Shown piece after piece: positions 1 through 64,000 of a stretch of 64,000 bases of DNA. Made by a program: the position numbers and the translations under genes. The DNA lies in contig DASVDK010000177.1 in the NCBI GenBank assembly GCA_036381125.1, positions 1 through 64,000 of the forward strand. The letters are read 5' to 3'. Within the stretch, counting starts at the first letter, position 1. Every line of letters starts with the position of its first letter. Origin of the DNA: DASVDK01 sp036381125 [NCBI: Thermodesulfobacteriota bacterium] (lineage in GTDB: Bacteria > DASVDK01). The notes beneath the pieces are model-generated. The model was not told the DNA's origin, searched no databases, and saw only the letters and a list, made by a program, of their open reading frames with translations.

Positions 1-29
1 GGGGCCGGGCTCGGGGGCCACGCCGGTGC

Positions 30-58
30 TTGACAACCTGCGCCGATCTCCGTATAGC
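30..58 (+). promoter_or_regulatory. sigma70-type promoter of the sulfatase-like gene
   Basis: TTGACA (30-35), a 17-nt spacer and TATAGC (53-58) form a near-consensus promoter. Transcription would start near 65 and leave a leader of about 85 nt before the TTG start at 151. Seen directly; activity is inferred. Confidence 0.7.
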
Positions 59-150
59 GGCCCGCATCGAGCACCCGCACGCCCGGGCTCGCCGGGGCCG
101 ATCTCCGCGCCGGCTCGGGCCCTGGCTGCCGCACCTGGAGAGAGGACGGA

Positions 151-1863
151 TTGTCGCGACCCGATGCTGCGACGACCGCGAAGCCGCTGCTCGCGGCCCT
201 GAGCGTTGCCACGCTCCTGATCCTCTCCCCCGCGAACGTCGTCCTCGACCACAACATCCGGTTCCTGCAGTACGAGTGGCGGCTGCTCGTCTTCGCCTGG
301 GCCGCCTGGGGCCTCCTCGTCGTCGTCCTGCGACCGCTGTTCGCCTGGTCTCTCGGGGGACCGGAGGCGCGCGGGTGGCTCCTGCGGGCCGTCACGGCCC
401 TGGTGGTCGTGCTCGCCGTGATGCAGGCACGCTTCGACCTCGCGCCGCTCGTGCCGTCCGGGCCGGCGCTGGCCGTCCCGGGCGGTGTGGCCTGCCTGCT
501 CGTCGCCGTGGTGTGGCGCGTGCGGCGGTCGACGCTGGTCACGGCGCTCGTCGTCCTCGCCCCGCTCGTCCTCCTCGAGGCGTACACCTCGTATCGAGTC
601 CTGCGACAGATCCAGGGCCGTCCGGTGGCGAGCCCCGTGCTCGCCCGGGAGGGGGCGAAGGGGCCGAACGTGTTCCACCTCGTCTTCGACGAGTTCTCCC
701 TCCTGCCGATCCTCGACCCGGAGGGGCGGCTCGACGAACGCATCGTGCCGAACCTCGCGGCATTCGCTCGCGAGGCGACGTTCTTCCCCGAGGCGACCAG
801 CCACTACCCGGACACCGTCTACTCCCTGGCGAGCGTCTTCCGCTCGCAGCTGATCCGGCCCGACTGGTCCGGAGACAGCTACCTGGCCTTCGGCCATGCG
901 GTGCAGGGACGGAGCCTGTTCCGGTACCTGAAGGAGCGGGGGTATCGGGTCGAGGTGTTCGGGCAGCACATCCCCTACCGCAAGCTCCTGGGCGTCCTGG
1001 CGGACAGGACGAGCGGCCGCGAGAGCGACGTGCCCCTGGCCCACGCCAGCTACGCCTACCTGAGCCGTCTCTTCGGAGAGCCCTTGATCCGGGCCGTCTA
1101 TCGCGTCTCGGGCCTGGAGAACGCGACGGACGACGGGTTCGCCATCGGCGCCGCCGATCTCATGGCGCTCGCGACCCGGAGGGGGGCGATGCTGCCGGAC
1201 CGGGGGGTCTACTACTACGTCCACGTCCTCCTGCCGCACTTTCCGTTCGTCTACGCGGCCGACGGGAGGCGCGTCCAGCGCAAGGACCCGCGGCTCGCCG
1301 ACTACGTCGAGCAGATCCGGTATACGGACCGGCTCTTCGGGGCGTTCGTCTCCGCCCTCCGGGCCGGCGGCCGGTACGACGAGAGCCTGATCATCGTCCA
1401 CTCCGACCATGGCGTCCGGTACCCGTTTCCGGACCTCGGCATCGACCTCCCGGCCGGCGTCCCGCGGTCGACCACCGCGCTCATCTCGGCCGTGCCCGAG
1501 AGCCTCGACGTCCTGGCGCGGGTCCCGCTGCTCGTCAAGGCGCCGGGCCAGCGCACCGGCGCGGTCCGACGCGAACCGGTGACGCTCCTCGACGTCTACC
1601 CGACGGTGGCCGAGGTCGTCGGCGGCGTGCCGGAGGGGGTCAGGGGCGCGTCCCTCCTGTCGCCTGCCGACCCGCTGCCGCACCGGACGTGGCGTCCCTT
1701 CCTGACCGCGCCCGCCGATCGTCGGCCGGGCCGCGGGGAGCAGGCCTACCGCGTCCACGTGTCGGGCCGCACGGCAAGCGGGTGGGAGGAGATGACGGAG
1801 GCGGAGTTCGAGGAGACCTTTCGGCCCGTCGATCCCCGCATGGCCGAACCGTTGCTCCCGTGA
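151..1863 (+). CDS. membrane-anchored sulfatase / phosphoglycerol-transferase-like protein
   Basis: A 570-aa protein. The first ~150 residues hold four or five hydrophobic segments; the rest is an extracytoplasmic alkaline-phosphatase-superfamily domain. It opens with NVFHLVFDEFS, has HYPDTVYSLAS where LtaS/MdoB-type enzymes carry their catalytic Thr, and has the late metal-binding signature HSDHG. The family hydrolyses sulfate esters or transfers phosphoglycerol/phosphoethanolamine to envelope polymers; the substrate cannot be read from sequence. The TTG start is chosen because GGAG/AGAGG lies 4-14 nt upstream and a strong promoter precedes it. It converges on the D-aminoacylase gene with a 27-bp gap. 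Confidence 0.75.
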   Translation: MSRPDAATTAKPLLAALSVATLLILSPANVVLDHNIRFLQYEWRLLVFAWAAWGLLVVVLRPLFAWSLGGPEARGWLLRAVTALVVVLAVMQARFDLAPLVPSGPALAVPGGVACLLVAVVWRVRRSTLVTALVVLAPLVLLEAYTSYRVLRQIQGRPVASPVLAREGAKGPNVFHLVFDEFSLLPILDPEGRLDERIVPNLAAFAREATFFPEATSHYPDTVYSLASVFRSQLIRPDWSGDSYLAFGHAVQGRSLFRYLKERGYRVEVFGQHIPYRKLLGVLADRTSGRESDVPLAHASYAYLSRLFGEPLIRAVYRVSGLENATDDGFAIGAADLMALATRRGAMLPDRGVYYYVHVLLPHFPFVYAADGRRVQRKDPRLADYVEQIRYTDRLFGAFVSALRAGGRYDESLIIVHSDHGVRYPFPDLGIDLPAGVPRSTTALISAVPESLDVLARVPLLVKAPGQRTGAVRREPVTLLDVYPTVAEVVGGVPEGVRGASLLSPADPLPHRTWRPFLTAPADRRPGRGEQAYRVHVSGRTASGWEEMTEAEFEETFRPVDPRMAEPLLP

Positions 1864-1890
1864 GGCGCGGCCGATGCCGGGCCCCTCGTC

Positions 1891-3510
1891 CTACGCCCGC
1901 CTGACGATCCGCCCCGGGCGCGCGGCTCGCGCCGCGCCGTCGCGCACCACCTCGACGCCGTTCACGAACACGCGCGCGATCCCCTCGGGAGCGCCGTACG
2001 GGTCGGCCAGCGTGGCCCGATCGGCGATGCGGTCCGGATCGAAGACGACCACGTCGGCCGCGTAGCCGGGGGCCAGCCGACCGCGGCCGGAGAGGCGAAA
2101 GCGCTCTGCCGGATAGCCGGTGAGGCGCCGGATCGCCTCGGGGAGCGACATGACGCCCCGCTCGCGCACGTAGCGGGCGAGGAAGCGCGGGAAGGCGCCG
2201 TGGTTGCGGGGATGCAGCGCCATGGCCCGGTCGAGCCGGCCGTCTATGGCGTACGTGTCGGTCCCCATCATGGTGAGCGGATGGCGAAGGACGCGGTCCA
2301 CGTCCTCCTGCGCGATCACGCGGCTCACGATGATCGGGCCGCGGGCGGCGAGGACGAGGTCGATCGCGAGATCGAGCGGGTGGGCCCCCTTCGCGCCGGC
2401 CATCTCCGCGATGCTCGCGTGCTCGGGCAGGTCGAGGCCCGGCGCGTCGAGGACGTTGTAGTCCCAGTCGGCGCCCGGATACGTCAGCTCGAGGTGCGAG
2501 ACCCAGCCGTCGCGGAAGGCGGCGTGCATCCGCTCCCGGAACCCGGCCGCCCTCACGGCCCGTTGCATCCGATCGAACGGCAGCCCGCTCACCTCGGGCG
2601 GGAACAGCTCGTCGAGCCGGTGCGGGTGGTAGAAGGGGTGGAAGTGCAGGAAGTCGATCGCCACGTCGAGCCCCTCGTCGCGCGCGCGCTCGATGGCGGC
2701 GATGGTCGAGCGGAGCCGGCCGCGGTTGCGCCGGCCGACGACGTTGTGGTGGGAGAGCTGCACCGGCTGCCCGCTCCGCCGGCCGATCTCGATCAGCTCG
2801 TGGACGGCGGCCTCCACCTCGTCGCTCTCGTTGCGGACGTGCGACACGTAGAGCCCGCCGTAGTCGCCGAGCGTCCGGGCGAGGTCGATCACCTCGTCGG
2901 TGTCGGCGTAGCAACCGGGCCGGTACTCCCGGCCGGTGGAGAGCCCCACGGCGCCCGCCTCGAGCGCCTCCACGAGCAGCCGCCGCATGGCGGCGCGCTC
3001 GTCGGGCGCGGCCGGCCCCTGCCGCGACCCCATGACGCAGGCCCGCAGCGTCCCCTGGCCGACGAGGAACGCCTTGTTCGTGCCGGTCCCCCGGCGCTCG
3101 ATCGCCGCCATGAACTCGCCGAAGGTGCGGTAGTCCCAGTCGACCCGGTCGCCGCTGCCGAGGCCGAGACAGCGGTCGAGGAAGCGGTCGAACAGGGCGG
3201 CTCGCGCCGGCGCCGAGAAGGGGGCGAGCGAGTAGCCGCAGTTGCCGACCACCTCGGTCGTGATGCCCTGCAGGAGGCTGCTCGTGCCCTGGGGGTTCAG
3301 CAGGCAGGACACGTCGGAGTGCGAGTGGGCGTCGACGAAGCCGGGCGCCACGACGAGCCCGGCGGCGGGGAGCGTCTCCCGGCGCGGGGCGCCCGCGAGG
3401 TCGCCCAGGGCGGCCACCATGTCGCCCGCGAGGCCCACGTCGGCCCGGCGGGCGGGGGCGCCCGTGCCGTCGACGACCGTCCCCCCCTCGATGACGAGGT
3501 CGAACGTCAC
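1891..3510 (-). CDS. N-acyl-D-amino-acid deacylase (D-aminoacylase family amidohydrolase)
   Basis: A 539-aa amidohydrolase, the usual length for D-aminoacylases. Visible are the N-terminal beta-sandwich start (LVIEGGTVVDGTG), the metal motif DAHSHSD at about 60-66, and VGNCG at 89-92, where Cys91 corresponds to the extra zinc-binding Cys of D-aminoacylases. The enzyme removes the acyl group from N-acyl-D-amino acids in the cytoplasm. The GTG start overlaps the TGA of the upstream binding-protein gene by 4 bp (GTGA), so it is translationally coupled. It is the last gene of a ten-gene transport/hydrolysis operon. A related dihydropyrimidinase/hydantoinase-like role is possible, but the Cys supports D-aminoacylase. 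Confidence 0.85.
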   Translation of the reverse strand: MTFDLVIEGGTVVDGTGAPARRADVGLAGDMVAALGDLAGAPRRETLPAAGLVVAPGFVDAHSHSDVSCLLNPQGTSSLLQGITTEVVGNCGYSLAPFSAPARAALFDRFLDRCLGLGSGDRVDWDYRTFGEFMAAIERRGTGTNKAFLVGQGTLRACVMGSRQGPAAPDERAAMRRLLVEALEAGAVGLSTGREYRPGCYADTDEVIDLARTLGDYGGLYVSHVRNESDEVEAAVHELIEIGRRSGQPVQLSHHNVVGRRNRGRLRSTIAAIERARDEGLDVAIDFLHFHPFYHPHRLDELFPPEVSGLPFDRMQRAVRAAGFRERMHAAFRDGWVSHLELTYPGADWDYNVLDAPGLDLPEHASIAEMAGAKGAHPLDLAIDLVLAARGPIIVSRVIAQEDVDRVLRHPLTMMGTDTYAIDGRLDRAMALHPRNHGAFPRFLARYVRERGVMSLPEAIRRLTGYPAERFRLSGRGRLAPGYAADVVVFDPDRIADRATLADPYGAPEGIARVFVNGVEVVRDGAARAARPGRIVRRA

Positions 3511-5126
3511 GGCTGGAACCGGACGCGCCGCAGCGACTGCAGGACGCCCGCCGACACGCCGAGGTGCTCGAACCCCTTGTAGCGCCGATCGAACGCGTAC
3601 CAGCGCTGTTGATGGTACAGCACGTGGATCGGCTTCTCCTCGTCGAGGATCTCGACGAACTCGGCGTAGAGCGCCTTGCGCTCGGTCTGCGTCCGTGCCG
3701 ATCGGGCCCTGTCGAGCAGCTCGTCGACCCTGGGGTTGCTGTAGCCGTTGGTGTTGCGCGGCTGCCCGGTGCGGAAGAGGCTGTAGCTGATCGGGTCGGG
3801 GTCCACGGAGCCGGCCGAGGCGAGGAGGAGGAGGTCGTACGCGCCCTTCATGAAGCGGTCGGACCACGCGCCGAACTCGAGCGGCTCGACGGAGACCTCC
3901 ACCCCGACCGTCTTGAGCTGCTGCTGGATGGCGGCCGCCACGTCCACGAGGTTCTCGTAGACCTCGACGACGAGGCCGAGCGAGAGCCGCCGGCCGTCCT
4001 TCACGAGCACGCCGTCCCGGCCGGCGGAGTAGCCGGCCTCGGCGAGCAGCCGCCGCGCCCGCTCGGGGTCGTACGGCGTCGGCTTGACCTTCGTGGTGTA
4101 GGCCCAGCTACTGGGCGGGATGGGGCCGTTCGCCTCGGTCATGTAGCCGCGGCCGAGCGTCTGCCGGATGGTCTTCGTGTCGATGGCGAAGGCGATCGCC
4201 TGGCGCACCCGCCTGTCCGCGAGCGCCGGGTGCTCGAGCTGGAAGACGATGCCCCGGAAGTTCACGTCCTCGCCGAAGAGGGTCGTGAGCCTCGGGTTCC
4301 TGCGGATCGCCGGGATGGCGTCGGGCGCCGGCGACCGGAGGAACTGGATGCCGCCCGACTCGAGCTGGGCGAGTCGGACTGTCATCTCGGGGATGATCTG
4401 CATGATGACCCGGTCGAGCGCGGGCCGGCCGCGGTGATAGTCCGGGTTGGCCTCGAGGACCAGGCGCTCGCCGCGCCGCCACTCGACGAGGCGGAATGGG
4501 CCGGTGCCGATCGGCTTGCGGTTGAACTCGGCGGTGTTGAGGCTCTGCCCCTCGAGGAGGTGCCTGGGCAGGATGGCGCCCTGGGGGCTCACGAGCACCG
4601 TCAGCAGGGGCGCGTACGGATAGCGCAGGTTCAGGCGAACCGTGTGGCGGTCCAGGACCTCGACCGGCTTCCTGGGCAGCGACTCGTACGGGACCGGGTT
4701 CTCCTTCGCCGTCAGCTCGGGAAAGCCGACGAAGGCGTGGAAGTTGCTCCGCCACGACGAGGCGTTCGCCGGGTTGAGGTGCTCGCGGATCGTGAAGGCG
4801 ACGTCCTCGGCCGTGAACGGCTTGCCGTCGTGCCAGGTGACGCCGGACTTGAGCCGGATCGTGTACGTCAGGCCGTCGCGCGAGACCTGCACCGACTCGG
4901 CGAGGACCGGTCGCGGCACGAGGTCGTGCCCCAGCTCGAAGAGGCTGTCGTAGATCTGCCAGAGGAGGTCGAACTCCGTGCCGCCCCGGAAGAGGACGGG
5001 GTTCAGCGAGCGGGGATCGGTCTCGATCCCCATGACGATCTGCCGGGGCGCCTCTGCGGCGCAGGGAGCCGGGAAGCCGAGCGCCGGGAGCGCGAGGGCC
5101 AGGACGACGCCGACGAGTCGTGTCAT
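3507..5126 (-). CDS. peptide ABC transporter substrate-binding protein (SBP family 5, DppA/OppA-like)
   Basis: A 539-aa protein with a Sec signal peptide (hydrophobic run, then PAPCAAEAPR) and the family-5 signatures LKSGVTWHDGKPFTAEDV and the RIRQAIAFAID-type segment (RVRQAIAFAID). It captures peptides or similar solutes in the periplasm and delivers them to the DppBC-like permease encoded just upstream. No ATPase of the Dpp type (DppD/F) lies in the operon, so the permease must use ATPases encoded elsewhere. It starts 12 bp after dppC and overlaps the D-aminoacylase start, suggesting that N-acyl-D-amino acids or D-containing peptides are the cargo (inference). Confidence 0.9.
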   Translation of the reverse strand: MTRLVGVVLALALPALGFPAPCAAEAPRQIVMGIETDPRSLNPVLFRGGTEFDLLWQIYDSLFELGHDLVPRPVLAESVQVSRDGLTYTIRLKSGVTWHDGKPFTAEDVAFTIREHLNPANASSWRSNFHAFVGFPELTAKENPVPYESLPRKPVEVLDRHTVRLNLRYPYAPLLTVLVSPQGAILPRHLLEGQSLNTAEFNRKPIGTGPFRLVEWRRGERLVLEANPDYHRGRPALDRVIMQIIPEMTVRLAQLESGGIQFLRSPAPDAIPAIRRNPRLTTLFGEDVNFRGIVFQLEHPALADRRVRQAIAFAIDTKTIRQTLGRGYMTEANGPIPPSSWAYTTKVKPTPYDPERARRLLAEAGYSAGRDGVLVKDGRRLSLGLVVEVYENLVDVAAAIQQQLKTVGVEVSVEPLEFGAWSDRFMKGAYDLLLLASAGSVDPDPISYSLFRTGQPRNTNGYSNPRVDELLDRARSARTQTERKALYAEFVEILDEEKPIHVLYHQQRWYAFDRRYKGFEHLGVSAGVLQSLRRVRFQP

Positions 5127-5138
5127 GACCAGTCCTCC

Positions 5139-5990
5139 CTACGCCGCGACGCCGCGACGCCGTCGCGGGGCGGCGAGCCTCGGGTCGAGGGCCTCGCGGA
5201 GGCCGTCGCCGAGGAGGTTGAAGCCGAGGACCACCAGGAAGATGGCGAGCCCCGGGAACGTGGCGATCCACCAGCCCTGGAGCAGGAACCGTCGCCCGTC
5301 GGCGAGCATCGCGCCCCACGAGGGGAGCGGCGGCGGCACGCCGAGGCCGAGGAACGAGAGGGCCGACTCGATCAGGACCGCGTTGGCGACGAAGAGGCTC
5401 GCCTGCGTGAGCACGAGCGGCATGGCGTTGCGGAGCACGTGGCCCCCGAGGATGTGCAGGTCGGCCGCGCCGAGCGCCCGGGCCGCCTCGACGAAGGGCT
5501 GCCCTCGGAGGGCCAGCACCTCGCCCCGCACGAAGCGGGCCGTGGGCGGCCAGTAGGCCAGCCCGATCACGAGGACGGTGTTCCGCACGCTCGCGCCGAA
5601 GACCGCCACCACGATGAGGACGAGGAACAGCGCCGGGATGCACATGAAGACGTCGGTTGCCCGCATGAGCATCCGGTCGGCGCGCCCCCGGAAGTACCCC
5701 GCGACCGCGCCGGCGCCGATCCCGACCGCCACGGCAAGTGCCGTCGCGCCGACCCCGATGGCCAGCGAGAGCCGCGCGCCCCAGAGCAAACGCGACAGGA
5801 TATCGCGTCCGAGGCCGTCCGTCCCGAGCCAGTGCGCCGCCGACGGGGGCTCGAGCCGCCGCGTGAGGTCCTGCTCCGCGTAGTCCTGCGGCGCCAGTGC
5901 CGGTCCGGCGGCGGCCGCCAGCACGAGCAGCCCCACGAGCAGGGCCCCGCTCCATCCCCTGGCGCCCATCACGGCCAGGCCGACCCTCAT
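5139..5990 (-). CDS. peptide ABC transporter permease (DppC-like)
   Basis: 283 aa. It has an N-terminal hydrophobic segment, then HWLGTDGLGRDILSRLLWGAR, the hallmark of DppC/OppC permeases, and a C-terminal membrane domain with the EAA-type loop EAARALGAADLHILGGHVL that docks the ATPase. The ATG start at 5990 overlaps the TGA of the DppB-like gene (ATGA), and the usual DppC N-terminus begins here. It forms the inner-membrane channel with the DppB partner. Confidence 0.9.
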   Translation of the reverse strand: MRVGLAVMGARGWSGALLVGLLVLAAAAGPALAPQDYAEQDLTRRLEPPSAAHWLGTDGLGRDILSRLLWGARLSLAIGVGATALAVAVGIGAGAVAGYFRGRADRMLMRATDVFMCIPALFLVLIVVAVFGASVRNTVLVIGLAYWPPTARFVRGEVLALRGQPFVEAARALGAADLHILGGHVLRNAMPLVLTQASLFVANAVLIESALSFLGLGVPPPLPSWGAMLADGRRFLLQGWWIATFPGLAIFLVVLGFNLLGDGLREALDPRLAAPRRRRGVAA

Positions 5991-7012
5991 TCCAGGGTAA
6001 TCCTCGGATCGACGAGCGTGTAGACGACGTCGGTGAGGAAGTTGGCGAGGACGACGGCCGCGGCGACGATCAGCTCGATCGCCATGATGACCGGGTAGTC
6101 GCGTTCCAGGATCGCGTCGACGGCGAGGCGACCGAGACCGGGCCAGGAGAAGACCGTCTCCGTGAGGACGGCGCCGCCGAGCAGGGCCGGCAGCGAGAGG
6201 CCGACGGCGGTGACGACCGGGATGAGGCCGTTGCGCAGGGCGTGCCGGTAGAGGACAGCGCCGCGACCGGCTCCCTTGGCCTCCGCCGTGCGGACGTAGT
6301 CGCGCCCGAGGGCGTCGAGCATGGAGGAGCGGGTGAAGCGGGCGAGCGCCGCGAACTGCGTGACGGCCAGCGTGACGGTCGGCAGGACGGCGTACCGGAC
6401 CCGCTCCAGGAGATCGCCCTCGAGCCCGTACGGCGCAATCCCGGCGGCCGGCAGCCACCCGAGAAGGCTCGAGAAGCCGAGGATGAGGAGGATCCCGAGC
6501 CAGAAGCTCGGGAAGGAGACCCCGATGATCATCGCCGCCGACGCGAGGTGGTCGGTCGCGCGCCCCCGCCGCGCGGCCGCCGCCACGCCGAGCGGCACCG
6601 CCGCGAGCACCGCGAGGAGAAGCCCCCCGGCCGTGAGCTGCAGCGTGGGGCCGAGGCGCTCGCGGATGTGGAGCATGACCGGTTGGCCGTCGCGGAACGA
6701 GCGCCCGAAGTCCCCCCTCAGCGCCCCGGCCGCCCATCGGACGTACTGCACCGGAACCGGGTCGTCGAGACCGTACTGCCTCCGAAGGCTCTCCGCGACG
6801 GCCGGATCGAACGTCTCGCCGACGAGCATGGCCTCGGGCCCGCCCGGCGCCGCGTGCATGATCGCGAAGAGGAGCACCGACACGCCGACGAGCAACACGG
6901 CCATGCCGGCCGCCCGGGCGGCGAGATACCGGATGCGGAGGAGCGCTCGGGTCTGCACGCCGTCCCTTGCGGCCGCCTCGCGCCCCGCCGGCGCCCGGGA
7001 GGCTCGCGTCAC
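5987..7012 (-). CDS. peptide ABC transporter permease (DppB-like)
   Basis: A 341-aa six-helix permease. The RIRYLAARAAGMAVLLVGVSVLLFAIMH start, QYGLDDPVPVQYVRW and the cytoplasmic loop DYVRTAEAKGAGRGAVLYRHALRNGLIP identify DppB/OppB. The GTG start overlaps the M24 gene stop by 4 bp (GTGA). The first ~20 residues (to DGVQTR) are longer than typical, so a start slightly downstream is possible. Partner of the DppC-like protein. Confidence 0.88.
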   Translation of the reverse strand: MTRASRAPAGREAAARDGVQTRALLRIRYLAARAAGMAVLLVGVSVLLFAIMHAAPGGPEAMLVGETFDPAVAESLRRQYGLDDPVPVQYVRWAAGALRGDFGRSFRDGQPVMLHIRERLGPTLQLTAGGLLLAVLAAVPLGVAAAARRGRATDHLASAAMIIGVSFPSFWLGILLILGFSSLLGWLPAAGIAPYGLEGDLLERVRYAVLPTVTLAVTQFAALARFTRSSMLDALGRDYVRTAEAKGAGRGAVLYRHALRNGLIPVVTAVGLSLPALLGGAVLTETVFSWPGLGRLAVDAILERDYPVIMAIELIVAAAVVLANFLTDVVYTLVDPRITLE

Positions 7013-8165
7013 ACCCGGACGTCTCGTGGGAAGGGCGTCCAGAGTTCGGTGCCGGTGTCGGTGACGACCACGACGTCGGAGTGACGGAAGCCGCCGAGGC
7101 CCGGCACGTAGATGCCCGGCTCGACCGAGTTGACCATGCCGGGCGCGAACCGTCCACCATTGTAGACGCGGATCTCTCCCAGCTCCTCCCGGCTCGCGGC
7201 GCCGATCATGATGCCGTGCGCGTGCCCGGTCCCGTGACGGATGTAGTCGAAGTAGCCCTGCTCGCGCAGGTAGTCCCGCGTCAGCCGGTCCACGTCGGCG
7301 AAGCGCACGCCCGGTTTCACCGCGGCCTTGCCCATGTCGAAGGCGGCGTTCACGGCGTCGAGCGCGCGCTGCTGCTCGCGGGTCGGGTCGCCGAAGACGA
7401 AGGTCCGTTCGAGCTCCATGCAGTAGCCCCAGATGACCGGGAACACGTTGAGGGCGATCAGCTCCCCTTTGCGGATCCGCTTGCCGGTCGGGTGGAGGTG
7501 GGGCGTGAGCGTGTTGAGACCGGTCTGGCAGTAGGCGTACGTGCTCGACCCGCCCTCCGGGTAGCGCTTCGCCAGCTCGACGTTCATGGCGTGCACGGCG
7601 TGCGAGGCGACCTCGAGCTCCGTCGTCCCGTCCCGCAGCGCCTCGAGGAACGCCTTCGCCCCCACCTGGGCGATCTCGCCCCCGAGCTTGAGGAGCCGCT
7701 GCTCCTCGGCCGACTTGATGATCCGCAGCCCCATGATCGCGGGCGTGACGTCGACCAGCTCGGCGTCGGGGAGCGCCTCGCGCAGGAGCCGCTCGGTGCC
7801 CCGGGAGAGGTAGTCCATCTCGACGCCGACGCGACCCCGGCCGTGCCCCTTCCGCTTCACGAAGTCCGCGATCAGGCGGATGGCGGCGACCCAGACGTTC
7901 TCCTCGTCGGCGTACGCGCGGACGTCGCCGAGCCAGGTGTCGCGCTCGGCGTTCTCCTTCTCGATCATCGCGCAGGCGATGGTCCCCTCGCCGTCGGACG
8001 CGACGGCGACGACGGCCGGCCGCCCCCAGGCCGAGAGGAGCGGCAGGCCGCTCAGGTAGAAGGCGTTGTCGGCCGTGTGGCAGACGACCGCGTCCACGCG
8101 CGCGGCCCCCATCGCCTCCCGGAGGCGCGCCACGCGGCCCTTCATCTCCGCCGTGCTGAAGATGC

Positions 8166-8169
<4 letters not shown>
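7009..8169 (-). CDS. M24-family enzyme of the creatinase / ectoine-hydrolase-like subgroup
   Basis: 386 aa with a creatinase-type N-terminal domain and a pita-bread C-terminal domain. Catalytic-region motifs seen: CQTGLNTLTPHLHP, GTGHAHGIM and NSVEPGIYVPG. Where true metallo-aminopeptidase P proteins have the metal ligands DxG...D, this protein reads LNVFPVIWGYCMELERT, so both Asp positions are changed (Asn and Glu). That pattern resembles creatinase and DoeA-type hydrolases, which cleave C-N bonds of small guanidino or cyclic amidine compounds rather than X-Pro peptides. The ATG overlaps the livF stop (ATGA). Called Xaa-Pro peptidase by default annotation; substrate unknown. Confidence 0.8.
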
Positions 8170-8920
<751 letters not shown>

Positions 8921-8924
<4 letters not shown>

Positions 8925-9691
8925 GCCGGGCCCCCGAGGTAGGCGTCGAGCACGAGCGGGTCGCGCTGGACCTCGTCGGGGGTGCCGGCGGCGATGACGC
9001 GCCCCTCGGCCATCACGATCACCCGGTGGCAGAGCGACATGACGAGGTCCATGTCGTGCTCGATGACGAGGAAGGTCGTCCCCTCCTGGTTGCGCGCGCG
9101 GATCGTCTCGACGATGCGGGCCATGAGGGCCGGGTTCACGCCGGCGCCCGGCTCGTCGAGCAGGGCCAGCCTGGGCCCCGCCATCAGCGTGCGGGCCAGC
9201 TCGAGGAGCTTCTTCTGGCCCCCCGAGAGGCGGCCCGCCGGGGCGTCGGCGTGGGAGGCGAGGCCCGTCAGCTCGAGGATCGCTTCGGCGCGCCGCCGGT
9301 GCGGCGCCTCCTCCGCGAGGACCCGGCCGAGCGAGACGATCGCCGGGAGGAGCCGCTCGCCCCGGCGGGCGGGGGCGGCCACGAGGAGGTTGTCGAGGAC
9401 CGAGAGCGCGGCCAGCTCCCGCGGGACCTGGAAGCTGCGCACGAGCCCCCGGCGGGCCCGTTCGTGCGCGGGGAGGCCGTCGATCCGCCGGCCGTCGAAC
9501 CAGATCTCGCCCGCGTCGGGCCGCAAGAGCCCCGCGACGAGGTGGAAGGCGGTGCTCTTGCCCGCGCCGTTGGGTCCGATGAGACCGGTGATGCTGCCGG
9601 CCTCGACGTCGAGGTCGAGACCGTCCACAGCCCTGATGCCGCCGAAGCGCCGCGTGAGCCCGCGAGTCGAGAGGAGGCCGGACGGGCTCAC
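8921..9691 (-). CDS. livG: branched-chain amino acid-type ABC transporter ATP-binding protein LivG
   Basis: 256 aa. Starts LLSTRGLTRRFGGIRAVDG; Walker A GPNGAGKST, signature LSGGQKKLLELARTL and Walker B LALLDEPGAGVNP are present, with the C-terminal IAAGTPDEVQRDPLVLDAYLGG typical of LivG. The GTG start overlaps the livM stop (GTGA). Second ATPase of the Liv complex. Confidence 0.92.
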
Positions 9692-10572
9692 GGCGCCTCC
9701 CGGCGCGCCATCGCCTCGGGGCGCCAGAGGCAGAGCGCCACGAGCGCGGCGCCGATGACCATCAGCCGGAGCGCGGCGAGCTGGACCCCGTCGATCCCCG
9801 GCAGGTAGTCCTTGAGGAAGCGGGTGCCCTCGAGGATGACCGCCACGACGACGGCGCCGAGGACGGTGCGGGCGTGGCTGCCGCCGCCGGCCGCCAGGAC
9901 GGCCACGAGGACGAAGACGCTCACCTGCGCGGTGAACATCTCGGGCGCGATGTAGCGCAGGTAGTGGACGTAGAGGCTCCCCCCGAGGCCCGCGGCCGCG
10001 GCGCCGAGCACGAACGCCTGGGCCTTCAGGCGAAGCACCGACTTGCCGACCGCCTGCGGAACGACCTCGTCCTCCCGGACGGCTCGTAGCAGCCGGCCGA
10101 TCGGCGCGCGGGTGATCCGGCTGAAGACCCAGCCGGTGACGGCGAGGGCGGCGACGGTGAGCGCGGCGTACGCGGCGGTGTACGCGCCGTCGGGCACGAC
10201 CCCCCGCAAGGGCTGGGGGAGGTCCACGAGGCCGCGGGCGCCGCCCCCGATCCAGGCCTCGTTGAGCAGGACCAGGCGGATCGCCTCGCTGAAGCCGAGC
10301 GTGACGATGGCCAGGTAGTCCTCGCGAAGCCTGGGGGTCACGGCGACCAGGAGGACGCTCGATGCCCCGGCGGCGGCCGCCGCCGCGGGGATCGCGAACC
10401 AGAACGGCCACCCGGCCAGCGCGAGAAGCGCCGAGGTGTAGGCGCCGATCGCCATGAAGCCGACCTGACCCAGGTTGACGAGCCCGGTCTCGCCCCACTG
10501 GAGGTTGAGGCCGAGGGCGACGACGGCGTAGATGGCGGTGAAGGTGACGATGGCGATGGCGTACTCGAGCAT
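9688..10572 (-). CDS. livM: branched-chain amino acid-type ABC transporter permease LivM
   Basis: 294 aa, multiple membrane helices, with the Liv permease signatures NLQWGETGLVNLGQVGFMAIGAY and VREDEVVPQAVGKSVLRLK. It begins 3 bp after the livH stop. Forms the channel with LivH; the family carries branched-chain amino acids, amides, urea and other polar solutes. Confidence 0.92.
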   Translation of the reverse strand: MLEYAIAIVTFTAIYAVVALGLNLQWGETGLVNLGQVGFMAIGAYTSALLALAGWPFWFAIPAAAAAAGASSVLLVAVTPRLREDYLAIVTLGFSEAIRLVLLNEAWIGGGARGLVDLPQPLRGVVPDGAYTAAYAALTVAALAVTGWVFSRITRAPIGRLLRAVREDEVVPQAVGKSVLRLKAQAFVLGAAAAGLGGSLYVHYLRYIAPEMFTAQVSVFVLVAVLAAGGGSHARTVLGAVVVAVILEGTRFLKDYLPGIDGVQLAALRLMVIGAALVALCLWRPEAMARREAP

Positions 10573-10575
10573 CGC

Positions 10576-11445
10576 CTACCGCCCCGACGGTCTGGCGCGG
10601 CCGAGGAGGCCAGACGGGCGCCAGAGGAGGATGGCCGCGAGGATGACGAACGCCACGAGGTTCTTGTACGTGGCGGGCAAGAGGAGCGTGCTCCACTCCT
10701 GCGCGAGCCCGACGATCAGGGCGCCGACGAGGGCGCCGCTCAGGCTGCCGAGGCCGCCGAGGACGGCGACGGCGAAGACCGGCAGCAGGAGGTTCCACCC
10801 CATGAGCGGCGACACGACGGTCTCCAGCGCCAGGAGCCCGCCCGCGACGCCGGCCAGGATCCCCGTGGCGAACCAGACGATCCGGGCCACCCGCTCGGCG
10901 TCGATGCCGGAGGCCAGCGCCACTTCCGGGTTGTCGGCCGTGGCCCGGATCGCCTTGCCGATCCGCGTGCGCGCGAGCAGCAGGTGGCCGACGACGAGCA
11001 GGACGACGGAGACGCCGACCATCACGAGCTGATAGGGCCCGATCCTGAGCCCGAGGACCTCGAGCGGCCGGAGCACCGGCAGGTCGAACGCCCGCATCCG
11101 ATTGCCCGCGACGAACCGCACCGCGTTCTGCAGGATGAACATGACCCCGATCGACATGAGCAGGGGCGGGAGCGGGCCGTAGCGGCGCACGCGCCGGAAG
11201 AGGCCCTGGTCGAGCCCCGTGGCGAGCGCGCCGACGAGCAGGCCGGCGCCGCCCACGGCGAGCGGCAGCGGAACGCCGACGACCTGGAGCGCGACGGCGA
11301 CGTACGCGCCGACCATGACCAGCTCCGCAATGGCGAAGTTGGGGTAGTGGAGCAGGCCGTAGACGAGCGTCAGCGCCGAGGCCGGCAGCGCGAGGATGCT
11401 GGCCGAGACGAGGCCGTAGAGGGCGTACTGGGCGAGGAGGTCCAT
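10576..11445 (-). CDS. livH: branched-chain amino acid-type ABC transporter permease LivH
   Basis: 289 aa. The start MDLLAQYALYGLVSASI and the early YGLLHYPNFAIAELVMVGAY are classic for LivH; a longer reading from 11484 would put the intercistronic palindrome inside the protein and is less likely. RKSLGMR-type contact loop is represented by RIGKAIRATADNPEVALASGI. Follows livK after a 65-bp gap that holds a perfect 28-bp palindrome. Confidence 0.9.
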   Translation of the reverse strand: MDLLAQYALYGLVSASILALPASALTLVYGLLHYPNFAIAELVMVGAYVAVALQVVGVPLPLAVGGAGLLVGALATGLDQGLFRRVRRYGPLPPLLMSIGVMFILQNAVRFVAGNRMRAFDLPVLRPLEVLGLRIGPYQLVMVGVSVVLLVVGHLLLARTRIGKAIRATADNPEVALASGIDAERVARIVWFATGILAGVAGGLLALETVVSPLMGWNLLLPVFAVAVLGGLGSLSGALVGALIVGLAQEWSTLLLPATYKNLVAFVILAAILLWRPSGLLGRARPSGR

Positions 11446-11469
11446 GGGCCGCGCCGGAGGAGTGGACGC

Positions 11470-11497
11470 GCGGGCGGACGGCATGCCGTCCGCCCGC
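11470..11497. repeat. 28-bp perfect palindrome between livK and livH
   Basis: The left arm GCGGGCGGACGGCA (11470-11483) is exactly complementary to the right arm ending at 11497. In RNA it is a very stable hairpin with a 3-4-nt loop, placed 13 bp after the livK stop and 24 bp before the livH start. Such hairpins behind binding-protein genes commonly protect the upstream message and lower downstream expression; that role is inferred here. Confidence 0.8.
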
Positions 11498-11510
11498 CGC
11501 CCGGGAGCCG

Positions 11511-12734
11511 CTACCGCAGGGAGACGGTGATCGTCTTGCCGGTCTCGACGATGCGGCCCTGCTCGACCTTCGCGACGCTGAAGTTCCCGCGGCTGATGTT
11601 GCCGTGCTCGTCGAAGTCGATGGGGCCGCTCGCCCCTTCGTAGTTGATCCGCTGGCCCTCCCGGAGCCGCTTCGCGCCCTCCTCGAACCCGACGACCGCG
11701 ACGCCGTCCGGACCGGACACCTGGCGCATCGTCCGGTTGATCGCCTCGCCGGAAGCCGTCCCGGCCGCCTCGATGGCGAGCGCCACGAGCTGGATCTGGT
11801 CGTACGCCTGGGAGGCGAAGGGGTACGGCTTGCGCTCGCCCATGAGCGCGAGGAAGGCCTCGTGGGCCCTGCTGCCGCCCGCCACGCCCTCGTTGAGCAT
11901 GACGAGCCCCTCGGCCGGGCCTCGGCCGACGTTCGCGAGGAGGTCGGCCGTGACGGAGAAGCCGGGGGCGAGGAACTGCCCCTTGAAGCCTGCCTGGTAC
12001 GCGTCCTTCAGGATCTGCGCCGTGTCCGGCTCGTACCCGGCGACGAGGACGACCTCCGCGCGCGACCGCACCACGCGGTCGACCTCGGCGCGATAGTTCG
12101 GCTGGTTCTCGGCGTAGGTCACCCGCTCGGCGAACTGCCCGCCGCCGGCCTCGATGCCCGCGCGGAAGGCGGCCACCATGCTGTCCGCGTAGGGGACCTG
12201 CAGCTCGAGCGCGGCCGTGCGCCGCGCGCCGCTGCCGAGCGCGTACTGGGCGAACGCCCGGCCGAAGAAGGCGTCGTCGGGCTCGGTGCGGTAGACGAAG
12301 CCGCGCTTCTGGATCTCCGTGATGCGGCTCGCGCCCGACGTGCTCATCTGCACGACCTTGTTCTCGATGCAGATGGGCGCGACGGCGAGCGTCTCGCCGC
12401 TCGCCCAGCTCCCGATCACGGCGACGACCCTGTTCACGTCGATGAGCTTCTTCACGCCGCGAACGGCCGCCTCGGGGTTGGTTTGCGAGTCCTCGACGAA
12501 GAGCCGGATCCGCCGGCCGAGGGGGCCGCCGGCCGCGTTGATCCGCTCGACGGCGCCCGTGATGGCCTTCTGCATCTCGGCCCCGAAGGGGCCGCCCGCG
12601 CCGGTGAGGGGGGTGAGGACGCCGACCGGGATCGGGTCCGCCGCCGCCGCGAATGCCCGCAGCGGCGAGGCGCCCGCGAGTCCGGCCGCCGCCGCGGCGA
12701 GCACCGTCCGTCGAGAAACCGTCCACGTGGCCAT
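11511..12734 (-). CDS. livK: branched-chain amino acid-type ABC transporter substrate-binding protein LivK
   Basis: 407 aa. The N-terminus carries SRRTVLAAAAAGLAGA, a twin-arginine-like export signal. The mature protein starts IPVGVLTPLTGAGGPFGAEM and has VEDSQTNPEAAVRGVKKLI and VIGSWASGE, typical of the type I periplasmic-binding (Leu/Ile/Val/amide) family. The ATG at 12734 has AAGGAGG eight nt upstream. It is the promoter-proximal gene of the Liv-M24-Dpp-D-aminoacylase operon. Ligand not predictable; an N-acyl amino acid, amide or peptide is plausible from context. Confidence 0.9.
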   Translation of the reverse strand: MATWTVSRRTVLAAAAAGLAGASPLRAFAAAADPIPVGVLTPLTGAGGPFGAEMQKAITGAVERINAAGGPLGRRIRLFVEDSQTNPEAAVRGVKKLIDVNRVVAVIGSWASGETLAVAPICIENKVVQMSTSGASRITEIQKRGFVYRTEPDDAFFGRAFAQYALGSGARRTAALELQVPYADSMVAAFRAGIEAGGGQFAERVTYAENQPNYRAEVDRVVRSRAEVVLVAGYEPDTAQILKDAYQAGFKGQFLAPGFSVTADLLANVGRGPAEGLVMLNEGVAGGSRAHEAFLALMGERKPYPFASQAYDQIQLVALAIEAAGTASGEAINRTMRQVSGPDGVAVVGFEEGAKRLREGQRINYEGASGPIDFDEHGNISRGNFSVAKVEQGRIVETGKTITVSLR

Positions 12735-12786
12735 CGGGCGCCTCCTTGCCTGCTCGCCGCTTGCCGGCGACTCCCGGATAGGGTAG

Positions 12787-12815
12787 ATGTAACCCCGTTC
12801 TGGCTCGTGGGTCAA
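12787..12815 (-). promoter_or_regulatory. promoter of the liv-M24-dpp-D-aminoacylase operon
   Basis: On the minus strand TTGACC (12815-12810), a 17-nt spacer and TTACAT (12792-12787) lie 53 bp before livK. The only other candidate -10 is a TACCCT nearby. An inverted repeat sits 8 bp upstream of the -35. Confidence 0.5.
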
Positions 12816-12822
12816 GGTCGAC

Positions 12823-12836
12823 TTCAAAATATTGAA
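12823..12836. promoter_or_regulatory. candidate operator TTCAA-N4-TTGAA for the cupin-HTH regulator
   Basis: TTCAAAATATTGAA has perfect 5-bp inverted arms around AATA. It lies in the divergent region between livK and the regulator gene, next to the livK -35 box, and is AT-rich in an otherwise ~70% GC region. Palindromes of this form are common targets of XRE-cupin regulators; binding is inferred. Confidence 0.6.
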
Positions 12837-12864
12837 CTCCTGCCGGAGGGGATCGATTCCGCCG

Positions 12865-13488
12865 ATGGACGCCACCATGGCCCGCCGCCTGCGCGAGCTG
12901 CGGCACGCGAGCGGTCTGACGCTTGCCGAGGTCGCCCGGGCCACACGCCTGTCCCCGTCGTTCGTGAGCATGGTCGAGACGGGAAAGACCGACATCTCGC
13001 TCGCGCGGCTCCTCTCGCTGGTGACCGCGTACGGGGTGACCATCCACGACCTGTTCGCCGACAGCGCGACCCCTGCCGGGCGCCGGGAGGCGCGCGTGAT
13101 CCGCCGCTCCGGCTACGTGTCGGTGCCGCTCGCCGACCGGGGCGTGCGGCTCCTCCTCCTGGCGCCGGCAGCCGAGCGCCGGCTCGAGCCGGTGTTGATC
13201 GTGATCGACCCGGGGGCGGGGCTCGGCGCGCCGCTCAGGCACGAGGGGGAGGAGTTCGTGTACGTAATCGAGGGGGAGGTGACGCTGACGGTCGGACGCC
13301 GCCGCCACCGGCTCGGGCGGGGCGAGACGGCCTACTACTCGTCCACGCTGCCCCACCGGTTCGCCAACCCGGGGCGGCGGCGGGCGGTGCTCCTCGGGGG
13401 CGCCACCTACTCGCCGCTGCACGTGCACGGCATCGGCCGGGGCGTGGGTGCGCCCGCTACGCCACCGCGAGACGGACGCCGGCGGTGA
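12865..13488 (+). CDS. XRE-family transcriptional regulator with C-terminal cupin domain
   Basis: About 207 aa from the ATG at 12865, which has GGAGGGG 11-18 nt upstream; a TTG at 12832 would be a longer alternative. Residues ~5-60 form a helix-turn-helix (LRHASGLTLAEVARATRLSP, FVSMVETGKTDISL); residues ~110-190 form a cupin barrel (HEGEEFVYVIEGEVTLTVG, LPHRFANPG) that in this family binds the inducer. It is divergent from livK and very probably senses the operon's substrate. Its 3' end overlaps the convergent VOC gene by 32 bp. Confidence 0.85.
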   Translation: MDATMARRLRELRHASGLTLAEVARATRLSPSFVSMVETGKTDISLARLLSLVTAYGVTIHDLFADSATPAGRREARVIRRSGYVSVPLADRGVRLLLLAPAAERRLEPVLIVIDPGAGLGAPLRHEGEEFVYVIEGEVTLTVGRRRHRLGRGETAYYSSTLPHRFANPGRRRAVLLGGATYSPLHVHGIGRGVGAPATPPRDGRRR

Positions 13489-14170
13489 GGCCGGGGTCGA
13501 GCGGGCCGCGCGGCGCGCCCGCTCGCGCCGCGAGCGTGACGGCGAGCGGCCCGGCCGCGCCGACCGCGGCCACGTACTCGAGCCGGTGCGGGCCGAGCGT
13601 CACCTCGAGGCCCGACCGCGTCGGGTCGAGGCCCGCGGCCGCGGCGACGACGGCGGCGATGCGGGCGGGGTCCCGGGCGCCGATGGTGACCGCGACGAGC
13701 CCGGTGACGCCGTTGGCGTGCGGGGCGGCGGCCGGCACGCGCGCCTCGCGGGGCGTGTCGTCCTCGATCAGGAAGGGCGCGACGCCGAGATCGGCCGGCG
13801 GCGGGAAGGCGAGCCGCCACCGCAGCGTGTAGCCGTCCGGCCTGACCCGCGTCCAGGGGGCCGGGTCGGTGTAGCGCAGGCCCGCGCGGTCGAAGGCGGC
13901 CAGGTCCGCCGCGAAGTCGGTCGTCCGCAGACAGACGTCCACGAGCCCGCCGCCCCGCTGGCCGGCGGGCCACCAGCGGTGCTCGGGGGCCGGCTCGAAG
14001 AAGGCGACGAGCTCGAGGTAGGAGCCGTCCTCGAAGGGGACGAGCGCGTTGTTCGTGCCGCGCGCATGGCGTCCGCCGGGCACGACGGTGAAGCCGAGCC
14101 GCGCGTACCGGTCCTCGGCCTCCGCGAGGTCGCCGACGAGGACCACGACGTGATCGATCCCGGCGAGCAT
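13457..14170 (-). CDS. VOC-superfamily (glyoxalase-like) protein
   Basis: 237 aa. It begins LAGIDHVVVLVGDLAEAEDRYARLGFTV, the start of a glyoxalase/bleomycin-resistance fold, followed by GTNNALVPFEDGSYLELVAFFEP, typical of the Glyoxalase_3-type group of two tandem betaalphabetabetabeta modules. Reaction unknown: the family includes dioxygenases, lyases and isomerases. Its ATG overlaps the GntR gene stop by 1 bp (TGATG), so the two form an operon. Confidence 0.75.
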   Translation of the reverse strand: MLAGIDHVVVLVGDLAEAEDRYARLGFTVVPGGRHARGTNNALVPFEDGSYLELVAFFEPAPEHRWWPAGQRGGGLVDVCLRTTDFAADLAAFDRAGLRYTDPAPWTRVRPDGYTLRWRLAFPPPADLGVAPFLIEDDTPREARVPAAAPHANGVTGLVAVTIGARDPARIAAVVAAAAGLDPTRSGLEVTLGPHRLEYVAAVGAAGPLAVTLAARAGAPRGPLDPGLTAGVRLAVA

Positions 14171-14889
14171 CAGCGCGGAGGCGGCAGGGCGAGGACCATG
14201 CGGTGACGGTCGGCCCTGGAAAAGACCTGGCTGAAGAACACCGGCCGACCGTCGGCGTCGAGGTACCGGCGCTCGGCCTCGAGGACCGGCGCGCCGACCT
14301 CGATGCCGAGCGCGGGCGCGAAGGCCGGGTCGGCAAGCCCCGCGGAGATCGTCTGGTGCACCGACGCGACCGCCACGCCGAAGCGCCGCGACAGGAGGGC
14401 GACGATCCGCGTGCGCGCCAGTTCGGCCTGCGCGTCGAGCACCTTCAGGCCGAGGGCGTGAGGCAGGTAGGCGACGACGAAGGCGATGGGCGCCCGGGCG
14501 AGATACGCGACGCGGTCGATCGCGACGACCGGGGCTTCCGGCGCGAGCGCGAGCCGCTCGGCGATGCGCGGCGTCGCGCGCACGGTCCGATGGTCGACCA
14601 CGCGCAGGGCGTCGCCCTCGCCGCGCATCAACTCGACGAGCCCGCCCGGCGGCGTCTCGATGCGGTCCCTCGGCGCGCCGATGTAGAACGTCCCGCGCCC
14701 CTGCTCGCGCCGGATCGTCCCGTCACGCTCGAGCACGCGCAGCGCCTGCTGGATGGTGATGCGGCTGACGTCGAACTCCGCGCAGAGGTCCGTCTCGGAC
14801 GGCAGCCGGTCGCCGGGGGTGTACTCGCGCTCGAGCCGCGCCTCGATGATGCGCTTGATCACATAGAACTTGGCGACGAGGGGGCGCAC
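14170..14889 (-). CDS. GntR-family transcriptional regulator, HutC/UTRA type
   Basis: 239 aa. Winged-helix N-terminus (PGDRLPSETDLCAEFDVSR, ITIQQALRVLERDGTIRREQGRGTFY, ~25-75) and a UTRA ligand-binding domain (~95-235) with VVAIDRVAYLARAPIAFVVAYLP. GTG start at 14889; a TAGGAT -10 element lies only 7 nt upstream, so the message is probably leaderless. Coupled to the VOC gene. Effector unknown. Confidence 0.85.
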   Translation of the reverse strand: MRPLVAKFYVIKRIIEARLEREYTPGDRLPSETDLCAEFDVSRITIQQALRVLERDGTIRREQGRGTFYIGAPRDRIETPPGGLVELMRGEGDALRVVDHRTVRATPRIAERLALAPEAPVVAIDRVAYLARAPIAFVVAYLPHALGLKVLDAQAELARTRIVALLSRRFGVAVASVHQTISAGLADPAFAPALGIEVGAPVLEAERRYLDADGRPVFFSQVFSRADRHRMVLALPPPR

Positions 14890-14896
14890 GCCGTCG

Positions 14897-14927
14897 ATCC
14901 TAACATGCGGCGCCGCGACGACGTCAA
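14897..14927 (-). promoter_or_regulatory. leaderless promoter of the GntR gene
   Basis: Minus strand TTGACG (14927-14922), 19-nt spacer, TAGGAT (14902-14897), then 7 nt to the GTG. The spacer contains the palindrome GCGGCGCCGC (14907-14916), which could be an autoregulatory site. Confidence 0.55.
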
Positions 14928-15035
14928 CGGTTGCGCGGCGCCGCGCGTCGTCTCGAGCGATGCGTTCGCCGCTTCCGCGAGGGACCGCCTACGCCATCGG
15001 CCGAGCGACGATCGCCCGTCGCCGGCGGCCGGCCG

Positions 15036-16100
15036 TCAGTAGCGGTCGTTCGGCCGCCCGAACGCGGCGCGCACGAGGGCGCCGAGCGCGCCCCGGTCCA
15101 CCTGCCTGGGTATCGAGAAGCGCGTCGGCTCCGCGACGAGCCGGCCCGCGGCGTCGAACACGCCGCGAACGCCCCAGAAGCCCCGCTCGTTGCCGCCGGG
15201 CAGCCCGTACCGCAGGTCGGTGAGTTCGACCACGGCGCCTCCCCGCTCCGCCGGCCGCACCACGGCGAGCGTCTCGCCGCTCGTGAACCATTCGAACGTC
15301 CGGCCGGCCTCCGTGGCGCGCACGCGGTCGACGAGCGGGCTCTCCGGGACCGGGTAGCGGGTCCAGCGAATCGGCCGCGGCGACCAGGTGGAGACGAAGC
15401 CGACCCACACCTCGTCCGGCCTCCGCACGACGACCCGGCGCAGCCAGATCTGGAAGATCGTCGTGTAGACGCGAACGCGGTCGTAGCGCACCCCTTCGGC
15501 GGCGAGCTGCCGCCGGGCCTCGGCTTCGGCGCGCGCGTTCTGGGCGAGACCGAGGAAGAGGTAGCCGGTCCCCACAATGAGCGCCGCGCAGGCGGCCGCG
15601 GCGGCGAGCCGCGCGCGCGCGGGGCGCAGCAACCCGACCGCCAGGGCGGCGACCAGGATCCCCGTGTAGACCGGGTCGATGATCGGCACGGCCGAGAGCG
15701 CGAAGCGCCGGGTCGAGAAGGGCGCCAGGAGTTGCGTGCCGTAGACCGTGAGGACGTCGAGGAGCGGGTGCGTGACGAGCGCGAGGACGAGGAGCGCGAT
15801 CCACGCCCGCACCCGCCCCGGGTCCGCGCCGGGGGCGGGGCCCGGGGCGCGGCGCGTCTCCCAGCGGGCGATCGCGGCGCCGAGCACCGGACCGAGCACC
15901 AGGCCGAACCAGAGCGCGTGGGTGATGCCGCGGTGGTACCGCCACTCGGCAAGCGGGCCCATGAAGGCGACCGGCACGACGTCGAGGTCCGGCAGCAGGG
16001 CGGCGACGGCGCCGACGAGCGCCGCGCGGCGGCCGAGGCGCCGGCGGAAGCCGGCCTGTCCCACGGTTGCGCCGAGGGCCATCTGGGTCAGCGGATCCAT
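15036..16100 (-). CDS. YdjM-like inner-membrane metal-dependent hydrolase
   Basis: 354 aa. MDPLTQMALGATVGQ, PDLDVVPVAF and EWRYHRGITHALW are the His/Asp-rich motifs of the YbcI/YdjM (DUF457) membrane family. Several hydrophobic segments fill residues 30-200 and a soluble C-terminal part follows. The biochemical role of the family is unsettled. The ATG at 16100 matches the family N-terminus. A second, shorter family member lies at 55.4 kb. Confidence 0.75.
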   Translation of the reverse strand: MDPLTQMALGATVGQAGFRRRLGRRAALVGAVAALLPDLDVVPVAFMGPLAEWRYHRGITHALWFGLVLGPVLGAAIARWETRRAPGPAPGADPGRVRAWIALLVLALVTHPLLDVLTVYGTQLLAPFSTRRFALSAVPIIDPVYTGILVAALAVGLLRPARARLAAAAACAALIVGTGYLFLGLAQNARAEAEARRQLAAEGVRYDRVRVYTTIFQIWLRRVVVRRPDEVWVGFVSTWSPRPIRWTRYPVPESPLVDRVRATEAGRTFEWFTSGETLAVVRPAERGGAVVELTDLRYGLPGGNERGFWGVRGVFDAAGRLVAEPTRFSIPRQVDRGALGALVRAAFGRPNDRY

Positions 16101-16225
16101 ACGCGGCTCAGGATGGCAGGCGGGAGAGAGGCCGGCAACCGGCCGTCCGGCCCGGCGGCCCGGCCGGCGTGCACGCCGCGGCCGAGCGTGCCACACTCGA
16201 GCCGAGCGAGCACCTGGAGGACGAC

Positions 16226-17665
16226 ATGCCGCTGGCTCGAGACCCCGACGTCTGTTTCCTTTCCGCCGGCGACCTCGTGCGCCGCTTTCGCGCCAGGCGC
16301 CTGTCGCCGACGGAGGTCGTGCAGGCGGTCCTCGCCCGGATCGACGCCCTGAACCCCCGACTCTGCGCGATGGTGACCGTGGACCGGGAGGGGGCGCTCG
16401 CCGCGGCCCGGCGAGCCACGGCGGCGCTCGGGCGAGGCCGTGCGCTGCCGCCGCTGCACGGCGTGCCGGTCACCGTCAAGGACGTGATCCCGACCAGGGG
16501 CATGCGCACGACCTGGGGCTCCAGGATCTACGAGCGCCACGTCCCCGACGAGGACGCGCTCGTCGTCGAGCGGCTCAGGGCGGCCGGCGCCATCGTGATC
16601 GGCAAGACCAACACGCCGGAGTTCGCCGCGGGCGCCAACACGTTCAACGCCGTCTTCGGCGCCACGCGGAACCCGTGGGATCTCCGGCTCACCTGCGGCG
16701 GCTCGAGCGGTGGGGCCGCCGTCGCGCTCGCGACCGGCATGGGGCCGCTCGCGCTCGGCAGCGACCTCGGCGGCTCGCTCCGCATCCCGGCGGCCTTCTG
16801 CGGCGTCGTCGGCTTCCGGCCCACGCCGGGCCTCGTGCCCGTCTACCCGACGGTCCTCGCGTGGGACACGTTGAGCGTGCAGGGGCCCATGGCGCGTACC
16901 GTCGACGACGCCGCGCGCCTCCTGGCCGTCATCGCCGGGCCGGACGACCGCGCCCCGATCTCCTATCCGGTGGACCCGCGCGAGTTCCTCCGGGCCGTGC
17001 GCTCGCCGTCCGTGCGCGGCTGGCGGGTGGCGTTCAGCGCCGACCTGAACGGGCTCGTCCCGATGGACCCGGAGGTGGCGAGCGTGGCCGAGGGCGCGAT
17101 CGCCGTCTTCCGCTCGCTCGGCGCCCGCGTCGAGAGGGGGGCGCCGGACTTCGACGGCCTCCACGAGATCGTGCTCGCCACCCGCGGCCTGTCCATGGTG
17201 GCCCGGCACGCGGAGAAGCTGCCGCGCTGGCGCGACGAGATGCAGGCCGGGCTCGTGCGGAACATCGAGCAGGGTCTCTCGCTCGACCCGTCGACCATCG
17301 GTCGGGCCGAGCGGCTGCGGACGGCGCTCTGGCATCGCGTGCGGGCCTTCATGGCGGAGCGAGACCTCCTGCTCCTGCCGACCACCTCGCTGCCCCCTTT
17401 CCCGGTGGAGCAGCCGTACCCGACCGAGGTCGCCGGCCGCCGGCTCGAGACCTACGTCCAGTGGATCTACCCGACCTACGCGGTCTCGGTCGTCGGCCTG
17501 CCGGCCATATCGGTGCCGTGCGGCTTCACGCGGGGGGGGCTGCCGGTCGGCCTGCAGATCGTCGGCCGTCGCATGCAGGACGCGGCCGTGCTGCGGGCCG
17601 CCGCCGCCTTCGAGCGGGCGGCGCCGTGGGCCGGCGCCGTGCCGCCGGTCGTGCGCGGCGCGTGA
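16226..17665 (+). CDS. amidase (amidase-signature family)
   Basis: 479 aa. The Ser-cisSer-Lys triad is visible: Lys85 in VTVKD, the Gly/Ser-rich CGGSSGGAAVALATG, and GSDLGGSLRIPAAFCG. Hydrolyses a carboxamide (or an indolyl/aryl amide) in the cytoplasm. The ATG at 16226 has CTGGAGGA just upstream. A glutamyl-tRNA amidotransferase subunit A role is unlikely because no gatB/C is near. The next gene starts 6 bp downstream. Confidence 0.85.
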   Translation: MPLARDPDVCFLSAGDLVRRFRARRLSPTEVVQAVLARIDALNPRLCAMVTVDREGALAAARRATAALGRGRALPPLHGVPVTVKDVIPTRGMRTTWGSRIYERHVPDEDALVVERLRAAGAIVIGKTNTPEFAAGANTFNAVFGATRNPWDLRLTCGGSSGGAAVALATGMGPLALGSDLGGSLRIPAAFCGVVGFRPTPGLVPVYPTVLAWDTLSVQGPMARTVDDAARLLAVIAGPDDRAPISYPVDPREFLRAVRSPSVRGWRVAFSADLNGLVPMDPEVASVAEGAIAVFRSLGARVERGAPDFDGLHEIVLATRGLSMVARHAEKLPRWRDEMQAGLVRNIEQGLSLDPSTIGRAERLRTALWHRVRAFMAERDLLLLPTTSLPPFPVEQPYPTEVAGRRLETYVQWIYPTYAVSVVGLPAISVPCGFTRGGLPVGLQIVGRRMQDAAVLRAAAAFERAAPWAGAVPPVVRGA

Positions 17666-17671
17666 CGGCTC

Positions 17672-18382
17672 GTGCTCCGCCTTCTCCTCGCCGACCCGGA
17701 CCTGGCCGAGACGGTGGCGCGGGCCCGTCTCTTCCGCAATCAGCCGAACGCGCGCATCGTGTCGGCGCGCGGTCGGGCCGAGCTGCTCTCCGCGGCGAGG
17801 AGCGAGCGACCGCAGCTCGTCGCCGTGGACGCCGACCTCTACCGGAGCCGGATCGACGACCTCGTGCGCACCCTGCGCCGCGTGCCGGTCCTGCGATCCG
17901 TCCCGATCATCGTGACCACGGCGAAGTGGCGCGAGTCGTTGCAGGAGCTGCTGCTCGGCGCCGGCGCCAACGCGCTCCTCGTCAAGCCGGTGCGCGTGCA
18001 GCAGATCTACGATCTCGTTCGCGCCGCCGGGCCGGCCATGGCCCTCGACGTCCGCGTGCCGGTCGGCGCCGAGGCGGCCTTCCGGGTGGGGAATCGGGAG
18101 CGGCGGGGGCGGATCGTGAACGTGTCCAGGGGCGGCCTCTACCTCGAGTGCGAGGCGCCGCCGGCCGTGGGGACGCGCGTGCGGGTGGCGCTGTCGCTGC
18201 CGGCCTTCACGAACGTCGTGCAGATCGACGGCGTCGTCACCTGGACCAACGACGGCCGGACCGCCGCCGTCTCCCACGTCCCGCGCGGGGTGGGCGTCAG
18301 GTTCGTCGACGCGCCGCTCGTGGCGCGCAAGACGATCGCGCTCTACGTCTCGATGTCGAAGACGGTCGTCCGGGTGACGTAG
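17672..18382 (+). CDS. REC-like domain plus PilZ domain protein
   Basis: 236 aa. Residues 1-115 form a response-regulator receiver (LLLADPD acidic pair, phosphoacceptor candidates Asp53/Asp55 in VAVDADL, conserved Lys in LVKPV). Residues ~130-230 form a PilZ domain with RERRGR and NVSRGG, matching the RxxxR ... NxSxxG cyclic-di-GMP-binding signature. It should link a phosphorelay to c-di-GMP-dependent behaviour such as motility. The GTG start lies 6 bp after the amidase; the weak functional link suggests read-through rather than shared pathway. Confidence 0.8.
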   Translation: MLRLLLADPDLAETVARARLFRNQPNARIVSARGRAELLSAARSERPQLVAVDADLYRSRIDDLVRTLRRVPVLRSVPIIVTTAKWRESLQELLLGAGANALLVKPVRVQQIYDLVRAAGPAMALDVRVPVGAEAAFRVGNRERRGRIVNVSRGGLYLECEAPPAVGTRVRVALSLPAFTNVVQIDGVVTWTNDGRTAAVSHVPRGVGVRFVDAPLVARKTIALYVSMSKTVVRVT

Positions 18383-18436
18383 GCCCCCGCCGGATGAGAC
18401 GCGCGAAACCGCGCGGACGCCGCCCGGCGCGCCGCG

Positions 18437-18442
18437 TATGAT
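18437..18442 (+). promoter_or_regulatory. -10 element of leaderless 2OG-oxygenase transcript
   Basis: TATGAT ends 6 nt before the ATG at 18449, so transcription should begin at or next to the start codon. No good -35 and no Shine-Dalgarno sequence are visible. Confidence 0.55.
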
Positions 18443-18448
18443 CGTCGC

Positions 18449-19156
18449 ATGAGGATCGAGGACCGACTTGCCGCGTACGACTGGGCCGCCGTCGAGCGGA
18501 GCCTCGCCGAGCGGGGCTACGCCCGCCTTCCCGGCCTGCTCACGCCCGACGAATGCGCCGGCGTCGCCGCCCTGCACGGCGATGCCGGCCGCTTCCGCAG
18601 CCGCATCGACATGGCTCGCTACCGCTTCGGCGTCGGCGAGTACGGGTACTTCGCCCAGCCGCTGCCGCCGATCGTCCAGGCGCTCCGCACGCACGCCTAC
18701 ACGCCCCTCTCGGCGGTGGCGAACCGCTGGATGGCGGCCCTCGGCGGCCGGGAGCGCTTTCCCGGCGACCTCGAGACCTTCCTGGCCCGCTGTCGCGCCA
18801 GGGGCCAGCGGCAGCCGACGCCGCTCCTGCTGCGCTACGAGGCGGGCGGCTACAACTGCCTGCACCAGGACCTCTACGGCGACGTGGCGTTCCCGCTGCA
18901 GATCGCCATCGTCCTCTCGCGACGGGACGTGGACTACGAGGGCGGGGAGTTCCTGCTCGTCGAGCAGCGGCCGCGGGCCCAGTCCCGCGGCGAGGCGATC
19001 GCGGTCGACCAGGGAGAGGGGATCGTCTTCACGACGCGCTACCGCCCGGCCCAGGGAGCCCGGGGCGCCTACCGGGTGAGCGTGCGCCACGGCGTCAGCA
19101 CGATCCGCCGCGGCGTCCGCTTCACCCTCGGCATCATCTTCCACGACGGGAAGTGA
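18449..19156 (+). CDS. 2-oxoglutarate/Fe(II)-dependent oxygenase
   Basis: 235 aa. LHQDLYG supplies the HxD iron ligands and SVRHGVS the distal His; a following Arg (RRGVRFTLGIIFHD) would bind 2-oxoglutarate. The arrangement matches the prolyl-hydroxylase/AlkB-like double-stranded beta-helix family, also annotated as DNA-repair-like oxygenases. Substrate unknown. Predicted leaderless. Confidence 0.8.
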   Translation: MRIEDRLAAYDWAAVERSLAERGYARLPGLLTPDECAGVAALHGDAGRFRSRIDMARYRFGVGEYGYFAQPLPPIVQALRTHAYTPLSAVANRWMAALGGRERFPGDLETFLARCRARGQRQPTPLLLRYEAGGYNCLHQDLYGDVAFPLQIAIVLSRRDVDYEGGEFLLVEQRPRAQSRGEAIAVDQGEGIVFTTRYRPAQGARGAYRVSVRHGVSTIRRGVRFTLGIIFHDGK

Positions 19157-19263
19157 TCCGTTCGCACCCGAGCGCCGCTCCGCTCCGGCCCGAGCGAGTG
19201 GCGGAATGGCGAGGTCGCGCCGCGTCGGCGGCGCGACGTGCCGTGGCCCGTGACGACCGGACG

Positions 19264-19518
19264 CTAGCGCCCGCCGCCGTGGTCGAGGTCGTAGGGGGCG
19301 GGGCGCGAGACCAGCCGGACCGCGTCGAGCCGGGCCGGCGCCTGGGCCGAGTCGATCTCGCCGTTGACGATGCGGCCGGCGCCCGGCAGCGGCGCGGGCG
19401 CGCTCACGACCTGCACCGGGGCGTCCTTCTCCATGGCGACCTCGTCCATCGCGCCGGCGAACGCCGGGGTGGCCGAGAGGGTGACGAGCGCGGCGGCGGC
19501 AAAGAGCAGGGGCTTCAT
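19264..19518 (-). CDS. small exported protein, paralogue 1
   Basis: 84 aa. Sec signal MKPLLFAAAALVTLSATPAFA, then a short polar mature part of about 60 residues with PLPGAGRIVNGEID and APARLDAVR. The ATG at 19518 is preceded by AGGAAGGAG. Its mature region aligns with the small protein at 23930-24187, so this is a real family despite its size. I recognise no domain; probably a periplasmic peptide or precursor. Confidence 0.7.
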   Translation of the reverse strand: MKPLLFAAAALVTLSATPAFAGAMDEVAMEKDAPVQVVSAPAPLPGAGRIVNGEIDSAQAPARLDAVRLVSRPAPYDLDHGGGR

Positions 19519-19788
19519 GGCGGGGCTCCTTCCTCGTATCGGGGGCGCGGCCTGCACGACCGCGCCGCGTGATCTCCTGCGCGGGAGCGAGAGCAGGAGC
19601 CGTGCCGGTCCCGGTGCGCGGGGCGGGAGACGGTCGAAAAGGGACGTGCGGACGAGGAGTTGCGGAGATGTCGCCGGTGCGGCCCGGCCGCGGCGACCGC
19701 GCCGCGGCCGGCGGCGTGCTTCACGCTGCAACGCGAGTGCTCCAGATCGGATCAGGGGAGCCCGATCCGGATCGCCGACGGCGAGCCG

Positions 19789-20208
19789 CTACCGCGCGGC
19801 GTACCGGCGGGCGAGGTGGCCGGCGAGCATGCCGAGCGCGTAGAGGAGGCTCGAGGCGCTCCACCAGAAGACGAGCCCCCCGATCCAGAACGTGGCGCCC
19901 GCGTCCTCGGGGACGCGCGCGGCGGCGCTCCCCGGGTCGAGCATCGCCGGCACGAAGCGGAACGCGACGAGGACCAGGGAGGCGCCCCAGCCGAAGCCGA
20001 GGACCTCCCGGAACGTGCGCAGGCGGATGCCGAAGGCGAGGACGACCAGCAGGCGCGGCGCGAGGATCGCCGCCGCACCGGCTCCGAGCGGGTAGAGCAC
20101 CTGCTCGCCGAGGACGATGGCCGCGGCCAGGGCGGCGAGGCTCGCGAGGAACCAGCCGACCGGGAAGGGGGCCTCCGGGGGGGGCGCGCCCCCGGTCGGA
20201 CCGGACAC
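19789..20208 (-). CDS. hypothetical four-helix membrane protein
   Basis: 139 aa from a GTG that overlaps the ilvD stop by 1 bp (TAGTG). About four hydrophobic segments (VGWFLASLAALAAAIVLG, APRLLVVLAFGI, ASLVLVAFRFVPAM, WIGGLVFWWSASSLLYALG). Ends RRYAAR. No family recognised. Its place directly behind ilvD may be only positional. Confidence 0.6.
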   Translation of the reverse strand: MSGPTGGAPPPEAPFPVGWFLASLAALAAAIVLGEQVLYPLGAGAAAILAPRLLVVLAFGIRLRTFREVLGFGWGASLVLVAFRFVPAMLDPGSAAARVPEDAGATFWIGGLVFWWSASSLLYALGMLAGHLARRYAAR

Positions 20209-21887
20209 TAGCCGGTCACCGCCCCTTCGGACGCGGACGACACGAGCTTCGCGTACTTCGCGAGCACGCCGGTCGTGTACATCGGCTTCGGCGGCTTCAC
20301 CGCCTTGAGGCGGCGCTTGAGCTCGGCGGCGGAGAGCTCCACGTCGAGCCGCCGCTTCTTGATGTCGATCGCGATGACGTCGCCGTTCCTGATCGCGGCG
20401 ATCGGTCCCCCGTCGGCCGCCTCGGGCGCCACGTGGGCGATCATGAAGCCGTGCGTGGCCCCGGAGAAGCGTCCGTCGGTGATGAGGGCGACCGAGCCGC
20501 CGAGGCCGGCCCCCTGCAGGGCGGCGGTCACGTGCAGCATCTCGCGCATGCCGGGGCCTCCCTTCGGCCCCTCCCACCGGATGACGACCACGTCACCCGG
20601 CTTGATCTTGCCCGCCTTCACCGCCGCGAAGGCGTCCTCCTCGCGCTCGAAGACGCGGGCGGGGCCGCGGTGGGCGTCGCGGCTCTGGCCCGAGACCTTC
20701 GCCACGCACCCGTCGGGGGCGAGGTTGCCCCTGAGGATGACGAGGCCGCCGTAGCTCTTGAGCGGCTGGTCGACGGGGCGGATGACCGTCTGCCCCTCGG
20801 GCTCGCGCGCCGCGCGCGCCTCCTCGCCGATCGTCCGGCCCGTGACCGTCTTCTCGTCGGGGTGGAGGAGGCCCGCCTCGAGCAGGCGCTTCGCCACGAC
20901 CGCCATGCCGCCCGCCTCGTACATCTCCGGCGCGGTGTAGCGGCCCCACGGCTTCATGTCGGCGAGGACCGGCACCTTGCGGGCGATGCGGTCGAAGTCG
21001 TCGATGGAGAGCCTGACGCCCGCTTCGCGCGCGACGGCGAGGAGGTGCAGGACGGCGTTCGTGGAGCCGCCGGTCGCCATCACGCCGGCGATCGCGTTGA
21101 AGAGCGCCTTGCGGGTGATGATCTGCCGCGGGAGCAGGCCGCTCCTCAGCACCTCCATCATGATCCGACCGGTCTCGAACGCCGCGCCGCCCTTGTCCTT
21201 GTGGAGCGCGGGGACGCCGTTGGCGCCCATGGGCGACACGCCGAGCATCTCGAACGCGGTCGCCATCGTGTTGGCCGTGAACTGGCCGCCGCACGCCCCG
21301 GCGCCGGGGCAGGCCCGGCTCTCGATCTCGCCGAGTTCGCAGGCGTCGATCCGCTTCGCGTTGTACGACCCGATCGCCTCGAAGACGTCCTGGATCGTGA
21401 GCCGCCGGTCCTTGTACTCCCCGTACATGATCGAGCCGCCGTAGAGCAGGACCGACGGGATGTTCAGGCGCGCCATGGCCATGGCCATGCCCGGGATGGT
21501 CTTGTCGCAGCCGGCGATGCCGACGAACCCGTCGAGCCCGTGACCACGCACCACCAGCTCCACGGAGTCGGCGACCAGCTCCCGGCTGACGAGGGACGCC
21601 TTCATCGCCTGGGTACCCATGGAGATGGCGTCGTTCACCGAGATCGTGTTGAACTCGATCGGCGTGCCGCCGTTCGCGCGGATGCCGTCCTTCACCTTCT
21701 CGGCCACCGCCCGGTGGTTGAAGTTGCAGGGGGCGATCTCGATCCAGCAGTGCGCGACCCCCACCAGGGGCTTGCGGAGGTCGTCGTCGGTGAAGCCGAT
21801 CGCCTTGAACATGGCTCGGGCGGCCGCGCGGTCCGCGCCGTCGAGCAGGACACGGCTCTTGTGCCGGGCGTCGAAGGCCACGGTCAC
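20208..21887 (-). CDS. ilvD: dihydroxy-acid dehydratase
   Basis: 559 aa, full length. APCNFNH, GCDKTIPGM and CPGAGACGGQFTANTM contain the iron-sulfur cysteines, and DGRFSG is near the C-terminus. Converts 2,3-dihydroxyisovalerate and its homologue to the 2-keto acids of valine and isoleucine synthesis. The GTG at 21887 has GGGAGGT a few nt upstream. The acetolactate-related AALDC-like gene is about 4 kb away. Confidence 0.95.
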   Translation of the reverse strand: MTVAFDARHKSRVLLDGADRAAARAMFKAIGFTDDDLRKPLVGVAHCWIEIAPCNFNHRAVAEKVKDGIRANGGTPIEFNTISVNDAISMGTQAMKASLVSRELVADSVELVVRGHGLDGFVGIAGCDKTIPGMAMAMARLNIPSVLLYGGSIMYGEYKDRRLTIQDVFEAIGSYNAKRIDACELGEIESRACPGAGACGGQFTANTMATAFEMLGVSPMGANGVPALHKDKGGAAFETGRIMMEVLRSGLLPRQIITRKALFNAIAGVMATGGSTNAVLHLLAVAREAGVRLSIDDFDRIARKVPVLADMKPWGRYTAPEMYEAGGMAVVAKRLLEAGLLHPDEKTVTGRTIGEEARAAREPEGQTVIRPVDQPLKSYGGLVILRGNLAPDGCVAKVSGQSRDAHRGPARVFEREEDAFAAVKAGKIKPGDVVVIRWEGPKGGPGMREMLHVTAALQGAGLGGSVALITDGRFSGATHGFMIAHVAPEAADGGPIAAIRNGDVIAIDIKKRRLDVELSAAELKRRLKAVKPPKPMYTTGVLAKYAKLVSSASEGAVTG

Positions 21888-21950
21888 ACCTCCCGTCGTG
21901 AGAAATGGTGGCTGCGGGGAAAACGCCGGAATTCTAGCACCAGGCGGGGC

Positions 21951-22877
21951 TCACGCGACGCTCGCCGGGTCGGTGTTGCCGCCGCAGACGAGGACGGCCA
22001 CCCGCTCGCCGGCGCCCGGCCGGTAGGCCCCCGACGTCACGGCGGCCAGCGCCGCGGCGCCGCCCGGCTCCGCCACCACCCGGAGCGCCTCCCAGAGGGC
22101 GCGCTGGGCGGCGCGGATCGCCTCGTCGTCGACGAGCACCACCCGCTCGACGTGCGCCCGGGCCAGCGCGAACGCGAGGTCACCAACGCGCCTGGCGCCG
22201 AGGCTGTCGGCCGCGATCCCGCCCACCTCCACGTCCACCGGCCTGCCCACCGCCAGCGCCGCGTGCAGGGTTGGGGCCCGGACCGGCTCGACCCCGATCA
22301 CGCGCACCCGGCCGGCGAACCAGGCGGCGGCGCCCGCGACGAGGCCGCCGCCCCCGACGGCGACGACCACCGTGTCGAGCCCGCCGGCCTGCCGGTCGAG
22401 TTCTCGGAACAGGGTCCCCTGGCCGGCCACGACCTCCGGCTGGTCGTAGGCGTGGACCACCAGGGCGCCGCTCTCCGCGGCCCGCCGGTCGGAGGCGGCC
22501 TTGGCGTCGGCGTAGGTCGCGCCGGTGACCGTCACGGCCGCGCCGTAGCGCCGGAGCCGCTCGACCTTCACGGGCGAGGCGACCTCCGGGACGAAGATCT
22601 CCGCCCGGTGGCCGAGCACGCGGGCCGCCCAGGCCACGGCCGCGCCGTGGTTTCCGCCGGAGGCGGCGATGACGCCGGCCGCCGGCACCTCGGCCGAGAG
22701 GATCCGGTTCAGGGCGCCGCGCGGCTTGAAGGAGCCGGTGTGCTGGAGCGACTCGAGCTTGAGGACGAGCGGCGCGGCCGCGCCCAGGGCCCCTCCCTCC
22801 AGCGCGATCACGGGGGTCTCGCGCACGCGGCCGGCGATGCGATGCGCGGCCGCGTCGATGGCGTCTCGATCGACCAT
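21951..22877 (-). CDS. PLP-dependent threonine/serine dehydratase-family protein
   Basis: 308 aa. The PLP lysine sits in GSFKPRGA; SGGNHGAAVAWAA and the glycine-rich VVVAVGGGGLVAG bind the cofactor phosphate. The fold-type II family includes catabolic threonine dehydratase, serine racemase and hydroxyaspartate dehydratase; no ACT domain is present, so it is not the biosynthetic ilvA type. Located just upstream of ilvD with a 63-bp gap. A -10 (TAGGCT) lies 6 nt before the ATG. Confidence 0.85.
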   Translation of the reverse strand: MVDRDAIDAAAHRIAGRVRETPVIALEGGALGAAAPLVLKLESLQHTGSFKPRGALNRILSAEVPAAGVIAASGGNHGAAVAWAARVLGHRAEIFVPEVASPVKVERLRRYGAAVTVTGATYADAKAASDRRAAESGALVVHAYDQPEVVAGQGTLFRELDRQAGGLDTVVVAVGGGGLVAGAAAWFAGRVRVIGVEPVRAPTLHAALAVGRPVDVEVGGIAADSLGARRVGDLAFALARAHVERVVLVDDEAIRAAQRALWEALRVVAEPGGAAALAAVTSGAYRPGAGERVAVLVCGGNTDPASVA

Positions 22878-22883
22878 GCGGCT

Positions 22884-22912
22884 AGCCTAGCGCGGGTTCG
22901 GCCTGCTAGACT
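22884..22912. promoter_or_regulatory. divergent -10 elements for the dehydratase and ion-channel genes
   Basis: Minus strand TAGGCT (22889-22884) is 6 nt from the dehydratase ATG (leaderless). Plus strand TAGACT (22907-22912) would give a ~23-nt leader to the ion-channel gene, which has AGGAGGAGG before its ATG. Confidence 0.5.
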
Positions 22913-22941
22913 CCGCCACCGCGCGCCCGAGGAGGAGGACC

Positions 22942-23748
22942 ATGGTCGAACTCTGTCGCCGCATCGCCGAACATCCGGCGTTCCAGCACGTGATCCTGGT
23001 GGTCATCCTCGTCAACGCCGTCGTGATCGGCTTCGAGACGTCGCCCGCGGTCATGGCCCGGTGGGGCGGGTTCCTGCTCGGGCTCGGCACGGCGATCCAG
23101 GCGCTCTTCGTCGTGGAGATCCTCGTTCGCCTCGTCGCCTACTGGCCGCGGCTCGGCCGCTTCTTCACCGACGGCTGGAACGTCTTCGACTTCCTCGTCG
23201 TCGCGATCTCGCTCGCGCCGCAGGCCGGCCCGTTCTCGACCGTGGTCAGGCTCGCGCGGGTGCTGCGCGTCGCGCGCCTGCTGTCGGTGGTGCCGGAGCT
23301 GCGGCTCATCATCGGCACGATGCTCCGCTCGATCCCCTCCATGGGGCACGTGATCGCGCTCCTGTCGCTCCTCCTGTACATCTACGCCGTCGTCGGCTTC
23401 TACCTCTTCGGCCGTCACGACCCGTCCCACTGGGGTTCGCTCTCGCAGGCCTTCCTCACTCTCTTCCAGATGCTCACGCTCGAGGGGTGGGTGGAGATCC
23501 AGGCGACCAGCATGGAGGCGGTGCCGCTCGCCTGGATCTACTACGCGAGCTTCGTCGTGGTCGCGGTCTTCGTCGTGATCAACCTGTTCATCGCGGTCGT
23601 CCTCAACAACCTCGAGCGGGCGAAGGACGAGGAGCAGGCGGAAGCCGACCGCAAGAGCCCGCAGGGCGCGCTCATCGAGCAGGTCGAGCGGCTCAAGGCC
23701 GAGCTCGCGCGGCTCGAGCGGGACCTGAGGGCGTCGGGGAGGTCCTGA
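22942..23748 (+). CDS. voltage-gated-type ion channel (ion transporter family)
   Basis: 268 aa. A single six-helix channel domain: S1 HVILVVILVNAVVIGFET, S4 with spaced arginines (TVVRLARVLRVARLLSV), pore region FLTLFQMLTLEGWVEI, and S6 ending in NLFIAVVLNNLE. The TLEGW selectivity segment is of the bacterial sodium-channel (NaChBac/NavMs) type. A charged C-terminal tail (IEQVERLKAELARLERDL) is a likely coiled coil for tetramer assembly. Confidence 0.85.
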   Translation: MVELCRRIAEHPAFQHVILVVILVNAVVIGFETSPAVMARWGGFLLGLGTAIQALFVVEILVRLVAYWPRLGRFFTDGWNVFDFLVVAISLAPQAGPFSTVVRLARVLRVARLLSVVPELRLIIGTMLRSIPSMGHVIALLSLLLYIYAVVGFYLFGRHDPSHWGSLSQAFLTLFQMLTLEGWVEIQATSMEAVPLAWIYYASFVVVAVFVVINLFIAVVLNNLERAKDEEQAEADRKSPQGALIEQVERLKAELARLERDLRASGRS

Positions 23749-23929
23749 CTCCGGGGGGCGCGCTCGCCTCGTCCTCGTCGGCGAGGCGTTCCGTGCGATG
23801 CAGGCCCGTCGCTTCCGGGCGTCGGCGCTCCGATCTCCGGATGATGGCCCGTCAGTCACGCGGCCCGAGATCACCGATCTCCGCGACCCGGCGCCCGTCG
23901 TCGTGCGGGTGGAGAGCCCCCCGAGGGAT

Positions 23930-24187
23930 TTACCGGTCGCGATCGGTCGCCGGGCGCAGGTCGCTCGGGTACGTCGCCACGCGCTTGCGTTCCGCGCGGG
24001 ACGGGGCGCCGGAGCCGTCGCTCTCGCCGTTCACCGTCTTGCCGGCCGGCATGGCCAGGGGCGAGGGGGCGGCGGTCTCGATTACCATGCGCCGGTCCCG
24101 GGCGATCTCCTCGATGGGCCTGGCGGCGGCAGGCGTGGCGGCGATGGCCGCGAGCGCGACGGCAAGCGCGACGAACGGGGTCTTCAT
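23930..24187 (-). CDS. small exported protein, paralogue 2
   Basis: 85 aa. Signal peptide MKTPFVALAVALAAIAATPA, then a polar mature chain with PSPLAMPAGKTVNGESD and APSRAERKR. Aligned with the 84-aa protein at 19264-19518, the shared core is P(L/A)..(A)G(K/R).VNGE.D...AP.R. GAGGA lies upstream of the ATG. Function unknown. Confidence 0.65.
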   Translation of the reverse strand: MKTPFVALAVALAAIAATPAAARPIEEIARDRRMVIETAAPSPLAMPAGKTVNGESDGSGAPSRAERKRVATYPSDLRPATDRDR

Positions 24188-24633
24188 GGCGGCGGTCCTC
24201 GGGGAGGTACGCCCGCCCGGGGAGCATGCTTCGTGCCGGGGCGGGCAGTCACGCAAGAAATCGAAGAGAGACGGCCGCTTACGTGACACTCCTGTGAGGA
24301 TCGCGGACTTCCCGCTGCGGCACGGCATTGCGAAACGGAACGACGCCCGCTCCACATGCAACAGAGCCTCGGCCCTCCGAATCGGAGCCTGCGTCGATCA
24401 GGGGCGGAAGCGCTGTACATTGGAGCCTCGCGAAGGTCCACATGGGACGATCGGAGTGACCGTATGGCCTGCGAGACGCCTTTCGTGCCCGCTTCTGGGG
24501 GCTCGTGTGCGATCGCTGGCGCGCGTGGAGCATCGGAGAAGCGCCCGTGTCCCTCTCCGAACTGGATCCCGAGATCGTCGCCGAACACGGTCCCGTGAAT
24601 GCCAGCTTGCCGAGGCTCGTCCAGGCGCGGCCG
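24188..24633. other. 446-bp intergenic region with no recognisable gene
   Basis: Codon-like reading frames cross it on both strands but none has a recognisable product, start context or homology that I can see. Slightly lower GC than the flanks. It separates the small exported protein from the Crp/Fnr gene end. Confidence 0.5.
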
Positions 24634-25221
24634 CTACCCGGCCTGGAGGAGCCGCACGGCCCGCCCTTCTCGTGCGATCCGCCCCTCGGCCTCGAGCGCG
24701 GCGAGGGTCCGGTAGAGCGCTTCGTGCGTGAGGCCGATCTCGGCCGCGACCTGCTTGAGCGGACGATCGCCGCCGATCGCGCCGCGCGGGGCCAGGGCGA
24801 GGTACTGGAGGACGCGCGCCCGCGCCGATCGGACGTTGCGCAGCTCGAGGCGCGCACGGAGCACCTGGATCTGCGCCGCCATCTGCCGCATGAAGCCTTC
24901 GGCGACCTCCGGGTCCGCGCGCAGGGCGCGCCTCACGGCCGCCCGGGGCAGCACCGCGACGCGCGAGGGGACCTCGGCCACGGCGTCGCAGTGGTAGCGG
25001 TCGGAGAAGAGCGCCGCCTCGGCGAACGTCTCGCCCGGGCGAGCCACGTGCACCGTCACGCCGACCCCCTCGCTCGTGTGCCGGACGAGCAGCACCCGCC
25101 CCGCCTCGACCACGAAGATCGCGGTCGTCGCGTACCCCTGTCGGAAGAGGGCTTCTCCGGCCGCGAGGTCGCGCCGCCGCGCGGAGTCGAGGAGCGCGGC
25201 GAAGGGGTCGGCCGCCGTCAT
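24634..25221 (-). CDS. Crp/Fnr-family transcriptional regulator
   Basis: 195 aa. Residues ~8-115 form a cyclic-nucleotide-binding-type beta-roll (GEALFRQGYATTAIFVVEAGRV, GETFAEAALF), then a long dimer helix and a winged helix-turn-helix (LKQVAAEIGLTHEALYRTLAALEAEGRI). No iron-sulfur cysteines, so not a true FNR; the Dnr/ArcR-like subgroups are possible. The ATG overlaps the stop of the upstream AALDC-like gene (ATGA), so the two are one operon, and an FNR-type palindrome sits before the operon. Confidence 0.85.
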   Translation of the reverse strand: MTAADPFAALLDSARRRDLAAGEALFRQGYATTAIFVVEAGRVLLVRHTSEGVGVTVHVARPGETFAEAALFSDRYHCDAVAEVPSRVAVLPRAAVRRALRADPEVAEGFMRQMAAQIQVLRARLELRNVRSARARVLQYLALAPRGAIGGDRPLKQVAAEIGLTHEALYRTLAALEAEGRIAREGRAVRLLQAG

Positions 25222-25994
25222 GCGGCCGGCAGGGACAGGACGGCGCCGCGGGCCACGCCGAAGGCGTCGAGGTGACCGGTCACCGTCCGCCCGGGGTCGA
25301 GCAGGTGGACGTGGATCCGCTCGCCCGGGTGGCTGATGACCCCCTCGAGCGCCGCGCCGGAATGGAAGCCCACCAGGTCGGCCGCCATCCGATCGCCCCG
25401 CCGGACGACCCGGGCCGCGGCGGCGTGCCTGCCGCGACCGCCGTGCCCACCTCGGCCGCCGTGCCCGCCGCCCGGCGGCTCGCCGGGACCGGCCAGCACG
25501 TGCCAGGCGTAGCCGGTGACGACGCCCCGCACGAGGAAGGGGAAGGGGCGGGAAACGTCGATGCCGCGGCGCCCCGCCGTCGCGGCGACCGCCGCCTCGA
25601 GCGCGGGCATGGAGGCGAGGTCGGCCTCGACCGGCTCCGCCGTCCAGCGGTCCACCCGGGCGGTCACGAGGAGGGCCGCCTCGGCGTCGCGAGGCGCCGG
25701 CACGATCCTGCCGTCGGCTCGCCGACCGTAGCTCACGAAGAGGCGGCTCCCCTCCGCGGTCACCTCGCCCTCGAGGCCCGCCAGGGCGCCGACGGCGTAG
25801 ACGCCGGGCGCGGCGACCGCATCGGCGAGCCTCACCCGCCCGGCGACGGCGCCGTCGCGCATCATCCGCTCGAAGTGGCCGTAGACGCGGATGTCGAAGG
25901 GCAGGTCGTCGGCGGCGCGGGCGAGGCGGGGCGGCGCCGCGAGGCTGCCGGCGGCCACGGCGAGGAGCGTGCGGCGAGTGAGCCGAGCGCGCAT
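25218..25994 (-). CDS. exported alpha-acetolactate decarboxylase-like protein with Gly/His-rich insert
   Basis: 258 aa. Export signal with twin Arg (TRRTLLAVAAGSLAAPPRLARA). The body follows the acetolactate decarboxylase pattern: YGHFERMMRDGAVAG, GALAGLEGEV, and near the C-terminus His228-x-His230 ...His241 (HVHLL...GHL) with the same HxH-x10-H spacing as the family's zinc site. Residues ~165-190 are a Gly/His/Arg-rich insert (GGGHGGRGGHGGRGRH) that I do not know in characterised enzymes. Known AALDCs make acetoin from acetolactate in the cytoplasm or secreted form. The function here is inferred. Confidence 0.7.
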   Translation of the reverse strand: MRARLTRRTLLAVAAGSLAAPPRLARAADDLPFDIRVYGHFERMMRDGAVAGRVRLADAVAAPGVYAVGALAGLEGEVTAEGSRLFVSYGRRADGRIVPAPRDAEAALLVTARVDRWTAEPVEADLASMPALEAAVAATAGRRGIDVSRPFPFLVRGVVTGYAWHVLAGPGEPPGGGHGGRGGHGGRGRHAAAARVVRRGDRMAADLVGFHSGAALEGVISHPGERIHVHLLDPGRTVTGHLDAFGVARGAVLSLPAA

Positions 25995-26051
25995 GGGGTA
26001 TCCTCCCGGTGCGGGTCCGCCGGCCACTCTGCCGCGGGCCGTCCGGCTCGC

Positions 26052-26069
26052 ATATGATCCGGATCATAT
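26052..26069. promoter_or_regulatory. 18-bp perfect palindrome of FNR/Dnr type upstream of the AALDC-like/crp operon
   Basis: ATATGATCCGGATCATAT is fully self-complementary. Its core ATGAT-N4-ATCAT differs from the FNR consensus TTGAT-N4-ATCAA only at the outermost bases. It lies 58 bp before the AALDC-like start and is the likely autoregulatory site of the co-transcribed Crp/Fnr protein. Confidence 0.65.
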
Positions 26070-26084
26070 CATCCGGCGGAGGTC

Positions 26085-26396
26085 GGCGCGGCCAGCGCCC
26101 TGGGAGTGGACGTGTCCGAGCGGATGCTGGCGCGTGCGAAGGCGGAGACCCGGGACGCGGCGATCTCGTATATCAGGGCCGACCTGGAGGGCCTTCTGGG
26201 CAGGGTCCACGCGGCGCTTGCGCCCGGCGGCCATCTGCTCTTCTCGGTCGAGCACCCGATCGTTACCGCGCCCACCGATCCAGGCTGGTCGGTCGATGCC
26301 GCGAGACGCGCGGCGTGGCCCGTCCGCGGGTACCCCGACGAGGGCCCCCGTCGCACGGATTGGCTCGTGGCGTGCCGCTGTTCGACCTACCGGTAG
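26085..26396 (+). pseudogene. remnant of a SAM-dependent methyltransferase
   Basis: The frame reads AASALGVDVSERMLARAKAETRD and later RVHAALAPGGHLLFSVEHPI and DEGPRRTDWL, all typical of a class I methyltransferase. The N-terminal SAM motif I is missing, about 25 residues between RADLE and GLL (the usual motif around the active-site loop) are deleted, and the C-terminus is cut. No start codon context. It is a decayed gene. Confidence 0.7.
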
Positions 26397-27184
26397 CCGG
26401 TCGCGTCCGCCGGTCTGCCGGCCTCCTGAACCTCCCGGATGTAGCGCCAGCAGTCCGGTTGCGATCCGTCGAGGTCGGTGAAGCCGTAGACCTTCGCGAG
26501 CCCGCCGCTCGAGAGCGACTGTCCCGTCCAGCGGGCCTTCTGCGGGTCGGCGGCGAGCGCGGCGACGGCGCGTCCGACGAAGCGCGGGGACTCGGAGATC
26601 ACGAAGTGGGGCGACCTGGCCGTGGCGTCGCGCCAGTTCTCCTCGGTGACGCCGTAGGTGTCGAGCATCATCTCGGAGCGCATCCACCCCGGCGTGATCG
26701 ACACCGCCGTGGCGCCGTGGCGCGCGAGGTCCCTGGCGTGCGCCCAGGCCATCCGTATGGCGGCGACCTTGGCGAGGTCGTAGAAGACCGACAGGCGGTA
26801 GTGGTCCGCGTTGTACTCCGCCGTGCCGCCGGTCACCTCGACCATGAGGCCGCCGGGGTTCGCGATTCGAACAGGCGTTCGCCGCCCCAGATGTCGTTCA
26901 CCAGGACGTCGAGCCGTCCCGTTCCGTCCGGATTCGCGCGACCAGCGCTTCGACCTCGCTCGGGACGAGATGGTCGACGCGAACCGCGATGCCCTCGCCG
27001 CCGGCCCCGGTGACCAACGCCGCGGTCTCCTCGATGGTCTCGGGACGGCCGTACTCCGACATCTGGCTTCGGGTGGTGCGGCCGGTCACGTAGACCGTGG
27101 CGCCTGCCGCGCCGAGCTCGATCGCGATTCCGCGCCCCGCGTCGCGCCGGCGACGAGCGCCACCTTTCCCTCGAGCGATCGCAT
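26387..27184 (-). pseudogene. broken short-chain dehydrogenase/reductase gene
   Basis: Four pieces in shifting frames reconstruct an SDR: MRSLEGKVALVAGATRG (27184 downward), then GRGIAIELGAAGATVYVTGRT, then LDVLVNDIWGGERLFE, then MVEVTGGTAEYN...YDLAKVAAIRMAWAHARDL with the YxxxK-type active site and ITPGWMRSEMM (26845-26387). At least two frameshifts (near 27135 and 26945) and a deletion of some 60-80 residues near 26865 are needed. It overlaps the methyltransferase remnant by about 10 bp at its 3' end. Confidence 0.75.
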
Positions 27185-27366
27185 CCGTTCGCCCCGATCT
27201 CGCGCGCGTGTCGCGCGCGGCCTCCGTGACCTGCCCCCCGGCTCGGACGTCTCCGGGCGCCCGGGTCTCCTGGGTGCAGGGTGGCGCCGGCGGGCCGGGC
27301 GGCCAACGCACGCGGCGCCTGCGACGGGCCCCCGCGCCGGTCGAGGACCTGACCTGGTCCCCGGAC

Positions 27367-28158
27367 CTAGGCCCCGTCCCCCTTCGCCAGCACGCGTGCG
27401 AGGAAGCGCCGCGTCCGGTCGTGGCGCGGGTTGCCGAGCACCTCGTCGGGCGGCCCCTCCTCGACGATCACGCCCCCGTCCATGAACACGACCCGGTCGG
27501 CCACCTCGCGGGCGAAGCCCATCTCGTGCGTCACGACCACCATCGTCATGCCGTCGGCGGCGAGCCCGCGCATCACCTTGAGCACCTCGCCGACGAGTTC
27601 CGGGTCGAGCGCGGAGGTGACCTCGTCGAAGAGCATGATCTCGGGCTCCATCGCCAGCGCACGCGCGATGGCCACCCGCTGCTGCTGCCCGCCCGAGAGG
27701 CGCGAGGGGTACTGGTCCGCCTTCTCGGCGAGGCCGACCCGGGCGAGCTACCGCCGGCCGATCTCGAGCGCCTGCTCCCGGGGGAGCTTGCGGACGACGA
27801 GCAGCGCCTCGATGACGTTGCCGAGGGCGGTCCTGTGCGGCCAGAGGTTGTAGGCCTGGAAGACGATGCCGATCCGCTGGCGCATGGCGTTGAGGCGAGC
27901 CGCCGAGTCGCGCACCCAGCCGCCGGCCGGGCCCTCGCGCAGGCCGATCGGCTCGCCGTTGATGTACACCATCCCCCGGGTCGGCTCCTCGAGGAAGTTG
28001 ATGCAGCGCAGCAGCGTGCTCTTGCCGGAGCCCGAAGGGCCGATCAGGCAGAGGACCTCGCCCCGCCCGATCTCGAGGTCGATTCCCCTCAGCACCTCGA
28101 AGCTGCCGAAGGACTTGTGGAGGCCGACGATCTTCACGGCGGGGACGTCGGCAGTCAT
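27367..28158 (-). pseudogene. polar amino-acid ABC transporter ATP-binding gene (GlnQ-like) interrupted by an in-frame amber codon
   Basis: Residues 1-136 are an intact N-terminal half (Walker A GPSGSGKST, Q-loop IVFQAYNLWPH). The frame then meets TAG at 27750-27748, after EIGRR, and continues without a shift as [42 protein letters not shown] and a normal C-terminus. One base change (for example TGG to TAG) explains it. Either a recent nonsense mutation or a sequence error. The ATG overlaps the permease stop by 1 bp (TGATG). Confidence 0.75.
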
Positions 28159-28817
28159 CAGCGGAGATGCCTCGTCACGCGGCGCTCGAGGACCCGGCCG
28201 CCCCACGCGACGACGTCCGTGAGCGCCCAGTACATGAGCCCCGAGAGGATCAGGGCCTCGAAGGGGGCGTAGCTCTCGGCGATGACCTGGTAGGCGCGGT
28301 AGGTCAGCTCCGGCACGGTGATGACCGACAGGATCGAGGACCACTTGAGGACGCCGGTGAACTCGTTCGTCAGGGCGGGCGTCACGAGGGCGGCCATGAT
28401 CGGCACCGTGACGCGGCGCAGCGTCTGCCAGTAGCTCATGCCGAGCGACCGTGCCGCCTCGATCTGCCCCTTGTGCACCGCCGTGATCCCCGCCCGGAAG
28501 ATCTCCGACGTGTACGCGCCGACGTAGAGGGACAGGGACGTCACGCCGGACACGACCGGGGGCAGGGTGAGGTGATAGTAGGGGGCCGCCGCGTACAGGA
28601 AGTAGACCTGGACGAGGAGCGGCGTCCCCCGGATCAGCTCGACGTAGCCGCGGGCGACGAGCCGAAGCGGCCGCCACGGCGAGAGGCGCGCGACCGCCGT
28701 GAGGAGGCCGAGGGCCAGGCCGATCGCCATGGAGAGGACGGAGATCCACACCGTCGTCACGGAGGCGCGCACGAACAGGGGCCAGATCTCGGCGAGGAGC
28801 GCCTGGTCGAGGACCAT
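28158..28817 (-). CDS. polar amino-acid ABC transporter permease (HisM/GlnP family)
   Basis: 219 aa with about five helices. The family signatures YVELIRGTPLLVQVYFLY and the EAA loop GQIEAARSLGMSYWQTLRRVTVP are clear. TGATG overlaps on both sides couple it to the other permease and the ATPase. It forms the inner-membrane channel as a heterodimer. Confidence 0.9.
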   Translation of the reverse strand: MVLDQALLAEIWPLFVRASVTTVWISVLSMAIGLALGLLTAVARLSPWRPLRLVARGYVELIRGTPLLVQVYFLYAAAPYYHLTLPPVVSGVTSLSLYVGAYTSEIFRAGITAVHKGQIEAARSLGMSYWQTLRRVTVPIMAALVTPALTNEFTGVLKWSSILSVITVPELTYRAYQVIAESYAPFEALILSGLMYWALTDVVAWGGRVLERRVTRHLR

Positions 28818-29497
28818 CAGCGGTGCGCCACGAGGCGCCGCTCGAGCGCGTGCGACGCCCAGAAGATGGCCGCGTTGACGAGCAGGTAGAGGAGCGCCAC
28901 CGCGAAGTAGATCTCGAGCGGGCGCAGGAGGCGGCCGACGAGCTGGTGGCCGGCGCGCGTCAGCTCGATGATGGCCAGCACCGAGATCAGGGAGGAGCCC
29001 TTGAGGAGGCTCGCCGCCTCGTTCGTGAGGGCCGGCAGGACGTTGCCGACCACCTGGGGGAGCACGATGCGACGGACCGCCTGCCACTGCGTCATGCCGA
29101 GCGAGCGCGCGCTCTCCACCTGGCCCTTCGGGAGGGCCACGATCCCGCCCCGCAGGATCTCGGCCGTGTACGCGCCGCCGTTCAGGCCGAGGGCGAGCAC
29201 CGCCGACTGGAGCGGGGTGAGGTCGATCCCGACGAGCGGGGGCAGGTAGAAGATGGCGTAGAGCTGGATGAGGAGCGGCGTGCCCCGGACGGCGTCGACG
29301 TAGAGGAACGCAAGTGCCCGGACGGCACGCGAGGCCGACAGCCGCGCGAAGGCGACCGGGACCGCGAGGACGCCCGCCAGCAGGATCCCGAGCGCCGAGA
29401 TCTGAAGGGTGACGAGAGCCCCCCGGACGAGGACCGGGAGGCTCTCGACGACGACGCCCGGGTCGAACCCGGGCAGAACGTCCGCAAAGCCGGCCAC
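28817..29497 (-). CDS. polar amino-acid ABC transporter permease, second subunit
   Basis: 226 aa. LYVDAVRGTPLLIQLYAIFYLPP and GQVESARSLGMTQWQAVRRIVLPQ define the HisQM/GlnP fold. GTG start, 3 bp after the binding-protein gene stop. Confidence 0.9.
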   Translation of the reverse strand: MAGFADVLPGFDPGVVVESLPVLVRGALVTLQISALGILLAGVLAVPVAFARLSASRAVRALAFLYVDAVRGTPLLIQLYAIFYLPPLVGIDLTPLQSAVLALGLNGGAYTAEILRGGIVALPKGQVESARSLGMTQWQAVRRIVLPQVVGNVLPALTNEAASLLKGSSLISVLAIIELTRAGHQLVGRLLRPLEIYFAVALLYLLVNAAIFWASHALERRLVAHR

Positions 29498-29500
29498 CGC

Positions 29501-30343
29501 CTACTTGGCGTAGACCACCTGGTCGGGTACGTCCATGGGCCCGCCGAACCACTTGATCTGCAGCTCTCGCAGCGTGCCGTCCTTCTTGAGGGCGAGGATG
29601 CGCTGGCTGAACCAGTCGGCCAGCTCCTGGTCCTCCTTGCGGGTCGCCCACGAGAAGAAGGTCTGCTCGCCGAGCTGCCCGGCCGTCTTGTACTTGCCCG
29701 GCTGCTGCTTGATCAGGTAGAGCGCGTTCGGCAGGCCGTTCAGCGTGGCGTCGAGCCGGCCGTTCTCCACGTCGGTGTAGATCTCGGCGAAACCGACGTA
29801 CTCGCGCAACTCCTTGATCGGCGCCCGCCCCTTGCGCGCCAGGTCCTCGCTGAGCGCCCTGGCGGCGGCGAGGTAGCGCGTGCCCTGCGGCGCGCCGACC
29901 ACCTTGCCCGACAGGTCCTCGGGCTTCGTCACCGCTGCGTTGTCCGCCCTGGTGATGATCGTGGCCGTGCCGACCGCCGTGGGAACGGTGAACGCGAAGC
30001 GGCGCGCCCGCTCCTCGGTGGCGAAGAGCGCGGTCACCACGGCGTCGAACTTCTTCCCCTGGAGCCCTGCGAGGAGGGACTGGAAGGGGACGTCGAGCTG
30101 GGTGATCTTCACCCCCTGCTCGGTGAGGTCCTTCATCACCAGCGCGAAGAGATCGGCGTGGTAGCCGATGATCTTGCCGTCCTTCACGAACTCGAACGGC
30201 GCGTAGCCGGCCTCCGTCCCGACGACGATCTCCTTCCTGGCCTTGATCTCGTCGAGGATGCCGGCCGTGGCGGGGGCGGCGGAGAGGGCCGCCGCCAGCG
30301 CGAGGGCCGCCGCCGTCGTCCAGGGCGCGAGCAGTCTCGTCAT
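29501..30343 (-). CDS. amino-acid ABC transporter substrate-binding protein (SBP family 3)
   Basis: 280 aa. Signal peptide ending ALSAAPATAG; mature start ILDEIKARKEIVVGTEAGYAPFEFVKDGKIIGYHADLF is the family-3 signature, and LSGKVVGAPQGTRYLAAARAL follows. Binds a polar amino acid or opine-like compound in the periplasm. First gene of the SBP-permease-permease-ATPase operon; divergent from the deacetylase gene with only 60 bp between the starts. Confidence 0.92.
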   Translation of the reverse strand: MTRLLAPWTTAAALALAAALSAAPATAGILDEIKARKEIVVGTEAGYAPFEFVKDGKIIGYHADLFALVMKDLTEQGVKITQLDVPFQSLLAGLQGKKFDAVVTALFATEERARRFAFTVPTAVGTATIITRADNAAVTKPEDLSGKVVGAPQGTRYLAAARALSEDLARKGRAPIKELREYVGFAEIYTDVENGRLDATLNGLPNALYLIKQQPGKYKTAGQLGEQTFFSWATRKEDQELADWFSQRILALKKDGTLRELQIKWFGGPMDVPDQVVYAK

Positions 30344-30403
30344 GCAACCCTCCTCTCCCGGTGGTTGTTAGGATACATGAAAATACGTCTTCGGAGGCGG
30401 CTC

Positions 30404-31234
30404 ATGACGGAGAACCTCTGGCCCTCGGGCACCCGCTGCCCGGTCACGCTCACGGTGGACGTGGACGGCATGTCGGTCTGGCTCAACCGGGGGCCCGAGT
30501 TCGCCCGACTGCCGTCCATCTGCTCCATGGGGGAGTACGGCCCGAACGTGGGCGTCCCGCGGATCCTCGACCTGCTCGACGCCGAGGGGGTGAAGGCCAC
30601 CTTCTTCGTGCCCGGCTTCGAGGCGGAGCACCACCCGGCGCTCGTGCGGGACATCCTTGCCCGCGGGCACGAGGTCGCCCACCACGGCTACAAGCACGAG
30701 CACGTCTGGAAGCTCTCGCCCGAGGCGGAGCGGGAGGTGTTCCTGCGCGGCCTCAAGGCCTTGCAGGACGTGACCGGCCAGACCCCGCGCGGCTGGCGCG
30801 CGCCAGGCGGGGAGATGAGCCCCCACTCGATCGACCTCCTCGCCGAGCACGGCTTCCTCTACTCGAGCAGCCAGATGGGGAACGACGTTCCCTATCCGGC
30901 GAGCGAGCGGCAGCCGGAGATCGTCGAGGTGCCGATCCACTGGATGCTCGACGACTACAGCTACTTCTTCTACCAGCCGTGGGTGGGGGCGGGCGCTCCG
31001 CCCGCCACGCCGGACCACGCCTTCGCGGCCTTCTCGGCGGAGTTCGACGGGCTCTACCGGTTCGGCCGCATGTTCATGGTCGTCATGCACCCCGAGATCA
31101 CGGGGCGGGCGTCGCGACTGACGGTGCTCGAGCGGATCATCCGGCACGCCAGGAGCCGGCCGGGTGTCCGCTTCATGCGGGTCGTGGACCTCGTCGAGAC
31201 CTGGGTGGCGACCCGGGCCGGGGGGCCTCGCTAG
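30404..31234 (+). CDS. polysaccharide deacetylase (PuuE/NodB-homology) family protein
   Basis: 276 aa from the ATG at 30404, which has CGGAGG at optimal distance. TVDVDG (metal Asp), HEVAHHGYKHEH (His-x3-His type ligands) and GWRAPGGEMSP are the NodB-domain motifs. The overall form (no signal peptide, MHPEITGRASRL near the C-terminus) matches the PuuE/urate-catabolism and peptidoglycan-like cytoplasmic group, which can act on small amide rings. It sits beside an amino-acid transporter and an isochorismatase-type amidase, suggesting nitrogen-compound catabolism. The TAGGAT at 30369-30374 is its likely -10. Confidence 0.85.
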   Translation: MTENLWPSGTRCPVTLTVDVDGMSVWLNRGPEFARLPSICSMGEYGPNVGVPRILDLLDAEGVKATFFVPGFEAEHHPALVRDILARGHEVAHHGYKHEHVWKLSPEAEREVFLRGLKALQDVTGQTPRGWRAPGGEMSPHSIDLLAEHGFLYSSSQMGNDVPYPASERQPEIVEVPIHWMLDDYSYFFYQPWVGAGAPPATPDHAFAAFSAEFDGLYRFGRMFMVVMHPEITGRASRLTVLERIIRHARSRPGVRFMRVVDLVETWVATRAGGPR

Positions 31235-31848
31235 GGGCGGCCGGCGGCCGCGTTGCCGAAGGCGCGTTCGGCATCGGCCACCGTCGTGAGGCGGCAGAAG
31301 ACGTGCGAGAGGCAGAGGAGCGCGGCGCGGTGGCGCTCGAGACTCGTGGCGGCCACGCCGTCCTCGACGAGGAAGACGCGGTAGTCGAGGTTCCGGGCGC
31401 GCTGGACGGTCGCGCTCACGCAGACGTCGGTGCAGACGCCGGCGACGACGAGCTGGCGGACGCCGAGCATGCGCAGCAGGCCGTCGAGGTCGGTCCCCTC
31501 GAAGGCGTCGTACCGGCGCTTGCTCGTGATGTGGTAGTCCCCGGGCGCGACCGCGAGGCCGGCAACGAGGTCGGCGCCGGGCGTGCCTTCGATGCAGTGG
31601 ATCGCCTCGTACTCGAGCTCGATGCCGAAGTCCGAGAGGTCCGGCCGGTGGCGTTCGTGCGTGAAAATCACCGGCACGCCGGCCGACCGGGCGGCGGCGG
31701 TGAGGCGGTTGATCCGGGGGACGAGGGCGAGGCCGTCCAGCGTCTCCGCCGGCGCGCCGGGGTCGAGGAAGTCGCGTTGCATGTCGATGACGAGCACTGC
31801 GGCACCTTCCGCGGAGAGCGGGGGCGACGGTCGTACGGGTCGTGGCAC
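31231..31848 (-). CDS. isochorismatase-family cysteine hydrolase
   Basis: 205 aa from a GTG at 31848. Catalytic Asp in LVIDMQRDF, Lys in ITSKRRYDAF and Cys in VAGVCTDVCV are present. Family members hydrolyse amides such as N-carbamoyl compounds, biuret or nicotinamide; which one is not visible. It converges on the deacetylase gene with a 4-bp CTAG overlap of stop codons. Divergent from the FCD regulator. Confidence 0.85.
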   Translation of the reverse strand: MPRPVRPSPPLSAEGAAVLVIDMQRDFLDPGAPAETLDGLALVPRINRLTAAARSAGVPVIFTHERHRPDLSDFGIELEYEAIHCIEGTPGADLVAGLAVAPGDYHITSKRRYDAFEGTDLDGLLRMLGVRQLVVAGVCTDVCVSATVQRARNLDYRVFLVEDGVAATSLERHRAALLCLSHVFCRLTTVADAERAFGNAAAGRP

Positions 31849-31905
31849 GGCGATCCCTCGTCGAGGCCACGATTGTAGCCGGCGGTCCGCCGAGAAGGGA
31901 GAGAG

Positions 31906-32616
31906 ATGCACGAGGACGACATCTACCGGCAGCTCAAGGCCGCGATCGTCGGCCATCGTCTGCCTCCCGGGACGCGGCTCGCGGAGGAGTCGCTGGCCGA
32001 GGCCTTCGGCGTGAGCCGGACGCCGATGCGCAACGTCCTGCGCCGGCTCTCCTACGAGCGGCTCGTCGTGATCGAGCGCAACCGGGGCGCGTCGGTCTGC
32101 TCGCCGTCCCCCCAGGACGCCCGCGAGGTCTTCGAGATGCGCCGGATCCTCGAGGACGCGGTCGTGCAGCGGATCGCCTCGCGGCTCGGCCCGGACGATC
32201 TCGCGAGGCTCAGGGAGATCGACGCGGCCGACGCCGCGGCCGCGGCCCGGGGCGACTTCCCGGCCTCGGTGCGCATCGCCGTCGACTTCCACCTGACGCT
32301 CGCCAGGTTCACCGGCAACAGCCTGCTCGTGCGCAGCCTCACGGAGCTGGTCGACCTCACCTACGTCATCATCGCCCTCTACGGGCAACGGTTCGAGGAG
32401 ATCGGCCGGACGGAGGGGCACGAGGCGCTCCTCGCCGCGCTCGAGGCGCGCGACGAGGCTCGCGCCCGCGCCGTCATGCGCGAGCACCTCGACCGGCTGG
32501 TCGCCGATCTCGACTACTCGCGTCCGGCCAGCCGGGAGATCGACTTCCGGCGCCTCTTCGCCCCGGCCTGGCAGAGCCGCCGGGGGGTCATCGGCGCACG
32601 CGGAAGAGGGCGCTGA
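31906..32616 (+). CDS. GntR-family transcriptional regulator, FCD type
   Basis: 236 aa. Winged helix (IYRQLKAAIVGHRLPPGTRLAEE, EAFGVSRTPMRNVLRRLSYERLV) followed by an all-helical FCD domain (MRRILEDAVVQRIA, DFHLTLARFTGNS, REHLDRLV). Likely controls the neighbouring hydrolase and transporter genes. A GGGAGAGAG Shine-Dalgarno precedes the ATG. The last 29 bp overlap the convergent reductase gene. Confidence 0.88.
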   Translation: MHEDDIYRQLKAAIVGHRLPPGTRLAEESLAEAFGVSRTPMRNVLRRLSYERLVVIERNRGASVCSPSPQDAREVFEMRRILEDAVVQRIASRLGPDDLARLREIDAADAAAAARGDFPASVRIAVDFHLTLARFTGNSLLVRSLTELVDLTYVIIALYGQRFEEIGRTEGHEALLAALEARDEARARAVMREHLDRLVADLDYSRPASREIDFRRLFAPAWQSRRGVIGARGRGR

Positions 32617-34120
32617 GGAGCCGCTTCACGCCCGGCGTGAGCTTCCTCCGACGCCACGCGTCCGCGGCCTTCCTCACGACCTCGGCCTGGGTGGGGTAGG
32701 GGTGGATCGTCCGGGCGATGGCGCCGAGGCCGATGCCGGCCGTGCAGGCGAGCGCGAGTTCGCCGACGATGTCCCCCGCGTGCTCGGCCACGATCGTGGC
32801 GCCGAGGATCCGATCGCCGCCGGCCTCGACGTGCACGCGCAGGAACCCCTCCGTCGCGCCGTCGAGCACGGCGCGGTCGACCTCCTCGAGCGGCACGGTG
32901 ATGGTCTCCGCCGGGATGCCGGCCCGCGCCGCATCCGCTGCGGACATCCCGACGTGAGCGACCTCCGGGCTCGTGTAGGTGCACCGGGGCACCACGAGGC
33001 GCGAGGCCTTGCCGCGGCCGAAGAAGAGGGCGTTGGCCACGACGAGGCGCGCCTGGGCGTCGGCCACGTGGGTGAACTGGAGGCGCGAGCAGACGTCGCC
33101 GATGGCGTAGACCCTCGGGTTCGTCGTGCGGAGCCGGTCGTCCACCGTCACGCCGCCCGGGCCGCAGGCGACGCCCGCCCGGGCGAGGTCGAGCGACTCG
33201 ACATTGGGCGTGCGGCCGGTCGCGACGAGGATCGCGTCCGCGACGACGGTCTCCAGCCGGCCGCCCTGTCGGACGTGGATCGCCGCCCCGGCGCCGCGCC
33301 GCTCCACCCGCTCGAGCGCGACCCCCGCCTGCACGACGACGCCGTCGCGCGTCATCGAGGCCTCGACCAGGCGCGCGGCGTCGGGGTCCTCCCGGGGCAG
33401 GATCCGGGGCGCGGCCTCGAGCAACGTCACCCGGCTGCCGAACCGGGCGAACGCCTGCGCCAGCTCGCAGCCGGCGGCGCCCGCGCCGATCACCGCGAGG
33501 CGTTCGGGCAGGGACTCGAGCGAGAAGACGGTCTCGTTGGTGAGGGGGGCGGCTTCGGCGAGGCCGGGGACGGGCGGAATCGTGGGGCGCGCGCCGGTGG
33601 CGATGACGCAGCGCCGGAAGACGAGCCGCGCGCCGTTCACCTCGACGGCGTCCGGGCCGGCGAAACGCCCCTCGCCGAGGAACACGTCCACGCCGAGGTC
33701 GCGGTAGCGACGGACGCTGTCGGTCTTCGAGAGGTCGGCGCGCAGCCGGCGCATGCGGCGCATCGCCGCGCCGAAGTCGCCCGGGCCCGAGACCGCCGGT
33801 GCGCCGAAGGCCTCGGCGCCGCGGCGGGTCTCGTGCCACGCGCGCGCCGCGCGAATCAGGGCCTTCGAGGGGACGCAGCCCACGTTGAGGCAGTCGCCGC
33901 CCATGAGACGGCGCTCGACGAGCGCCACGCGAGCCCCGAGGGCGGCGGCCGCCGCCGCGGTGACGAGCCCGCCCGGCCCCGCGCCGATGACGACCAGGTG
34001 GTAGCGCGACTTCGGGTCGGGGTTGACGTAGCCGTCCGGGTGGACGTTGGCGAGGTGTCGGCGGTTCGCCTCGTCGAGCGGGTGGACGAGGCCGGGCGGA
34101 CTACCGTCCCGCGGCGGCAT
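32588..34120 (-). CDS. mercuric-reductase-like FAD/NAD(P) disulfide oxidoreductase
   Basis: 510 aa. FAD-binding VVIGAGPGGLVTAAAAAALGA, redox pair GGDCLNVGCVPSKA, NAD site VIGAGAAGCELAQAFARFG and the dimer-interface C-terminus (HPYPTQAEVVRKAAD). No N-terminal heavy-metal domain and no C-terminal Cys pair, so mercury resistance is unlikely. Together with the overlapping VTT gene it matches the common VTT-domain/'mercuric reductase' pair, whose function is not settled. Confidence 0.85.
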   Translation of the reverse strand: MPPRDGSPPGLVHPLDEANRRHLANVHPDGYVNPDPKSRYHLVVIGAGPGGLVTAAAAAALGARVALVERRLMGGDCLNVGCVPSKALIRAARAWHETRRGAEAFGAPAVSGPGDFGAAMRRMRRLRADLSKTDSVRRYRDLGVDVFLGEGRFAGPDAVEVNGARLVFRRCVIATGARPTIPPVPGLAEAAPLTNETVFSLESLPERLAVIGAGAAGCELAQAFARFGSRVTLLEAAPRILPREDPDAARLVEASMTRDGVVVQAGVALERVERRGAGAAIHVRQGGRLETVVADAILVATGRTPNVESLDLARAGVACGPGGVTVDDRLRTTNPRVYAIGDVCSRLQFTHVADAQARLVVANALFFGRGKASRLVVPRCTYTSPEVAHVGMSAADAARAGIPAETITVPLEEVDRAVLDGATEGFLRVHVEAGGDRILGATIVAEHAGDIVGELALACTAGIGLGAIARTIHPYPTQAEVVRKAADAWRRRKLTPGVKRLLSALFRVRR

Positions 34121-34802
34121 CGGTCGCCTCCTGGAGCGCTCGCCGGGCGATGCGCGTGACGAGCATCGTCGCGGCGAGCGTCGCGACGAGTCCCAGCGCC
34201 AGCACCGCGTAGTATCCCACGCCTCGCGGCATCGCCGTGCCGGACGCCAGCCGCGCCAGGTCGCCGGCCACCGTGCCGTAGTACACGTAGAGGACCATGC
34301 CCGGAAGCATACCGACCGAGGCGACGAGGTAGTCGACGAAGCGGACGCGCGTGAGGCCGAGGGCGTAGTTCAGGACGGTGAAGGGAAAGACCGGCGACAG
34401 GCGCAGGAGCAGCACGATCGTCCGTCCGTTTCGCCCGATCGCCCGATCGATGGCGGCGAGCCGGTCGTCGCCCGCGAGCCGCCGCTCCACGGCCCCGCGG
34501 GCCGCGTATCGCGCGATCAGGAACGCGGCGCAGGCGCCCGCGGTGGCGCCGATGGCGACGTAGAGGATCCCCGCGAGGCCGAAGAGCGCCCCGGCCGCCA
34601 GGGTGAGGACCGAGCCGGGCACGAAGGCGACCGTCGCGAGCGCGTAGCCGACCACGAAGGCGGCCGGCGCGGCGCTGCCGAGGCGGTCCACCCAGCCGAG
34701 GACCCACTCGACGTGCGCCCCGACCGCGTGGCCGAGGGCGAGCACGAGCGCGCCCAGGAGGGCGGCGCCGACGGCGGCCAGGGCGGTCCTGCGCCCGATC
34801 AC
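34101..34802 (-). CDS. VTT-domain (TVP38/DedA-like) membrane protein
   Basis: 233 aa from the GTG at 34802, which has GGGAGA 7 nt upstream. Helices with VAFVPGSVLTLAAGALFG and the conserved LRLSPVFPFTVLNYALGLTRVRF. The family is thought to move lipids or act in membrane homeostasis. It overlaps the reductase gene start by 20 bp, a stable pairing in many bacteria. Confidence 0.82.
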   Translation of the reverse strand: MIGRRTALAAVGAALLGALVLALGHAVGAHVEWVLGWVDRLGSAAPAAFVVGYALATVAFVPGSVLTLAAGALFGLAGILYVAIGATAGACAAFLIARYAARGAVERRLAGDDRLAAIDRAIGRNGRTIVLLLRLSPVFPFTVLNYALGLTRVRFVDYLVASVGMLPGMVLYVYYGTVAGDLARLASGTAMPRGVGYYAVLALGLVATLAATMLVTRIARRALQEATDAAAGR

Positions 34803-35288
34803 GACGCGTCTCCCATCGGTCGTGATGCTTGCACATGGCCGCGCCCTTGACAGGGCCGTCCGTCCCGACGGCAAGCGCCGCCACGCCCGCGGCCGGCGGA
34901 GTCGGGCGCCCGACCGTCGTGACCATCGGGCCGGAGGGCCCGCCCCGGCCGGCGCGGTGGTTGCCGGGGGCTCCGGGCGCCGGCGGCCCTCCCGTCGACG
35001 GTCGTCCGGGCGGCCTGCGTCGTCCTCGCCGGCGCGAACCTCTCGCGGCTGCCGTGCCGGTTGCTGCCGTGCCGGTTCATGTCGTACCCGGCGTTCCCCT
35101 CGGGCACCTGGCCTCGATCCCGCTCCGGCGTCTGCCCGGGCTCGTCGAGCATTGACACCATCACCGGGGCGCTGTACGCTCCCGCCGCCATTCGGTCACT
35201 CGCGGAGTCAGGTCGCTCGACCGCGTCGTCAGTCATTCGTATCGCAAAGTCAGGCACCGGGACCGCGCTCGCCGCAGGAAGGCCCCTC
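34803..35288. other. divergent intergenic region before the SulP gene
   Basis: 486 bp with no coding content that I can support. It holds a candidate SulP promoter at 35152-35180 and GC-rich sequence elsewhere. Confidence 0.5.
35152..35180 (+). promoter_or_regulatory. candidate promoter of the SulP transporter gene
   Basis: TTGACA (35152-35157), 17-nt spacer, TACGCT (35175-35180). The perfect -35 makes it credible although the -10 is weak. A ~100-nt leader follows. Confidence 0.5.
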
Positions 35289-37001
35289 ATGTTCATCCCC
35301 AAGCTCGTGGTCACCTTGCGGGAGGGGTACACCCGCGCCCAGTTCACGTCCGACGTCGTCGCCGGGGTCATCGTCGGCATCGTCGCGCTGCCGCTCGCGA
35401 TGGCGTTCGCCATCGCCTCCGGCGTGCCGCCCGAGCGCGGCCTCTACACGGCCATCGTGGCGGGGTTCCTCATCTCGGCGCTCGGCGGCAGCCGGGTGCA
35501 GATCGGCGGGCCGACCGGCGCCTTCGTCGTGATCGTCGGCGCCATCGTCCACCAGTACGGCTACACGGGGCTCGCCGTCGCCACGTTCATGGCCGGCCTG
35601 GTGCTGATCGGCATGGGCATCGCGCGGCTCGGCGGCACCATCAAGTTCATCCCCTTCCCCGTGACGACCGGCTTCACCTCCGGGATCGCCGTCATCATCT
35701 TCTCCTCGCAGATCAAGGACCTCCTCGGGCTCCGGATGGCCGAGGTCCCGCTCGAGTTCGTCGAGAAGTGGGAGGCCTACTGGGCGAACCTCGCGACCGT
35801 TTCCTGGCCGACCGCGGCGCTCTCGGCCGGGTGCCTCGCCCTGATCCTGCTGTGGCCGAGGGTCACCCGGCGGATACCGGGCGCGGTGGTCGTGCTCGTG
35901 GTCGCGACCGCCGCGTCGGCGGCCCTCGGGCTGCCGGTGGAGACGATCGGCTCGCGATTCGGGCAGATCCCGCACGGGCTCCCCGAGCCCGAGGTGCCCG
36001 CCATCGGGGTGACCGAGGTCCTCGACCTCGTCGGGCCGGCGCTCACCATCGCCATGCTGGCCGCGATCGAGTCGCTCCTCTCGGCCGTCGTGGCCGACGG
36101 CATGATCGGCGGCCGCCACAAGTCGAACATGGAGCTGGTGGCCCAGGGCGTGGCCAACATCGCGTCGCCGATCTTCGGCGGCATCCCCGCCACGGGGGCC
36201 ATCGCCCGCACCGCCACCAACGTGAAGAACGGGGCGCGGACGCCGGTGGCCGGAATCGTGCACGCGCTGACGCTCCTGCTCATCCTCGTCGCCTTCGGCG
36301 GGCTCGCGAAGTACGTGCCGCTCGCCGCGCTCGCCGCCATCCTCGTCGTGGTGTCGTACAACATGAGCGAGTGGCGCTCGTTCCGGGCGCTCCTGCGCGG
36401 GCCGAGGAGCGACGTCGCGGTCCTCCTGGCCACCTTCGGCCTCACGGTCCTCGTGGACCTCACGGTCGCCGTGGCGGTCGGCATGGTCCTCGCGGCCTTC
36501 CTCTTCATGAAGCGGATGGCGGACGTGACGGACATCCACGCGATCACCAAGGAGTTCCGCGAGGCCGACGACCTGAACGGCGCCGACCCGATGTCGATCG
36601 AGAAGCGGACGGTACCGAAGGAGGTCGAGGTCTACGAGGTGAACGGGCCCTTCTTCTTCGGCGTGGCCGACCGGGTGAAGGACATCCTGTCGGTCATCGG
36701 CACGCCGCCGCGGGTCTTCATCCTGCGCATGCGCAACGTGCCGGCCATGGACGCGACCGGGATGAACGCCCTCATGGACCTCCACGCCAAGTGCGTGCGC
36801 CAGGGCACGACGCTCATCCTGTCGGGCATCCACGCCCAGCCGCTCGTCGCGCTCGAGAAGTCGGGCAACGTCGAGCGGATCGGCCGCGAGAACCTCGCCG
36901 CCGACATCGACGCGGCGCTCGCCCGCGCCCGCGACATCCTCGAGGGGCGGGTCCCCGAGGTCGCCGCCCGCGCGCCCGCCGCCGCGCCGACGCACCGGTA
37001 G
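35289..37001 (+). CDS. SulP-family anion transporter with STAS domain
   Basis: 570 aa from the ATG at 35289 (AGGAAGG upstream). Transport domain of about 12-14 helices with GLYTAIVAGFLISALGGS, QIGGPTGAF and IPATGAIARTATNVK, then a cytoplasmic STAS domain (~450-550) with NVPAMDATGMNALMDL. The family moves sulfate, bicarbonate or dicarboxylates by proton or sodium coupling. Substrate unknown. Confidence 0.9.
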   Translation: MFIPKLVVTLREGYTRAQFTSDVVAGVIVGIVALPLAMAFAIASGVPPERGLYTAIVAGFLISALGGSRVQIGGPTGAFVVIVGAIVHQYGYTGLAVATFMAGLVLIGMGIARLGGTIKFIPFPVTTGFTSGIAVIIFSSQIKDLLGLRMAEVPLEFVEKWEAYWANLATVSWPTAALSAGCLALILLWPRVTRRIPGAVVVLVVATAASAALGLPVETIGSRFGQIPHGLPEPEVPAIGVTEVLDLVGPALTIAMLAAIESLLSAVVADGMIGGRHKSNMELVAQGVANIASPIFGGIPATGAIARTATNVKNGARTPVAGIVHALTLLLILVAFGGLAKYVPLAALAAILVVVSYNMSEWRSFRALLRGPRSDVAVLLATFGLTVLVDLTVAVAVGMVLAAFLFMKRMADVTDIHAITKEFREADDLNGADPMSIEKRTVPKEVEVYEVNGPFFFGVADRVKDILSVIGTPPRVFILRMRNVPAMDATGMNALMDLHAKCVRQGTTLILSGIHAQPLVALEKSGNVERIGRENLAADIDAALARARDILEGRVPEVAARAPAAAPTHR

Positions 37002-37184
37002 CGCCGCGCCGGCGCCTCGGTATCCGGGTCGGATGGGGCCTCTCACCACAGGGAGCTCCTCGCCCCGGCCGTCGCGCGAGCCGCGTGCCGAGCAGGCGTG
37101 CGCCCCCGGCGGTCACTGCGCTCGTCCCCGCGCACCGGCCGCAAGCGGCAGGCCCTGTCTCCGAACGTCCCCGGCGTCGTGCGC

Positions 37185-37553
37185 TCAGCGGTGCTCGTAG
37201 CGCTCGACTGTCAGGGCGTAGTCGTTCGACAGGACTTCCTCGAGGCGGCGAACGAGGCCGTCGATCTCGGCGCGCACCTCCGGCCGCCTGCCGTCGGCGC
37301 GCCTCAGACCGAAGTTGACCAGGTATCCCACCGGCCGGTTCTTCGTCGCGGTCGTATACCAGCACGTGGAGATCGTCACGGGCTCCTCGATGCTCGCCAG
37401 GCGCCGCGTGAAGTATCGGCAGTTCGCGGGCTGCTGGGTGATGCGAATCTCCTCCGCGTCGCCGAGGCGGAGGACGGCTTGCGCCAGCGTCTCGTCCGGT
37501 CGAGGCGGCAGCACGCTCGACCGCACGCCGGCGTTGCAGGTAGGGGCGTGCAC
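37185..37553 (-). CDS. hypothetical protein, uncertain start
   Basis: About 122 aa from the GTG at 37553. The coherent part begins SSVLPPRPDETLAQAVLRLGDAEE and includes ANCRYFTRRLASIEEPVTIST, TKNRPVGYLVNFGL and a C-terminal helix VRRLEEVLSNDYALTVERYEHR. It starts 21 bp behind the glgP stop. In another frame GTG CTG GCA at 37573 begins a lipoprotein-like LASVAACTPLPA, so a frameshift separating a signal from this body is possible. No family recognised. Confidence 0.45.
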   Translation of the reverse strand: MHAPTCNAGVRSSVLPPRPDETLAQAVLRLGDAEEIRITQQPANCRYFTRRLASIEEPVTISTCWYTTATKNRPVGYLVNFGLRRADGRRPEVRAEIDGLVRRLEEVLSNDYALTVERYEHR

Positions 37554-37573
37554 GCCGCGACCGATGCCAGCAC

Positions 37574-40078
37574 CTACGCGATCCCCCAGATCCCCCTGGC
37601 GTACTCGAGGATCGTCCGGTCGCTCGAGAAGAAGCCGGCGCGCGCGATGTTGACGAGGGCGGAGCGGGCCCAGCCGTGCCGGTCGGCGTAGCGCTGCACG
37701 GCCTGCGACTGCGCCGCCGCGTAGGCCGGCAGGTCGGCCAGGACGAAGTAGCGGTCGCCGTGGACCATGAGCGCGTCGTGAATGGGGGCGAAGAGCGAGG
37801 GGTCGCCGCCGTTCAGCCAGCGGCTCCGGAGCGCCTCCACCGCCTGGGCGACCTCGGGATGGCGGCTCGCCACCTCGGCCGGACGGTAGCTGCCGGCCGA
37901 CCGCATCGCGGCCACCTCCTCGGTCCTGAGGCCGAAGATGAAGATGTGCTCGGGGCCCACGCGCTCGAGGATCTCGACGTTCGCGCCGTCGAGCGTGCCG
38001 ATCGTCAGCGCCCCGTTCATCTGGAACTTCATGTTCCCGGTGCCGGAGGCCTCGTGGCCGGCGGTGGAGATCTGCTCGGACAGGTCGGCGGCCGGAATGA
38101 TCTTCTCGGCGAGCGACACGCGGTAGTTCGGGACGAACACGACCGAGAGCCGGCCGCGGCAGTCGGGGTCGGCGTTGATCACCTCGCCGAGCCGCGTGAG
38201 GAGCCGGATGACGAGCTTGGCCATGTGGTAGCCCGGCGCGGCCTTCGCCGCGAACACGAACGTCTGCGGCTGCACGTAGTCGCGCGGCCTGGCCTTGATG
38301 CGCTGGTAGAGCACGAGGATGTGCAGCGCGTTGAGGAGCTGTCGCTTGTACTCGTGGAGCCGCTTCACCTGGACGTCGAAGAGCGAGTCGGGCTCGACGG
38401 CGACCCTGCACTCCTGCCGGATGATCGCGGCGAGCTGCTCCTTCTTGCGCCGCTTGACCGCGAGGAACTCGCTCCGGGTGTCGAAGTCGTCGGCGTAGGG
38501 CTCGAGGCGCGCGAGCTGCTCGAGGTCGGTCACCCAGCGGTCGCCGATGCGGCTCGTGATGAGCGCGGACAGCTCGGGGTTCGCCGCGAGGAGCCACCGG
38601 CGCGGCGTCACGCCGTTGGTCTTGTTGCTGAAGCGCTCGGGCCAGAGCTCCGCGAAGTCGGGGACGAGCTGGGTCGCGACGAGGCGCGAGTGGAGCGCCG
38701 ACACGCCGTTCACCGCGTGGCTCCCCGCGATGGCGAGGTTGGCCATGCGGGCGCGCTTCTCGTTCCCCTCCTCGATGAGCGACATGCGGCGCAGCCTCGC
38801 CGGGTCGTTCGGCCAGCGGCGCCGCACCTCGGCGAGGAGCCACTCGTTGATGTCGTAGATGATCTGGAGGTGGCGGGGGAGGAAGCGCGAGACCATCTCG
38901 ATCGGCCAGCTCTCGAGCGCCTCGGGCATGAGCGTGTGGTTCGTGTAGCCGAACGTCCGCGTCGTGAGCTGCCAGGCCTCGTCCCAGTCGAGCCCTTCCT
39001 CGTCGAGGAGGACGCGCATCAGCTCCGGGATCGCCAGCGCGGGGTGGGTGTCGTTCAACTGGATCGCCACCTTGTCGGCGAACTCGAGCAGGTACGGGTC
39101 GCCGGGCCGCTCGCGCTTGTAGCGGCGGACGATGTCCTGGACGGCGCACGCGACGAAGAAGTACTCCTGCTTGAGGCGCAGCTCCTGGCCGCTGCGCACG
39201 GAGTCGGACGGGTAGAGGATCTTCGAGATCGTCTCGGAGAGCGCCTTGTCCTCGACGGCGCCCACGTAGTCGCCCCGGTTGAACTTGACGAGGTCGAGCT
39301 CGTTCGAGGCCTTGGCGGCCCAGAGCCGCAGGCGGTTGACGGTCTTGCCGCCGTAGCCGACGATCGGCATGTCGTACGGGACGCCGAGGATCGTCTCGCC
39401 CCCCACCCATCGGGGGCGGTAGCGGCCCCGGGCGTCGACGTCGTCCTCGAGCCGCCCGAAGAACCTGACGGTGACCGTGTCGTCGGGGCGCACGACCTCC
39501 CACGGGTTGCCGTACCGCAGCCAGTGGTCCGGGTCCTCCACCTGGAACCCGTCGACGATCCGCTGCTCGAACATCCCGTACTCGTACCGGAGGCCGTAGC
39601 CGTGCCCCGGCAGCCCGAGCGTGGCGAGCGAGTCGAGGAAGCAGGCGGCGAGGCGGCCGAGGCCTCCGTTGCCGAGCCCCGCGTCCAGCTCCTCCTCCAG
39701 CACGTCGTCGAGGTCGACGCCGAGGTCGGCGAGGATCTCGCGCGCCGTGTCGCGGATGCCGAGGTTGATGAGGTTGTTGCCGAGCAGGCGGCCGACCAGG
39801 AACTCCATCGACAGGTAGTAGACCTGCTTGCGATCGGCGGCCCGGGTCTCCTGCTCGGTGCGCAGCATCCGCTCGACGAGGCGGTCGCGCACGGTGAGCG
39901 AGAGGCTCACGAGCCGGTCGAGGTTGGTCGACTCGCTCCACCGCTTGCCGAGCGCGCACTTGAGGTAGCGGATGAACGAGCGCTCGATCGCCGCACGGTC
40001 GGTGCCGAGCGAGGCCTCCTGCCAGATGGCCGGTTCGCTGGCGAACGGCGACGAGGTACGGGTGACGGCGCGGCTCAT
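37574..40078 (-). CDS. glgP: glycogen/alpha-glucan phosphorylase
   Basis: 834 aa, full family length. NGGLGRLAACFLDS near the N-terminus and EASGTGNMKFQMNGALTIGT with the PLP-binding Lys near residue 680. Releases glucose-1-phosphate from glycogen in the cytoplasm. The ATG at 40078 has GGAGGA upstream. No other glg gene lies in the window. Confidence 0.95.
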   Translation of the reverse strand: MSRAVTRTSSPFASEPAIWQEASLGTDRAAIERSFIRYLKCALGKRWSESTNLDRLVSLSLTVRDRLVERMLRTEQETRAADRKQVYYLSMEFLVGRLLGNNLINLGIRDTAREILADLGVDLDDVLEEELDAGLGNGGLGRLAACFLDSLATLGLPGHGYGLRYEYGMFEQRIVDGFQVEDPDHWLRYGNPWEVVRPDDTVTVRFFGRLEDDVDARGRYRPRWVGGETILGVPYDMPIVGYGGKTVNRLRLWAAKASNELDLVKFNRGDYVGAVEDKALSETISKILYPSDSVRSGQELRLKQEYFFVACAVQDIVRRYKRERPGDPYLLEFADKVAIQLNDTHPALAIPELMRVLLDEEGLDWDEAWQLTTRTFGYTNHTLMPEALESWPIEMVSRFLPRHLQIIYDINEWLLAEVRRRWPNDPARLRRMSLIEEGNEKRARMANLAIAGSHAVNGVSALHSRLVATQLVPDFAELWPERFSNKTNGVTPRRWLLAANPELSALITSRIGDRWVTDLEQLARLEPYADDFDTRSEFLAVKRRKKEQLAAIIRQECRVAVEPDSLFDVQVKRLHEYKRQLLNALHILVLYQRIKARPRDYVQPQTFVFAAKAAPGYHMAKLVIRLLTRLGEVINADPDCRGRLSVVFVPNYRVSLAEKIIPAADLSEQISTAGHEASGTGNMKFQMNGALTIGTLDGANVEILERVGPEHIFIFGLRTEEVAAMRSAGSYRPAEVASRHPEVAQAVEALRSRWLNGGDPSLFAPIHDALMVHGDRYFVLADLPAYAAAQSQAVQRYADRHGWARSALVNIARAGFFSSDRTILEYARGIWGIA

Positions 40079-40200
40079 CGGGCGTATCCTCCGGACGGCC
40101 GGAGGGTAGTGAGAGGGGGGGCCGCTGTCAACCAGGCCGACAGCCGGGCGCGGGAAAGTGCTTTCCGAACGCCTGCGAAGTGTAATAAAGTCGGCAGTCG

Positions 40201-41112
40201 ATGGCCCGGCCGATCAAGCTGTCGGTTGTCATCCCGACCTACAACCGGGGCTGGCGGATCGTCCAGTGCCTCGACGCGCTGGCCCGGCAGGCGGGCGGCT
40301 GGGACGAGGCCGAGGTCATCGTCGTCGACGACGGGTCGACGGACGATACGCTCGATCGGCTGCGGAGCTACCCGCCGCCCCCCTTCCGCCTTCGGGTGCT
40401 CACGAAGCCCAACGGAGGGTGCGGGAGCGCCCGGAACCTCGGGCACGCGAAGGCGCGAGGCGAGTGGGTGGCCTGCCTGGACGACGACTGCGTCGTCCCG
40501 CCCGACTGGCTCCGGACGGCGCTGGCGGCCATTGCCGCGAACCCCGATGCGGCCGCCGTCGGCGGTCTCGTCGAACCGATCTCGGCCGACGGTCTGGTGA
40601 GCCGGTACACCCGCGCGCGCCGCGTCCTGGCCGGTCCGTCGATCATCGGGGATCGGGTGGTCGCGGTCGTCACCGCCAACGCGCTCTTCCGCAAGGCGTC
40701 CCTCGACGCCATCGGCGGGTTCGACGAGCGCTTCCGATTCCCGGGGGGCGAGGACGTGGACGTGTGCCAGCGCCTCCTGGCCGCCGGGGGCCGCCTGGTC
40801 GCCGACACGCGCCTGGTCGTGCGTCACCACCACCGGCAGGGGCTGCGTCCGCTGCTCGCCCAGGTCTACTGGTACGGACACGGGTCGGGGCTGCTCAACT
40901 GCAAGGCGCGGCGCCGGCCGCTGCGGCTGCACGCGCCGGTCAAGGCCCTCTCCGCCGCGGGTTTTCTCCTGATGACGCCCCTCTACGCCGCCCGGTACGC
41001 GGCCAGTCGGGCCGATCGCCTCGAGGGCGCCGCCTTCGGCTGCATCGAGGGCTTCAGGCGAGCCGCCTACGCGCTCGGCAAGGCCCGCGGGCTCTGGCGG
41101 GGCTTCGCCTGA
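40201..41112 (+). CDS. family 2 glycosyltransferase
   Basis: 303 aa. GT-A fold: LSVVIPTYNRGWRIVQCLDAL, VVDDGSTDDT, then CLDDDCVVPPDWL as the metal-binding DxD, and EDVDVCQRLLAAGG for acceptor/catalytic acid. A C-terminal hydrophobic segment may tether it to the membrane. Probably adds a sugar to a cell-surface polymer. Candidate -10 TAAAGT (40186-40191) is 9 nt before the ATG. Confidence 0.88.
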   Translation: MARPIKLSVVIPTYNRGWRIVQCLDALARQAGGWDEAEVIVVDDGSTDDTLDRLRSYPPPPFRLRVLTKPNGGCGSARNLGHAKARGEWVACLDDDCVVPPDWLRTALAAIAANPDAAAVGGLVEPISADGLVSRYTRARRVLAGPSIIGDRVVAVVTANALFRKASLDAIGGFDERFRFPGGEDVDVCQRLLAAGGRLVADTRLVVRHHHRQGLRPLLAQVYWYGHGSGLLNCKARRRPLRLHAPVKALSAAGFLLMTPLYAARYAASRADRLEGAAFGCIEGFRRAAYALGKARGLWRGFA

Positions 41113-41137
41113 GCGCGAAGGCCCACGCGGCGCCCGC

Positions 41138-41143
41138 TATACT
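41138..41143 (+). promoter_or_regulatory. -10 element of leaderless methyltransferase transcript
   Basis: TATACT ends 7 nt before the ATG at 41151; no Shine-Dalgarno is present. Confidence 0.55.
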
Positions 41144-41150
41144 TCGGGCC

Positions 41151-41813
41151 ATGCGACCCCCGTCCGTCCGTCCGGCCGTGGATGACCCGGCGTTCTGGGA
41201 GGCCCTCTACGCGAGCGGCCGCGACGGCTGGGACCTCGGCGGCCCGACGCCGATCCTCGAGCGGGTGATCGGCGAGGGGGCGCTTCCCCCCGGCGCCCGC
41301 GTGGCCGTGCCGGGGTGCGGCCGCGGGTACGACGCTCGCCTGCTCGCCGACCTGGGATACCCGACATGGGGCTTCGACTTCGCCCCCAGCGCGGTGGCCG
41401 AGGCGCGGCGGCTCGCCGGCGCCGCGTTCGCGGCCTCGGGGCCAGGCCCCGCGCCGCTCGTCTTCGAGTCGCGCGACGTCTTCACCCTGCCCGGCGCCTA
41501 CGACGGGGCCTTCGACGCGGTCTGGGAGTACACATGCTTCCCGGCCATCGACCCGGCGCGCCGCGCCGAGTACGTCGAGGTACTGCGGCGGATCCTCGCG
41601 CCGGGCGGTCGCCTGCTCGCCCTCTTCTTCCCGGTGGAGGAGGCCCCGCGCAGCGAGGGGCCGCCCTTCGCCTCGACGCGGGGCGAGGTCCGCGCGCTGC
41701 TCGAACGGGCGTTCCGGATCGACGCGGCGGAGGATCCGCCCGACTCGATCCCGCTGCGGCGGGGCAAGGAGTGGCTCGTACGGGCGACGCGGCTGGACCA
41801 GGACCCATGGTGA
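41151..41813 (+). CDS. thiopurine-S-methyltransferase-like SAM methyltransferase
   Basis: 220 aa. DPAFWEALYASGRDGWDLGGPTPIL at the N-terminus and RVAVPGCGRGYDARLLA (motif I) with WGFDFAPSAVAEAR are signatures of the bacterial TPMT-like family, which methylates thiols, selenols or halides. The start follows a -10 at leaderless distance. Substrate unknown; SAM binding is certain. Confidence 0.82.
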   Translation: MRPPSVRPAVDDPAFWEALYASGRDGWDLGGPTPILERVIGEGALPPGARVAVPGCGRGYDARLLADLGYPTWGFDFAPSAVAEARRLAGAAFAASGPGPAPLVFESRDVFTLPGAYDGAFDAVWEYTCFPAIDPARRAEYVEVLRRILAPGGRLLALFFPVEEAPRSEGPPFASTRGEVRALLERAFRIDAAEDPPDSIPLRRGKEWLVRATRLDQDPW

Positions 41814-41919
41814 GCGTGGCCATCGGGCAACCTTGGGGCGCGAATGGCGAGACTTCCAGAATGGATGCCAGACGGATGCTGGGCGAGCGCGCCCGACCTG
41901 TCGGCGAGGCGGCAGCCCG

Positions 41920-42813
41920 ATGAGCCGTTCGGAAGCGCCCCCGCGCGCGGTCGCCGACCTGGCCGATCGGGTCTCGACCGAGGGGGGCCAGGTCGTCGGG
42001 GTATACCGCGAGCCGGTGGGCGGCCACTGGCACGTCTTCGCCCTGATCCCGGTCGACCGGCTCGAGCCGACGCCGTTCCAGCGCGATCGCTCGAAGCCGC
42101 ACGTCGAGCGCCTGCGGACCGTGATCGCCCGGCTCGACCGCTTCGTGGACCCCCTCGTGGCCGTCCCGGCGCCGGAGCCGGGGCGCTACTGGGTGCCGAA
42201 CGGCAGCCACCGGCTCGCGGCGCTCGAGAAGCTCAGGGCGCGGCGGGCGCCGGTGATCCTCGTGCCCGAGGTCGACACCGCCTACGAGATCCTCGCCCTC
42301 AACACCGAGAAGGCCCACACGCTCAAGGAGAAGTCGCTCGAGGTCGTCCGGATGCTCCGGGGCCTGGCCGAGGCGCGCCCGCGCGCCACCGAGGCGTCGC
42401 TGGCCGCGGTCTTCGAGGCGCCCCACTTCGCCACGCTCGGCCTTCTCTACGAGGCGAAGCCGCGCTTCGCCGGCGGCGCGTTCGCCCCCATCCTCCGGCG
42501 GGTGGACCGGTTCCTCGACCTCACGCTCCCGAAGGCGCTCGCCGAGCGGGAGCGCCGGGCAGACCTCGTCTCCACCGCGGACGACCACCTCACCGCGCTC
42601 GTGGCGAAGCTCAGGCGCCGAGGCGTCACGCATCCGTACGTCAAGCCCTATCTCCTCGCCCGCTGCTCGCCGCTCACGCGCGCTCGCAAGCGGCTCCCCT
42701 CGTTCGACCAGACCTTCGAGCGGCTGGCCGAGGCGCTCGCGGCCTTCGACGTGGCCTCGGTGCGCGCGGACGCCATCGCGCGCGCGGCCATGGCCCCTCC
42801 GGCCGCCGAGTAG
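41920..42813 (+). CDS. ParB/Spo0J-like nuclease-domain protein (stand-alone)
   Basis: 297 aa from the ATG at 41920. The N-terminal part has the ParB/sulfiredoxin fold (IPVDRLEPTPFQRDRSKPHVERL, VPNGSHRLAALEKL), followed by a helical region. It lacks a neighbouring ParA and the usual parS-binding HTH is not obvious, so chromosome segregation is unlikely. ParB-fold proteins can be CTPases or ATP-using kinases; role unknown. Confidence 0.75.
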   Translation: MSRSEAPPRAVADLADRVSTEGGQVVGVYREPVGGHWHVFALIPVDRLEPTPFQRDRSKPHVERLRTVIARLDRFVDPLVAVPAPEPGRYWVPNGSHRLAALEKLRARRAPVILVPEVDTAYEILALNTEKAHTLKEKSLEVVRMLRGLAEARPRATEASLAAVFEAPHFATLGLLYEAKPRFAGGAFAPILRRVDRFLDLTLPKALAERERRADLVSTADDHLTALVAKLRRRGVTHPYVKPYLLARCSPLTRARKRLPSFDQTFERLAEALAAFDVASVRADAIARAAMAPPAAE

Positions 42814-42839
42814 GCCGAGCATCCGCCCGCGCTGCCGGG

Positions 42840-42845
42840 TACAAT
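42840..42845 (+). promoter_or_regulatory. -10 element of leaderless inositol-phosphatase-family transcript
   Basis: TACAAT ends 7 nt before the ATG at 42853. It implies a promoter independent of the ParB-like gene. Confidence 0.55.
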
Positions 42846-42852
42846 CGCCTCC

Positions 42853-43635
42853 ATGCCGACCGACCTCGACCTTGCACGCGCGCTCACCACCGCTCGCCGG
42901 GCCGTCTCCGCCGCCGCCGAGGCGAGCCTCAAGTACTTCCGGCGCGGCGTCGCCGTGGAGACCAAGCCGGACCGCACGCCGGTCACCGCGGCCGACCGGG
43001 AGGCCGAGGCCGCCATCGTGGCCGTCATTCGCGACGCCTTCCCCGACCACGGGATCCTCGGCGAGGAGAGCGGGGTGCACGCGGCCGGCTCGGCCTGCCG
43101 CTGGATCGTCGATCCCCTCGACGGCACCCGCGGCTTCAGCCGGGGCGGCATCTTCTGGGGGCCGCTCGTGGCGCTCGAGCAGCGCGGCGAGATCGTCGCC
43201 GGCGCCATGGCGCTGCCGGTGCTCGGCGAGACCTACTGGGCCGCGAAGGGGCAGGGCGCCTTCCGCAACGGGGAGCGGCTGCGCGTCTCGAGCATCGCCG
43301 ACTGGCGCGAGGCGACGGTGAGCTTCGGCGAGCTCGGCCGCCTGCTGGAGCCCCCGTACCAGGGCGGCGTCGGCGAGCTGGCCCGAACGGCCGCCTCGGC
43401 GCGCTGCTACGGCGACCTGGCCGGAGCCGTCCTCGTCCTGACCGGTCGGGCCGAGGCCTGGATCGAGTGCGGGGTCAAGGTCTGGGACGTGGCCCCCGTG
43501 AAGATCCTGGTCGAGGAGGCGGGGGGGCGCTTCACGGACATGGCCGGGGCGGGCTCGGTCGAGAGCGGCCACGCCGTCGCCACCAACGGCCGCGTCCACG
43601 ACCACGTGCTGCGGACCCTGCGCGCCGGGGCCTAG
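42853..43635 (+). CDS. inositol-monophosphatase-family phosphatase (HisN-like)
   Basis: 260 aa. Metal-binding Glu in GILGEESG and WIVDPLDGTRGF are the two family motifs; GVKVWDVAPVKILVEEAGG follows. Likely dephosphorylates histidinol-phosphate, inositol phosphate or PAP; no his gene is adjacent to decide. Convergent with the outer-membrane protein gene (4-bp CTAG overlap). Confidence 0.87.
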   Translation: MPTDLDLARALTTARRAVSAAAEASLKYFRRGVAVETKPDRTPVTAADREAEAAIVAVIRDAFPDHGILGEESGVHAAGSACRWIVDPLDGTRGFSRGGIFWGPLVALEQRGEIVAGAMALPVLGETYWAAKGQGAFRNGERLRVSSIADWREATVSFGELGRLLEPPYQGGVGELARTAASARCYGDLAGAVLVLTGRAEAWIECGVKVWDVAPVKILVEEAGGRFTDMAGAGSVESGHAVATNGRVHDHVLRTLRAGA

Positions 43636-45104
43636 AACCTGAGCGTGACGCCGGCGTTCAGGCGGCCCTCCTCCGGATACTCGCGGCCGTCGTAGGTCGT
43701 CCGGTCGACCGCCACCGCGCCCTCGACGTCCACGGTGAGCCAGGGGACGCCGACGGCCAGCCCTGCGGTCAGGACCGGGCTGCTGCCCGACTCGGCCAGG
43801 TTCGTGTAGGCGCCGCCGCGCAACCGGAACCACTGGAAGGGCGCGAGCTCCACGCCGCCGCCGAGGATCCGGCTCCGCACCCCCGCGAGGGCCGTCTCGT
43901 TCTCCGTCAGGTCGATGTCCGCCGCGAGCGAAAGCCACCGGAGCGGCGCCCAGGAGACGCCGGCCCGCACCTGGGGGTCGACCTCGAGGTCGGGGCCGAT
44001 CGGCGCCTCGAACCTCGGGCCGTTGAGGTGCTTGCCGACCACGCCGACGCCGATCGTCCGGTTCGGCCACCAGACCGCTCCCAGGTCGAGGCCGAACGCC
44101 GTGCTGTCGCGGTAGGACTCCCGGAGCTCGTCGAGCGCCTCCCCCGCGTCGGTGCCGAAGACCTCGATCTCCGAGACGTACACCCGACCCCGCATGAGCT
44201 TCACCGACGCGCCGAGCCCGAGGCTGCCCAGGCGCCCGAGGCGGATCGGGTGGCCGTACGACAGCGGCACCTCGACGAGGCCGATGCCGCGGTTGCGCAG
44301 GACCGAGGCGTTGGCGTCGATCGGGCCTCCGGAGCCGAGCGCCTCGGCAAGGGCGACGAGCGCGTCGGTCGCCTCGGCCGGCGTGACGCCGGCCTCGTTG
44401 GAGCCGTCGAGCTCGGCGTCGAACGCGCTCACCACATCGGCCGGGTTCGCGACGCCGGCCGCGGCGAGCGCGGCCTCGATCTCGGCGCGTTGGGCCGGCG
44501 AGAAGAAGGCGTTCGAGGGCGGCGCGCCGACGCCGAGCGCGCTCATGGCGGCGGCGTCGATGGGCGCGCCGCCCGCCTCCGGCAGGACGTTGGTCGTGTC
44601 GATGTCGGGCAGCAGCGCCGCCTCGCCCGTCCCGTAGACGCCGAAGCCGAGGCGCCGGACGTGCAGCCCCGCGAGGGCGTTGGCGCGGACCGACAGCGCC
44701 CCCTCGCTCCGATCGATCTTCCGAAGCAGCGCGAGCATCTGCACGGCGTCGGCTGCGACGCCCCGGTCGGTCGCCGGCGATCCGGTGAAGTCGGCGATGG
44801 CCTCGACGTCGATGCGCGAGAGCCGGTCGAGGTCGTCGACGATGTCGTCGTGCGCGGCGGCGCCGACGCCCGCGCCGAGGCGAGCGGCGACCCGGCGGTT
44901 GAACGCCAGGGCGGCGGGGTTCCAGTAGGGTGCGAGCCCGTCCGGCGGCCGGGCGACGCCCGCGCCGCCCATGCCGAGCGTGCCGAGGGGCTGGAACTCG
45001 ACGGCGGCAGCCGGGGCGGCGGCAGCGAGGCCGAGGGCGGCGGCGAGAGCCGCCGCAGGGGCGAGCGGCCACCGGCCCGCCCATCGGTCCGGGGTTCGGT
45101 GCAT
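43632..45104 (-). CDS. TraF-like (TraF_2 type) outer-membrane beta-barrel protein
   Basis: 490 aa. Signal peptide ending AAAAPAAAVEF, then LGTLGMGGAGVARPPDGLAPYWNPAALAF, the signature of the TraF_2/FadL-like barrel group, and a C-terminal aromatic residue (GVTLRF), the sorting signal for outer-membrane proteins. The name comes from plasmid transfer proteins, but chromosomal members are not conjugation genes. ATG at 45104; the ribosome-binding GGGAGGG is buried in a hairpin just upstream. 142 bp behind ctaG. Confidence 0.78.
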   Translation of the reverse strand: MHRTPDRWAGRWPLAPAAALAAALGLAAAAPAAAVEFQPLGTLGMGGAGVARPPDGLAPYWNPAALAFNRRVAARLGAGVGAAAHDDIVDDLDRLSRIDVEAIADFTGSPATDRGVAADAVQMLALLRKIDRSEGALSVRANALAGLHVRRLGFGVYGTGEAALLPDIDTTNVLPEAGGAPIDAAAMSALGVGAPPSNAFFSPAQRAEIEAALAAAGVANPADVVSAFDAELDGSNEAGVTPAEATDALVALAEALGSGGPIDANASVLRNRGIGLVEVPLSYGHPIRLGRLGSLGLGASVKLMRGRVYVSEIEVFGTDAGEALDELRESYRDSTAFGLDLGAVWWPNRTIGVGVVGKHLNGPRFEAPIGPDLEVDPQVRAGVSWAPLRWLSLAADIDLTENETALAGVRSRILGGGVELAPFQWFRLRGGAYTNLAESGSSPVLTAGLAVGVPWLTVDVEGAVAVDRTTYDGREYPEEGRLNAGVTLRF

Positions 45105-45105
45105 G

Positions 45106-45131
45106 GGTCCCTCCCGCGAAGCGGCGGGACC
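45106..45131 (-). promoter_or_regulatory. hairpin covering the ribosome-binding site of the outer-membrane protein gene
   Basis: In the mRNA, GGTCCC pairs with GGGACC and CCGC with GCGG around a TTC loop, with a small bulge. The stem ends 1 nt before the ATG, so the GGGAGGG sequence is sequestered. Could also be the 3' end structure of the cox/ctaG transcript. Confidence 0.5.
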
Positions 45132-45246
45132 TTACGCCAGGCGGGCCGGCGATGCAAGCGGAACCTGGTCTCGATCGTGAGGGACAGGCTCGGGCCGGAG
45201 TCGCACGCCGCGAGCCGGTGGACGGCGGTCGTTCGGCAGGGCGGCG

Positions 45247-46128
45247 TCAGCGTCCCGGCGCCCGCGCCTCCCCGCGAAGGGGCCCCCGCGCCTCGTCCTC
45301 CTCGCGGGCCGACCAGATGAGGAAGACGGTGGTGAGGGCGAAGAGCCAGAAGAACCCGCCCGCCACCCACATGATGAGCGCCCCGAGCTGCTGGTCGTAG
45401 AGGGCCGTCATGTCCGTGACCCGCGGCGCCTCGGCGTACCAGGGATAGAGCGGCTCGGTGGCGAGGGCGATGATCGCGCCCACGAGGGAGCCGGGCACGA
45501 TCTGGAAGAAGAGATAGAGCATGGCGACCGGCGGCGCGAGCCTCGGCCAGCCGGGGACGCCGAGGGGGCCGCTGACGGGCCACCACATGATCACCGCGGT
45601 CACCAGGTAGGCGAGGTGAAGCGCGATGTGGAAGTCGTGGTTCCGCATCTGCAGCTCGTACACGGGCACCACGTGGGAGACGGCGAAGAGGACGTTGAAG
45701 ATCAGGAAGGCCGGCACCGGCCGCGTCACCCGGCGGCCGAGGGGGCCGATCACCCGCATGCGCGCGAGGGGCCGGAACGCCCAGGCCGGCATTCCGGCGA
45801 GGAGGAGCGGCGCCACGACCAGCGTCACGAGGAGGTGCTGCACCATGTGGACGCTGAAGAGGCAACAGTCGCCGTACTCGTGGATCGGACCGCTGAGCGC
45901 ACCGAACATGACGGCGACCCCGGCCACGAAGGCCGCCTGCCGCGCGCGGTGAACCGGCGCCGACCCGGCGATCCGCGCGCGTCCCGGTCCGACGAGCCAG
46001 AAGTACCCGGCGAGAAGGGCGAGGCACCCGATGACGATGCTCGGGTGCCCGAGCCAGACGGTGAGCCCGTCGGGGACCGTGTAGGTCCCCGACGACGGGT
46101 CGAGGACGAGCGGATGGGAGAGGAGCAC
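45247..46128 (-). CDS. ctaG: cytochrome c oxidase assembly protein CtaG (caa3 type)
   Basis: 293 aa, seven hydrophobic segments. HMVQHLLVTLVVAPLLLAG, SHVVPVYE and the family's FQIVPGSLVGAII identify the Bacillus-type CtaG membrane protein needed for caa3 oxidase assembly. GTG start, 4 bp after the coxD stop. Last gene of the oxidase operon. Confidence 0.88.
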   Translation of the reverse strand: MLLSHPLVLDPSSGTYTVPDGLTVWLGHPSIVIGCLALLAGYFWLVGPGRARIAGSAPVHRARQAAFVAGVAVMFGALSGPIHEYGDCCLFSVHMVQHLLVTLVVAPLLLAGMPAWAFRPLARMRVIGPLGRRVTRPVPAFLIFNVLFAVSHVVPVYELQMRNHDFHIALHLAYLVTAVIMWWPVSGPLGVPGWPRLAPPVAMLYLFFQIVPGSLVGAIIALATEPLYPWYAEAPRVTDMTALYDQQLGALIMWVAGGFFWLFALTTVFLIWSAREEDEARGPLRGEARAPGR

Positions 46129-46132
46129 CCCG

Positions 46133-46459
46133 CTACCAGAGCCCCTTGAAGAGGGCGATGAAGGACAGGATCGTCGCCGTCGCCACCATGAGGCCGAAGA
46201 GGAAGAAGCCCGAGAAGATCCGGCTGTCGAACTTGAGGTGCATGTAGTAGGCGACGACGAGGGCGAACTTCAACGTGCCGAGCGCGAGGATCGTCGGGAC
46301 GAGGATCGGCCGCAGGAAGGTCGCGTAGTAGGTCCAGACCTCGACCGCCGTGACGACGGTGAGGATGACGGCGATCTTCCAGTAGGTCGCGTCCGACGCG
46401 TGCGTCTGGTGCGCCGCCTGGTGGCCCGTCTGCGAGATGGCGTTGCCGTGGTCGCTCAT
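46133..46459 (-). CDS. cytochrome c oxidase subunit IV (CoxD-type)
   Basis: 108 aa with three hydrophobic segments (AVILTVVTAVEVWTYY, VPTILALGTLKFALVVAYYMHL, ATILSFIALF). The KFALVVAYYMHLKFD motif marks the prokaryotic COX4 family. The ATG at 46459 follows coxC by 11 bp. Confidence 0.88.
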   Translation of the reverse strand: MSDHGNAISQTGHQAAHQTHASDATYWKIAVILTVVTAVEVWTYYATFLRPILVPTILALGTLKFALVVAYYMHLKFDSRIFSGFFLFGLMVATATILSFIALFKGLW

Positions 46460-46470
46460 GCGCGTGGCTC

Positions 46471-47103
46471 CTACGGGATCAGGTAGATGATCGCGAAGAG
46501 GACGATCCAGACGATGTCGACGAAGTGCCAGTAGAGGCCGCAGATCTCCACGTTGATGGCGTTCGCCGGCGTGAGGCGGCCGGTGAACGACCAGAGGAAG
46601 AGGGAGAGCAGCCAGACGACCCCCACCGTCACGTGCGCGCCGTGGAACCCGGTCAGGGTGAAGAAGGTCGCGCCGAAGAGGTTGCCGCCGAGCGAGAGCC
46701 CCTTGTGATAGAACTCCGTGAACTCGTAGACCTGGAAGCCCACGAAGATCGAGCCGAGGGCGGCGGTCATGAAGATCCAGAAGCGGAACTTCCGCATGTT
46801 GCCGGCGGTGATGCCCGAGAGCGCCAGCACCATGGCGAGGCTGCTCATGAGGAGCACGAACGCGCTCACCGACGTGAGCGGGATGTTCAGGATCCCCTCG
46901 CCGAGCGCCGTCGTGTGCGGCGTCGGTCCGACGGCGTCCCGCCCCTTGTAGACGAGATAGGTCGCGATGAGCGACCCGAAGAACATGCAGTCCGAGCCGA
47001 GGAACGCCCACCAGAGCATCTTGCGGTGGTCGAGCCCCGTTGCCGTCGCGTGCTCGACGCCGTGCGCGTCGAGGTGGGCGGTGGCGGAATGGGTTGCGGA
47101 CAT
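46471..47103 (-). CDS. coxC: cytochrome c oxidase subunit III
   Basis: 210 aa, seven helices; MLWWAFLGSDCMFFGSLIATYL, FFTLTGFHGAHVTVGVVWLL and VEICGLYWHFVDIVWIVLF are family hallmarks. Stabilises the proton pump. 31 bp after coxA. Confidence 0.93.
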   Translation of the reverse strand: MSATHSATAHLDAHGVEHATATGLDHRKMLWWAFLGSDCMFFGSLIATYLVYKGRDAVGPTPHTTALGEGILNIPLTSVSAFVLLMSSLAMVLALSGITAGNMRKFRFWIFMTAALGSIFVGFQVYEFTEFYHKGLSLGGNLFGATFFTLTGFHGAHVTVGVVWLLSLFLWSFTGRLTPANAINVEICGLYWHFVDIVWIVLFAIIYLIP

Positions 47104-47134
47104 GGGTTGTCGTCTCCTCGAGATGTCGTTCGGC

Positions 47135-48952
47135 CTAGCTGGCCGGCTCGAAGGCCCACGCGAAGAAGCCCGCGAGCATGATCCCCACGCCGGTCAGGAA
47201 GACCGGCACCGAGTGCGAGACGCCGCCGGCGCCCATGGCCAGCAGGCCCACGGCGGCGAACGCCGGCCAGAACGACGGGTTCGGCAGGTGGATGCCGTGA
47301 CCGTCGCCGGCCGTGACCCCGGTCTGGCTCCGCTCCTCCCAGAGCGGGTAGCGGCTCTGCACCGTCGGGACCACGGCGAAGTTGTAGGCCGGAGGCGGTG
47401 AGGGGATCGACCACTCGAGGGTCGGCGCGTCCCACGGGTTGACCGGCGCGCGGTCGCCGCTGCGCAGGCTCTTCATGAGGGTCCAGATGAAGACCAGGAA
47501 CGCCAGCATGAGCACGAAGGCGCCGATGGTCGAGGCCATGTTGAGGCCGCCGAGCCCGAGCTCCTCGTGGTACGTGTAGATGCGGCGAGGCATCCCCAGG
47601 AGCCCGATCATGTGCATCGGGAAGAAGGTGAGGTTGAACCCGATCAGGGCGAGCCAGAACACCACCTTCCCGAGCTTCTCGTCGAGCATCTTCCCCGTCA
47701 TCTTCGGGAACCAGTAGTGGAAGCCCCCGAGGAGGGCGAAGAGCGCCCCGCCGAACAGCACGTAGTGGAAGTGGGCGACGATGTAGTACGTGTCGGTCTG
47801 CTGCAGGTCGGCCGGCGGCGAGGCGTGGTGCACGCCCGACAGCCCGCCCATCGTGAACATCGCGATGAAGGCGACCCCGTAGAGCAGCGGCGTCCGCATC
47901 GCGATGGACCCGCCCCAGAGCGTCGCGAGCCAGTTGAAGATCTTGACGCCGGTCGGGATGGCGATCGCCATCGTCGTGACGGCGAAGATCGCGTCGGCGA
48001 GCGGCCCCATGCCGACCGCGAACATGTGGTGCGCCCAGACGCCGAAGCCGAGCACGGCGATCCCGATGCCCGAGAGGATGACGAAGGGATAGCCGAACAG
48101 CGGCTTGCGCGCGAACGTCGGCAGCACCTCGGAGATGATGCCGAAGGCCGGCAGGATCAGGATGTAGACCTCCGGGTGGCCGAACACCCAGAAGAGGTGC
48201 TGCCAGAGCACCGGATCACCGCCGCCCTGCGGGATGTAGAAGTGCGTCCCGAAGTACCGGTCGAACGTGAGGAGGATCAGCGCGACCGTGACGACCGGAA
48301 ACGCCAGGGCGACCAGGACGTTCGTGATGAGCGTCATCCAGACGAACGGCGGCATCCGCATCAGCCGCATGCCCGGCGCGCGGAGGTTCACGATCGTCAC
48401 GATGAAGTTGAAGGCCGAGGCGAGCGACGAGACGCCGAGGATCTGGAGCCCCACGAGCCAGTAGTCCACCGACTTGCCCGGCGAGTACTGCGGCGAGGTG
48501 AGGTTCGCGTAGCCGAACCACCCCGTGTCCGGCGCCGCCCCCGCGATCCAGCTCCAGTTCAGCACGAGCGCCCCGGCGAGGAAGACCCAGTAGCTGAACG
48601 CGTTGAGCCTCGGAAACGCCACGTCCCGCGCGCCGATCATGAGCGGCACGAGGTAATTGAAGTACATGGCGTTGAGCGGCATGATCGCCAGGAAGATCAT
48701 CGTCGTGCCGTGCATCGTGAAGAGCTCGTTGTAGGTCTGAGCCGTCACGAGGTCGTTGTTCGGCACGGCGAGCTGCGTGCGGATGATCAGCGCCTCGATG
48801 CCTCCGAGCAGGAAGAAGACGAAGGCGCTCACACCGTAGAGGATGGCGATCCGCTTGTGGTCGACGGTGGTGATCCAGCTCCACACGCCGCCGGCGTACG
48901 GGCTCACCGCCGGGGCGGCGGCGGCCGTTGCGCCCATGGCTCTCGTCGTCAT
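47135..48952 (-). CDS. coxA: cytochrome c oxidase subunit I (A1-type haem-copper oxidase)
   Basis: 605 aa. Haem and copper ligands in FTMHGTTMIF, FGHPEVYILILP, WAHHMFAVGM and YYIVAHFHYVLFGG. The FGHPEV motif with Glu marks the A1 subfamily with D- and K-channels. Catalyses oxygen reduction with proton pumping. The C-terminus carries extra residues beyond twelve helices, as in long caa3 CoxA proteins. ATG overlaps the coxB stop (ATGA). Confidence 0.96.
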   Translation of the reverse strand: MTTRAMGATAAAAPAVSPYAGGVWSWITTVDHKRIAILYGVSAFVFFLLGGIEALIIRTQLAVPNNDLVTAQTYNELFTMHGTTMIFLAIMPLNAMYFNYLVPLMIGARDVAFPRLNAFSYWVFLAGALVLNWSWIAGAAPDTGWFGYANLTSPQYSPGKSVDYWLVGLQILGVSSLASAFNFIVTIVNLRAPGMRLMRMPPFVWMTLITNVLVALAFPVVTVALILLTFDRYFGTHFYIPQGGGDPVLWQHLFWVFGHPEVYILILPAFGIISEVLPTFARKPLFGYPFVILSGIGIAVLGFGVWAHHMFAVGMGPLADAIFAVTTMAIAIPTGVKIFNWLATLWGGSIAMRTPLLYGVAFIAMFTMGGLSGVHHASPPADLQQTDTYYIVAHFHYVLFGGALFALLGGFHYWFPKMTGKMLDEKLGKVVFWLALIGFNLTFFPMHMIGLLGMPRRIYTYHEELGLGGLNMASTIGAFVLMLAFLVFIWTLMKSLRSGDRAPVNPWDAPTLEWSIPSPPPAYNFAVVPTVQSRYPLWEERSQTGVTAGDGHGIHLPNPSFWPAFAAVGLLAMGAGGVSHSVPVFLTGVGIMLAGFFAWAFEPAS

Positions 48953-49992
48953 TTGAGGCTCCCGAGGTAGGCGACCAGGGCCTGCACGGTCTCGTCGTTC
49001 AGGTTGAGGTTGGGCATCTTCGACCCGGGCTTCACCGCCGGCGGGTTCCTGAGCCACCGCGCGAGGTTCTCCGGGGTGTTCGGCATCATGCCTGCCGCGA
49101 TGGTGTGGCGGCGGGCGAAGTACGTGAGGTCGGGCCCGATGACGCCGGCAGCGGGCGTGCCCGCGATCCGGTGGCACCCGATGCAGGCGCTGGTGATGAA
49201 CGCCTGAGCACCTTTGGCCGCGAGCGGATCGGTCGTGTCCGGCGGCTTCGGGGCCTTGAAGTCCTGGACCCAGCGGTCGAACTCCGCCGGCTCGGCGACC
49301 ACCACGCGGAAGCCCATGTTGGCGTGCGAGGCGCCGCAGAACTCCGCGCACTGGCCCCAGAAGAGGTCGGCGACCTGCGGGGTCAGGCTGATGTGGTTCA
49401 CGTGGCCGGGAACGAGGTCACGCTTGCCGCCGAGCTTCGGCGCCCAGAAGCTGTGGATCACGTCCGCCGACTCGAGGGCGATGTCGACCTTGCGCCCCCT
49501 GGGGAGCCAGAGGTCGTTCGCCGTGACGATGTCGAGCTGCGGGTAGCGGAACTCCCACCACCACTGGTGCCCGATCGCACGGACCTGCAGGTTCTCCTCG
49601 GCGGGCGGCGCCTGGGTGTCGAAGATCGTCTGCACGGTCGGCACCGCCACCGACGCCAGGATGAGCGCCGGGGCGAGCGTCCACGCGATCTCGATCCGGG
49701 TGTTGCCGTGGACCTGGGCCGGAAGCGGCTGGCCGGGCCTGCGGCGGAACCGGAAGATCGCATAGATCAACAGGACCTCGACCAGGATGAAGATCACGAT
49801 GGACCACCAGATGATGGTCCAGAAGAGGTCGTTGATGGTATGCGCGAAGTCCGAGTGCGGATCCATGGCGTTCTGGACGTACTCGCCAGCGCAACCGGAC
49901 AGCAGGATCGTCAGAGCCGGGAGGACGACACCGGACAGGAAGCGGACCCGTCCGGGCCGCGCGTATGTGCCGTGTGCCACGCTGTGGACCAC
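48949..49992 (-). CDS. coxB: cytochrome c oxidase subunit II fused to cytochrome c (caa3 type)
   Basis: 347 aa. Lipoprotein-type signal (LTILLSGC), two membrane helices, the CuA site GQCAEFCGASHANM and an additional C-terminal haem c site CIGCH with Met in KMPNLNLND. It accepts electrons from cytochrome c or directly and passes them to subunit I. GTG start at 49992. Confidence 0.95.
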   Translation of the reverse strand: MVHSVAHGTYARPGRVRFLSGVVLPALTILLSGCAGEYVQNAMDPHSDFAHTINDLFWTIIWWSIVIFILVEVLLIYAIFRFRRRPGQPLPAQVHGNTRIEIAWTLAPALILASVAVPTVQTIFDTQAPPAEENLQVRAIGHQWWWEFRYPQLDIVTANDLWLPRGRKVDIALESADVIHSFWAPKLGGKRDLVPGHVNHISLTPQVADLFWGQCAEFCGASHANMGFRVVVAEPAEFDRWVQDFKAPKPPDTTDPLAAKGAQAFITSACIGCHRIAGTPAAGVIGPDLTYFARRHTIAAGMMPNTPENLARWLRNPPAVKPGSKMPNLNLNDETVQALVAYLGSLK

Positions 49993-50294
49993 CTTCGCAA
50001 GAGAGGGTGACGGTCAGTTTGCTGGAGACCAGGGTAGTTTTGATCTGAAACAGTAGCCCGGTCAAGTGATACCTGGCACATGCTTGGTTTTGCACGACTT
50101 TATCGGCGCCGGGCCTCTCCGGAAAGCTCCGTAACCGCTCGAAGCGTCCGCCTGTCGAGTCAGCGGGCCGACGGGCCCGGCCCTGCGGGGCTGTCGCGGC
50201 GCCCGCGGCTGCGGCGGGCGAGGGTGCGGCGCTGTCCCGGGTGGGGCGTGTCTCGGGGAGGCGGGCCGGCTGGCGCCGGCCCGCCAGATGGGCG
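49993..50294. other. 302-bp gap between the c-type cytochrome gene and coxB
   Basis: No gene seen. It contains a GC-rich stretch (about 50160-50285) and, on the minus strand, a TTGACC near 50065 that could be a -35 for coxB. The operon may also read through from 50855. Confidence 0.45.
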
Positions 50295-50855
50295 CTACTT
50301 GCCCTTGAGGGAGAGGATGTAGGCTACGAGGGCGTGCCGGTCGGCCTCCGGGAGCGAGGCCCAGGAGACCATCGCCGTTCCGGGCACCCCGTTGGTAATG
50401 GTCTGAAAGATCTGGTCCGGCGAGCCGCCGTGCTTCCACTCGTCGTCGGTCAGGTCCTGCGGCTTCGGGTTGAGGGCCGCGGCGGCCGGCCCGTCGCCGT
50501 GCCCGCTGGCGCCGTGGCAGGTGGCGCAGTTCTGGGCGAAGAGCTGCTGGCCGCGCTGGACGTCACCGCCGCCACCGCCACCGCCCGCCGGGGCCGCCGC
50601 GACCTGCGTGCCGCCGCCTGCCCCGGGGCTCGCCTCGGTGGTCGCGCCGGCGGGCGACTCATCGGCGGCCGGTGCTGCAGGGGAGGCGGCGGCCGTGGGG
50701 CCTGCCGGGGACGTCGCCGCCTGCGGGCTCGAGGCGGCCTGACCGCCCGGCGCCGGAGATTCGCCCTGGCTGCAACCGGCGGCGAGCCCGCCGCCGAGCA
50801 GGGCCGATGCCATCAGTGCTGCCACGCGCCCGGAAACCGGGAAGAGCTGTCGCAT
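50295..50855 (-). CDS. lipoprotein mono-haem cytochrome c
   Basis: 186 aa. Lipobox-like GGGLAAGCSQG, an Ala/Pro/Ser-rich linker (~25-95) and a class I cytochrome c domain with NCATCHGASGHGDG and axial Met in GTAMVSW. Anchored to the membrane, it probably shuttles electrons to the caa3 oxidase. The start has AAGGAGGA upstream. Confidence 0.9.
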   Translation of the reverse strand: MRQLFPVSGRVAALMASALLGGGLAAGCSQGESPAPGGQAASSPQAATSPAGPTAAASPAAPAADESPAGATTEASPGAGGGTQVAAAPAGGGGGGGDVQRGQQLFAQNCATCHGASGHGDGPAAAALNPKPQDLTDDEWKHGGSPDQIFQTITNGVPGTAMVSWASLPEADRHALVAYILSLKGK

Positions 50856-51091
50856 GTGAGTCCTCCTTACGGGAGACCAGGTGAGTTAATTAGAGGAGAC
50901 GCTGCCGGGGGGCGCGGTCTCGAGGACCGGGTGAACAGGCGAGCAAGAAGCGCGCCGGCCTGTCGCGAGCCTGGGTGGCGCTATCCTATCGCGTCCGGAC
51001 GCTCGCTGCCGGTAGCCGGTCAGGGGATCTGCCCCACGTCCTGCGGCGCAGCGCCGGGTCCGTGCTCGGGCGAGCGATCGGGAGAGGCCCA

Positions 51092-52054
51092 GTGAAGCTG
51101 CGCGGATGTCGGATCGCTGCCGGAGTCGTGCTGGCCGCCCTGGTCGCCGGGTGCGGCGGCGCCAGCGGGGACGACGCCGGCACGTTCAGCCTCCAGATCG
51201 GCGACACACCGATCGACGGTACGTCGCGCGCGGTGGTGACGTTCGACCGGGTGGAACTGGTCGGTGAAGGGGGGCGGCTCACGGTCTGGCAGGGGTTCGA
51301 GACGGTCGACCTCCAGCGGCTCGGCGGCTGCGTCCTCTTCGACCTCGTCCCGCCGACCACGGTCCCGGCCGGGACCTACGCGGAGATCCGGCTCGGCATC
51401 GTCGCGCAGGACGACCCGCGGTTCCGATCGACCGACGAGCTGCCCCACCCGAGCTTCGTCGACCTCGGCGGCGCCGACGTCCGGCTGCTCAGCGTGCCGG
51501 GCGGCGGGCAGGCCGAGGCCAGGATCCCGGGGCCGTTCGTCGTCCCCGACGGCGGCTCGCTCGGCGTCCTGGCCGACCTCGACCTGCGCCGGTCGATTCG
51601 CACCGTCGCGTCCGGCGCGGGCGCCCGGTACATCCTCCGGCCCGTCCTCAGGACGGTCGAGGACGCGCAGGCCGCCGCCATCCGGGGGACGGTCCGCAAG
51701 GCCGACGGCTCGGCCTTCTCCGCCGCGGAGGCGCCCGTGGTCTACGCGTGGCGGGGCACCGGCTCGCTCGTCGATCCCACGACCGACTTCGTGGATGCGG
51801 CGAAGGTGGTCGCGTCGGCCATCCCGCGGCCGGCCGGCGATCCGGCCGAGGGGGAGTACTGCCTCGGGCCGCTCGAGCCGGGCACCTACCGGGTGACGGC
51901 CGTGGCGGGGGTCGAGACGGTGGCCGCGCTCGACGGTGCGCTCCTCGACCGGTGGGACGGCCGCTACGCGCCCGCCGAGGTCGACGCGCCCGTGACGGTC
52001 GGCGCGGCGCAGACCGCCGACGGCGTCTCGTTCACGCTCTCCCCCCTCTACTGA
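51092..52054 (+). CDS. DUF4382-type lipoprotein, copy 1
   Basis: 320 aa from the GTG at 51092, which has GGAGAGG upstream. Lipobox LVAGCGG, then the DUF4382 domain (FSLQIGDTPIDGTSRAVVTFDRVEL, LVPPTTVPAGTYAEIRL) and a C-terminal carboxypeptidase-regulatory-like beta-sandwich (GTVRKADGSAF, VYAWRGTGS). Function of the domain unknown. A TATCCT -10 is seen at 50982-50987. It is followed without gap by a paralogue. Confidence 0.75.
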   Translation: MKLRGCRIAAGVVLAALVAGCGGASGDDAGTFSLQIGDTPIDGTSRAVVTFDRVELVGEGGRLTVWQGFETVDLQRLGGCVLFDLVPPTTVPAGTYAEIRLGIVAQDDPRFRSTDELPHPSFVDLGGADVRLLSVPGGGQAEARIPGPFVVPDGGSLGVLADLDLRRSIRTVASGAGARYILRPVLRTVEDAQAAAIRGTVRKADGSAFSAAEAPVVYAWRGTGSLVDPTTDFVDAAKVVASAIPRPAGDPAEGEYCLGPLEPGTYRVTAVAGVETVAALDGALLDRWDGRYAPAEVDAPVTVGAAQTADGVSFTLSPLY

Positions 52055-52992
52055 TCCGTCCCTCGAGAGCGCCCGTCAGACCGCCCGATCGCCGGGGAGC
52101 GGCGCTGGCGCTCGCCGCTGCGCTGGCGGGCTGCGGCGCCGGCGAGGAGCAGGGGACCGGGACCTTCGGCCTGCGGATGGGGGACGCGCCGATCGAGGGC
52201 GCGGAGCGCGTCGTCGTCACGTTCGACCGCGTCGAGCTCGTCGGCGCGCCGGGCCGGGTGACGGTGTGGGAGGGCCGACGGTCGGTCGACCTCCTCGAGT
52301 TCCGGAACTGCGAGCTCTTCGACCTCGTGCCGCCGACCAGCGTGCCGGCCGGCGTCTACGAGCAGGTGCGGCTCCACATCGTCGGCCCGAGCGGCCGGGA
52401 CCCGATGCCGAACTACGTCGAGTTCGCCGGCGGCCGGCGCGAGGCGCTCGAGGTCCCGAGCGGCGGGCAGTCGGGCGCCAGGATCCCGGGGCCGTTCGTC
52501 GTCCCCGCCGGCGGCTCGCTCGGCGTCCTGGCCGACTTCGACCTCGGCAAGTCGATCCACCTCGTCGAGACGGGGAGCGGGAAGTACCTCCTCCGCCCGG
52601 TCCTGCGCGCGGTCGAGGACGTGCGGGCCGCGGCCGTCCGCGGCACGGTGACGGCGGTCGGGGGCGAGCCCCTGGCGCTCGAGGACGCCCCCGTGGTCTA
52701 CGCGTGGCAGGGGACCGGCCCGCTCGTCGACCCCGCGACGCGCATCGTCGCCGCCGAGAAGGTGGTCGCCTCGGCCGCGCCGAGGGTCGACGGGAGCTAC
52801 TGTCTCGGCCCCCTCGGGGCCGGAACCTACCAGGTCACGGCGCTCGCCGGGGTCCATCGGGCCCCGGTCGGAGACACCCTCGTGGACCAGTGGGACGGCC
52901 GCTTCACGCAGGAGACCTGGCCCGTCCCGCTGGCGCTCGAGTCGGGCGAGGAGGCGACGGGCGTGGACTTCTCTCTCTCGCCGATCCCGTAG
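52051..52992 (+). CDS. DUF4382-type lipoprotein, copy 2
   Basis: 313 aa. Same architecture as copy 1 (FGLRMGDAPIEGAERVVVTFDRVEL, VYAWQGTGPLVDPATRI) and lipobox AALAGCGAG. No ATG, GTG or TTG precedes the signal in frame; the CTG at 52051 overlaps the copy 1 stop in a CTGA and gives a complete lipoprotein signal, so a CTG start is proposed. Tandem duplication. Confidence 0.7.
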   Translation: MIRPSRAPVRPPDRRGAALALAAALAGCGAGEEQGTGTFGLRMGDAPIEGAERVVVTFDRVELVGAPGRVTVWEGRRSVDLLEFRNCELFDLVPPTSVPAGVYEQVRLHIVGPSGRDPMPNYVEFAGGRREALEVPSGGQSGARIPGPFVVPAGGSLGVLADFDLGKSIHLVETGSGKYLLRPVLRAVEDVRAAAVRGTVTAVGGEPLALEDAPVVYAWQGTGPLVDPATRIVAAEKVVASAAPRVDGSYCLGPLGAGTYQVTALAGVHRAPVGDTLVDQWDGRFTQETWPVPLALESGEEATGVDFSLSPIP

Positions 52993-53009
52993 CGTCGGCG
53001 CCGCGGCGC

Positions 53010-54383
53010 TCAGCGCCTCGCCTCCCACGCGTTCATGCCGCCCACCACGTTGAACACCTCGCGGAAGCCGGCGCGGGCGAGGAGGCTCGCCGCGACACTC
53101 GACCGGTAGCCGCTCTGGCAGACGACGGCCAGGGGCGCGTCGCGCGGGGGGAGCCCCTCGCCCGACGCCAGCCTCGCCGGCAACTCGCCGAGCGGCAGGT
53201 GTCGGGCGCTCTCGAGGTGCCCCCCGCTCCACTCCGGCGGCCGCCGCACGTCGAGCACGAGCGGTGCACGCGCCGGGTCCTCGAGCCGGCGCGCCAGCTC
53301 GTCGGCCGGCATCTGCGCCAGCGTCGCCACGGGGCGGCCGGCGGCCGCCCACGCCGCGAGCCCTTCCTCGAGCACGCCGACCACCCGCTCGATGCCGACC
53401 CGCGCGAGCCGGATGCGCGCCTCCTCGGCGCGCTGCGGGTCCTCGGCCACGAGCACGACGGGGGTGTCGAGGCCGATCACGGCGCCGGCCCACGCGGCGA
53501 ACTGCCCGCCGAGGCCGATGTTGACCGAGCCGGGCAGATGCCCGGCGCCGAACCGGGCCGGATCGCGCGTATCGAGCACGACGGCGCCGGCGGCCAGCTC
53601 GCGCGCCGCGGCCTCGGGCGAGAGGGGGGCGGGGGGCGGCAGGCCGGTGAGGAGGGGCGGACCGCTCCGGTTGATCTCGGCGTCGCGCCCGAAGTAGCCC
53701 GGCAGCTCGGGGAGGTCGGTCGTCATCATCCGGACGAACACCTCGCGCGACATCGGCGCGAGGGCGTAGTTGAAGCGGCGCTCGCGGCCGATGGTCGAGC
53801 GGGTGTCGGAGGAGAGGTTGCGGCCGCAGAGCGATCCCGCGCCGTGCGCCGGATAGACCACGACGTCGTCGGGCAGCGCGAGGAGCGTGCCGTGGAGGCT
53901 GTCGTAGAGCTGCCCGGCCAGGGTCTCGGCCGAGACGCCGCGCGCGGCCACGAGATCGGGCCGCCCCACGTCGCCGATGAAGAGGGTGTCGCCGGTGAGG
54001 ACCGCAACCGGCCGGCCGCCCTCCACGACGAGCAGCGAGATGCTCTCCGGCGTGTGCCCCGGCGTCTCGAGGACGCGCAGGCGCACGCCGCCGAGCGCGA
54101 TCTCGTCGCCGTGGCGGGCCGCCATGTGGGGGAAGGCGACCCCGGCACGGTGTCCGAAGACGATCGTCGCGCCCGTGCGCGCGGCCAGCTCCCGGTGGCC
54201 CGAGACGAAGTCGGCGTGGACGTGCGTCTCGACGACGTAGCGGATCTCGAGGCCGTGCCGCGCCGCCGCCTCCAGGTACGGGTCGACGTCGCGCCGGGGG
54301 TCGACGACCGCCGCGACGCCGCCGTCGCCGACGAGATAGGAGGCCTGGGCGAGACAGCCGAGGTAGATCTGCTCGAGGACCAT
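53010..54383 (-). CDS. metallo-beta-lactamase-fold persulfide dioxygenase-like protein with two rhodanese domains
   Basis: 457 aa. Residues ~1-235 are an ETHE1/CstB-like MBL domain (ETHVHADFVSGH, PGHTPESISLLV, TGDTLFIGDVGRPDL, YPAHGAGSLCG). Two rhodanese domains follow. In the first the catalytic Cys loop is VVLVAEDPQRAEE, so it has no Cys; in the second it is AVVCQSGYRSS, active. Probably oxidises persulfide sulfur. ATG start has GGAGGTG upstream. Confidence 0.85.
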   Translation of the reverse strand: MVLEQIYLGCLAQASYLVGDGGVAAVVDPRRDVDPYLEAAARHGLEIRYVVETHVHADFVSGHRELAARTGATIVFGHRAGVAFPHMAARHGDEIALGGVRLRVLETPGHTPESISLLVVEGGRPVAVLTGDTLFIGDVGRPDLVAARGVSAETLAGQLYDSLHGTLLALPDDVVVYPAHGAGSLCGRNLSSDTRSTIGRERRFNYALAPMSREVFVRMMTTDLPELPGYFGRDAEINRSGPPLLTGLPPPAPLSPEAAARELAAGAVVLDTRDPARFGAGHLPGSVNIGLGGQFAAWAGAVIGLDTPVVLVAEDPQRAEEARIRLARVGIERVVGVLEEGLAAWAAAGRPVATLAQMPADELARRLEDPARAPLVLDVRRPPEWSGGHLESARHLPLGELPARLASGEGLPPRDAPLAVVCQSGYRSSVAASLLARAGFREVFNVVGGMNAWEARR

Positions 54384-54654
54384 GGGGCACCTCCGGGGAG
54401 GCGTCCGGGCCGGGCCCGTGCCGGCAGAGTCTCGGGGGAGGGCTCCGGCAGGGGCCTCCCGCCGCGCCACGTCGTTCGACCGCCCCCGCTCGGCGGGGGA
54501 CGATACGGCTCCTGTCCCGGCGTGCCGCCCACGGACCGGCGTCACGGCGCCCGGGCCTTTGGCCCGGGGCCGCTTGCGCGGCCCGCCTCAACGCTCCGGT
54601 GCCGGCGGCCGCCGCGTTCCGGCCGGTCCCGCAACCGGCCGCTGCGGACGGGCC
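54384..54654 (-). repeat. intergenic region with two tandem GC hairpins
   Basis: Hairpin 1: CCCGGGCC-TTT-GGCCCGGG (54550-54568). Hairpin 2: GGGCCGC-TTGC-GCGGCCC (54567-54584), overlapping it slightly. They follow the DsbA-like gene on the minus strand and no T-run is visible, so they may stabilise a 3' end or form a Rho-independent-like stop in GC-rich DNA. Confidence 0.5.
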
Positions 54655-55347
54655 CTAGAGCGCGGCCGGCCGCTCGGGGGCGTCGAGATCGAGGCAGCCC
54701 TCGGGCGCGCGGCCGTCGAGGAGGGCGCTCACCACGTCCCGGTACCGCGCCTCGTCCGCGACGCCGGCGAGGACGAACCGCTCGTCGAAGACCACGGTCG
54801 GCACGCCGGTGAAGCCGAGCGCCCGGGCGCCGGCGTCGTCGGCGAACGCGTCGGGCAGGAACGCACCCTGCTCGAGCCCGATGGCGAGCGGCGTCGGGTC
54901 CAGGCCGACCGCCGAGGCGCACTGCAGGATGACGCCGGGGTTGCCCGTGTCGCGCCCTTCGACGAAGAGCGCCTCCTGCAGGCGCCGCAGAAGCACGAGG
55001 TGCGCCGCCATCCCGGCGATCTCCTCGGCCCCCTTGACGGCCGCGGCCGCCGGCAGGGAGAGCGGCATGCGCGCGAGCTGCCGGCGCGCCCGGTCCGGGT
55101 CGATCGCCTCGCCGCCCGGCTGCGCCTTCGCCCGCGCCCACCCGGCCAGGATCGCCTCGGTCCGCGCGGCCTGGTCGGGCCATCGCCTGAGCGCCTCGGT
55201 CTCGTCGCGGGCGAGCAGGAACACCTTCCCGGCGAGCGTCACCCGGTCGCCGAACGCCTCCGCCACGCGCCGCAGCCGGACGGCCGAGAGGAACGACCAG
55301 ACGCAGACCGGATCGTGGAAGAGGAGGATGCGGACCGGATCGCCCAT
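54655..55347 (-). CDS. DsbA-family thioredoxin-fold protein (FrnE/HCCA-isomerase-like)
   Basis: 230 aa. FHDPVCVWSFLSAVRLRR is the N-terminal active-site region, with one Cys (CVWS) rather than a CxxC pair; helical insert ~60-160; GFTGVPTVVFDERFVLAGV supplies the cis-Pro. No signal peptide, so cytoplasmic. The single Cys suggests a glutathione/isomerase-like or reductase role. Start at 55347 is 8 nt from a -10. Confidence 0.78.
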   Translation of the reverse strand: MGDPVRILLFHDPVCVWSFLSAVRLRRVAEAFGDRVTLAGKVFLLARDETEALRRWPDQAARTEAILAGWARAKAQPGGEAIDPDRARRQLARMPLSLPAAAAVKGAEEIAGMAAHLVLLRRLQEALFVEGRDTGNPGVILQCASAVGLDPTPLAIGLEQGAFLPDAFADDAGARALGFTGVPTVVFDERFVLAGVADEARYRDVVSALLDGRAPEGCLDLDAPERPAAL

Positions 55348-55354
55348 GACGGCA

Positions 55355-55372
55355 GAGGGTAGCGCTACCCTC
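55355..55372. promoter_or_regulatory. 18-bp palindrome holding two divergent leaderless -10 elements
   Basis: GAGGGTAGCGCTACCCTC is a perfect palindrome. On each strand it provides TACCCT, ending 8 nt before the DsbA-like ATG (55347) and 6 nt before the YdjM-like ATG (55378). A single symmetric element probably drives both genes. Confidence 0.6.
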
Positions 55373-55377
55373 CGGGG

Positions 55378-55944
55378 ATGCCCTCCCCGCTGGGACACGC
55401 ACTCGCCGGGCTCGCCCTGGCCGTCGCCCTCGCGCCCGGGGCCCGCGTCGCGTCGGCGGCCGTTCTCGCCGTCGCGGCGAGCCTGTCGCCCGACCTGGAC
55501 TTCGTCCCGGGCCTCCTCGTCGGCGACCCCGGACGCTACCACCACCACGGGGCGAGCCACAGCGTGGGGGCCGCCGCCGCGGCGGCCCTCCTCGGCGGCG
55601 CGCTCGCGGCCTCCCCTTACGGGCGGGCAACCGGTCTCGCCTCCGTCGGCGCGGGACGCGCGGCGCTCCTCTGCGGGCTCGCGGTGCTCGCGCACGTCGT
55701 CCTCGACGCGCTCGCCGTCGACACGTCGCGGCCGTACGGGGTCGCCCTCCTCTGGCCGTTCGACGGCGCGTACCTGATCAGCCCGTGGACCCCCTTCGCC
55801 GACATCCAGCGCGAGGAGAGCGACGCGTCCGCCTTCTTCCGGACGCTCGCGAGCTCGCACAACCTGCGCGCCGTGGTCGTCGAGGCGGCCCTGATCGGCC
55901 CGCTCGTCCTCCTCGCGGTGTTGGCCCGCCGCCGGACGCGATGA
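55378..55944 (+). CDS. YdjM-like membrane metal-dependent hydrolase (small)
   Basis: 188 aa. PSPLGHALAGLALAVALAPG, SPDLDFVPGLL and HHHGASHSVGAA are the family's metal motifs, with about four hydrophobic segments. ATGA overlap couples it to tadA. A larger relative lies at 15.0-16.1 kb. Confidence 0.78.
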   Translation: MPSPLGHALAGLALAVALAPGARVASAAVLAVAASLSPDLDFVPGLLVGDPGRYHHHGASHSVGAAAAAALLGGALAASPYGRATGLASVGAGRAALLCGLAVLAHVVLDALAVDTSRPYGVALLWPFDGAYLISPWTPFADIQREESDASAFFRTLASSHNLRAVVVEAALIGPLVLLAVLARRRTR

Positions 55945-56429
55945 CCGACGACGCGCGGTTCATGGCAATGGCCCTGCGGGAGGCCAGGCGGGCGGCCCGC
56001 CTCGGCGAGGTCCCGGTCGGGGCCGTGCTCGTCGGGCCGTCGCCCGACGGCGCGGCGGTCGTGCTCGCGGCCGGCCACAACCTGCGAGAGGCCCGCCAGG
56101 ACCCCACCGCGCACGCCGAGATGCTCGCCATCCGCCGCGCGAGCCGCCGCCTCGGCGCCTGGCGCCTCACCGGGACCACGCTCTACGTGACGCTCGAGCC
56201 GTGCCCCATGTGCGCGGGCGCGCTCGTTCTGGCACGCGTCGCGCGCCTGGTCTTCGGCTGCCGCGACCCCAAGGCGGGGGCCGTGGGGTCGCTCTACGAC
56301 CTCGCCCGCGACCGGCGGCTCAACCACCGCCTGAGCGTCACCGAGGGGGTCCTCGGCGACGAGGCGGCGGCGCTTCTCAGCGACTTCTTCCGGGCGCGGC
56401 GGCGCGGCGGCGAGGCGGCCCGACGCTGA
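55941..56429 (+). CDS. tadA: tRNA-specific adenosine deaminase
   Basis: 162 aa. Zinc and catalytic residues in PTAHAEMLAI and EPCPMCAGAL. Converts A34 to inosine in tRNA-Arg(ACG). The ATG at 55941 overlaps the preceding stop (ATGA). Just upstream of two tRNA-Ser genes. Confidence 0.92.
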   Translation: MTDDARFMAMALREARRAARLGEVPVGAVLVGPSPDGAAVVLAAGHNLREARQDPTAHAEMLAIRRASRRLGAWRLTGTTLYVTLEPCPMCAGALVLARVARLVFGCRDPKAGAVGSLYDLARDRRLNHRLSVTEGVLGDEAAALLSDFFRARRRGGEAARR

Positions 56430-56470
56430 AAAAACGGAGCGATTTCGAGGCTTTCGGAGACATCGCGCGC

Positions 56471-56499
56471 TTGACGCCCCCGGACGCCGGTGGTACAGT
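56471..56499 (+). promoter_or_regulatory. sigma70 promoter of the tRNA-Ser/SRP region
   Basis: TTGACG (56471-56476), exactly 17 nt, TACAGT (56494-56499). Predicted start near 56506, 20 nt before tRNA-Ser(CGA). Confidence 0.7.
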
Positions 56500-56525
56500 C
56501 CCCTACCAGTTTTCGCCGGTTGCGC

Positions 56526-56618
<93 letters not shown>

Positions 56619-56666
56619 TCTGTGGAGGCGGGGTGCCCGGGGCGCCCCGCGTCGCCTGCATGCCCC

Positions 56667-56760
56667 GGAGAGATGTCCGAGTGGTTGAAGGAGCACGCCT
56701 GGAGAGCGTGTAGGCTGGCTCAAACCGGCCTCGAGGGTTCGAATCCCTCTCTCTCCGCCA
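56667..56760 (+). tRNA. tRNA-Ser (anticodon GGA)
   Basis: Same acceptor stem as the previous tRNA; anticodon loop CTGGAGA gives GGA; extended variable arm; GGTTCGAAT T-loop; CCA encoded at 56758-56760. Decodes UCC and UCU. Confidence 0.95.
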
Positions 56761-56795
56761 GACACGCAGCAGCCCCGCCAGGCCGGCGCCGTGAG

Positions 56796-56906
56796 CGGTG
56801 GTCGCTGGGTCCTTCGCAACGGAGCGCGGCGAACCCCGCCAGGTCCGGAAGGAAGCAACGGTACCCGTTTCCTCCGTGTGCCGAAGGGGTGCCTAGCGAT
56901 CACCCT
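56796..56906 (+). ncRNA. ffs: small signal recognition particle RNA
   Basis: Contains the apical-loop signature CAGGTCCGGAAGGAAGCA. The terminal helix is visible: GTGGTCGCTGGGT (about 56798-56810) pairs, with G-U pairs, with GCCTAGCGATCAC near 56891-56903. About 110 nt, the small bacterial type. It scaffolds Ffh for cotranslational membrane targeting. Lying just before dnaX is a common arrangement. Ends are approximate. Confidence 0.9.
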
Positions 56907-56961
56907 TGACGGCGTCGGCCGGGCCCGGGGCGACCCGGACCCTGGCCGACCCGGAGTACCG

Positions 56962-58758
56962 ATGGCCGACACCGGCGCCGCCTACCAGGTCATTGCCCGC
57001 AAGTGGCGTCCACCGACGTTCGACGACCTCGTCGGGCAGCGGCACGTCGCCCGGACGCTGCAGAACGCCATTCGCACCGGCCGTCTCGGCCACGCCTTCC
57101 TCTTCACCGGTCCGCGCGGGGTCGGCAAGACGTCGGCCGCGCGCATCCTGGCGAAGGCGCTCAACTGCACCGCCGCCCCCGGGCCCAACCCGACCCCCTG
57201 CGGCGCCTGCGCCTCGTGCGAGGCGGTCGCGGCCGGCACCGCGGTGGACGTCGTCGAGATCGACGGCGCGTCGAACAACGGCGTCGACGAGGTGCGGGAG
57301 CTGCGGGAGAACGTCAAGTACCTGCCGGCCTCGTCGCGCTTCAAGGTGTACATCATCGACGAGGTCCACATGCTGTCGACGGCGGCCTTCAACGCCCTCC
57401 TCAAGACCCTCGAGGAGCCGCCGGCGCACGTGAAGTTCGTCTTCGCCACGACCGAGGTCCACAAGGTCCCGGCCACCATCCTCTCGCGCTGCCAGCGGTT
57501 CGACTTCCGCCGCATCCCGCTCGACGAGGTGACCGCGCGCCTCGGGACGATCACCGAGGCCGACGGCGTCAAGGCGGACGTCCGGGCCCTGCGCCTCATC
57601 GCGCGCCAGGGGGAGGGGAGCATGCGCGACGCGCAGAGCCTCCTCGACCAGGTCATCGCCTACGCGGGCAGCGGCGAGGTGACCGAGGCAATGGTGCGCG
57701 AGGTGCTCGGCATCTCGGACCGCGCCGCGGTCCGCGACCTCGCCGACGCGGTCCTCGCGCGCGACGCGGCGGCGGCCCTGGTCGGGCTCGACGCGCTCTA
57801 CCGGGGCGGCTCGGACCTCCGGCAGCTCGCGCGGGACCTCCTCGAGCACTTCCGGCACCTGCTCCTCGCCCGCGTCGCCGGCGCGAAGGCGCTCGAGGCG
57901 GAGCTCGGGCCGGACGACGCCGCCGAGGTGGTCCGCCGTGCGGAGGGGCACGGCGTCGACGAGCTGCAGGCGCTCGTCGGCCTCCTCGTCAGGGGCGAGG
58001 AGGAGCTCTCCCGCGCGCCGGCCCCGCGGCTCGCCTTCGAGGTCACGCTGATCCGCATGGCGCGCGTGGCCGAGCTGCGATCGCTCGGCGACATCCTGGC
58101 CGACCTCGACCGTCTCGGCGCCCGCCTCGGCGGCGGCGACGGGACGGCCGGCTCGGGGAGCGGTCCGGACGGCGGCAAGCGCGGGCCCGGCTCGGCCGGG
58201 CCAGGCCGCGGGGGTGCCGGGCACCCGGCCGAGAGGTCGGGTGCCACGGGCGGAACGCCGCGGAGCAGCGCCGCCCGGGCGTCCACGGGCGAAGGCGGGC
58301 CTGCGCGCGGCGGCCGCGGGGCAGGGGCCGCGGCGCCCATCGAGCTGACGCCCGAGCGGTGGGTCGACGCCGTGCAGTTCGTGGCGTCGCGGAAGCCGGC
58401 CCTCGGCGCGATCCTTGAAGAGGCCGTGCTGCTCGAGGCGGCGCCCGGCCGGGTTTCGCTCGGCATGCCCGAGGGCAACCCCTTCCACGAGGACACGCTT
58501 GCCGACGCGGCGCGTTCCGGGGTCCTCACCGACCTCCTCGCGCAGGCGACCGGCCGGCGCTACGAGGTGCGGGTGGGGCGACTCACGGCCGGCATGTCGC
58601 CTCTCGCGCCGTCGGTGGCCGAGACCGCCGAGGCCAGGGCGAGGCGCGAGCGGGACGCGCTCCTCGCCGAAGCGCTCGCGCACCCGGTGGTGCAGGCCGC
58701 GGCCGAGGTCTTCGAGCTTGCGCCCGACGCCCTCGCCGTGAAGCCGCTCGCGAGCTAG
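56962..58758 (+). CDS. dnaX: DNA polymerase III subunit gamma/tau
   Basis: 598 aa. GPRGVGKTSAARILAKALNC (Walker A), zinc cysteines in CGACASCEAV, IIDEVHMLS (Walker B) and FATTEVHKVPATILSRCQRF. Clamp loader at the replication fork. A Gly/Ala-rich low-complexity linker (about 390-450) precedes the C-terminal tau-like domain. ATG at 56962. No slippery heptamer for a -1 frameshift was noticed. Confidence 0.95.
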   Translation: MADTGAAYQVIARKWRPPTFDDLVGQRHVARTLQNAIRTGRLGHAFLFTGPRGVGKTSAARILAKALNCTAAPGPNPTPCGACASCEAVAAGTAVDVVEIDGASNNGVDEVRELRENVKYLPASSRFKVYIIDEVHMLSTAAFNALLKTLEEPPAHVKFVFATTEVHKVPATILSRCQRFDFRRIPLDEVTARLGTITEADGVKADVRALRLIARQGEGSMRDAQSLLDQVIAYAGSGEVTEAMVREVLGISDRAAVRDLADAVLARDAAAALVGLDALYRGGSDLRQLARDLLEHFRHLLLARVAGAKALEAELGPDDAAEVVRRAEGHGVDELQALVGLLVRGEEELSRAPAPRLAFEVTLIRMARVAELRSLGDILADLDRLGARLGGGDGTAGSGSGPDGGKRGPGSAGPGRGGAGHPAERSGATGGTPRSSAARASTGEGGPARGGRGAGAAAPIELTPERWVDAVQFVASRKPALGAILEEAVLLEAAPGRVSLGMPEGNPFHEDTLADAARSGVLTDLLAQATGRRYEVRVGRLTAGMSPLAPSVAETAEARARRERDALLAEALAHPVVQAAAEVFELAPDALAVKPLAS

Positions 58759-58813
58759 GGTCACGGAGGACGCCGGAGCGGACGCCGGCCGCGAGCCGTT
58801 AATGGAGATTCGC

Positions 58814-59155
58814 ATGAACAAGAACATCGGCCAGCTCCTCAAGCAAGCCCAGAAGATGCAGCAGAAGATGCAGGAGCTGCAGGAGGAGCTGGGGAAGAAG
58901 ACCATCGAGGCGACGGCGGGCGGCGGCATGGTCACGGCCGTGGTCAACGGCAAGCAGGAGCTGGTGTCGCTCAGGATCGAGAAGGAGGTGATCGACCCGA
59001 ACGACGCCGCCATGCTCCAGGACCTCGTGGTCGCCGCCGTCAACGAGGCGATGGGCAAAGCCCGTCAGCTCGTGGCCGACGAGATGGGGAAGCTCACCGG
59101 CAGTCTCGGGCTGCCCGGCCTCGGGGGCCCGGGCGGTGGAGGGTTTCCCTTCTGA
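58814..59155 (+). CDS. YbaB/EbfC family nucleoid-associated protein
   Basis: 113 aa from the ATG at 58814; GGAG at 58804 is at the right distance, while the ATG at 58802 contains this sequence. [23 protein letters not shown] is the family's N-terminal coiled helix, and [24 protein letters not shown] the C-terminal helix. Ends in a Gly-rich tail. Classic dnaX-ybaB-recR order. Confidence 0.92.
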
Positions 59156-59751
59156 TCCCCTACGCCGGCCCCATCGCGGCCCTCATCGCCGAGCTGGCCA
59201 AGCTGCCGGGGGTGGGGGAGAAGACCGCCTCGCGGCTCGCCTTCCACATCCTGCGCGCCCCCCGGGGGGACGCCGACGCGCTGGCGCACGCCATCTTGCG
59301 GGTCAAGGACGAGATCCGGCTCTGCGGCACCTGCTTCAACGTGACCGACGTCGATCCCTGCCGCATCTGCGCGGACCCGAAGCGGGATCCGGCGCTCATC
59401 TGCGTCGTCGAGGAGCCGCCCGACCTCCTGGCCATCGAGCGGACGCGCGAGTACCGGGGGCGCTACCACGTGCTGCACGGCGCCCTCAACCCCATCGAGG
59501 GGGTCGGGCCGGAGGCGCTGCGCATCCGGGAGCTGCTCACGCGCCTCGCCGACGGCGAGGCGCGTGAGGTCATCCTCGCCACGAACCCGAACGTCGAGGG
59601 GGAGGCCACCGCCATCTATCTGTCGAAGCTCCTCAGGCCGCTCGGCGTGACGGTCAGCCGCATCGCCCACGGGGTGCCGATGGGGGGCGAACTGGAGTAC
59701 GCCGACGAGGCGACGCTCGCGCGCGCCCTCGAGGGGCGCCGCGCGTTCTGA
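59152..59751 (+). CDS. recR: recombination protein RecR
   Basis: 199 aa. Helix-hairpin-helix [20 protein letters not shown], zinc cysteines in [17 protein letters not shown], and Toprim [16 protein letters not shown]. Binds DNA ends with RecO/RecF. Counting to the family's usual N-terminus, [17 protein letters not shown] must begin at the CTG at 59152, overlapping the ybaB stop (CTGA); no ATG/GTG/TTG is closer upstream and GTG at 59212 would delete the conserved start. Confidence 0.9.
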
Positions 59752-59784
59752 CCCTCGCGCCGAGCGCCGCGACCGACCGACGGC

Positions 59785-59804
59785 CGCCCGCGGAGTTGCG
59801 GGCG
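59785..59804 (+). terminator. candidate hairpin behind recR
   Basis: CGCCCGC-GGAGTT-GCGGGCG, a perfect 7-bp stem, 34 bp after the recR stop. No U-tract, so termination is uncertain. Confidence 0.4.
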
Positions 59805-59887
59805 AAGCCGGGGCCGCGGGCCCGGCGGCGGCCGGAAGGTCTCGTTCGGCTTACGGTTTCGTCCCCCTTCCCGCCCCTTCCCGCCGC

Positions 59888-59914
59888 TTGACAACCCCCA
59901 CGGCCTGGTATAGT
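59888..59914 (+). promoter_or_regulatory. promoter of the mglB-mglA operon
   Basis: TTGACA (59888-59893) and TATAGT (59909-59914) with a 15-nt spacer, slightly short. Leader about 62 nt to the ATG at 59983. Confidence 0.55.
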
Positions 59915-59982
59915 GTCCGCGCCCACTTGCCCGAGAGCGCGCCCCGGGCGCGCCCCGAGTCGGCTCCGGAGAATGATCGCGC

Positions 59983-60471
59983 ATGGCTGGTCCGTCGCTC
60001 GTCATGTATGAGGGTGAGTTCAAGCAGATCAACGCCCTCATCGAGAAGCTGTGCCGGGAAGCCAACGCCAAGGTCGTCTTTCTGGTCGACAAGAACGGTC
60101 AGCTCATCGCGGCCACCGGCGAGACCAACGGCCTCGACACGACCTCCCTCGCCTCCCTCACCGCCGGCAACATCGCCGCGACCGGCGGCCTCGCGAAGCT
60201 GATCGGCGAGAAGGAGTTCTCCGTCCTCTTCCACGAGGGCGAGCGCGACCACATCCACATCACGCTCGTCGGCTCGCGCGTGATCCTGGTGGTCATCTTC
60301 GACCAGCGCTCCTCGCTCGGGCTCGTGCGGCTCAGGGTCAAGAAGGTGGCCGACGAACTCGGGACGATCTTCGGCGCGCTGCTCAAGAAGGTGGAGGCGA
60401 CCAACCACGACGCCGACTCGCCGTTCGCCGAGATCACCGACGACGACATCGACAACCTCTTCCGGGAGTAG
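59983..60471 (+). CDS. mglB: Roadblock/LC7 protein MglB (GTPase-activating partner of MglA)
   Basis: 162 aa. EFKQINALIEKLCREANAKVVFLVDKNGQLIAATGE begins the Roadblock domain, and SLTAGNIAATGGLAKLIGE follows. In Myxococcus MglB is the GAP for MglA in polarity control. The gene for MglA starts 10 bp downstream. Confidence 0.9.
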   Translation: MAGPSLVMYEGEFKQINALIEKLCREANAKVVFLVDKNGQLIAATGETNGLDTTSLASLTAGNIAATGGLAKLIGEKEFSVLFHEGERDHIHITLVGSRVILVVIFDQRSSLGLVRLRVKKVADELGTIFGALLKKVEATNHDADSPFAEITDDDIDNLFRE

Positions 60472-60480
60472 GCGGCCGCG

Positions 60481-61074
<594 letters not shown>

Positions 61075-61181
61075 GGTCCCGCGCGGACCCGCACGCCCGC
61101 TCGGACGCGATCGCCGCCCGGTTGCTCCGGCCGGCGGCATACCGCTCGCCTTCCGGCCGCCGGCCCCCGTCCGGCGCGCGC

Positions 61182-61187
61182 TACGAT
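61182..61187 (+). promoter_or_regulatory. -10 candidate before mlaE
   Basis: TACGAT 20 nt before the mlaE ATG; short leader of about 14 nt. Confidence 0.4.
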
Positions 61188-61207
61188 TCCCCCGAGACGA
61201 GAGCCGA

Positions 61208-62332
61208 ATGCGTTCGCATCGCGCGCACGACTCGCCGGCCTTTCGCCTCGAGTGGGCCGAGCCTGCCGACGGCCGGGCGCGCCTGCGCATCACCGGTGCC
61301 CTCGTGCTGCGGGATGCCGCTGCCTTCTCGAGGGAGGTCCGCCGCCTGCCGCCCGACGCGAAGGTCGTGCTGGACCTCGCCGGGCTCACCCGCGTCGACG
61401 CCGGCACGGCGGCGCTCCTCGTGCGCCTCGCGTCCGCACGCGGGACGGGCGACATCGTCGGCGCGTCGGGTCAGGTCGCGGCGATGCTCGCGCTGGTCGC
61501 GCCGCGCGGCACGGTCCTCCCCCCCGCGCCGCCGCCCACGGGCCTCCTCGAGCAGATCGGTGGAGGCCTCCTCAACCTGCGGGACGAGGCGAAGGCGACG
61601 CTCGGCTTCCTCGGGGACGCCGTCGTCGCGGCGGGTGCGGCCATCGGCGCGCCGCGGTCCGTTCGCTGGCGCGACGTCGCGCCGCTCATGGAGCGCGCGG
61701 GCGCCGAGGCGGTGCCGATCGTCGCCCTCGTCAACTTCCTCGTCGGCCTCATCCTCGGCTTCCAGGCGGCGGTCCAGCTCCGCCAGGTCGGCGGCAGCAT
61801 CTTCGTCGCCGACCTGGTGGGCATCGCCATGACGCGGGAGCTGGGACCGCTCATGACGGCGATCGTCGTGACCGGCCGCTCCGGCGCCGCGTTCGCGGCC
61901 GAGCTCGGCACCATGGCGGTGAACGAGGAGGTCGACGCCCTCGAGACGCTCGGCCTCGACCCGCATCGGTTCCTCGTCCTGCCGCGCACCCTCGCGCTCG
62001 TCCTCGTCGCGCCGCTCCTCACGGTCATCGCCGACGTCATGGGCATCCTCGGGGGCCTCGGCGTCGGCGTCGGCGGGCTCGACCTCACGGCCCTCGCGTA
62101 CCTCACCGAGACCCGGCAGGCGCTCACGCCGTGGGACGTCGGCTCCGGCCTCCTCAAGTCGGTCGTCTTCGCCCTCATCGTGGCCCTCGTGGCGTGCGGC
62201 CGCGGGCTCGCCACGCGGGGCGGGGCGGCCGGCGTCGGGCGGTCGACGACAGCGGCCGTCGTGTCGATCCTCTTCCTCCTCGTTGCGGCCGACGCGGTCT
62301 TCACCGCGCTCTTCCACGTCTTCGGGCGCTAG
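61208..62332 (+). CDS. mlaE: MlaE-family lipid ABC transporter permease with N-terminal STAS domain
   Basis: 374 aa. Residues ~10-100 form a STAS/MlaB-like domain (KVVLDLAGLTRVDAGTAALLVRLA); the rest is the MlaE permease (FLVGLILGFQAAVQLRQ, RELGPLMTAIVVTGRSGAAFAAELGTM, EEVDALETLG). Here MlaB is fused to the permease instead of being a separate gene. Part of phospholipid traffic between membranes. Confidence 0.92.
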   Translation: MRSHRAHDSPAFRLEWAEPADGRARLRITGALVLRDAAAFSREVRRLPPDAKVVLDLAGLTRVDAGTAALLVRLASARGTGDIVGASGQVAAMLALVAPRGTVLPPAPPPTGLLEQIGGGLLNLRDEAKATLGFLGDAVVAAGAAIGAPRSVRWRDVAPLMERAGAEAVPIVALVNFLVGLILGFQAAVQLRQVGGSIFVADLVGIAMTRELGPLMTAIVVTGRSGAAFAAELGTMAVNEEVDALETLGLDPHRFLVLPRTLALVLVAPLLTVIADVMGILGGLGVGVGGLDLTALAYLTETRQALTPWDVGSGLLKSVVFALIVALVACGRGLATRGGAAGVGRSTTAAVVSILFLLVAADAVFTALFHVFGR

Positions 62333-62415
62333 CGGGGGGATGCGTCCGTCCGGGTCGTTCACGCCGCTCCGCGGGTCCGGGCGGCGACGTGCGACCCGGC
62401 GGGTCTAGCCCGGCC

Positions 62416-63150
62416 ATGGCCGTCATCGAGGTCGAGGACCTGGCGATCGGCTACGACGACGAGCCGGTCCTCGAGCACCTCACCTTCGAGGTCGCGGACG
62501 GGGACATCTTTTTCGTCATCGGGGGCAGCGGCTCCGGGAAGTCGACCCTCCTCAGGGCCCTCGTCGGCCTCCTCCCGCCGCTCCGCGGTCGGGTCCGGGT
62601 CGCGGATGGCGAGTCCGCCGCGGCGCGGCGAGCGCCGCCGTCCCTCGGCGTCGTCTTCCAGTCGGGCGGGCTCTTCGGCTCGATGACGCTCGCCGAGAAC
62701 GTGGCCCTCCCGCTCGAGGCCTGGACGGACCTCGACGCGGCCGCCATCGAGACGATCGTGTGCAGCAAGCTCGACCTCGTCGGCCTGCGCGGGGCGGAGC
62801 ACCGGCTGCCGGCCGAGGCCTCGGGGGGGATGGTCAAGCGAGCGGGCATCGCCAGGGCCCTGGCGCTCGAGCCGCGGCTGCTCGTCCTCGACGAGCCCTC
62901 CGCCGGGCTCGACCCGGTCGTCTCGGCCGAGATCGACGACCTCGTCCTCGCGCTCAACCGGAGCCTCGGCACGACGTTTGTGATCGTGTCCCACGAGCTC
63001 GCGAGCATCCTGACCATCGGCCGGCACTGCATCATGCTCGACCGCGAGGCGCGCGGCATCATCGCGCGGGGCGACCCGCGGCAGCTCGCGGCCCGTGCCG
63101 AGGACCCGAGGGTGCGGCGCTTCTTCGACCGGATGCCGGCACGGAGGTGA
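62416..63150 (+). CDS. mlaF: MlaF-type ABC transporter ATP-binding protein
   Basis: 244 aa. Walker A GGSGSGKST, Walker B LLVLDEPSAGLDP, and signature ASGGMVKRAGIARAL, which has Ala-Ser-Gly-Gly instead of the usual LSGGM. ATG at 62416. Powers the MlaE channel. Confidence 0.9.
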   Translation: MAVIEVEDLAIGYDDEPVLEHLTFEVADGDIFFVIGGSGSGKSTLLRALVGLLPPLRGRVRVADGESAAARRAPPSLGVVFQSGGLFGSMTLAENVALPLEAWTDLDAAAIETIVCSKLDLVGLRGAEHRLPAEASGGMVKRAGIARALALEPRLLVLDEPSAGLDPVVSAEIDDLVLALNRSLGTTFVIVSHELASILTIGRHCIMLDREARGIIARGDPRQLAARAEDPRVRRFFDRMPARR

Positions 63151-63154
63151 CGCC

Positions 63155-64000
63155 ATGGCGACGACCCCCGCCACCAGGTGGAAGCTCGGCCTCTTCGTCG
63201 TCGTCGGGCTCGCGCTGGCGATCGGCGCTCTCTTCTGGCTCGGCGTGAGCGCCGTCGGCCGAGAGACGCTGACGATCGTGACCTACTTCGACGAGTCGGT
63301 GCAGGGTCTGAGCGTCGGCTCGGCGGTCACGTTCCGCGGCGCGCCGATCGGAACCGTCTCGCGCATCAGCGTCGCGCCGGACCGCCGCCGCATCGAGGTC
63401 GAGTGCAGCATCCTGGTGGACAGCCTCGAGCGCCTCGGGCTCGTCGAGCCGAGGGCCCTCTTCGACAGCAAGACGCGGGAGATGCCGGCCGAGCTCCGCA
63501 CGCAGCTCACGCTGGCCGGTCTCACGGGCCTCGCGCTCGTGCGGCTCGACTTCTTCGACCCGGAGGCCTACCCTCCGCCGGCGCTCCCGTTCCCGACGCC
63601 GCCCAATTACATCCCGTCGGTGCCGTCGGTGTTCCGGGACATCCGCGAGGCCGTCCTGGTGGCGCTCGCCCGGTTGCCGGACCTCGAGGCACGGCTCACG
63701 GGCGTCCTCGGGAACACCGACGATGTGCTCGCGGAGGTCAAGGGCCTCGTGCGGTTCCTCGGCGCGGAGGACGGCCCGCTCGTCCGGCTCCTCACGCGGT
63801 TCGACCGGGTCGGCGGCTCGCTGGACCGACAAGTCCAGGAGGCGCACCTCGGCAAGACCGCTGCGTCCGTGCGCGGCGCGGCGGACGCCCTCGCCGAGGC
63901 TGCGCGCAGGCTCGGGGCCGCCAGCGCCGAGTTCGACCGGGCCGCGCAGCGCGTCGCCGACGCCTCCGAGCAGGTCGGCCGCAACGCCGACGGCGTCGCC
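63155..64000 (+). CDS. mlaD: MlaD/MCE-domain lipid transport protein (5' part)
   Basis: The first 282 residues; the gene runs off the window. One N-terminal membrane helix (LGLFVVVGLALAIGALFWLG), then the MCE domain (TYFDESVQGLSVGSAVTFRGAPIGTV) and a long helical C-terminal part with many Ala/Arg repeats. Forms the periplasmic ring with the MlaFE complex. Confidence 0.88.
   Translation, partial: MATTPATRWKLGLFVVVGLALAIGALFWLGVSAVGRETLTIVTYFDESVQGLSVGSAVTFRGAPIGTVSRISVAPDRRRIEVECSILVDSLERLGLVEPRALFDSKTREMPAELRTQLTLAGLTGLALVRLDFFDPEAYPPPALPFPTPPNYIPSVPSVFRDIREAVLVALARLPDLEARLTGVLGNTDDVLAEVKGLVRFLGAEDGPLVRLLTRFDRVGGSLDRQVQEAHLGKTAASVRGAADALAEAARRLGAASAEFDRAAQRVADASEQVGRNADGVA

What the first reader, a model, noticed from the sequence alone, without database searches (positions are those of the whole stretch)
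26052..26069. FNR-type perfect palindrome upstream of an exported AALDC-like protein and its Crp/Fnr regulator
ATGAT-N4-ATCAT inside an 18-bp perfect palindrome, 58 bp before a two-gene operon (AALDC-like, Crp/Fnr). The regulator has no Fe-S cysteines, so an NO, oxygen or metabolite signal is open. A self-controlled unit with a secreted or periplasmic zinc enzyme would be unusual for acetoin pathways.
Basis: partly seen in the sequence, partly recalled or inferred. Interest (0 to 1): 0.6.

Follow-up and report, generated by a model that had tools for sequence, protein, structure and literature searches.

The report
Switch site of a new Crp/Fnr clade
The palindrome is very probably the landing site of the gene regulator encoded next to it, one of a seemingly undescribed group of bacterial regulators that read their own DNA word and each appear to switch on one neighbouring gene for an exported, often metal- or haem-binding protein.

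Summary
The palindrome is real and more than a chance palindrome. It is an instance of an operator, (T)ATGAT-N4-ATCAT(A), that accompanies one clade of Crp/Fnr regulators. The clade has Tyr where FNR has Ser212, and a near-invariant Cys in the effector domain (26 of 27 rows for each). Among 1,024 half-sites tested around 23 clade members, ATGAT-N4-ATCAT ranked first: 15 of 23 loci, against 1 of 37 around other Crp/Fnr genes. A -10-like hexamer lies exactly 22 bp beyond the operator core in 17 of 24 target promoters, against at most 3 of 24 at other spacings; the window fits (CAGAGT). This is class II (-41.5) activation geometry. The target differs between loci but by eye looks exported: cytochrome c'-like, Spy/heavy-metal-like, an unnamed His-rich family, or, as here, an acetolactate-decarboxylase-fold protein. 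The latter keeps the zinc His triad but lacks other features of true decarboxylases, so an acetoin role is doubtful. The signal is unknown; the conserved His-Cys pair is the candidate sensor. All of this is sequence inference; nothing was tested at the bench. I call it a new variant of a known kind.

The parts
26052..26069 (.). 18-bp perfect palindrome ATATGATCCGGATCATAT; operator core ATGAT-N4-ATCAT at 26054-26067
   Evidence: read directly; same core beside other clade regulators
26026..26031 (-). -10-like hexamer CAGAGT, starting 22 bp after the operator core (A at position 2, T at position 6)
   Evidence: spacing conserved in 17 of 24 target promoters; no expression data
26019..26019 (-). 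predicted transcription start if the operator is centred at -41.5
   Evidence: inference from the spacing
26002..26007 (-). ribosome-binding-site-like GGGAGG
   Evidence: read directly
25218..25994 (-). exported-looking AALDC-fold protein, 258 aa; RR-containing signal-like N-terminus (judged by eye); zinc ligands His228, His230, His241 kept
24634..25221 (-). Crp/Fnr regulator of the Tyr-Cys clade, 195 aa (RYHCDA motif; recognition helix HEALYR); ATGA overlap with the gene before it

Best explanation
The palindrome is the operator of the Crp/Fnr protein encoded two genes downstream. A dimer of that regulator reads the ATGAT half-sites; the Tyr at the position of FNR Ser212 (CRP Gly184) is the likely reason for A instead of T in the first position. 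When a signal switches it on, it binds centred about 41.5 bp before the transcription start and activates a class II promoter. That promoter drives the exported AALDC-fold protein and, through the overlapping gene order, the regulator itself, which gives positive feedback. Elsewhere the same regulator-operator pair serves a different exported protein next door, so it is a local switch with an exchangeable cargo. Shown by sequence: operator, promoter spacing, clade, AALDC fold (predicted model). Judged by eye: export-type N-termini. Inferred: binding, activation, autoregulation. Guess: the His-Cys pair in the effector domain senses a metal, a thiol-reactive compound or a haem-bound gas.
For: Exact operator at 4 of 4 AALDC-like loci of the first set that have an intact adjacent clade regulator (window, L007, L008, L013) and, with one mismatch, at a fifth (L136). 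No such site within 250 bp upstream of 9 full-length AALDC-like genes without an adjacent clade regulator. Half-site enumeration: 15 of 23 clade loci against 1 of 37 control loci, next unrelated half-site 3 of 23, Fisher p 1.2e-7. Fixed -10 spacing: 17 of 24 at 22 bp, at most 3 of 24 at other spacings from 14 to 31 bp; without the four promoters in which I first noticed the spacing it is 13 of 20. Genome scan with operator plus -10: 19 hits in 22 genomes, 12 of them at the regulator-cargo locus facing the cargo (locus positions). The clade is one branch with 100/100 support, 27 rows. Tyr 26/27 and Cys 26/27 in the clade; Ser 37/37 and Cys 0/37 at these sites in controls.
Against: No binding or expression data exist. 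The clade is a single branch, so Tyr and ATGAT may have come together once; their link is one event, not 23 independent ones. 8 of 23 loci had no exact site in the strict count (one of them, L062, has it at the start codon), and a further clade member that got no locus of its own (L131, fetched later) has none. Four clade rows without the His (L087, L088, L089, L131) have no exact site; L082, L085 and L086 keep His-Cys but have only one-mismatch sites; L055 has His-Cys and an exact site only some 540 bp beyond its stop. L056 has an exact FNR-type box (TTGAT-N4-ATCAA) upstream besides its ATGAT site. The window's -10 (CAGAGT) is weak. Two of the 23 surveyed loci (L051, L081) are loci where I had already seen the site; without them it is 13 of 21. 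Activation rather than repression rests on spacing alone.
Confidence: 0.8

Rival explanations
1. The regulator is a repressor: it sits on the operator, blocks the promoter, and lets go on the signal.
For: At several loci the operator overlaps the regulator's own start codon (L116, L117, L118, L121, and with one mismatch L127), where binding would block that gene.
Against: The cargo-side spacing is that of class II activation in 17 of 24 promoters. I did not look for -35 boxes. Repression of the divergent regulator gene and activation of the cargo can both be true.
Confidence: 0.15
2. It is an ordinary FNR/DNR-type site served by a global oxygen or NO regulator elsewhere in the genome.
For: The core resembles TTGAT-N4-ATCAA. 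DNR's box is TTGATnnnnATCAA (PMC1274295, passages seen). One clade locus (L056) also has an FNR-type box.
Against: ATGAT is found beside 15 of 23 clade regulators but 1 of 37 other Crp/Fnr genes, whose leading sites are TTGAC (5 of 37) and TTGAT (4 of 37). AALDC-like genes without an adjacent clade regulator lack the site (0 of 9).
Confidence: 0.07
3. The unit is a self-controlled acetoin pathway enzyme moved to the periplasm.
For: AALDC fold at Z 21.6-22.9, zinc His triad and Glu77 invariant in the family.
Against: Far below the acetolactate decarboxylase equivalog cut-off; the active-site Arg is replaced by an invariant His165 in alignments; the C-terminal segment of true enzymes is missing; sibling loci use unrelated cargos.
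Confidence: 0.1

Closest known systems
[quoted passage not shown]
   Same: Fold, cNMP-type effector domain, E-x-x-x-R recognition helix, 5-4-5 palindrome, class II spacing
   Different: Tyr for Ser at FNR position 212, ATGAT for TTGAT, no Fe-S Cys set, one conserved Cys in a YHCDA motif, apparently one local target instead of a regulon
CooA (haem CO sensor of the Crp/Fnr family; recalled)
   Same: Cys and His in the effector domain near the ligand pocket
   Different: Here His and Cys are adjacent and lie after the loop where CooA's ligands are recalled to lie; haem binding untested
Alpha-acetolactate decarboxylase (PDB 4bt2-4bt7, 5xne, 6j3d, 1xv2)
   Same: Two-domain fold (Z 21.6-22.9), three zinc His, Glu of the GE motif
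   Different: Exported-looking, His-rich linker, Arg replaced by His, C-terminal segment absent, 14-19% identity
Cytochrome c' and Spy/CpxP-like periplasmic proteins
   Same: They occupy the same cargo position beside the same regulator and operator at other loci
   Different: Unrelated in sequence to the window's cargo

Membership tests
Crp/Fnr superfamily | cNMP-type effector domain PF00027 | tested here: met
   65.6 bits, cut-off 27.5
Crp/Fnr superfamily | C-terminal Crp-type HTH | tested here: met
   HTH_Crp_2 at 21.7 bits is below its cut-off of 27, but there are nearly full-length matches to Crp/Fnr structures by sequence and fold matches to CRP, NtcA and Clr over 185-205 alignment columns in the 50 rows listed (model mean pLDDT 78.4, pTM 0.59)
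FNR proper | Fe-S cluster cysteines | tested here: not met
   One Cys in 195 aa (sequence)
FNR / DNR | TTGAT-N4-ATCAA operator | tested here: not met
   ATGAT arms in the window and no TTGAT-N4-ATCAA anywhere in it; clade enrichment is for ATGAT
FNR / DNR | Ser at FNR position 212 | tested here: not met
   Tyr170 in the window; 26 of 27 clade rows Tyr, 37 of 37 controls Ser; the FNR numbering is recalled
Tyr-Cys clade described here | Tyr and Cys diagnostic residues, ATGAT operator, exported-looking neighbour | tested here: met
Acetolactate decarboxylase (EC 4.1.1.5) | Fold | tested here: met
   Z 22.3 to 4bt3, 199 residues, rmsd 2.7
Acetolactate decarboxylase (EC 4.1.1.5) | Zinc His triad | tested here: met
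   His228, His230, His241 invariant in 12 rows and aligned with the HxH...H of solved enzymes; that these bind zinc is recalled
Acetolactate decarboxylase (EC 4.1.1.5) | Curated model cut-offs | tested here: not met
   PF03306 23.1 against 25; TIGR01252 16.8 against 180.65
Acetolactate decarboxylase (EC 4.1.1.5) | Active-site Arg (its role is recalled) | tested here: not met
   Aligned with invariant His165; alignment at low identity
Acetolactate decarboxylase (EC 4.1.1.5) | C-terminal segment that carries a further metal or substrate Glu (role recalled) | tested here: not met
   The last residues (257-258) align with residues 202-228 of the solved chains in the nine AALDC rows
Acetolactate decarboxylase (EC 4.1.1.5) | Activity on acetolactate | not testable with these tools
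   needs an assay

The most novel reading that the evidence does not exclude
The palindrome belongs to a previously undescribed class of one-component switches. It is a Crp/Fnr clade that senses an envelope-type stress (metal, reactive sulfur or a haem-bound gas) through a His-Cys pair, reads a word of its own (TATGAT-N4-ATCATA) through a Tyr outside the known specificity code, and is repeatedly re-plumbed to a different exported metal or haem protein. In many loci the operator doubles as the start or stop codon of the regulator gene.
Probability: 0.5. Interest if true: 0.7.

Novelty: new variant of a known kind. Interest (0 to 1): 0.6.

Why it matters
Crp/Fnr proteins are among the best studied bacterial regulators, and a published analysis links two recognition-helix positions (CRP 180 and 181) to bases of the site (PMC1274295, passages). 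This clade points to a further position (CRP 184, FNR 212) that goes with the first base of the half-site, which one mutant swap and a gel shift could test. It also gives several exported-looking proteins without a known role (an AALDC-fold family, a His-rich family with no Pfam or NCBIfam match in the members tested) a shared control element and hence a testable inducer.

Tried and rejected
Palindromy as evidence by itself: rejected, since 4 perfect 18-bp palindromes occur in the window and about 2 are expected.

Scans of genome contigs and viral contigs with the single protein found no relative; viral contigs with alignment A1 also none. phmmer of the window's AALDC-like protein against solved structures found nothing.

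Neighbourhood statistics for the signal: 90 proteins near 23 clade loci, of the 247 usable ORFs listed (regulators and cargos among those 247). Families recur only 2-3 times (P-type ATPase 3, Cytochrome_CBB3 3, multicopper oxidase 2, cation efflux 2, ArsP 2, DsbA 2, metallo-beta-lactamase 2, Na/H exchanger 2; the first 25 of 125 families were shown). I ran no control neighbourhoods. This leans to metal or thiol stress but proves nothing. ORFs were called by a rough script of mine.

Rows dropped. In the no-regulator AALDC-like count I left out L012 (frameshifted), L014, L016, L017 (fragments), L002/L015 (Variovorax remnant, regulator also a remnant), L132 (cut regulator, one-mismatch site, no -10) and the distant L040-L043. 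In one search I left out L114, L088, L130 and L131 because no target was identified, and kept the L045 row (distant AALDC-like gene, no adjacent clade regulator). The 24 sites there are the best within 160 bp of the start, 19 exact and 5 with one mismatch. In one search, L062 counted as a miss because its site overlaps the regulator start; it is present. The surveys listed 24 clade regulators; one of the two in G035 got no locus and is not among the 23 (fetched later as L131, no site). Controls are the 37 weaker matches that received a locus, not all weaker matches listed. Searches left out three clade genomes (G499, G017, G035).

Bare ATGAT-N4-ATCAT is not rare genome-wide: 2-32 per genome in 22 genomes. 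With the -10 it becomes specific: 19 hits, of which 12 face the cargo, 1 lies at the locus but faces the other way and 6 are elsewhere (reversed-pattern control 2 hits). 10 of the 22 genomes have no cargo-facing hit.

Literature: searches listed no paper that, by title and abstract start, deals with this operator, motif or an exported AALDC-like protein with a Crp regulator (one search found no paper at all). Only PMC1274295 was opened (passages); all others were seen as listings. The held library lacks most subscription journals, so 'undescribed' is limited to these searches.

Full report
OBSERVATION. The 18-bp palindrome is at 26052-26069 as stated. Perfect 18-bp palindromes are not rare in this 73% G+C window (4 found, about 2 expected by first-order simulation), but the ATGAT-N4-ATCAT core is (1 found, none in 60 simulations; no other copy within three mismatches of the 18-mer). 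Downstream on the minus strand lie an AALDC-like gene (25994-25218) and, overlapping it by ATGA, a Crp/Fnr gene (25221-24634).

THE CARGO PROTEIN. The 258-aa protein scores 23.1 bits against PF03306 (cut-off 25) and 16.8 against the acetolactate decarboxylase equivalog (cut-off 180.65). A model built from an alignment of 11 sequences, the window's and ten relatives (mean pLDDT 84.7), matches nine solved acetolactate decarboxylase entries at Z 21.6-22.9 over 196-200 residues. The zinc triad (His228, His230, His241) and Glu77 are invariant in 12 family members; the position of the enzymes' Arg carries an invariant His165; the C-terminal segment of the enzymes is missing. The roles of these residues in the enzymes are recalled. 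Full-length members carry signal-like N-termini by eye, in the window with an RR pair; no signal-peptide program was available. It is an exported-looking AALDC-fold protein of unknown activity. It is sparse: 6 of 399 genomes of one order, including distant forms, 1 of 385 of one class, 4 of 299 of one family. The seed genome is counted in each, and only the best few candidates per genome were scored, so these are lower bounds.

THE OPERATOR IS CONSERVED. In the first set of relatives, three loci have an intact homologous Crp gene divergent from and adjacent to the AALDC-like gene or its operon: L007, L008 and L013. All three, and the window, hold ATGAT-N4-ATCAT between or before the genes: ATGATCACGATCAT, ATGATTTTGATCAT, ATGATCTCTATCAT and ATGATCCGGATCAT. 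The arms are constant and the middle varies. A fifth, L136, has it with one mismatch, followed after 22 bp by CACACT. Nine full-length AALDC-like genes without such a regulator beside them (L001, L003-L006, L009-L011, L135) show no such site within 250 bp upstream (L001 was scanned for exact matches and palindromes only).

THE REGULATOR CLADE. A profile of five of these regulators searched in 240 genomes of one class and 250 of one order gave two separated score groups: 24 clade regulators in 23 genomes, and weaker matches. The 23 clade loci delivered score 125-310 bits (14 and 9; two of them are the L013 and L008 loci themselves), and the 37 weaker loci delivered, used as controls, score 76-94. 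A tree of 64 rows puts the 27 clade rows on one branch with 100/100 support. Two residues set the clade apart. At the position of FNR Ser212 (CRP Gly184; numbering recalled), 26 of 27 have Tyr and 37 of 37 controls have Ser. In the effector domain 26 of 27 have Cys, preceded by His in 21 of 27, where controls have Val, Ile, Leu, Ala or Met. The residue at the CRP 180 position varies within the clade (His 17, Pro 6, Arg 3, Lys 1), and four of the six loci with Pro there (L051, L057, L058, L062) have ATGAT sites, so the Tyr is the better candidate for reading the A.

TEST OF THE OPERATOR AGAINST ALL HALF-SITES. For all 1,024 half-sites with spacer 4, I counted the loci with a match within 400 bp on either side of the regulator. 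ATGAT came first with 15 of 23 clade loci, the next unrelated ones had 3, and controls had 1 of 37 (Fisher p 1.2e-7). Without the two loci where I had seen the site before (L051, L081) it is 13 of 21. Spacers 0-8 were also scanned; the only other peaks were shifted readings of the same palindrome (TATGA with spacer 6, 13 of 23; TGATC with spacer 2, 7 of 23). The controls' own leading sites were TTGAC (5 of 37) and TTGAT (4 of 37). Upstream sequence alone gave exact sites at 10 of 23 and one-mismatch sites at 2 more. Most remaining sites lie between the regulator's stop codon and a downstream gene. Against the reading: L056 also has an exact FNR-type box upstream, L088 has no site within one mismatch, and L055 has one only some 540 bp beyond its stop. 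Clade members share one ancestor, so this is conservation, not independent repetition; their median identity is 34%.

PROMOTER GEOMETRY. From the operator towards its target gene, a hexamer with A at 2 and T at 6 begins exactly 22 bp after the core in 17 of 24 promoters, against 0-3 of 24 at any other spacing from 14 to 31 bp. I had noticed this spacing first in four of them (window, L007, L008, L013; sequences); the other 20 give 13. Examples are AATACT in L007 and L008, CAAAGT in L013, TATCTT in L126 and CAGAGT in the window. This centres the operator at about -41.5, the class II position of FNR and CRP (general knowledge). In 22 genomes with clade regulators, operator plus -10 occurs 19 times, 12 of them at the regulator-cargo locus facing the cargo; the bare operator occurs 2-32 times per genome. 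The module therefore looks local.

CARGO EXCHANGE. The genes behind the operator encode proteins of different families with signal-like N-termini by eye. Cytochrome c'-like with a C-terminal CxxCH: L119, L120, L124-L128; the three of these that I searched (L119, L125, L126) give sub-threshold PF01322 matches. Spy/heavy-metal-resistance-like: L112 above the PF13801 cut-off, L122 below it, L116 and L121 grouped by eye. A His-rich family: L111, L113, L115, L117, L118 and L123, with no Pfam match at E 0.1 for the three tested (L111, L117, L123) and no NCBIfam match for the two tested (L111, L117). A multihaem cytochrome: L129. A further His-rich protein: L048. An exported-looking metallo-hydrolase (by eye) followed by the AALDC-like gene: L007. 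The AALDC-like gene itself: window, L008, L013, L136. Operators often overlap the regulator's own stop codon (sites given as 'down -4': L112, L113, L115, L122, L124, L125, L130) or its start (L116, L117, L118, L121, L127) (L124, L127 and L130 with one mismatch).

HOW IT MOST LIKELY WORKS. In the window, an activated regulator dimer would bind 26052-26069 and recruit RNA polymerase to a promoter starting near 26019. This makes the exported AALDC-fold protein and more regulator (positive feedback). At divergent loci the same bound site could repress the regulator while activating the cargo. The signal is not determined. The neighbourhoods contain P-type ATPases, multicopper oxidases, cation efflux and DsbA-type genes in small numbers, many cargos carry haem motifs or many His, and the regulator's own conserved feature is a His-Cys pair. 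Metal or thiol-reactive stress is my first guess, a haem-bound gas the second.

KNOWN OR NEW. A 2005 comparative study reports that CRP positions 180 and 181 correlate with bases of the site, and gives TTGATnnnnATCAA for DNR (PMC1274295, passages). My searches of the held library listed no paper on the ATGAT operator, the YHCDA motif or this cargo arrangement. It is a Crp/Fnr module by structure, with its own DNA word, residue signature and gene organisation: a new variant of a known kind.

Noticed in passing
window 26106-26396 and 26387-27311: Beyond the palindrome lie a truncated methyltransferase-like reading frame and a short-chain dehydrogenase that seems split over several frames; decayed genes or sequencing errors.
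   Followed up: partly
L002 3620-4144 (Variovorax WDL1 plasmid), also L015 and L017: Remnants of the AALDC-like gene; in L002 and L015 a regulator remnant lies head to head with it; in L002 a copper ATPase and a DUF411 gene are annotated beside it, and L017 has look-alike reading frames.
   Followed up: partly
L005 11601, L006 11570, L007 1986, L014 6199, L125 7595, L127 3472: An exported-looking metallo-beta-lactamase-fold hydrolase recurs near AALDC-like and cytochrome c'-like cargos; the L127 copy matches the 'quinoprotein relay system zinc metallohydrolase' models below their cut-offs, the others were grouped by eye.
   Followed up: partly
L111 4309-4935, L113 5666-6373, L115, L117, L118, L123: A His-rich exported-looking family (GQxAFxAIQEIV ... 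HHQxHH) with no Pfam match in the three and no NCBIfam match in the two tested, as cargo of the same regulator.
   Followed up: partly
L045 7509-7522: An exact ATGAT-N4-ATCAT site 37 bp before a distant AALDC-like gene with no clade regulator nearby and no -10 at the usual spacing.
   Followed up: no
L116, L117, L118, L121 and L112, L113, L115, L122: The operator contains or overlaps the start codon or the stop codon of the regulator gene.
   Followed up: partly
window 22942-23748: An ion-channel gene (PF00520, 157 bits) close to the unit, on the other strand.
   Followed up: no
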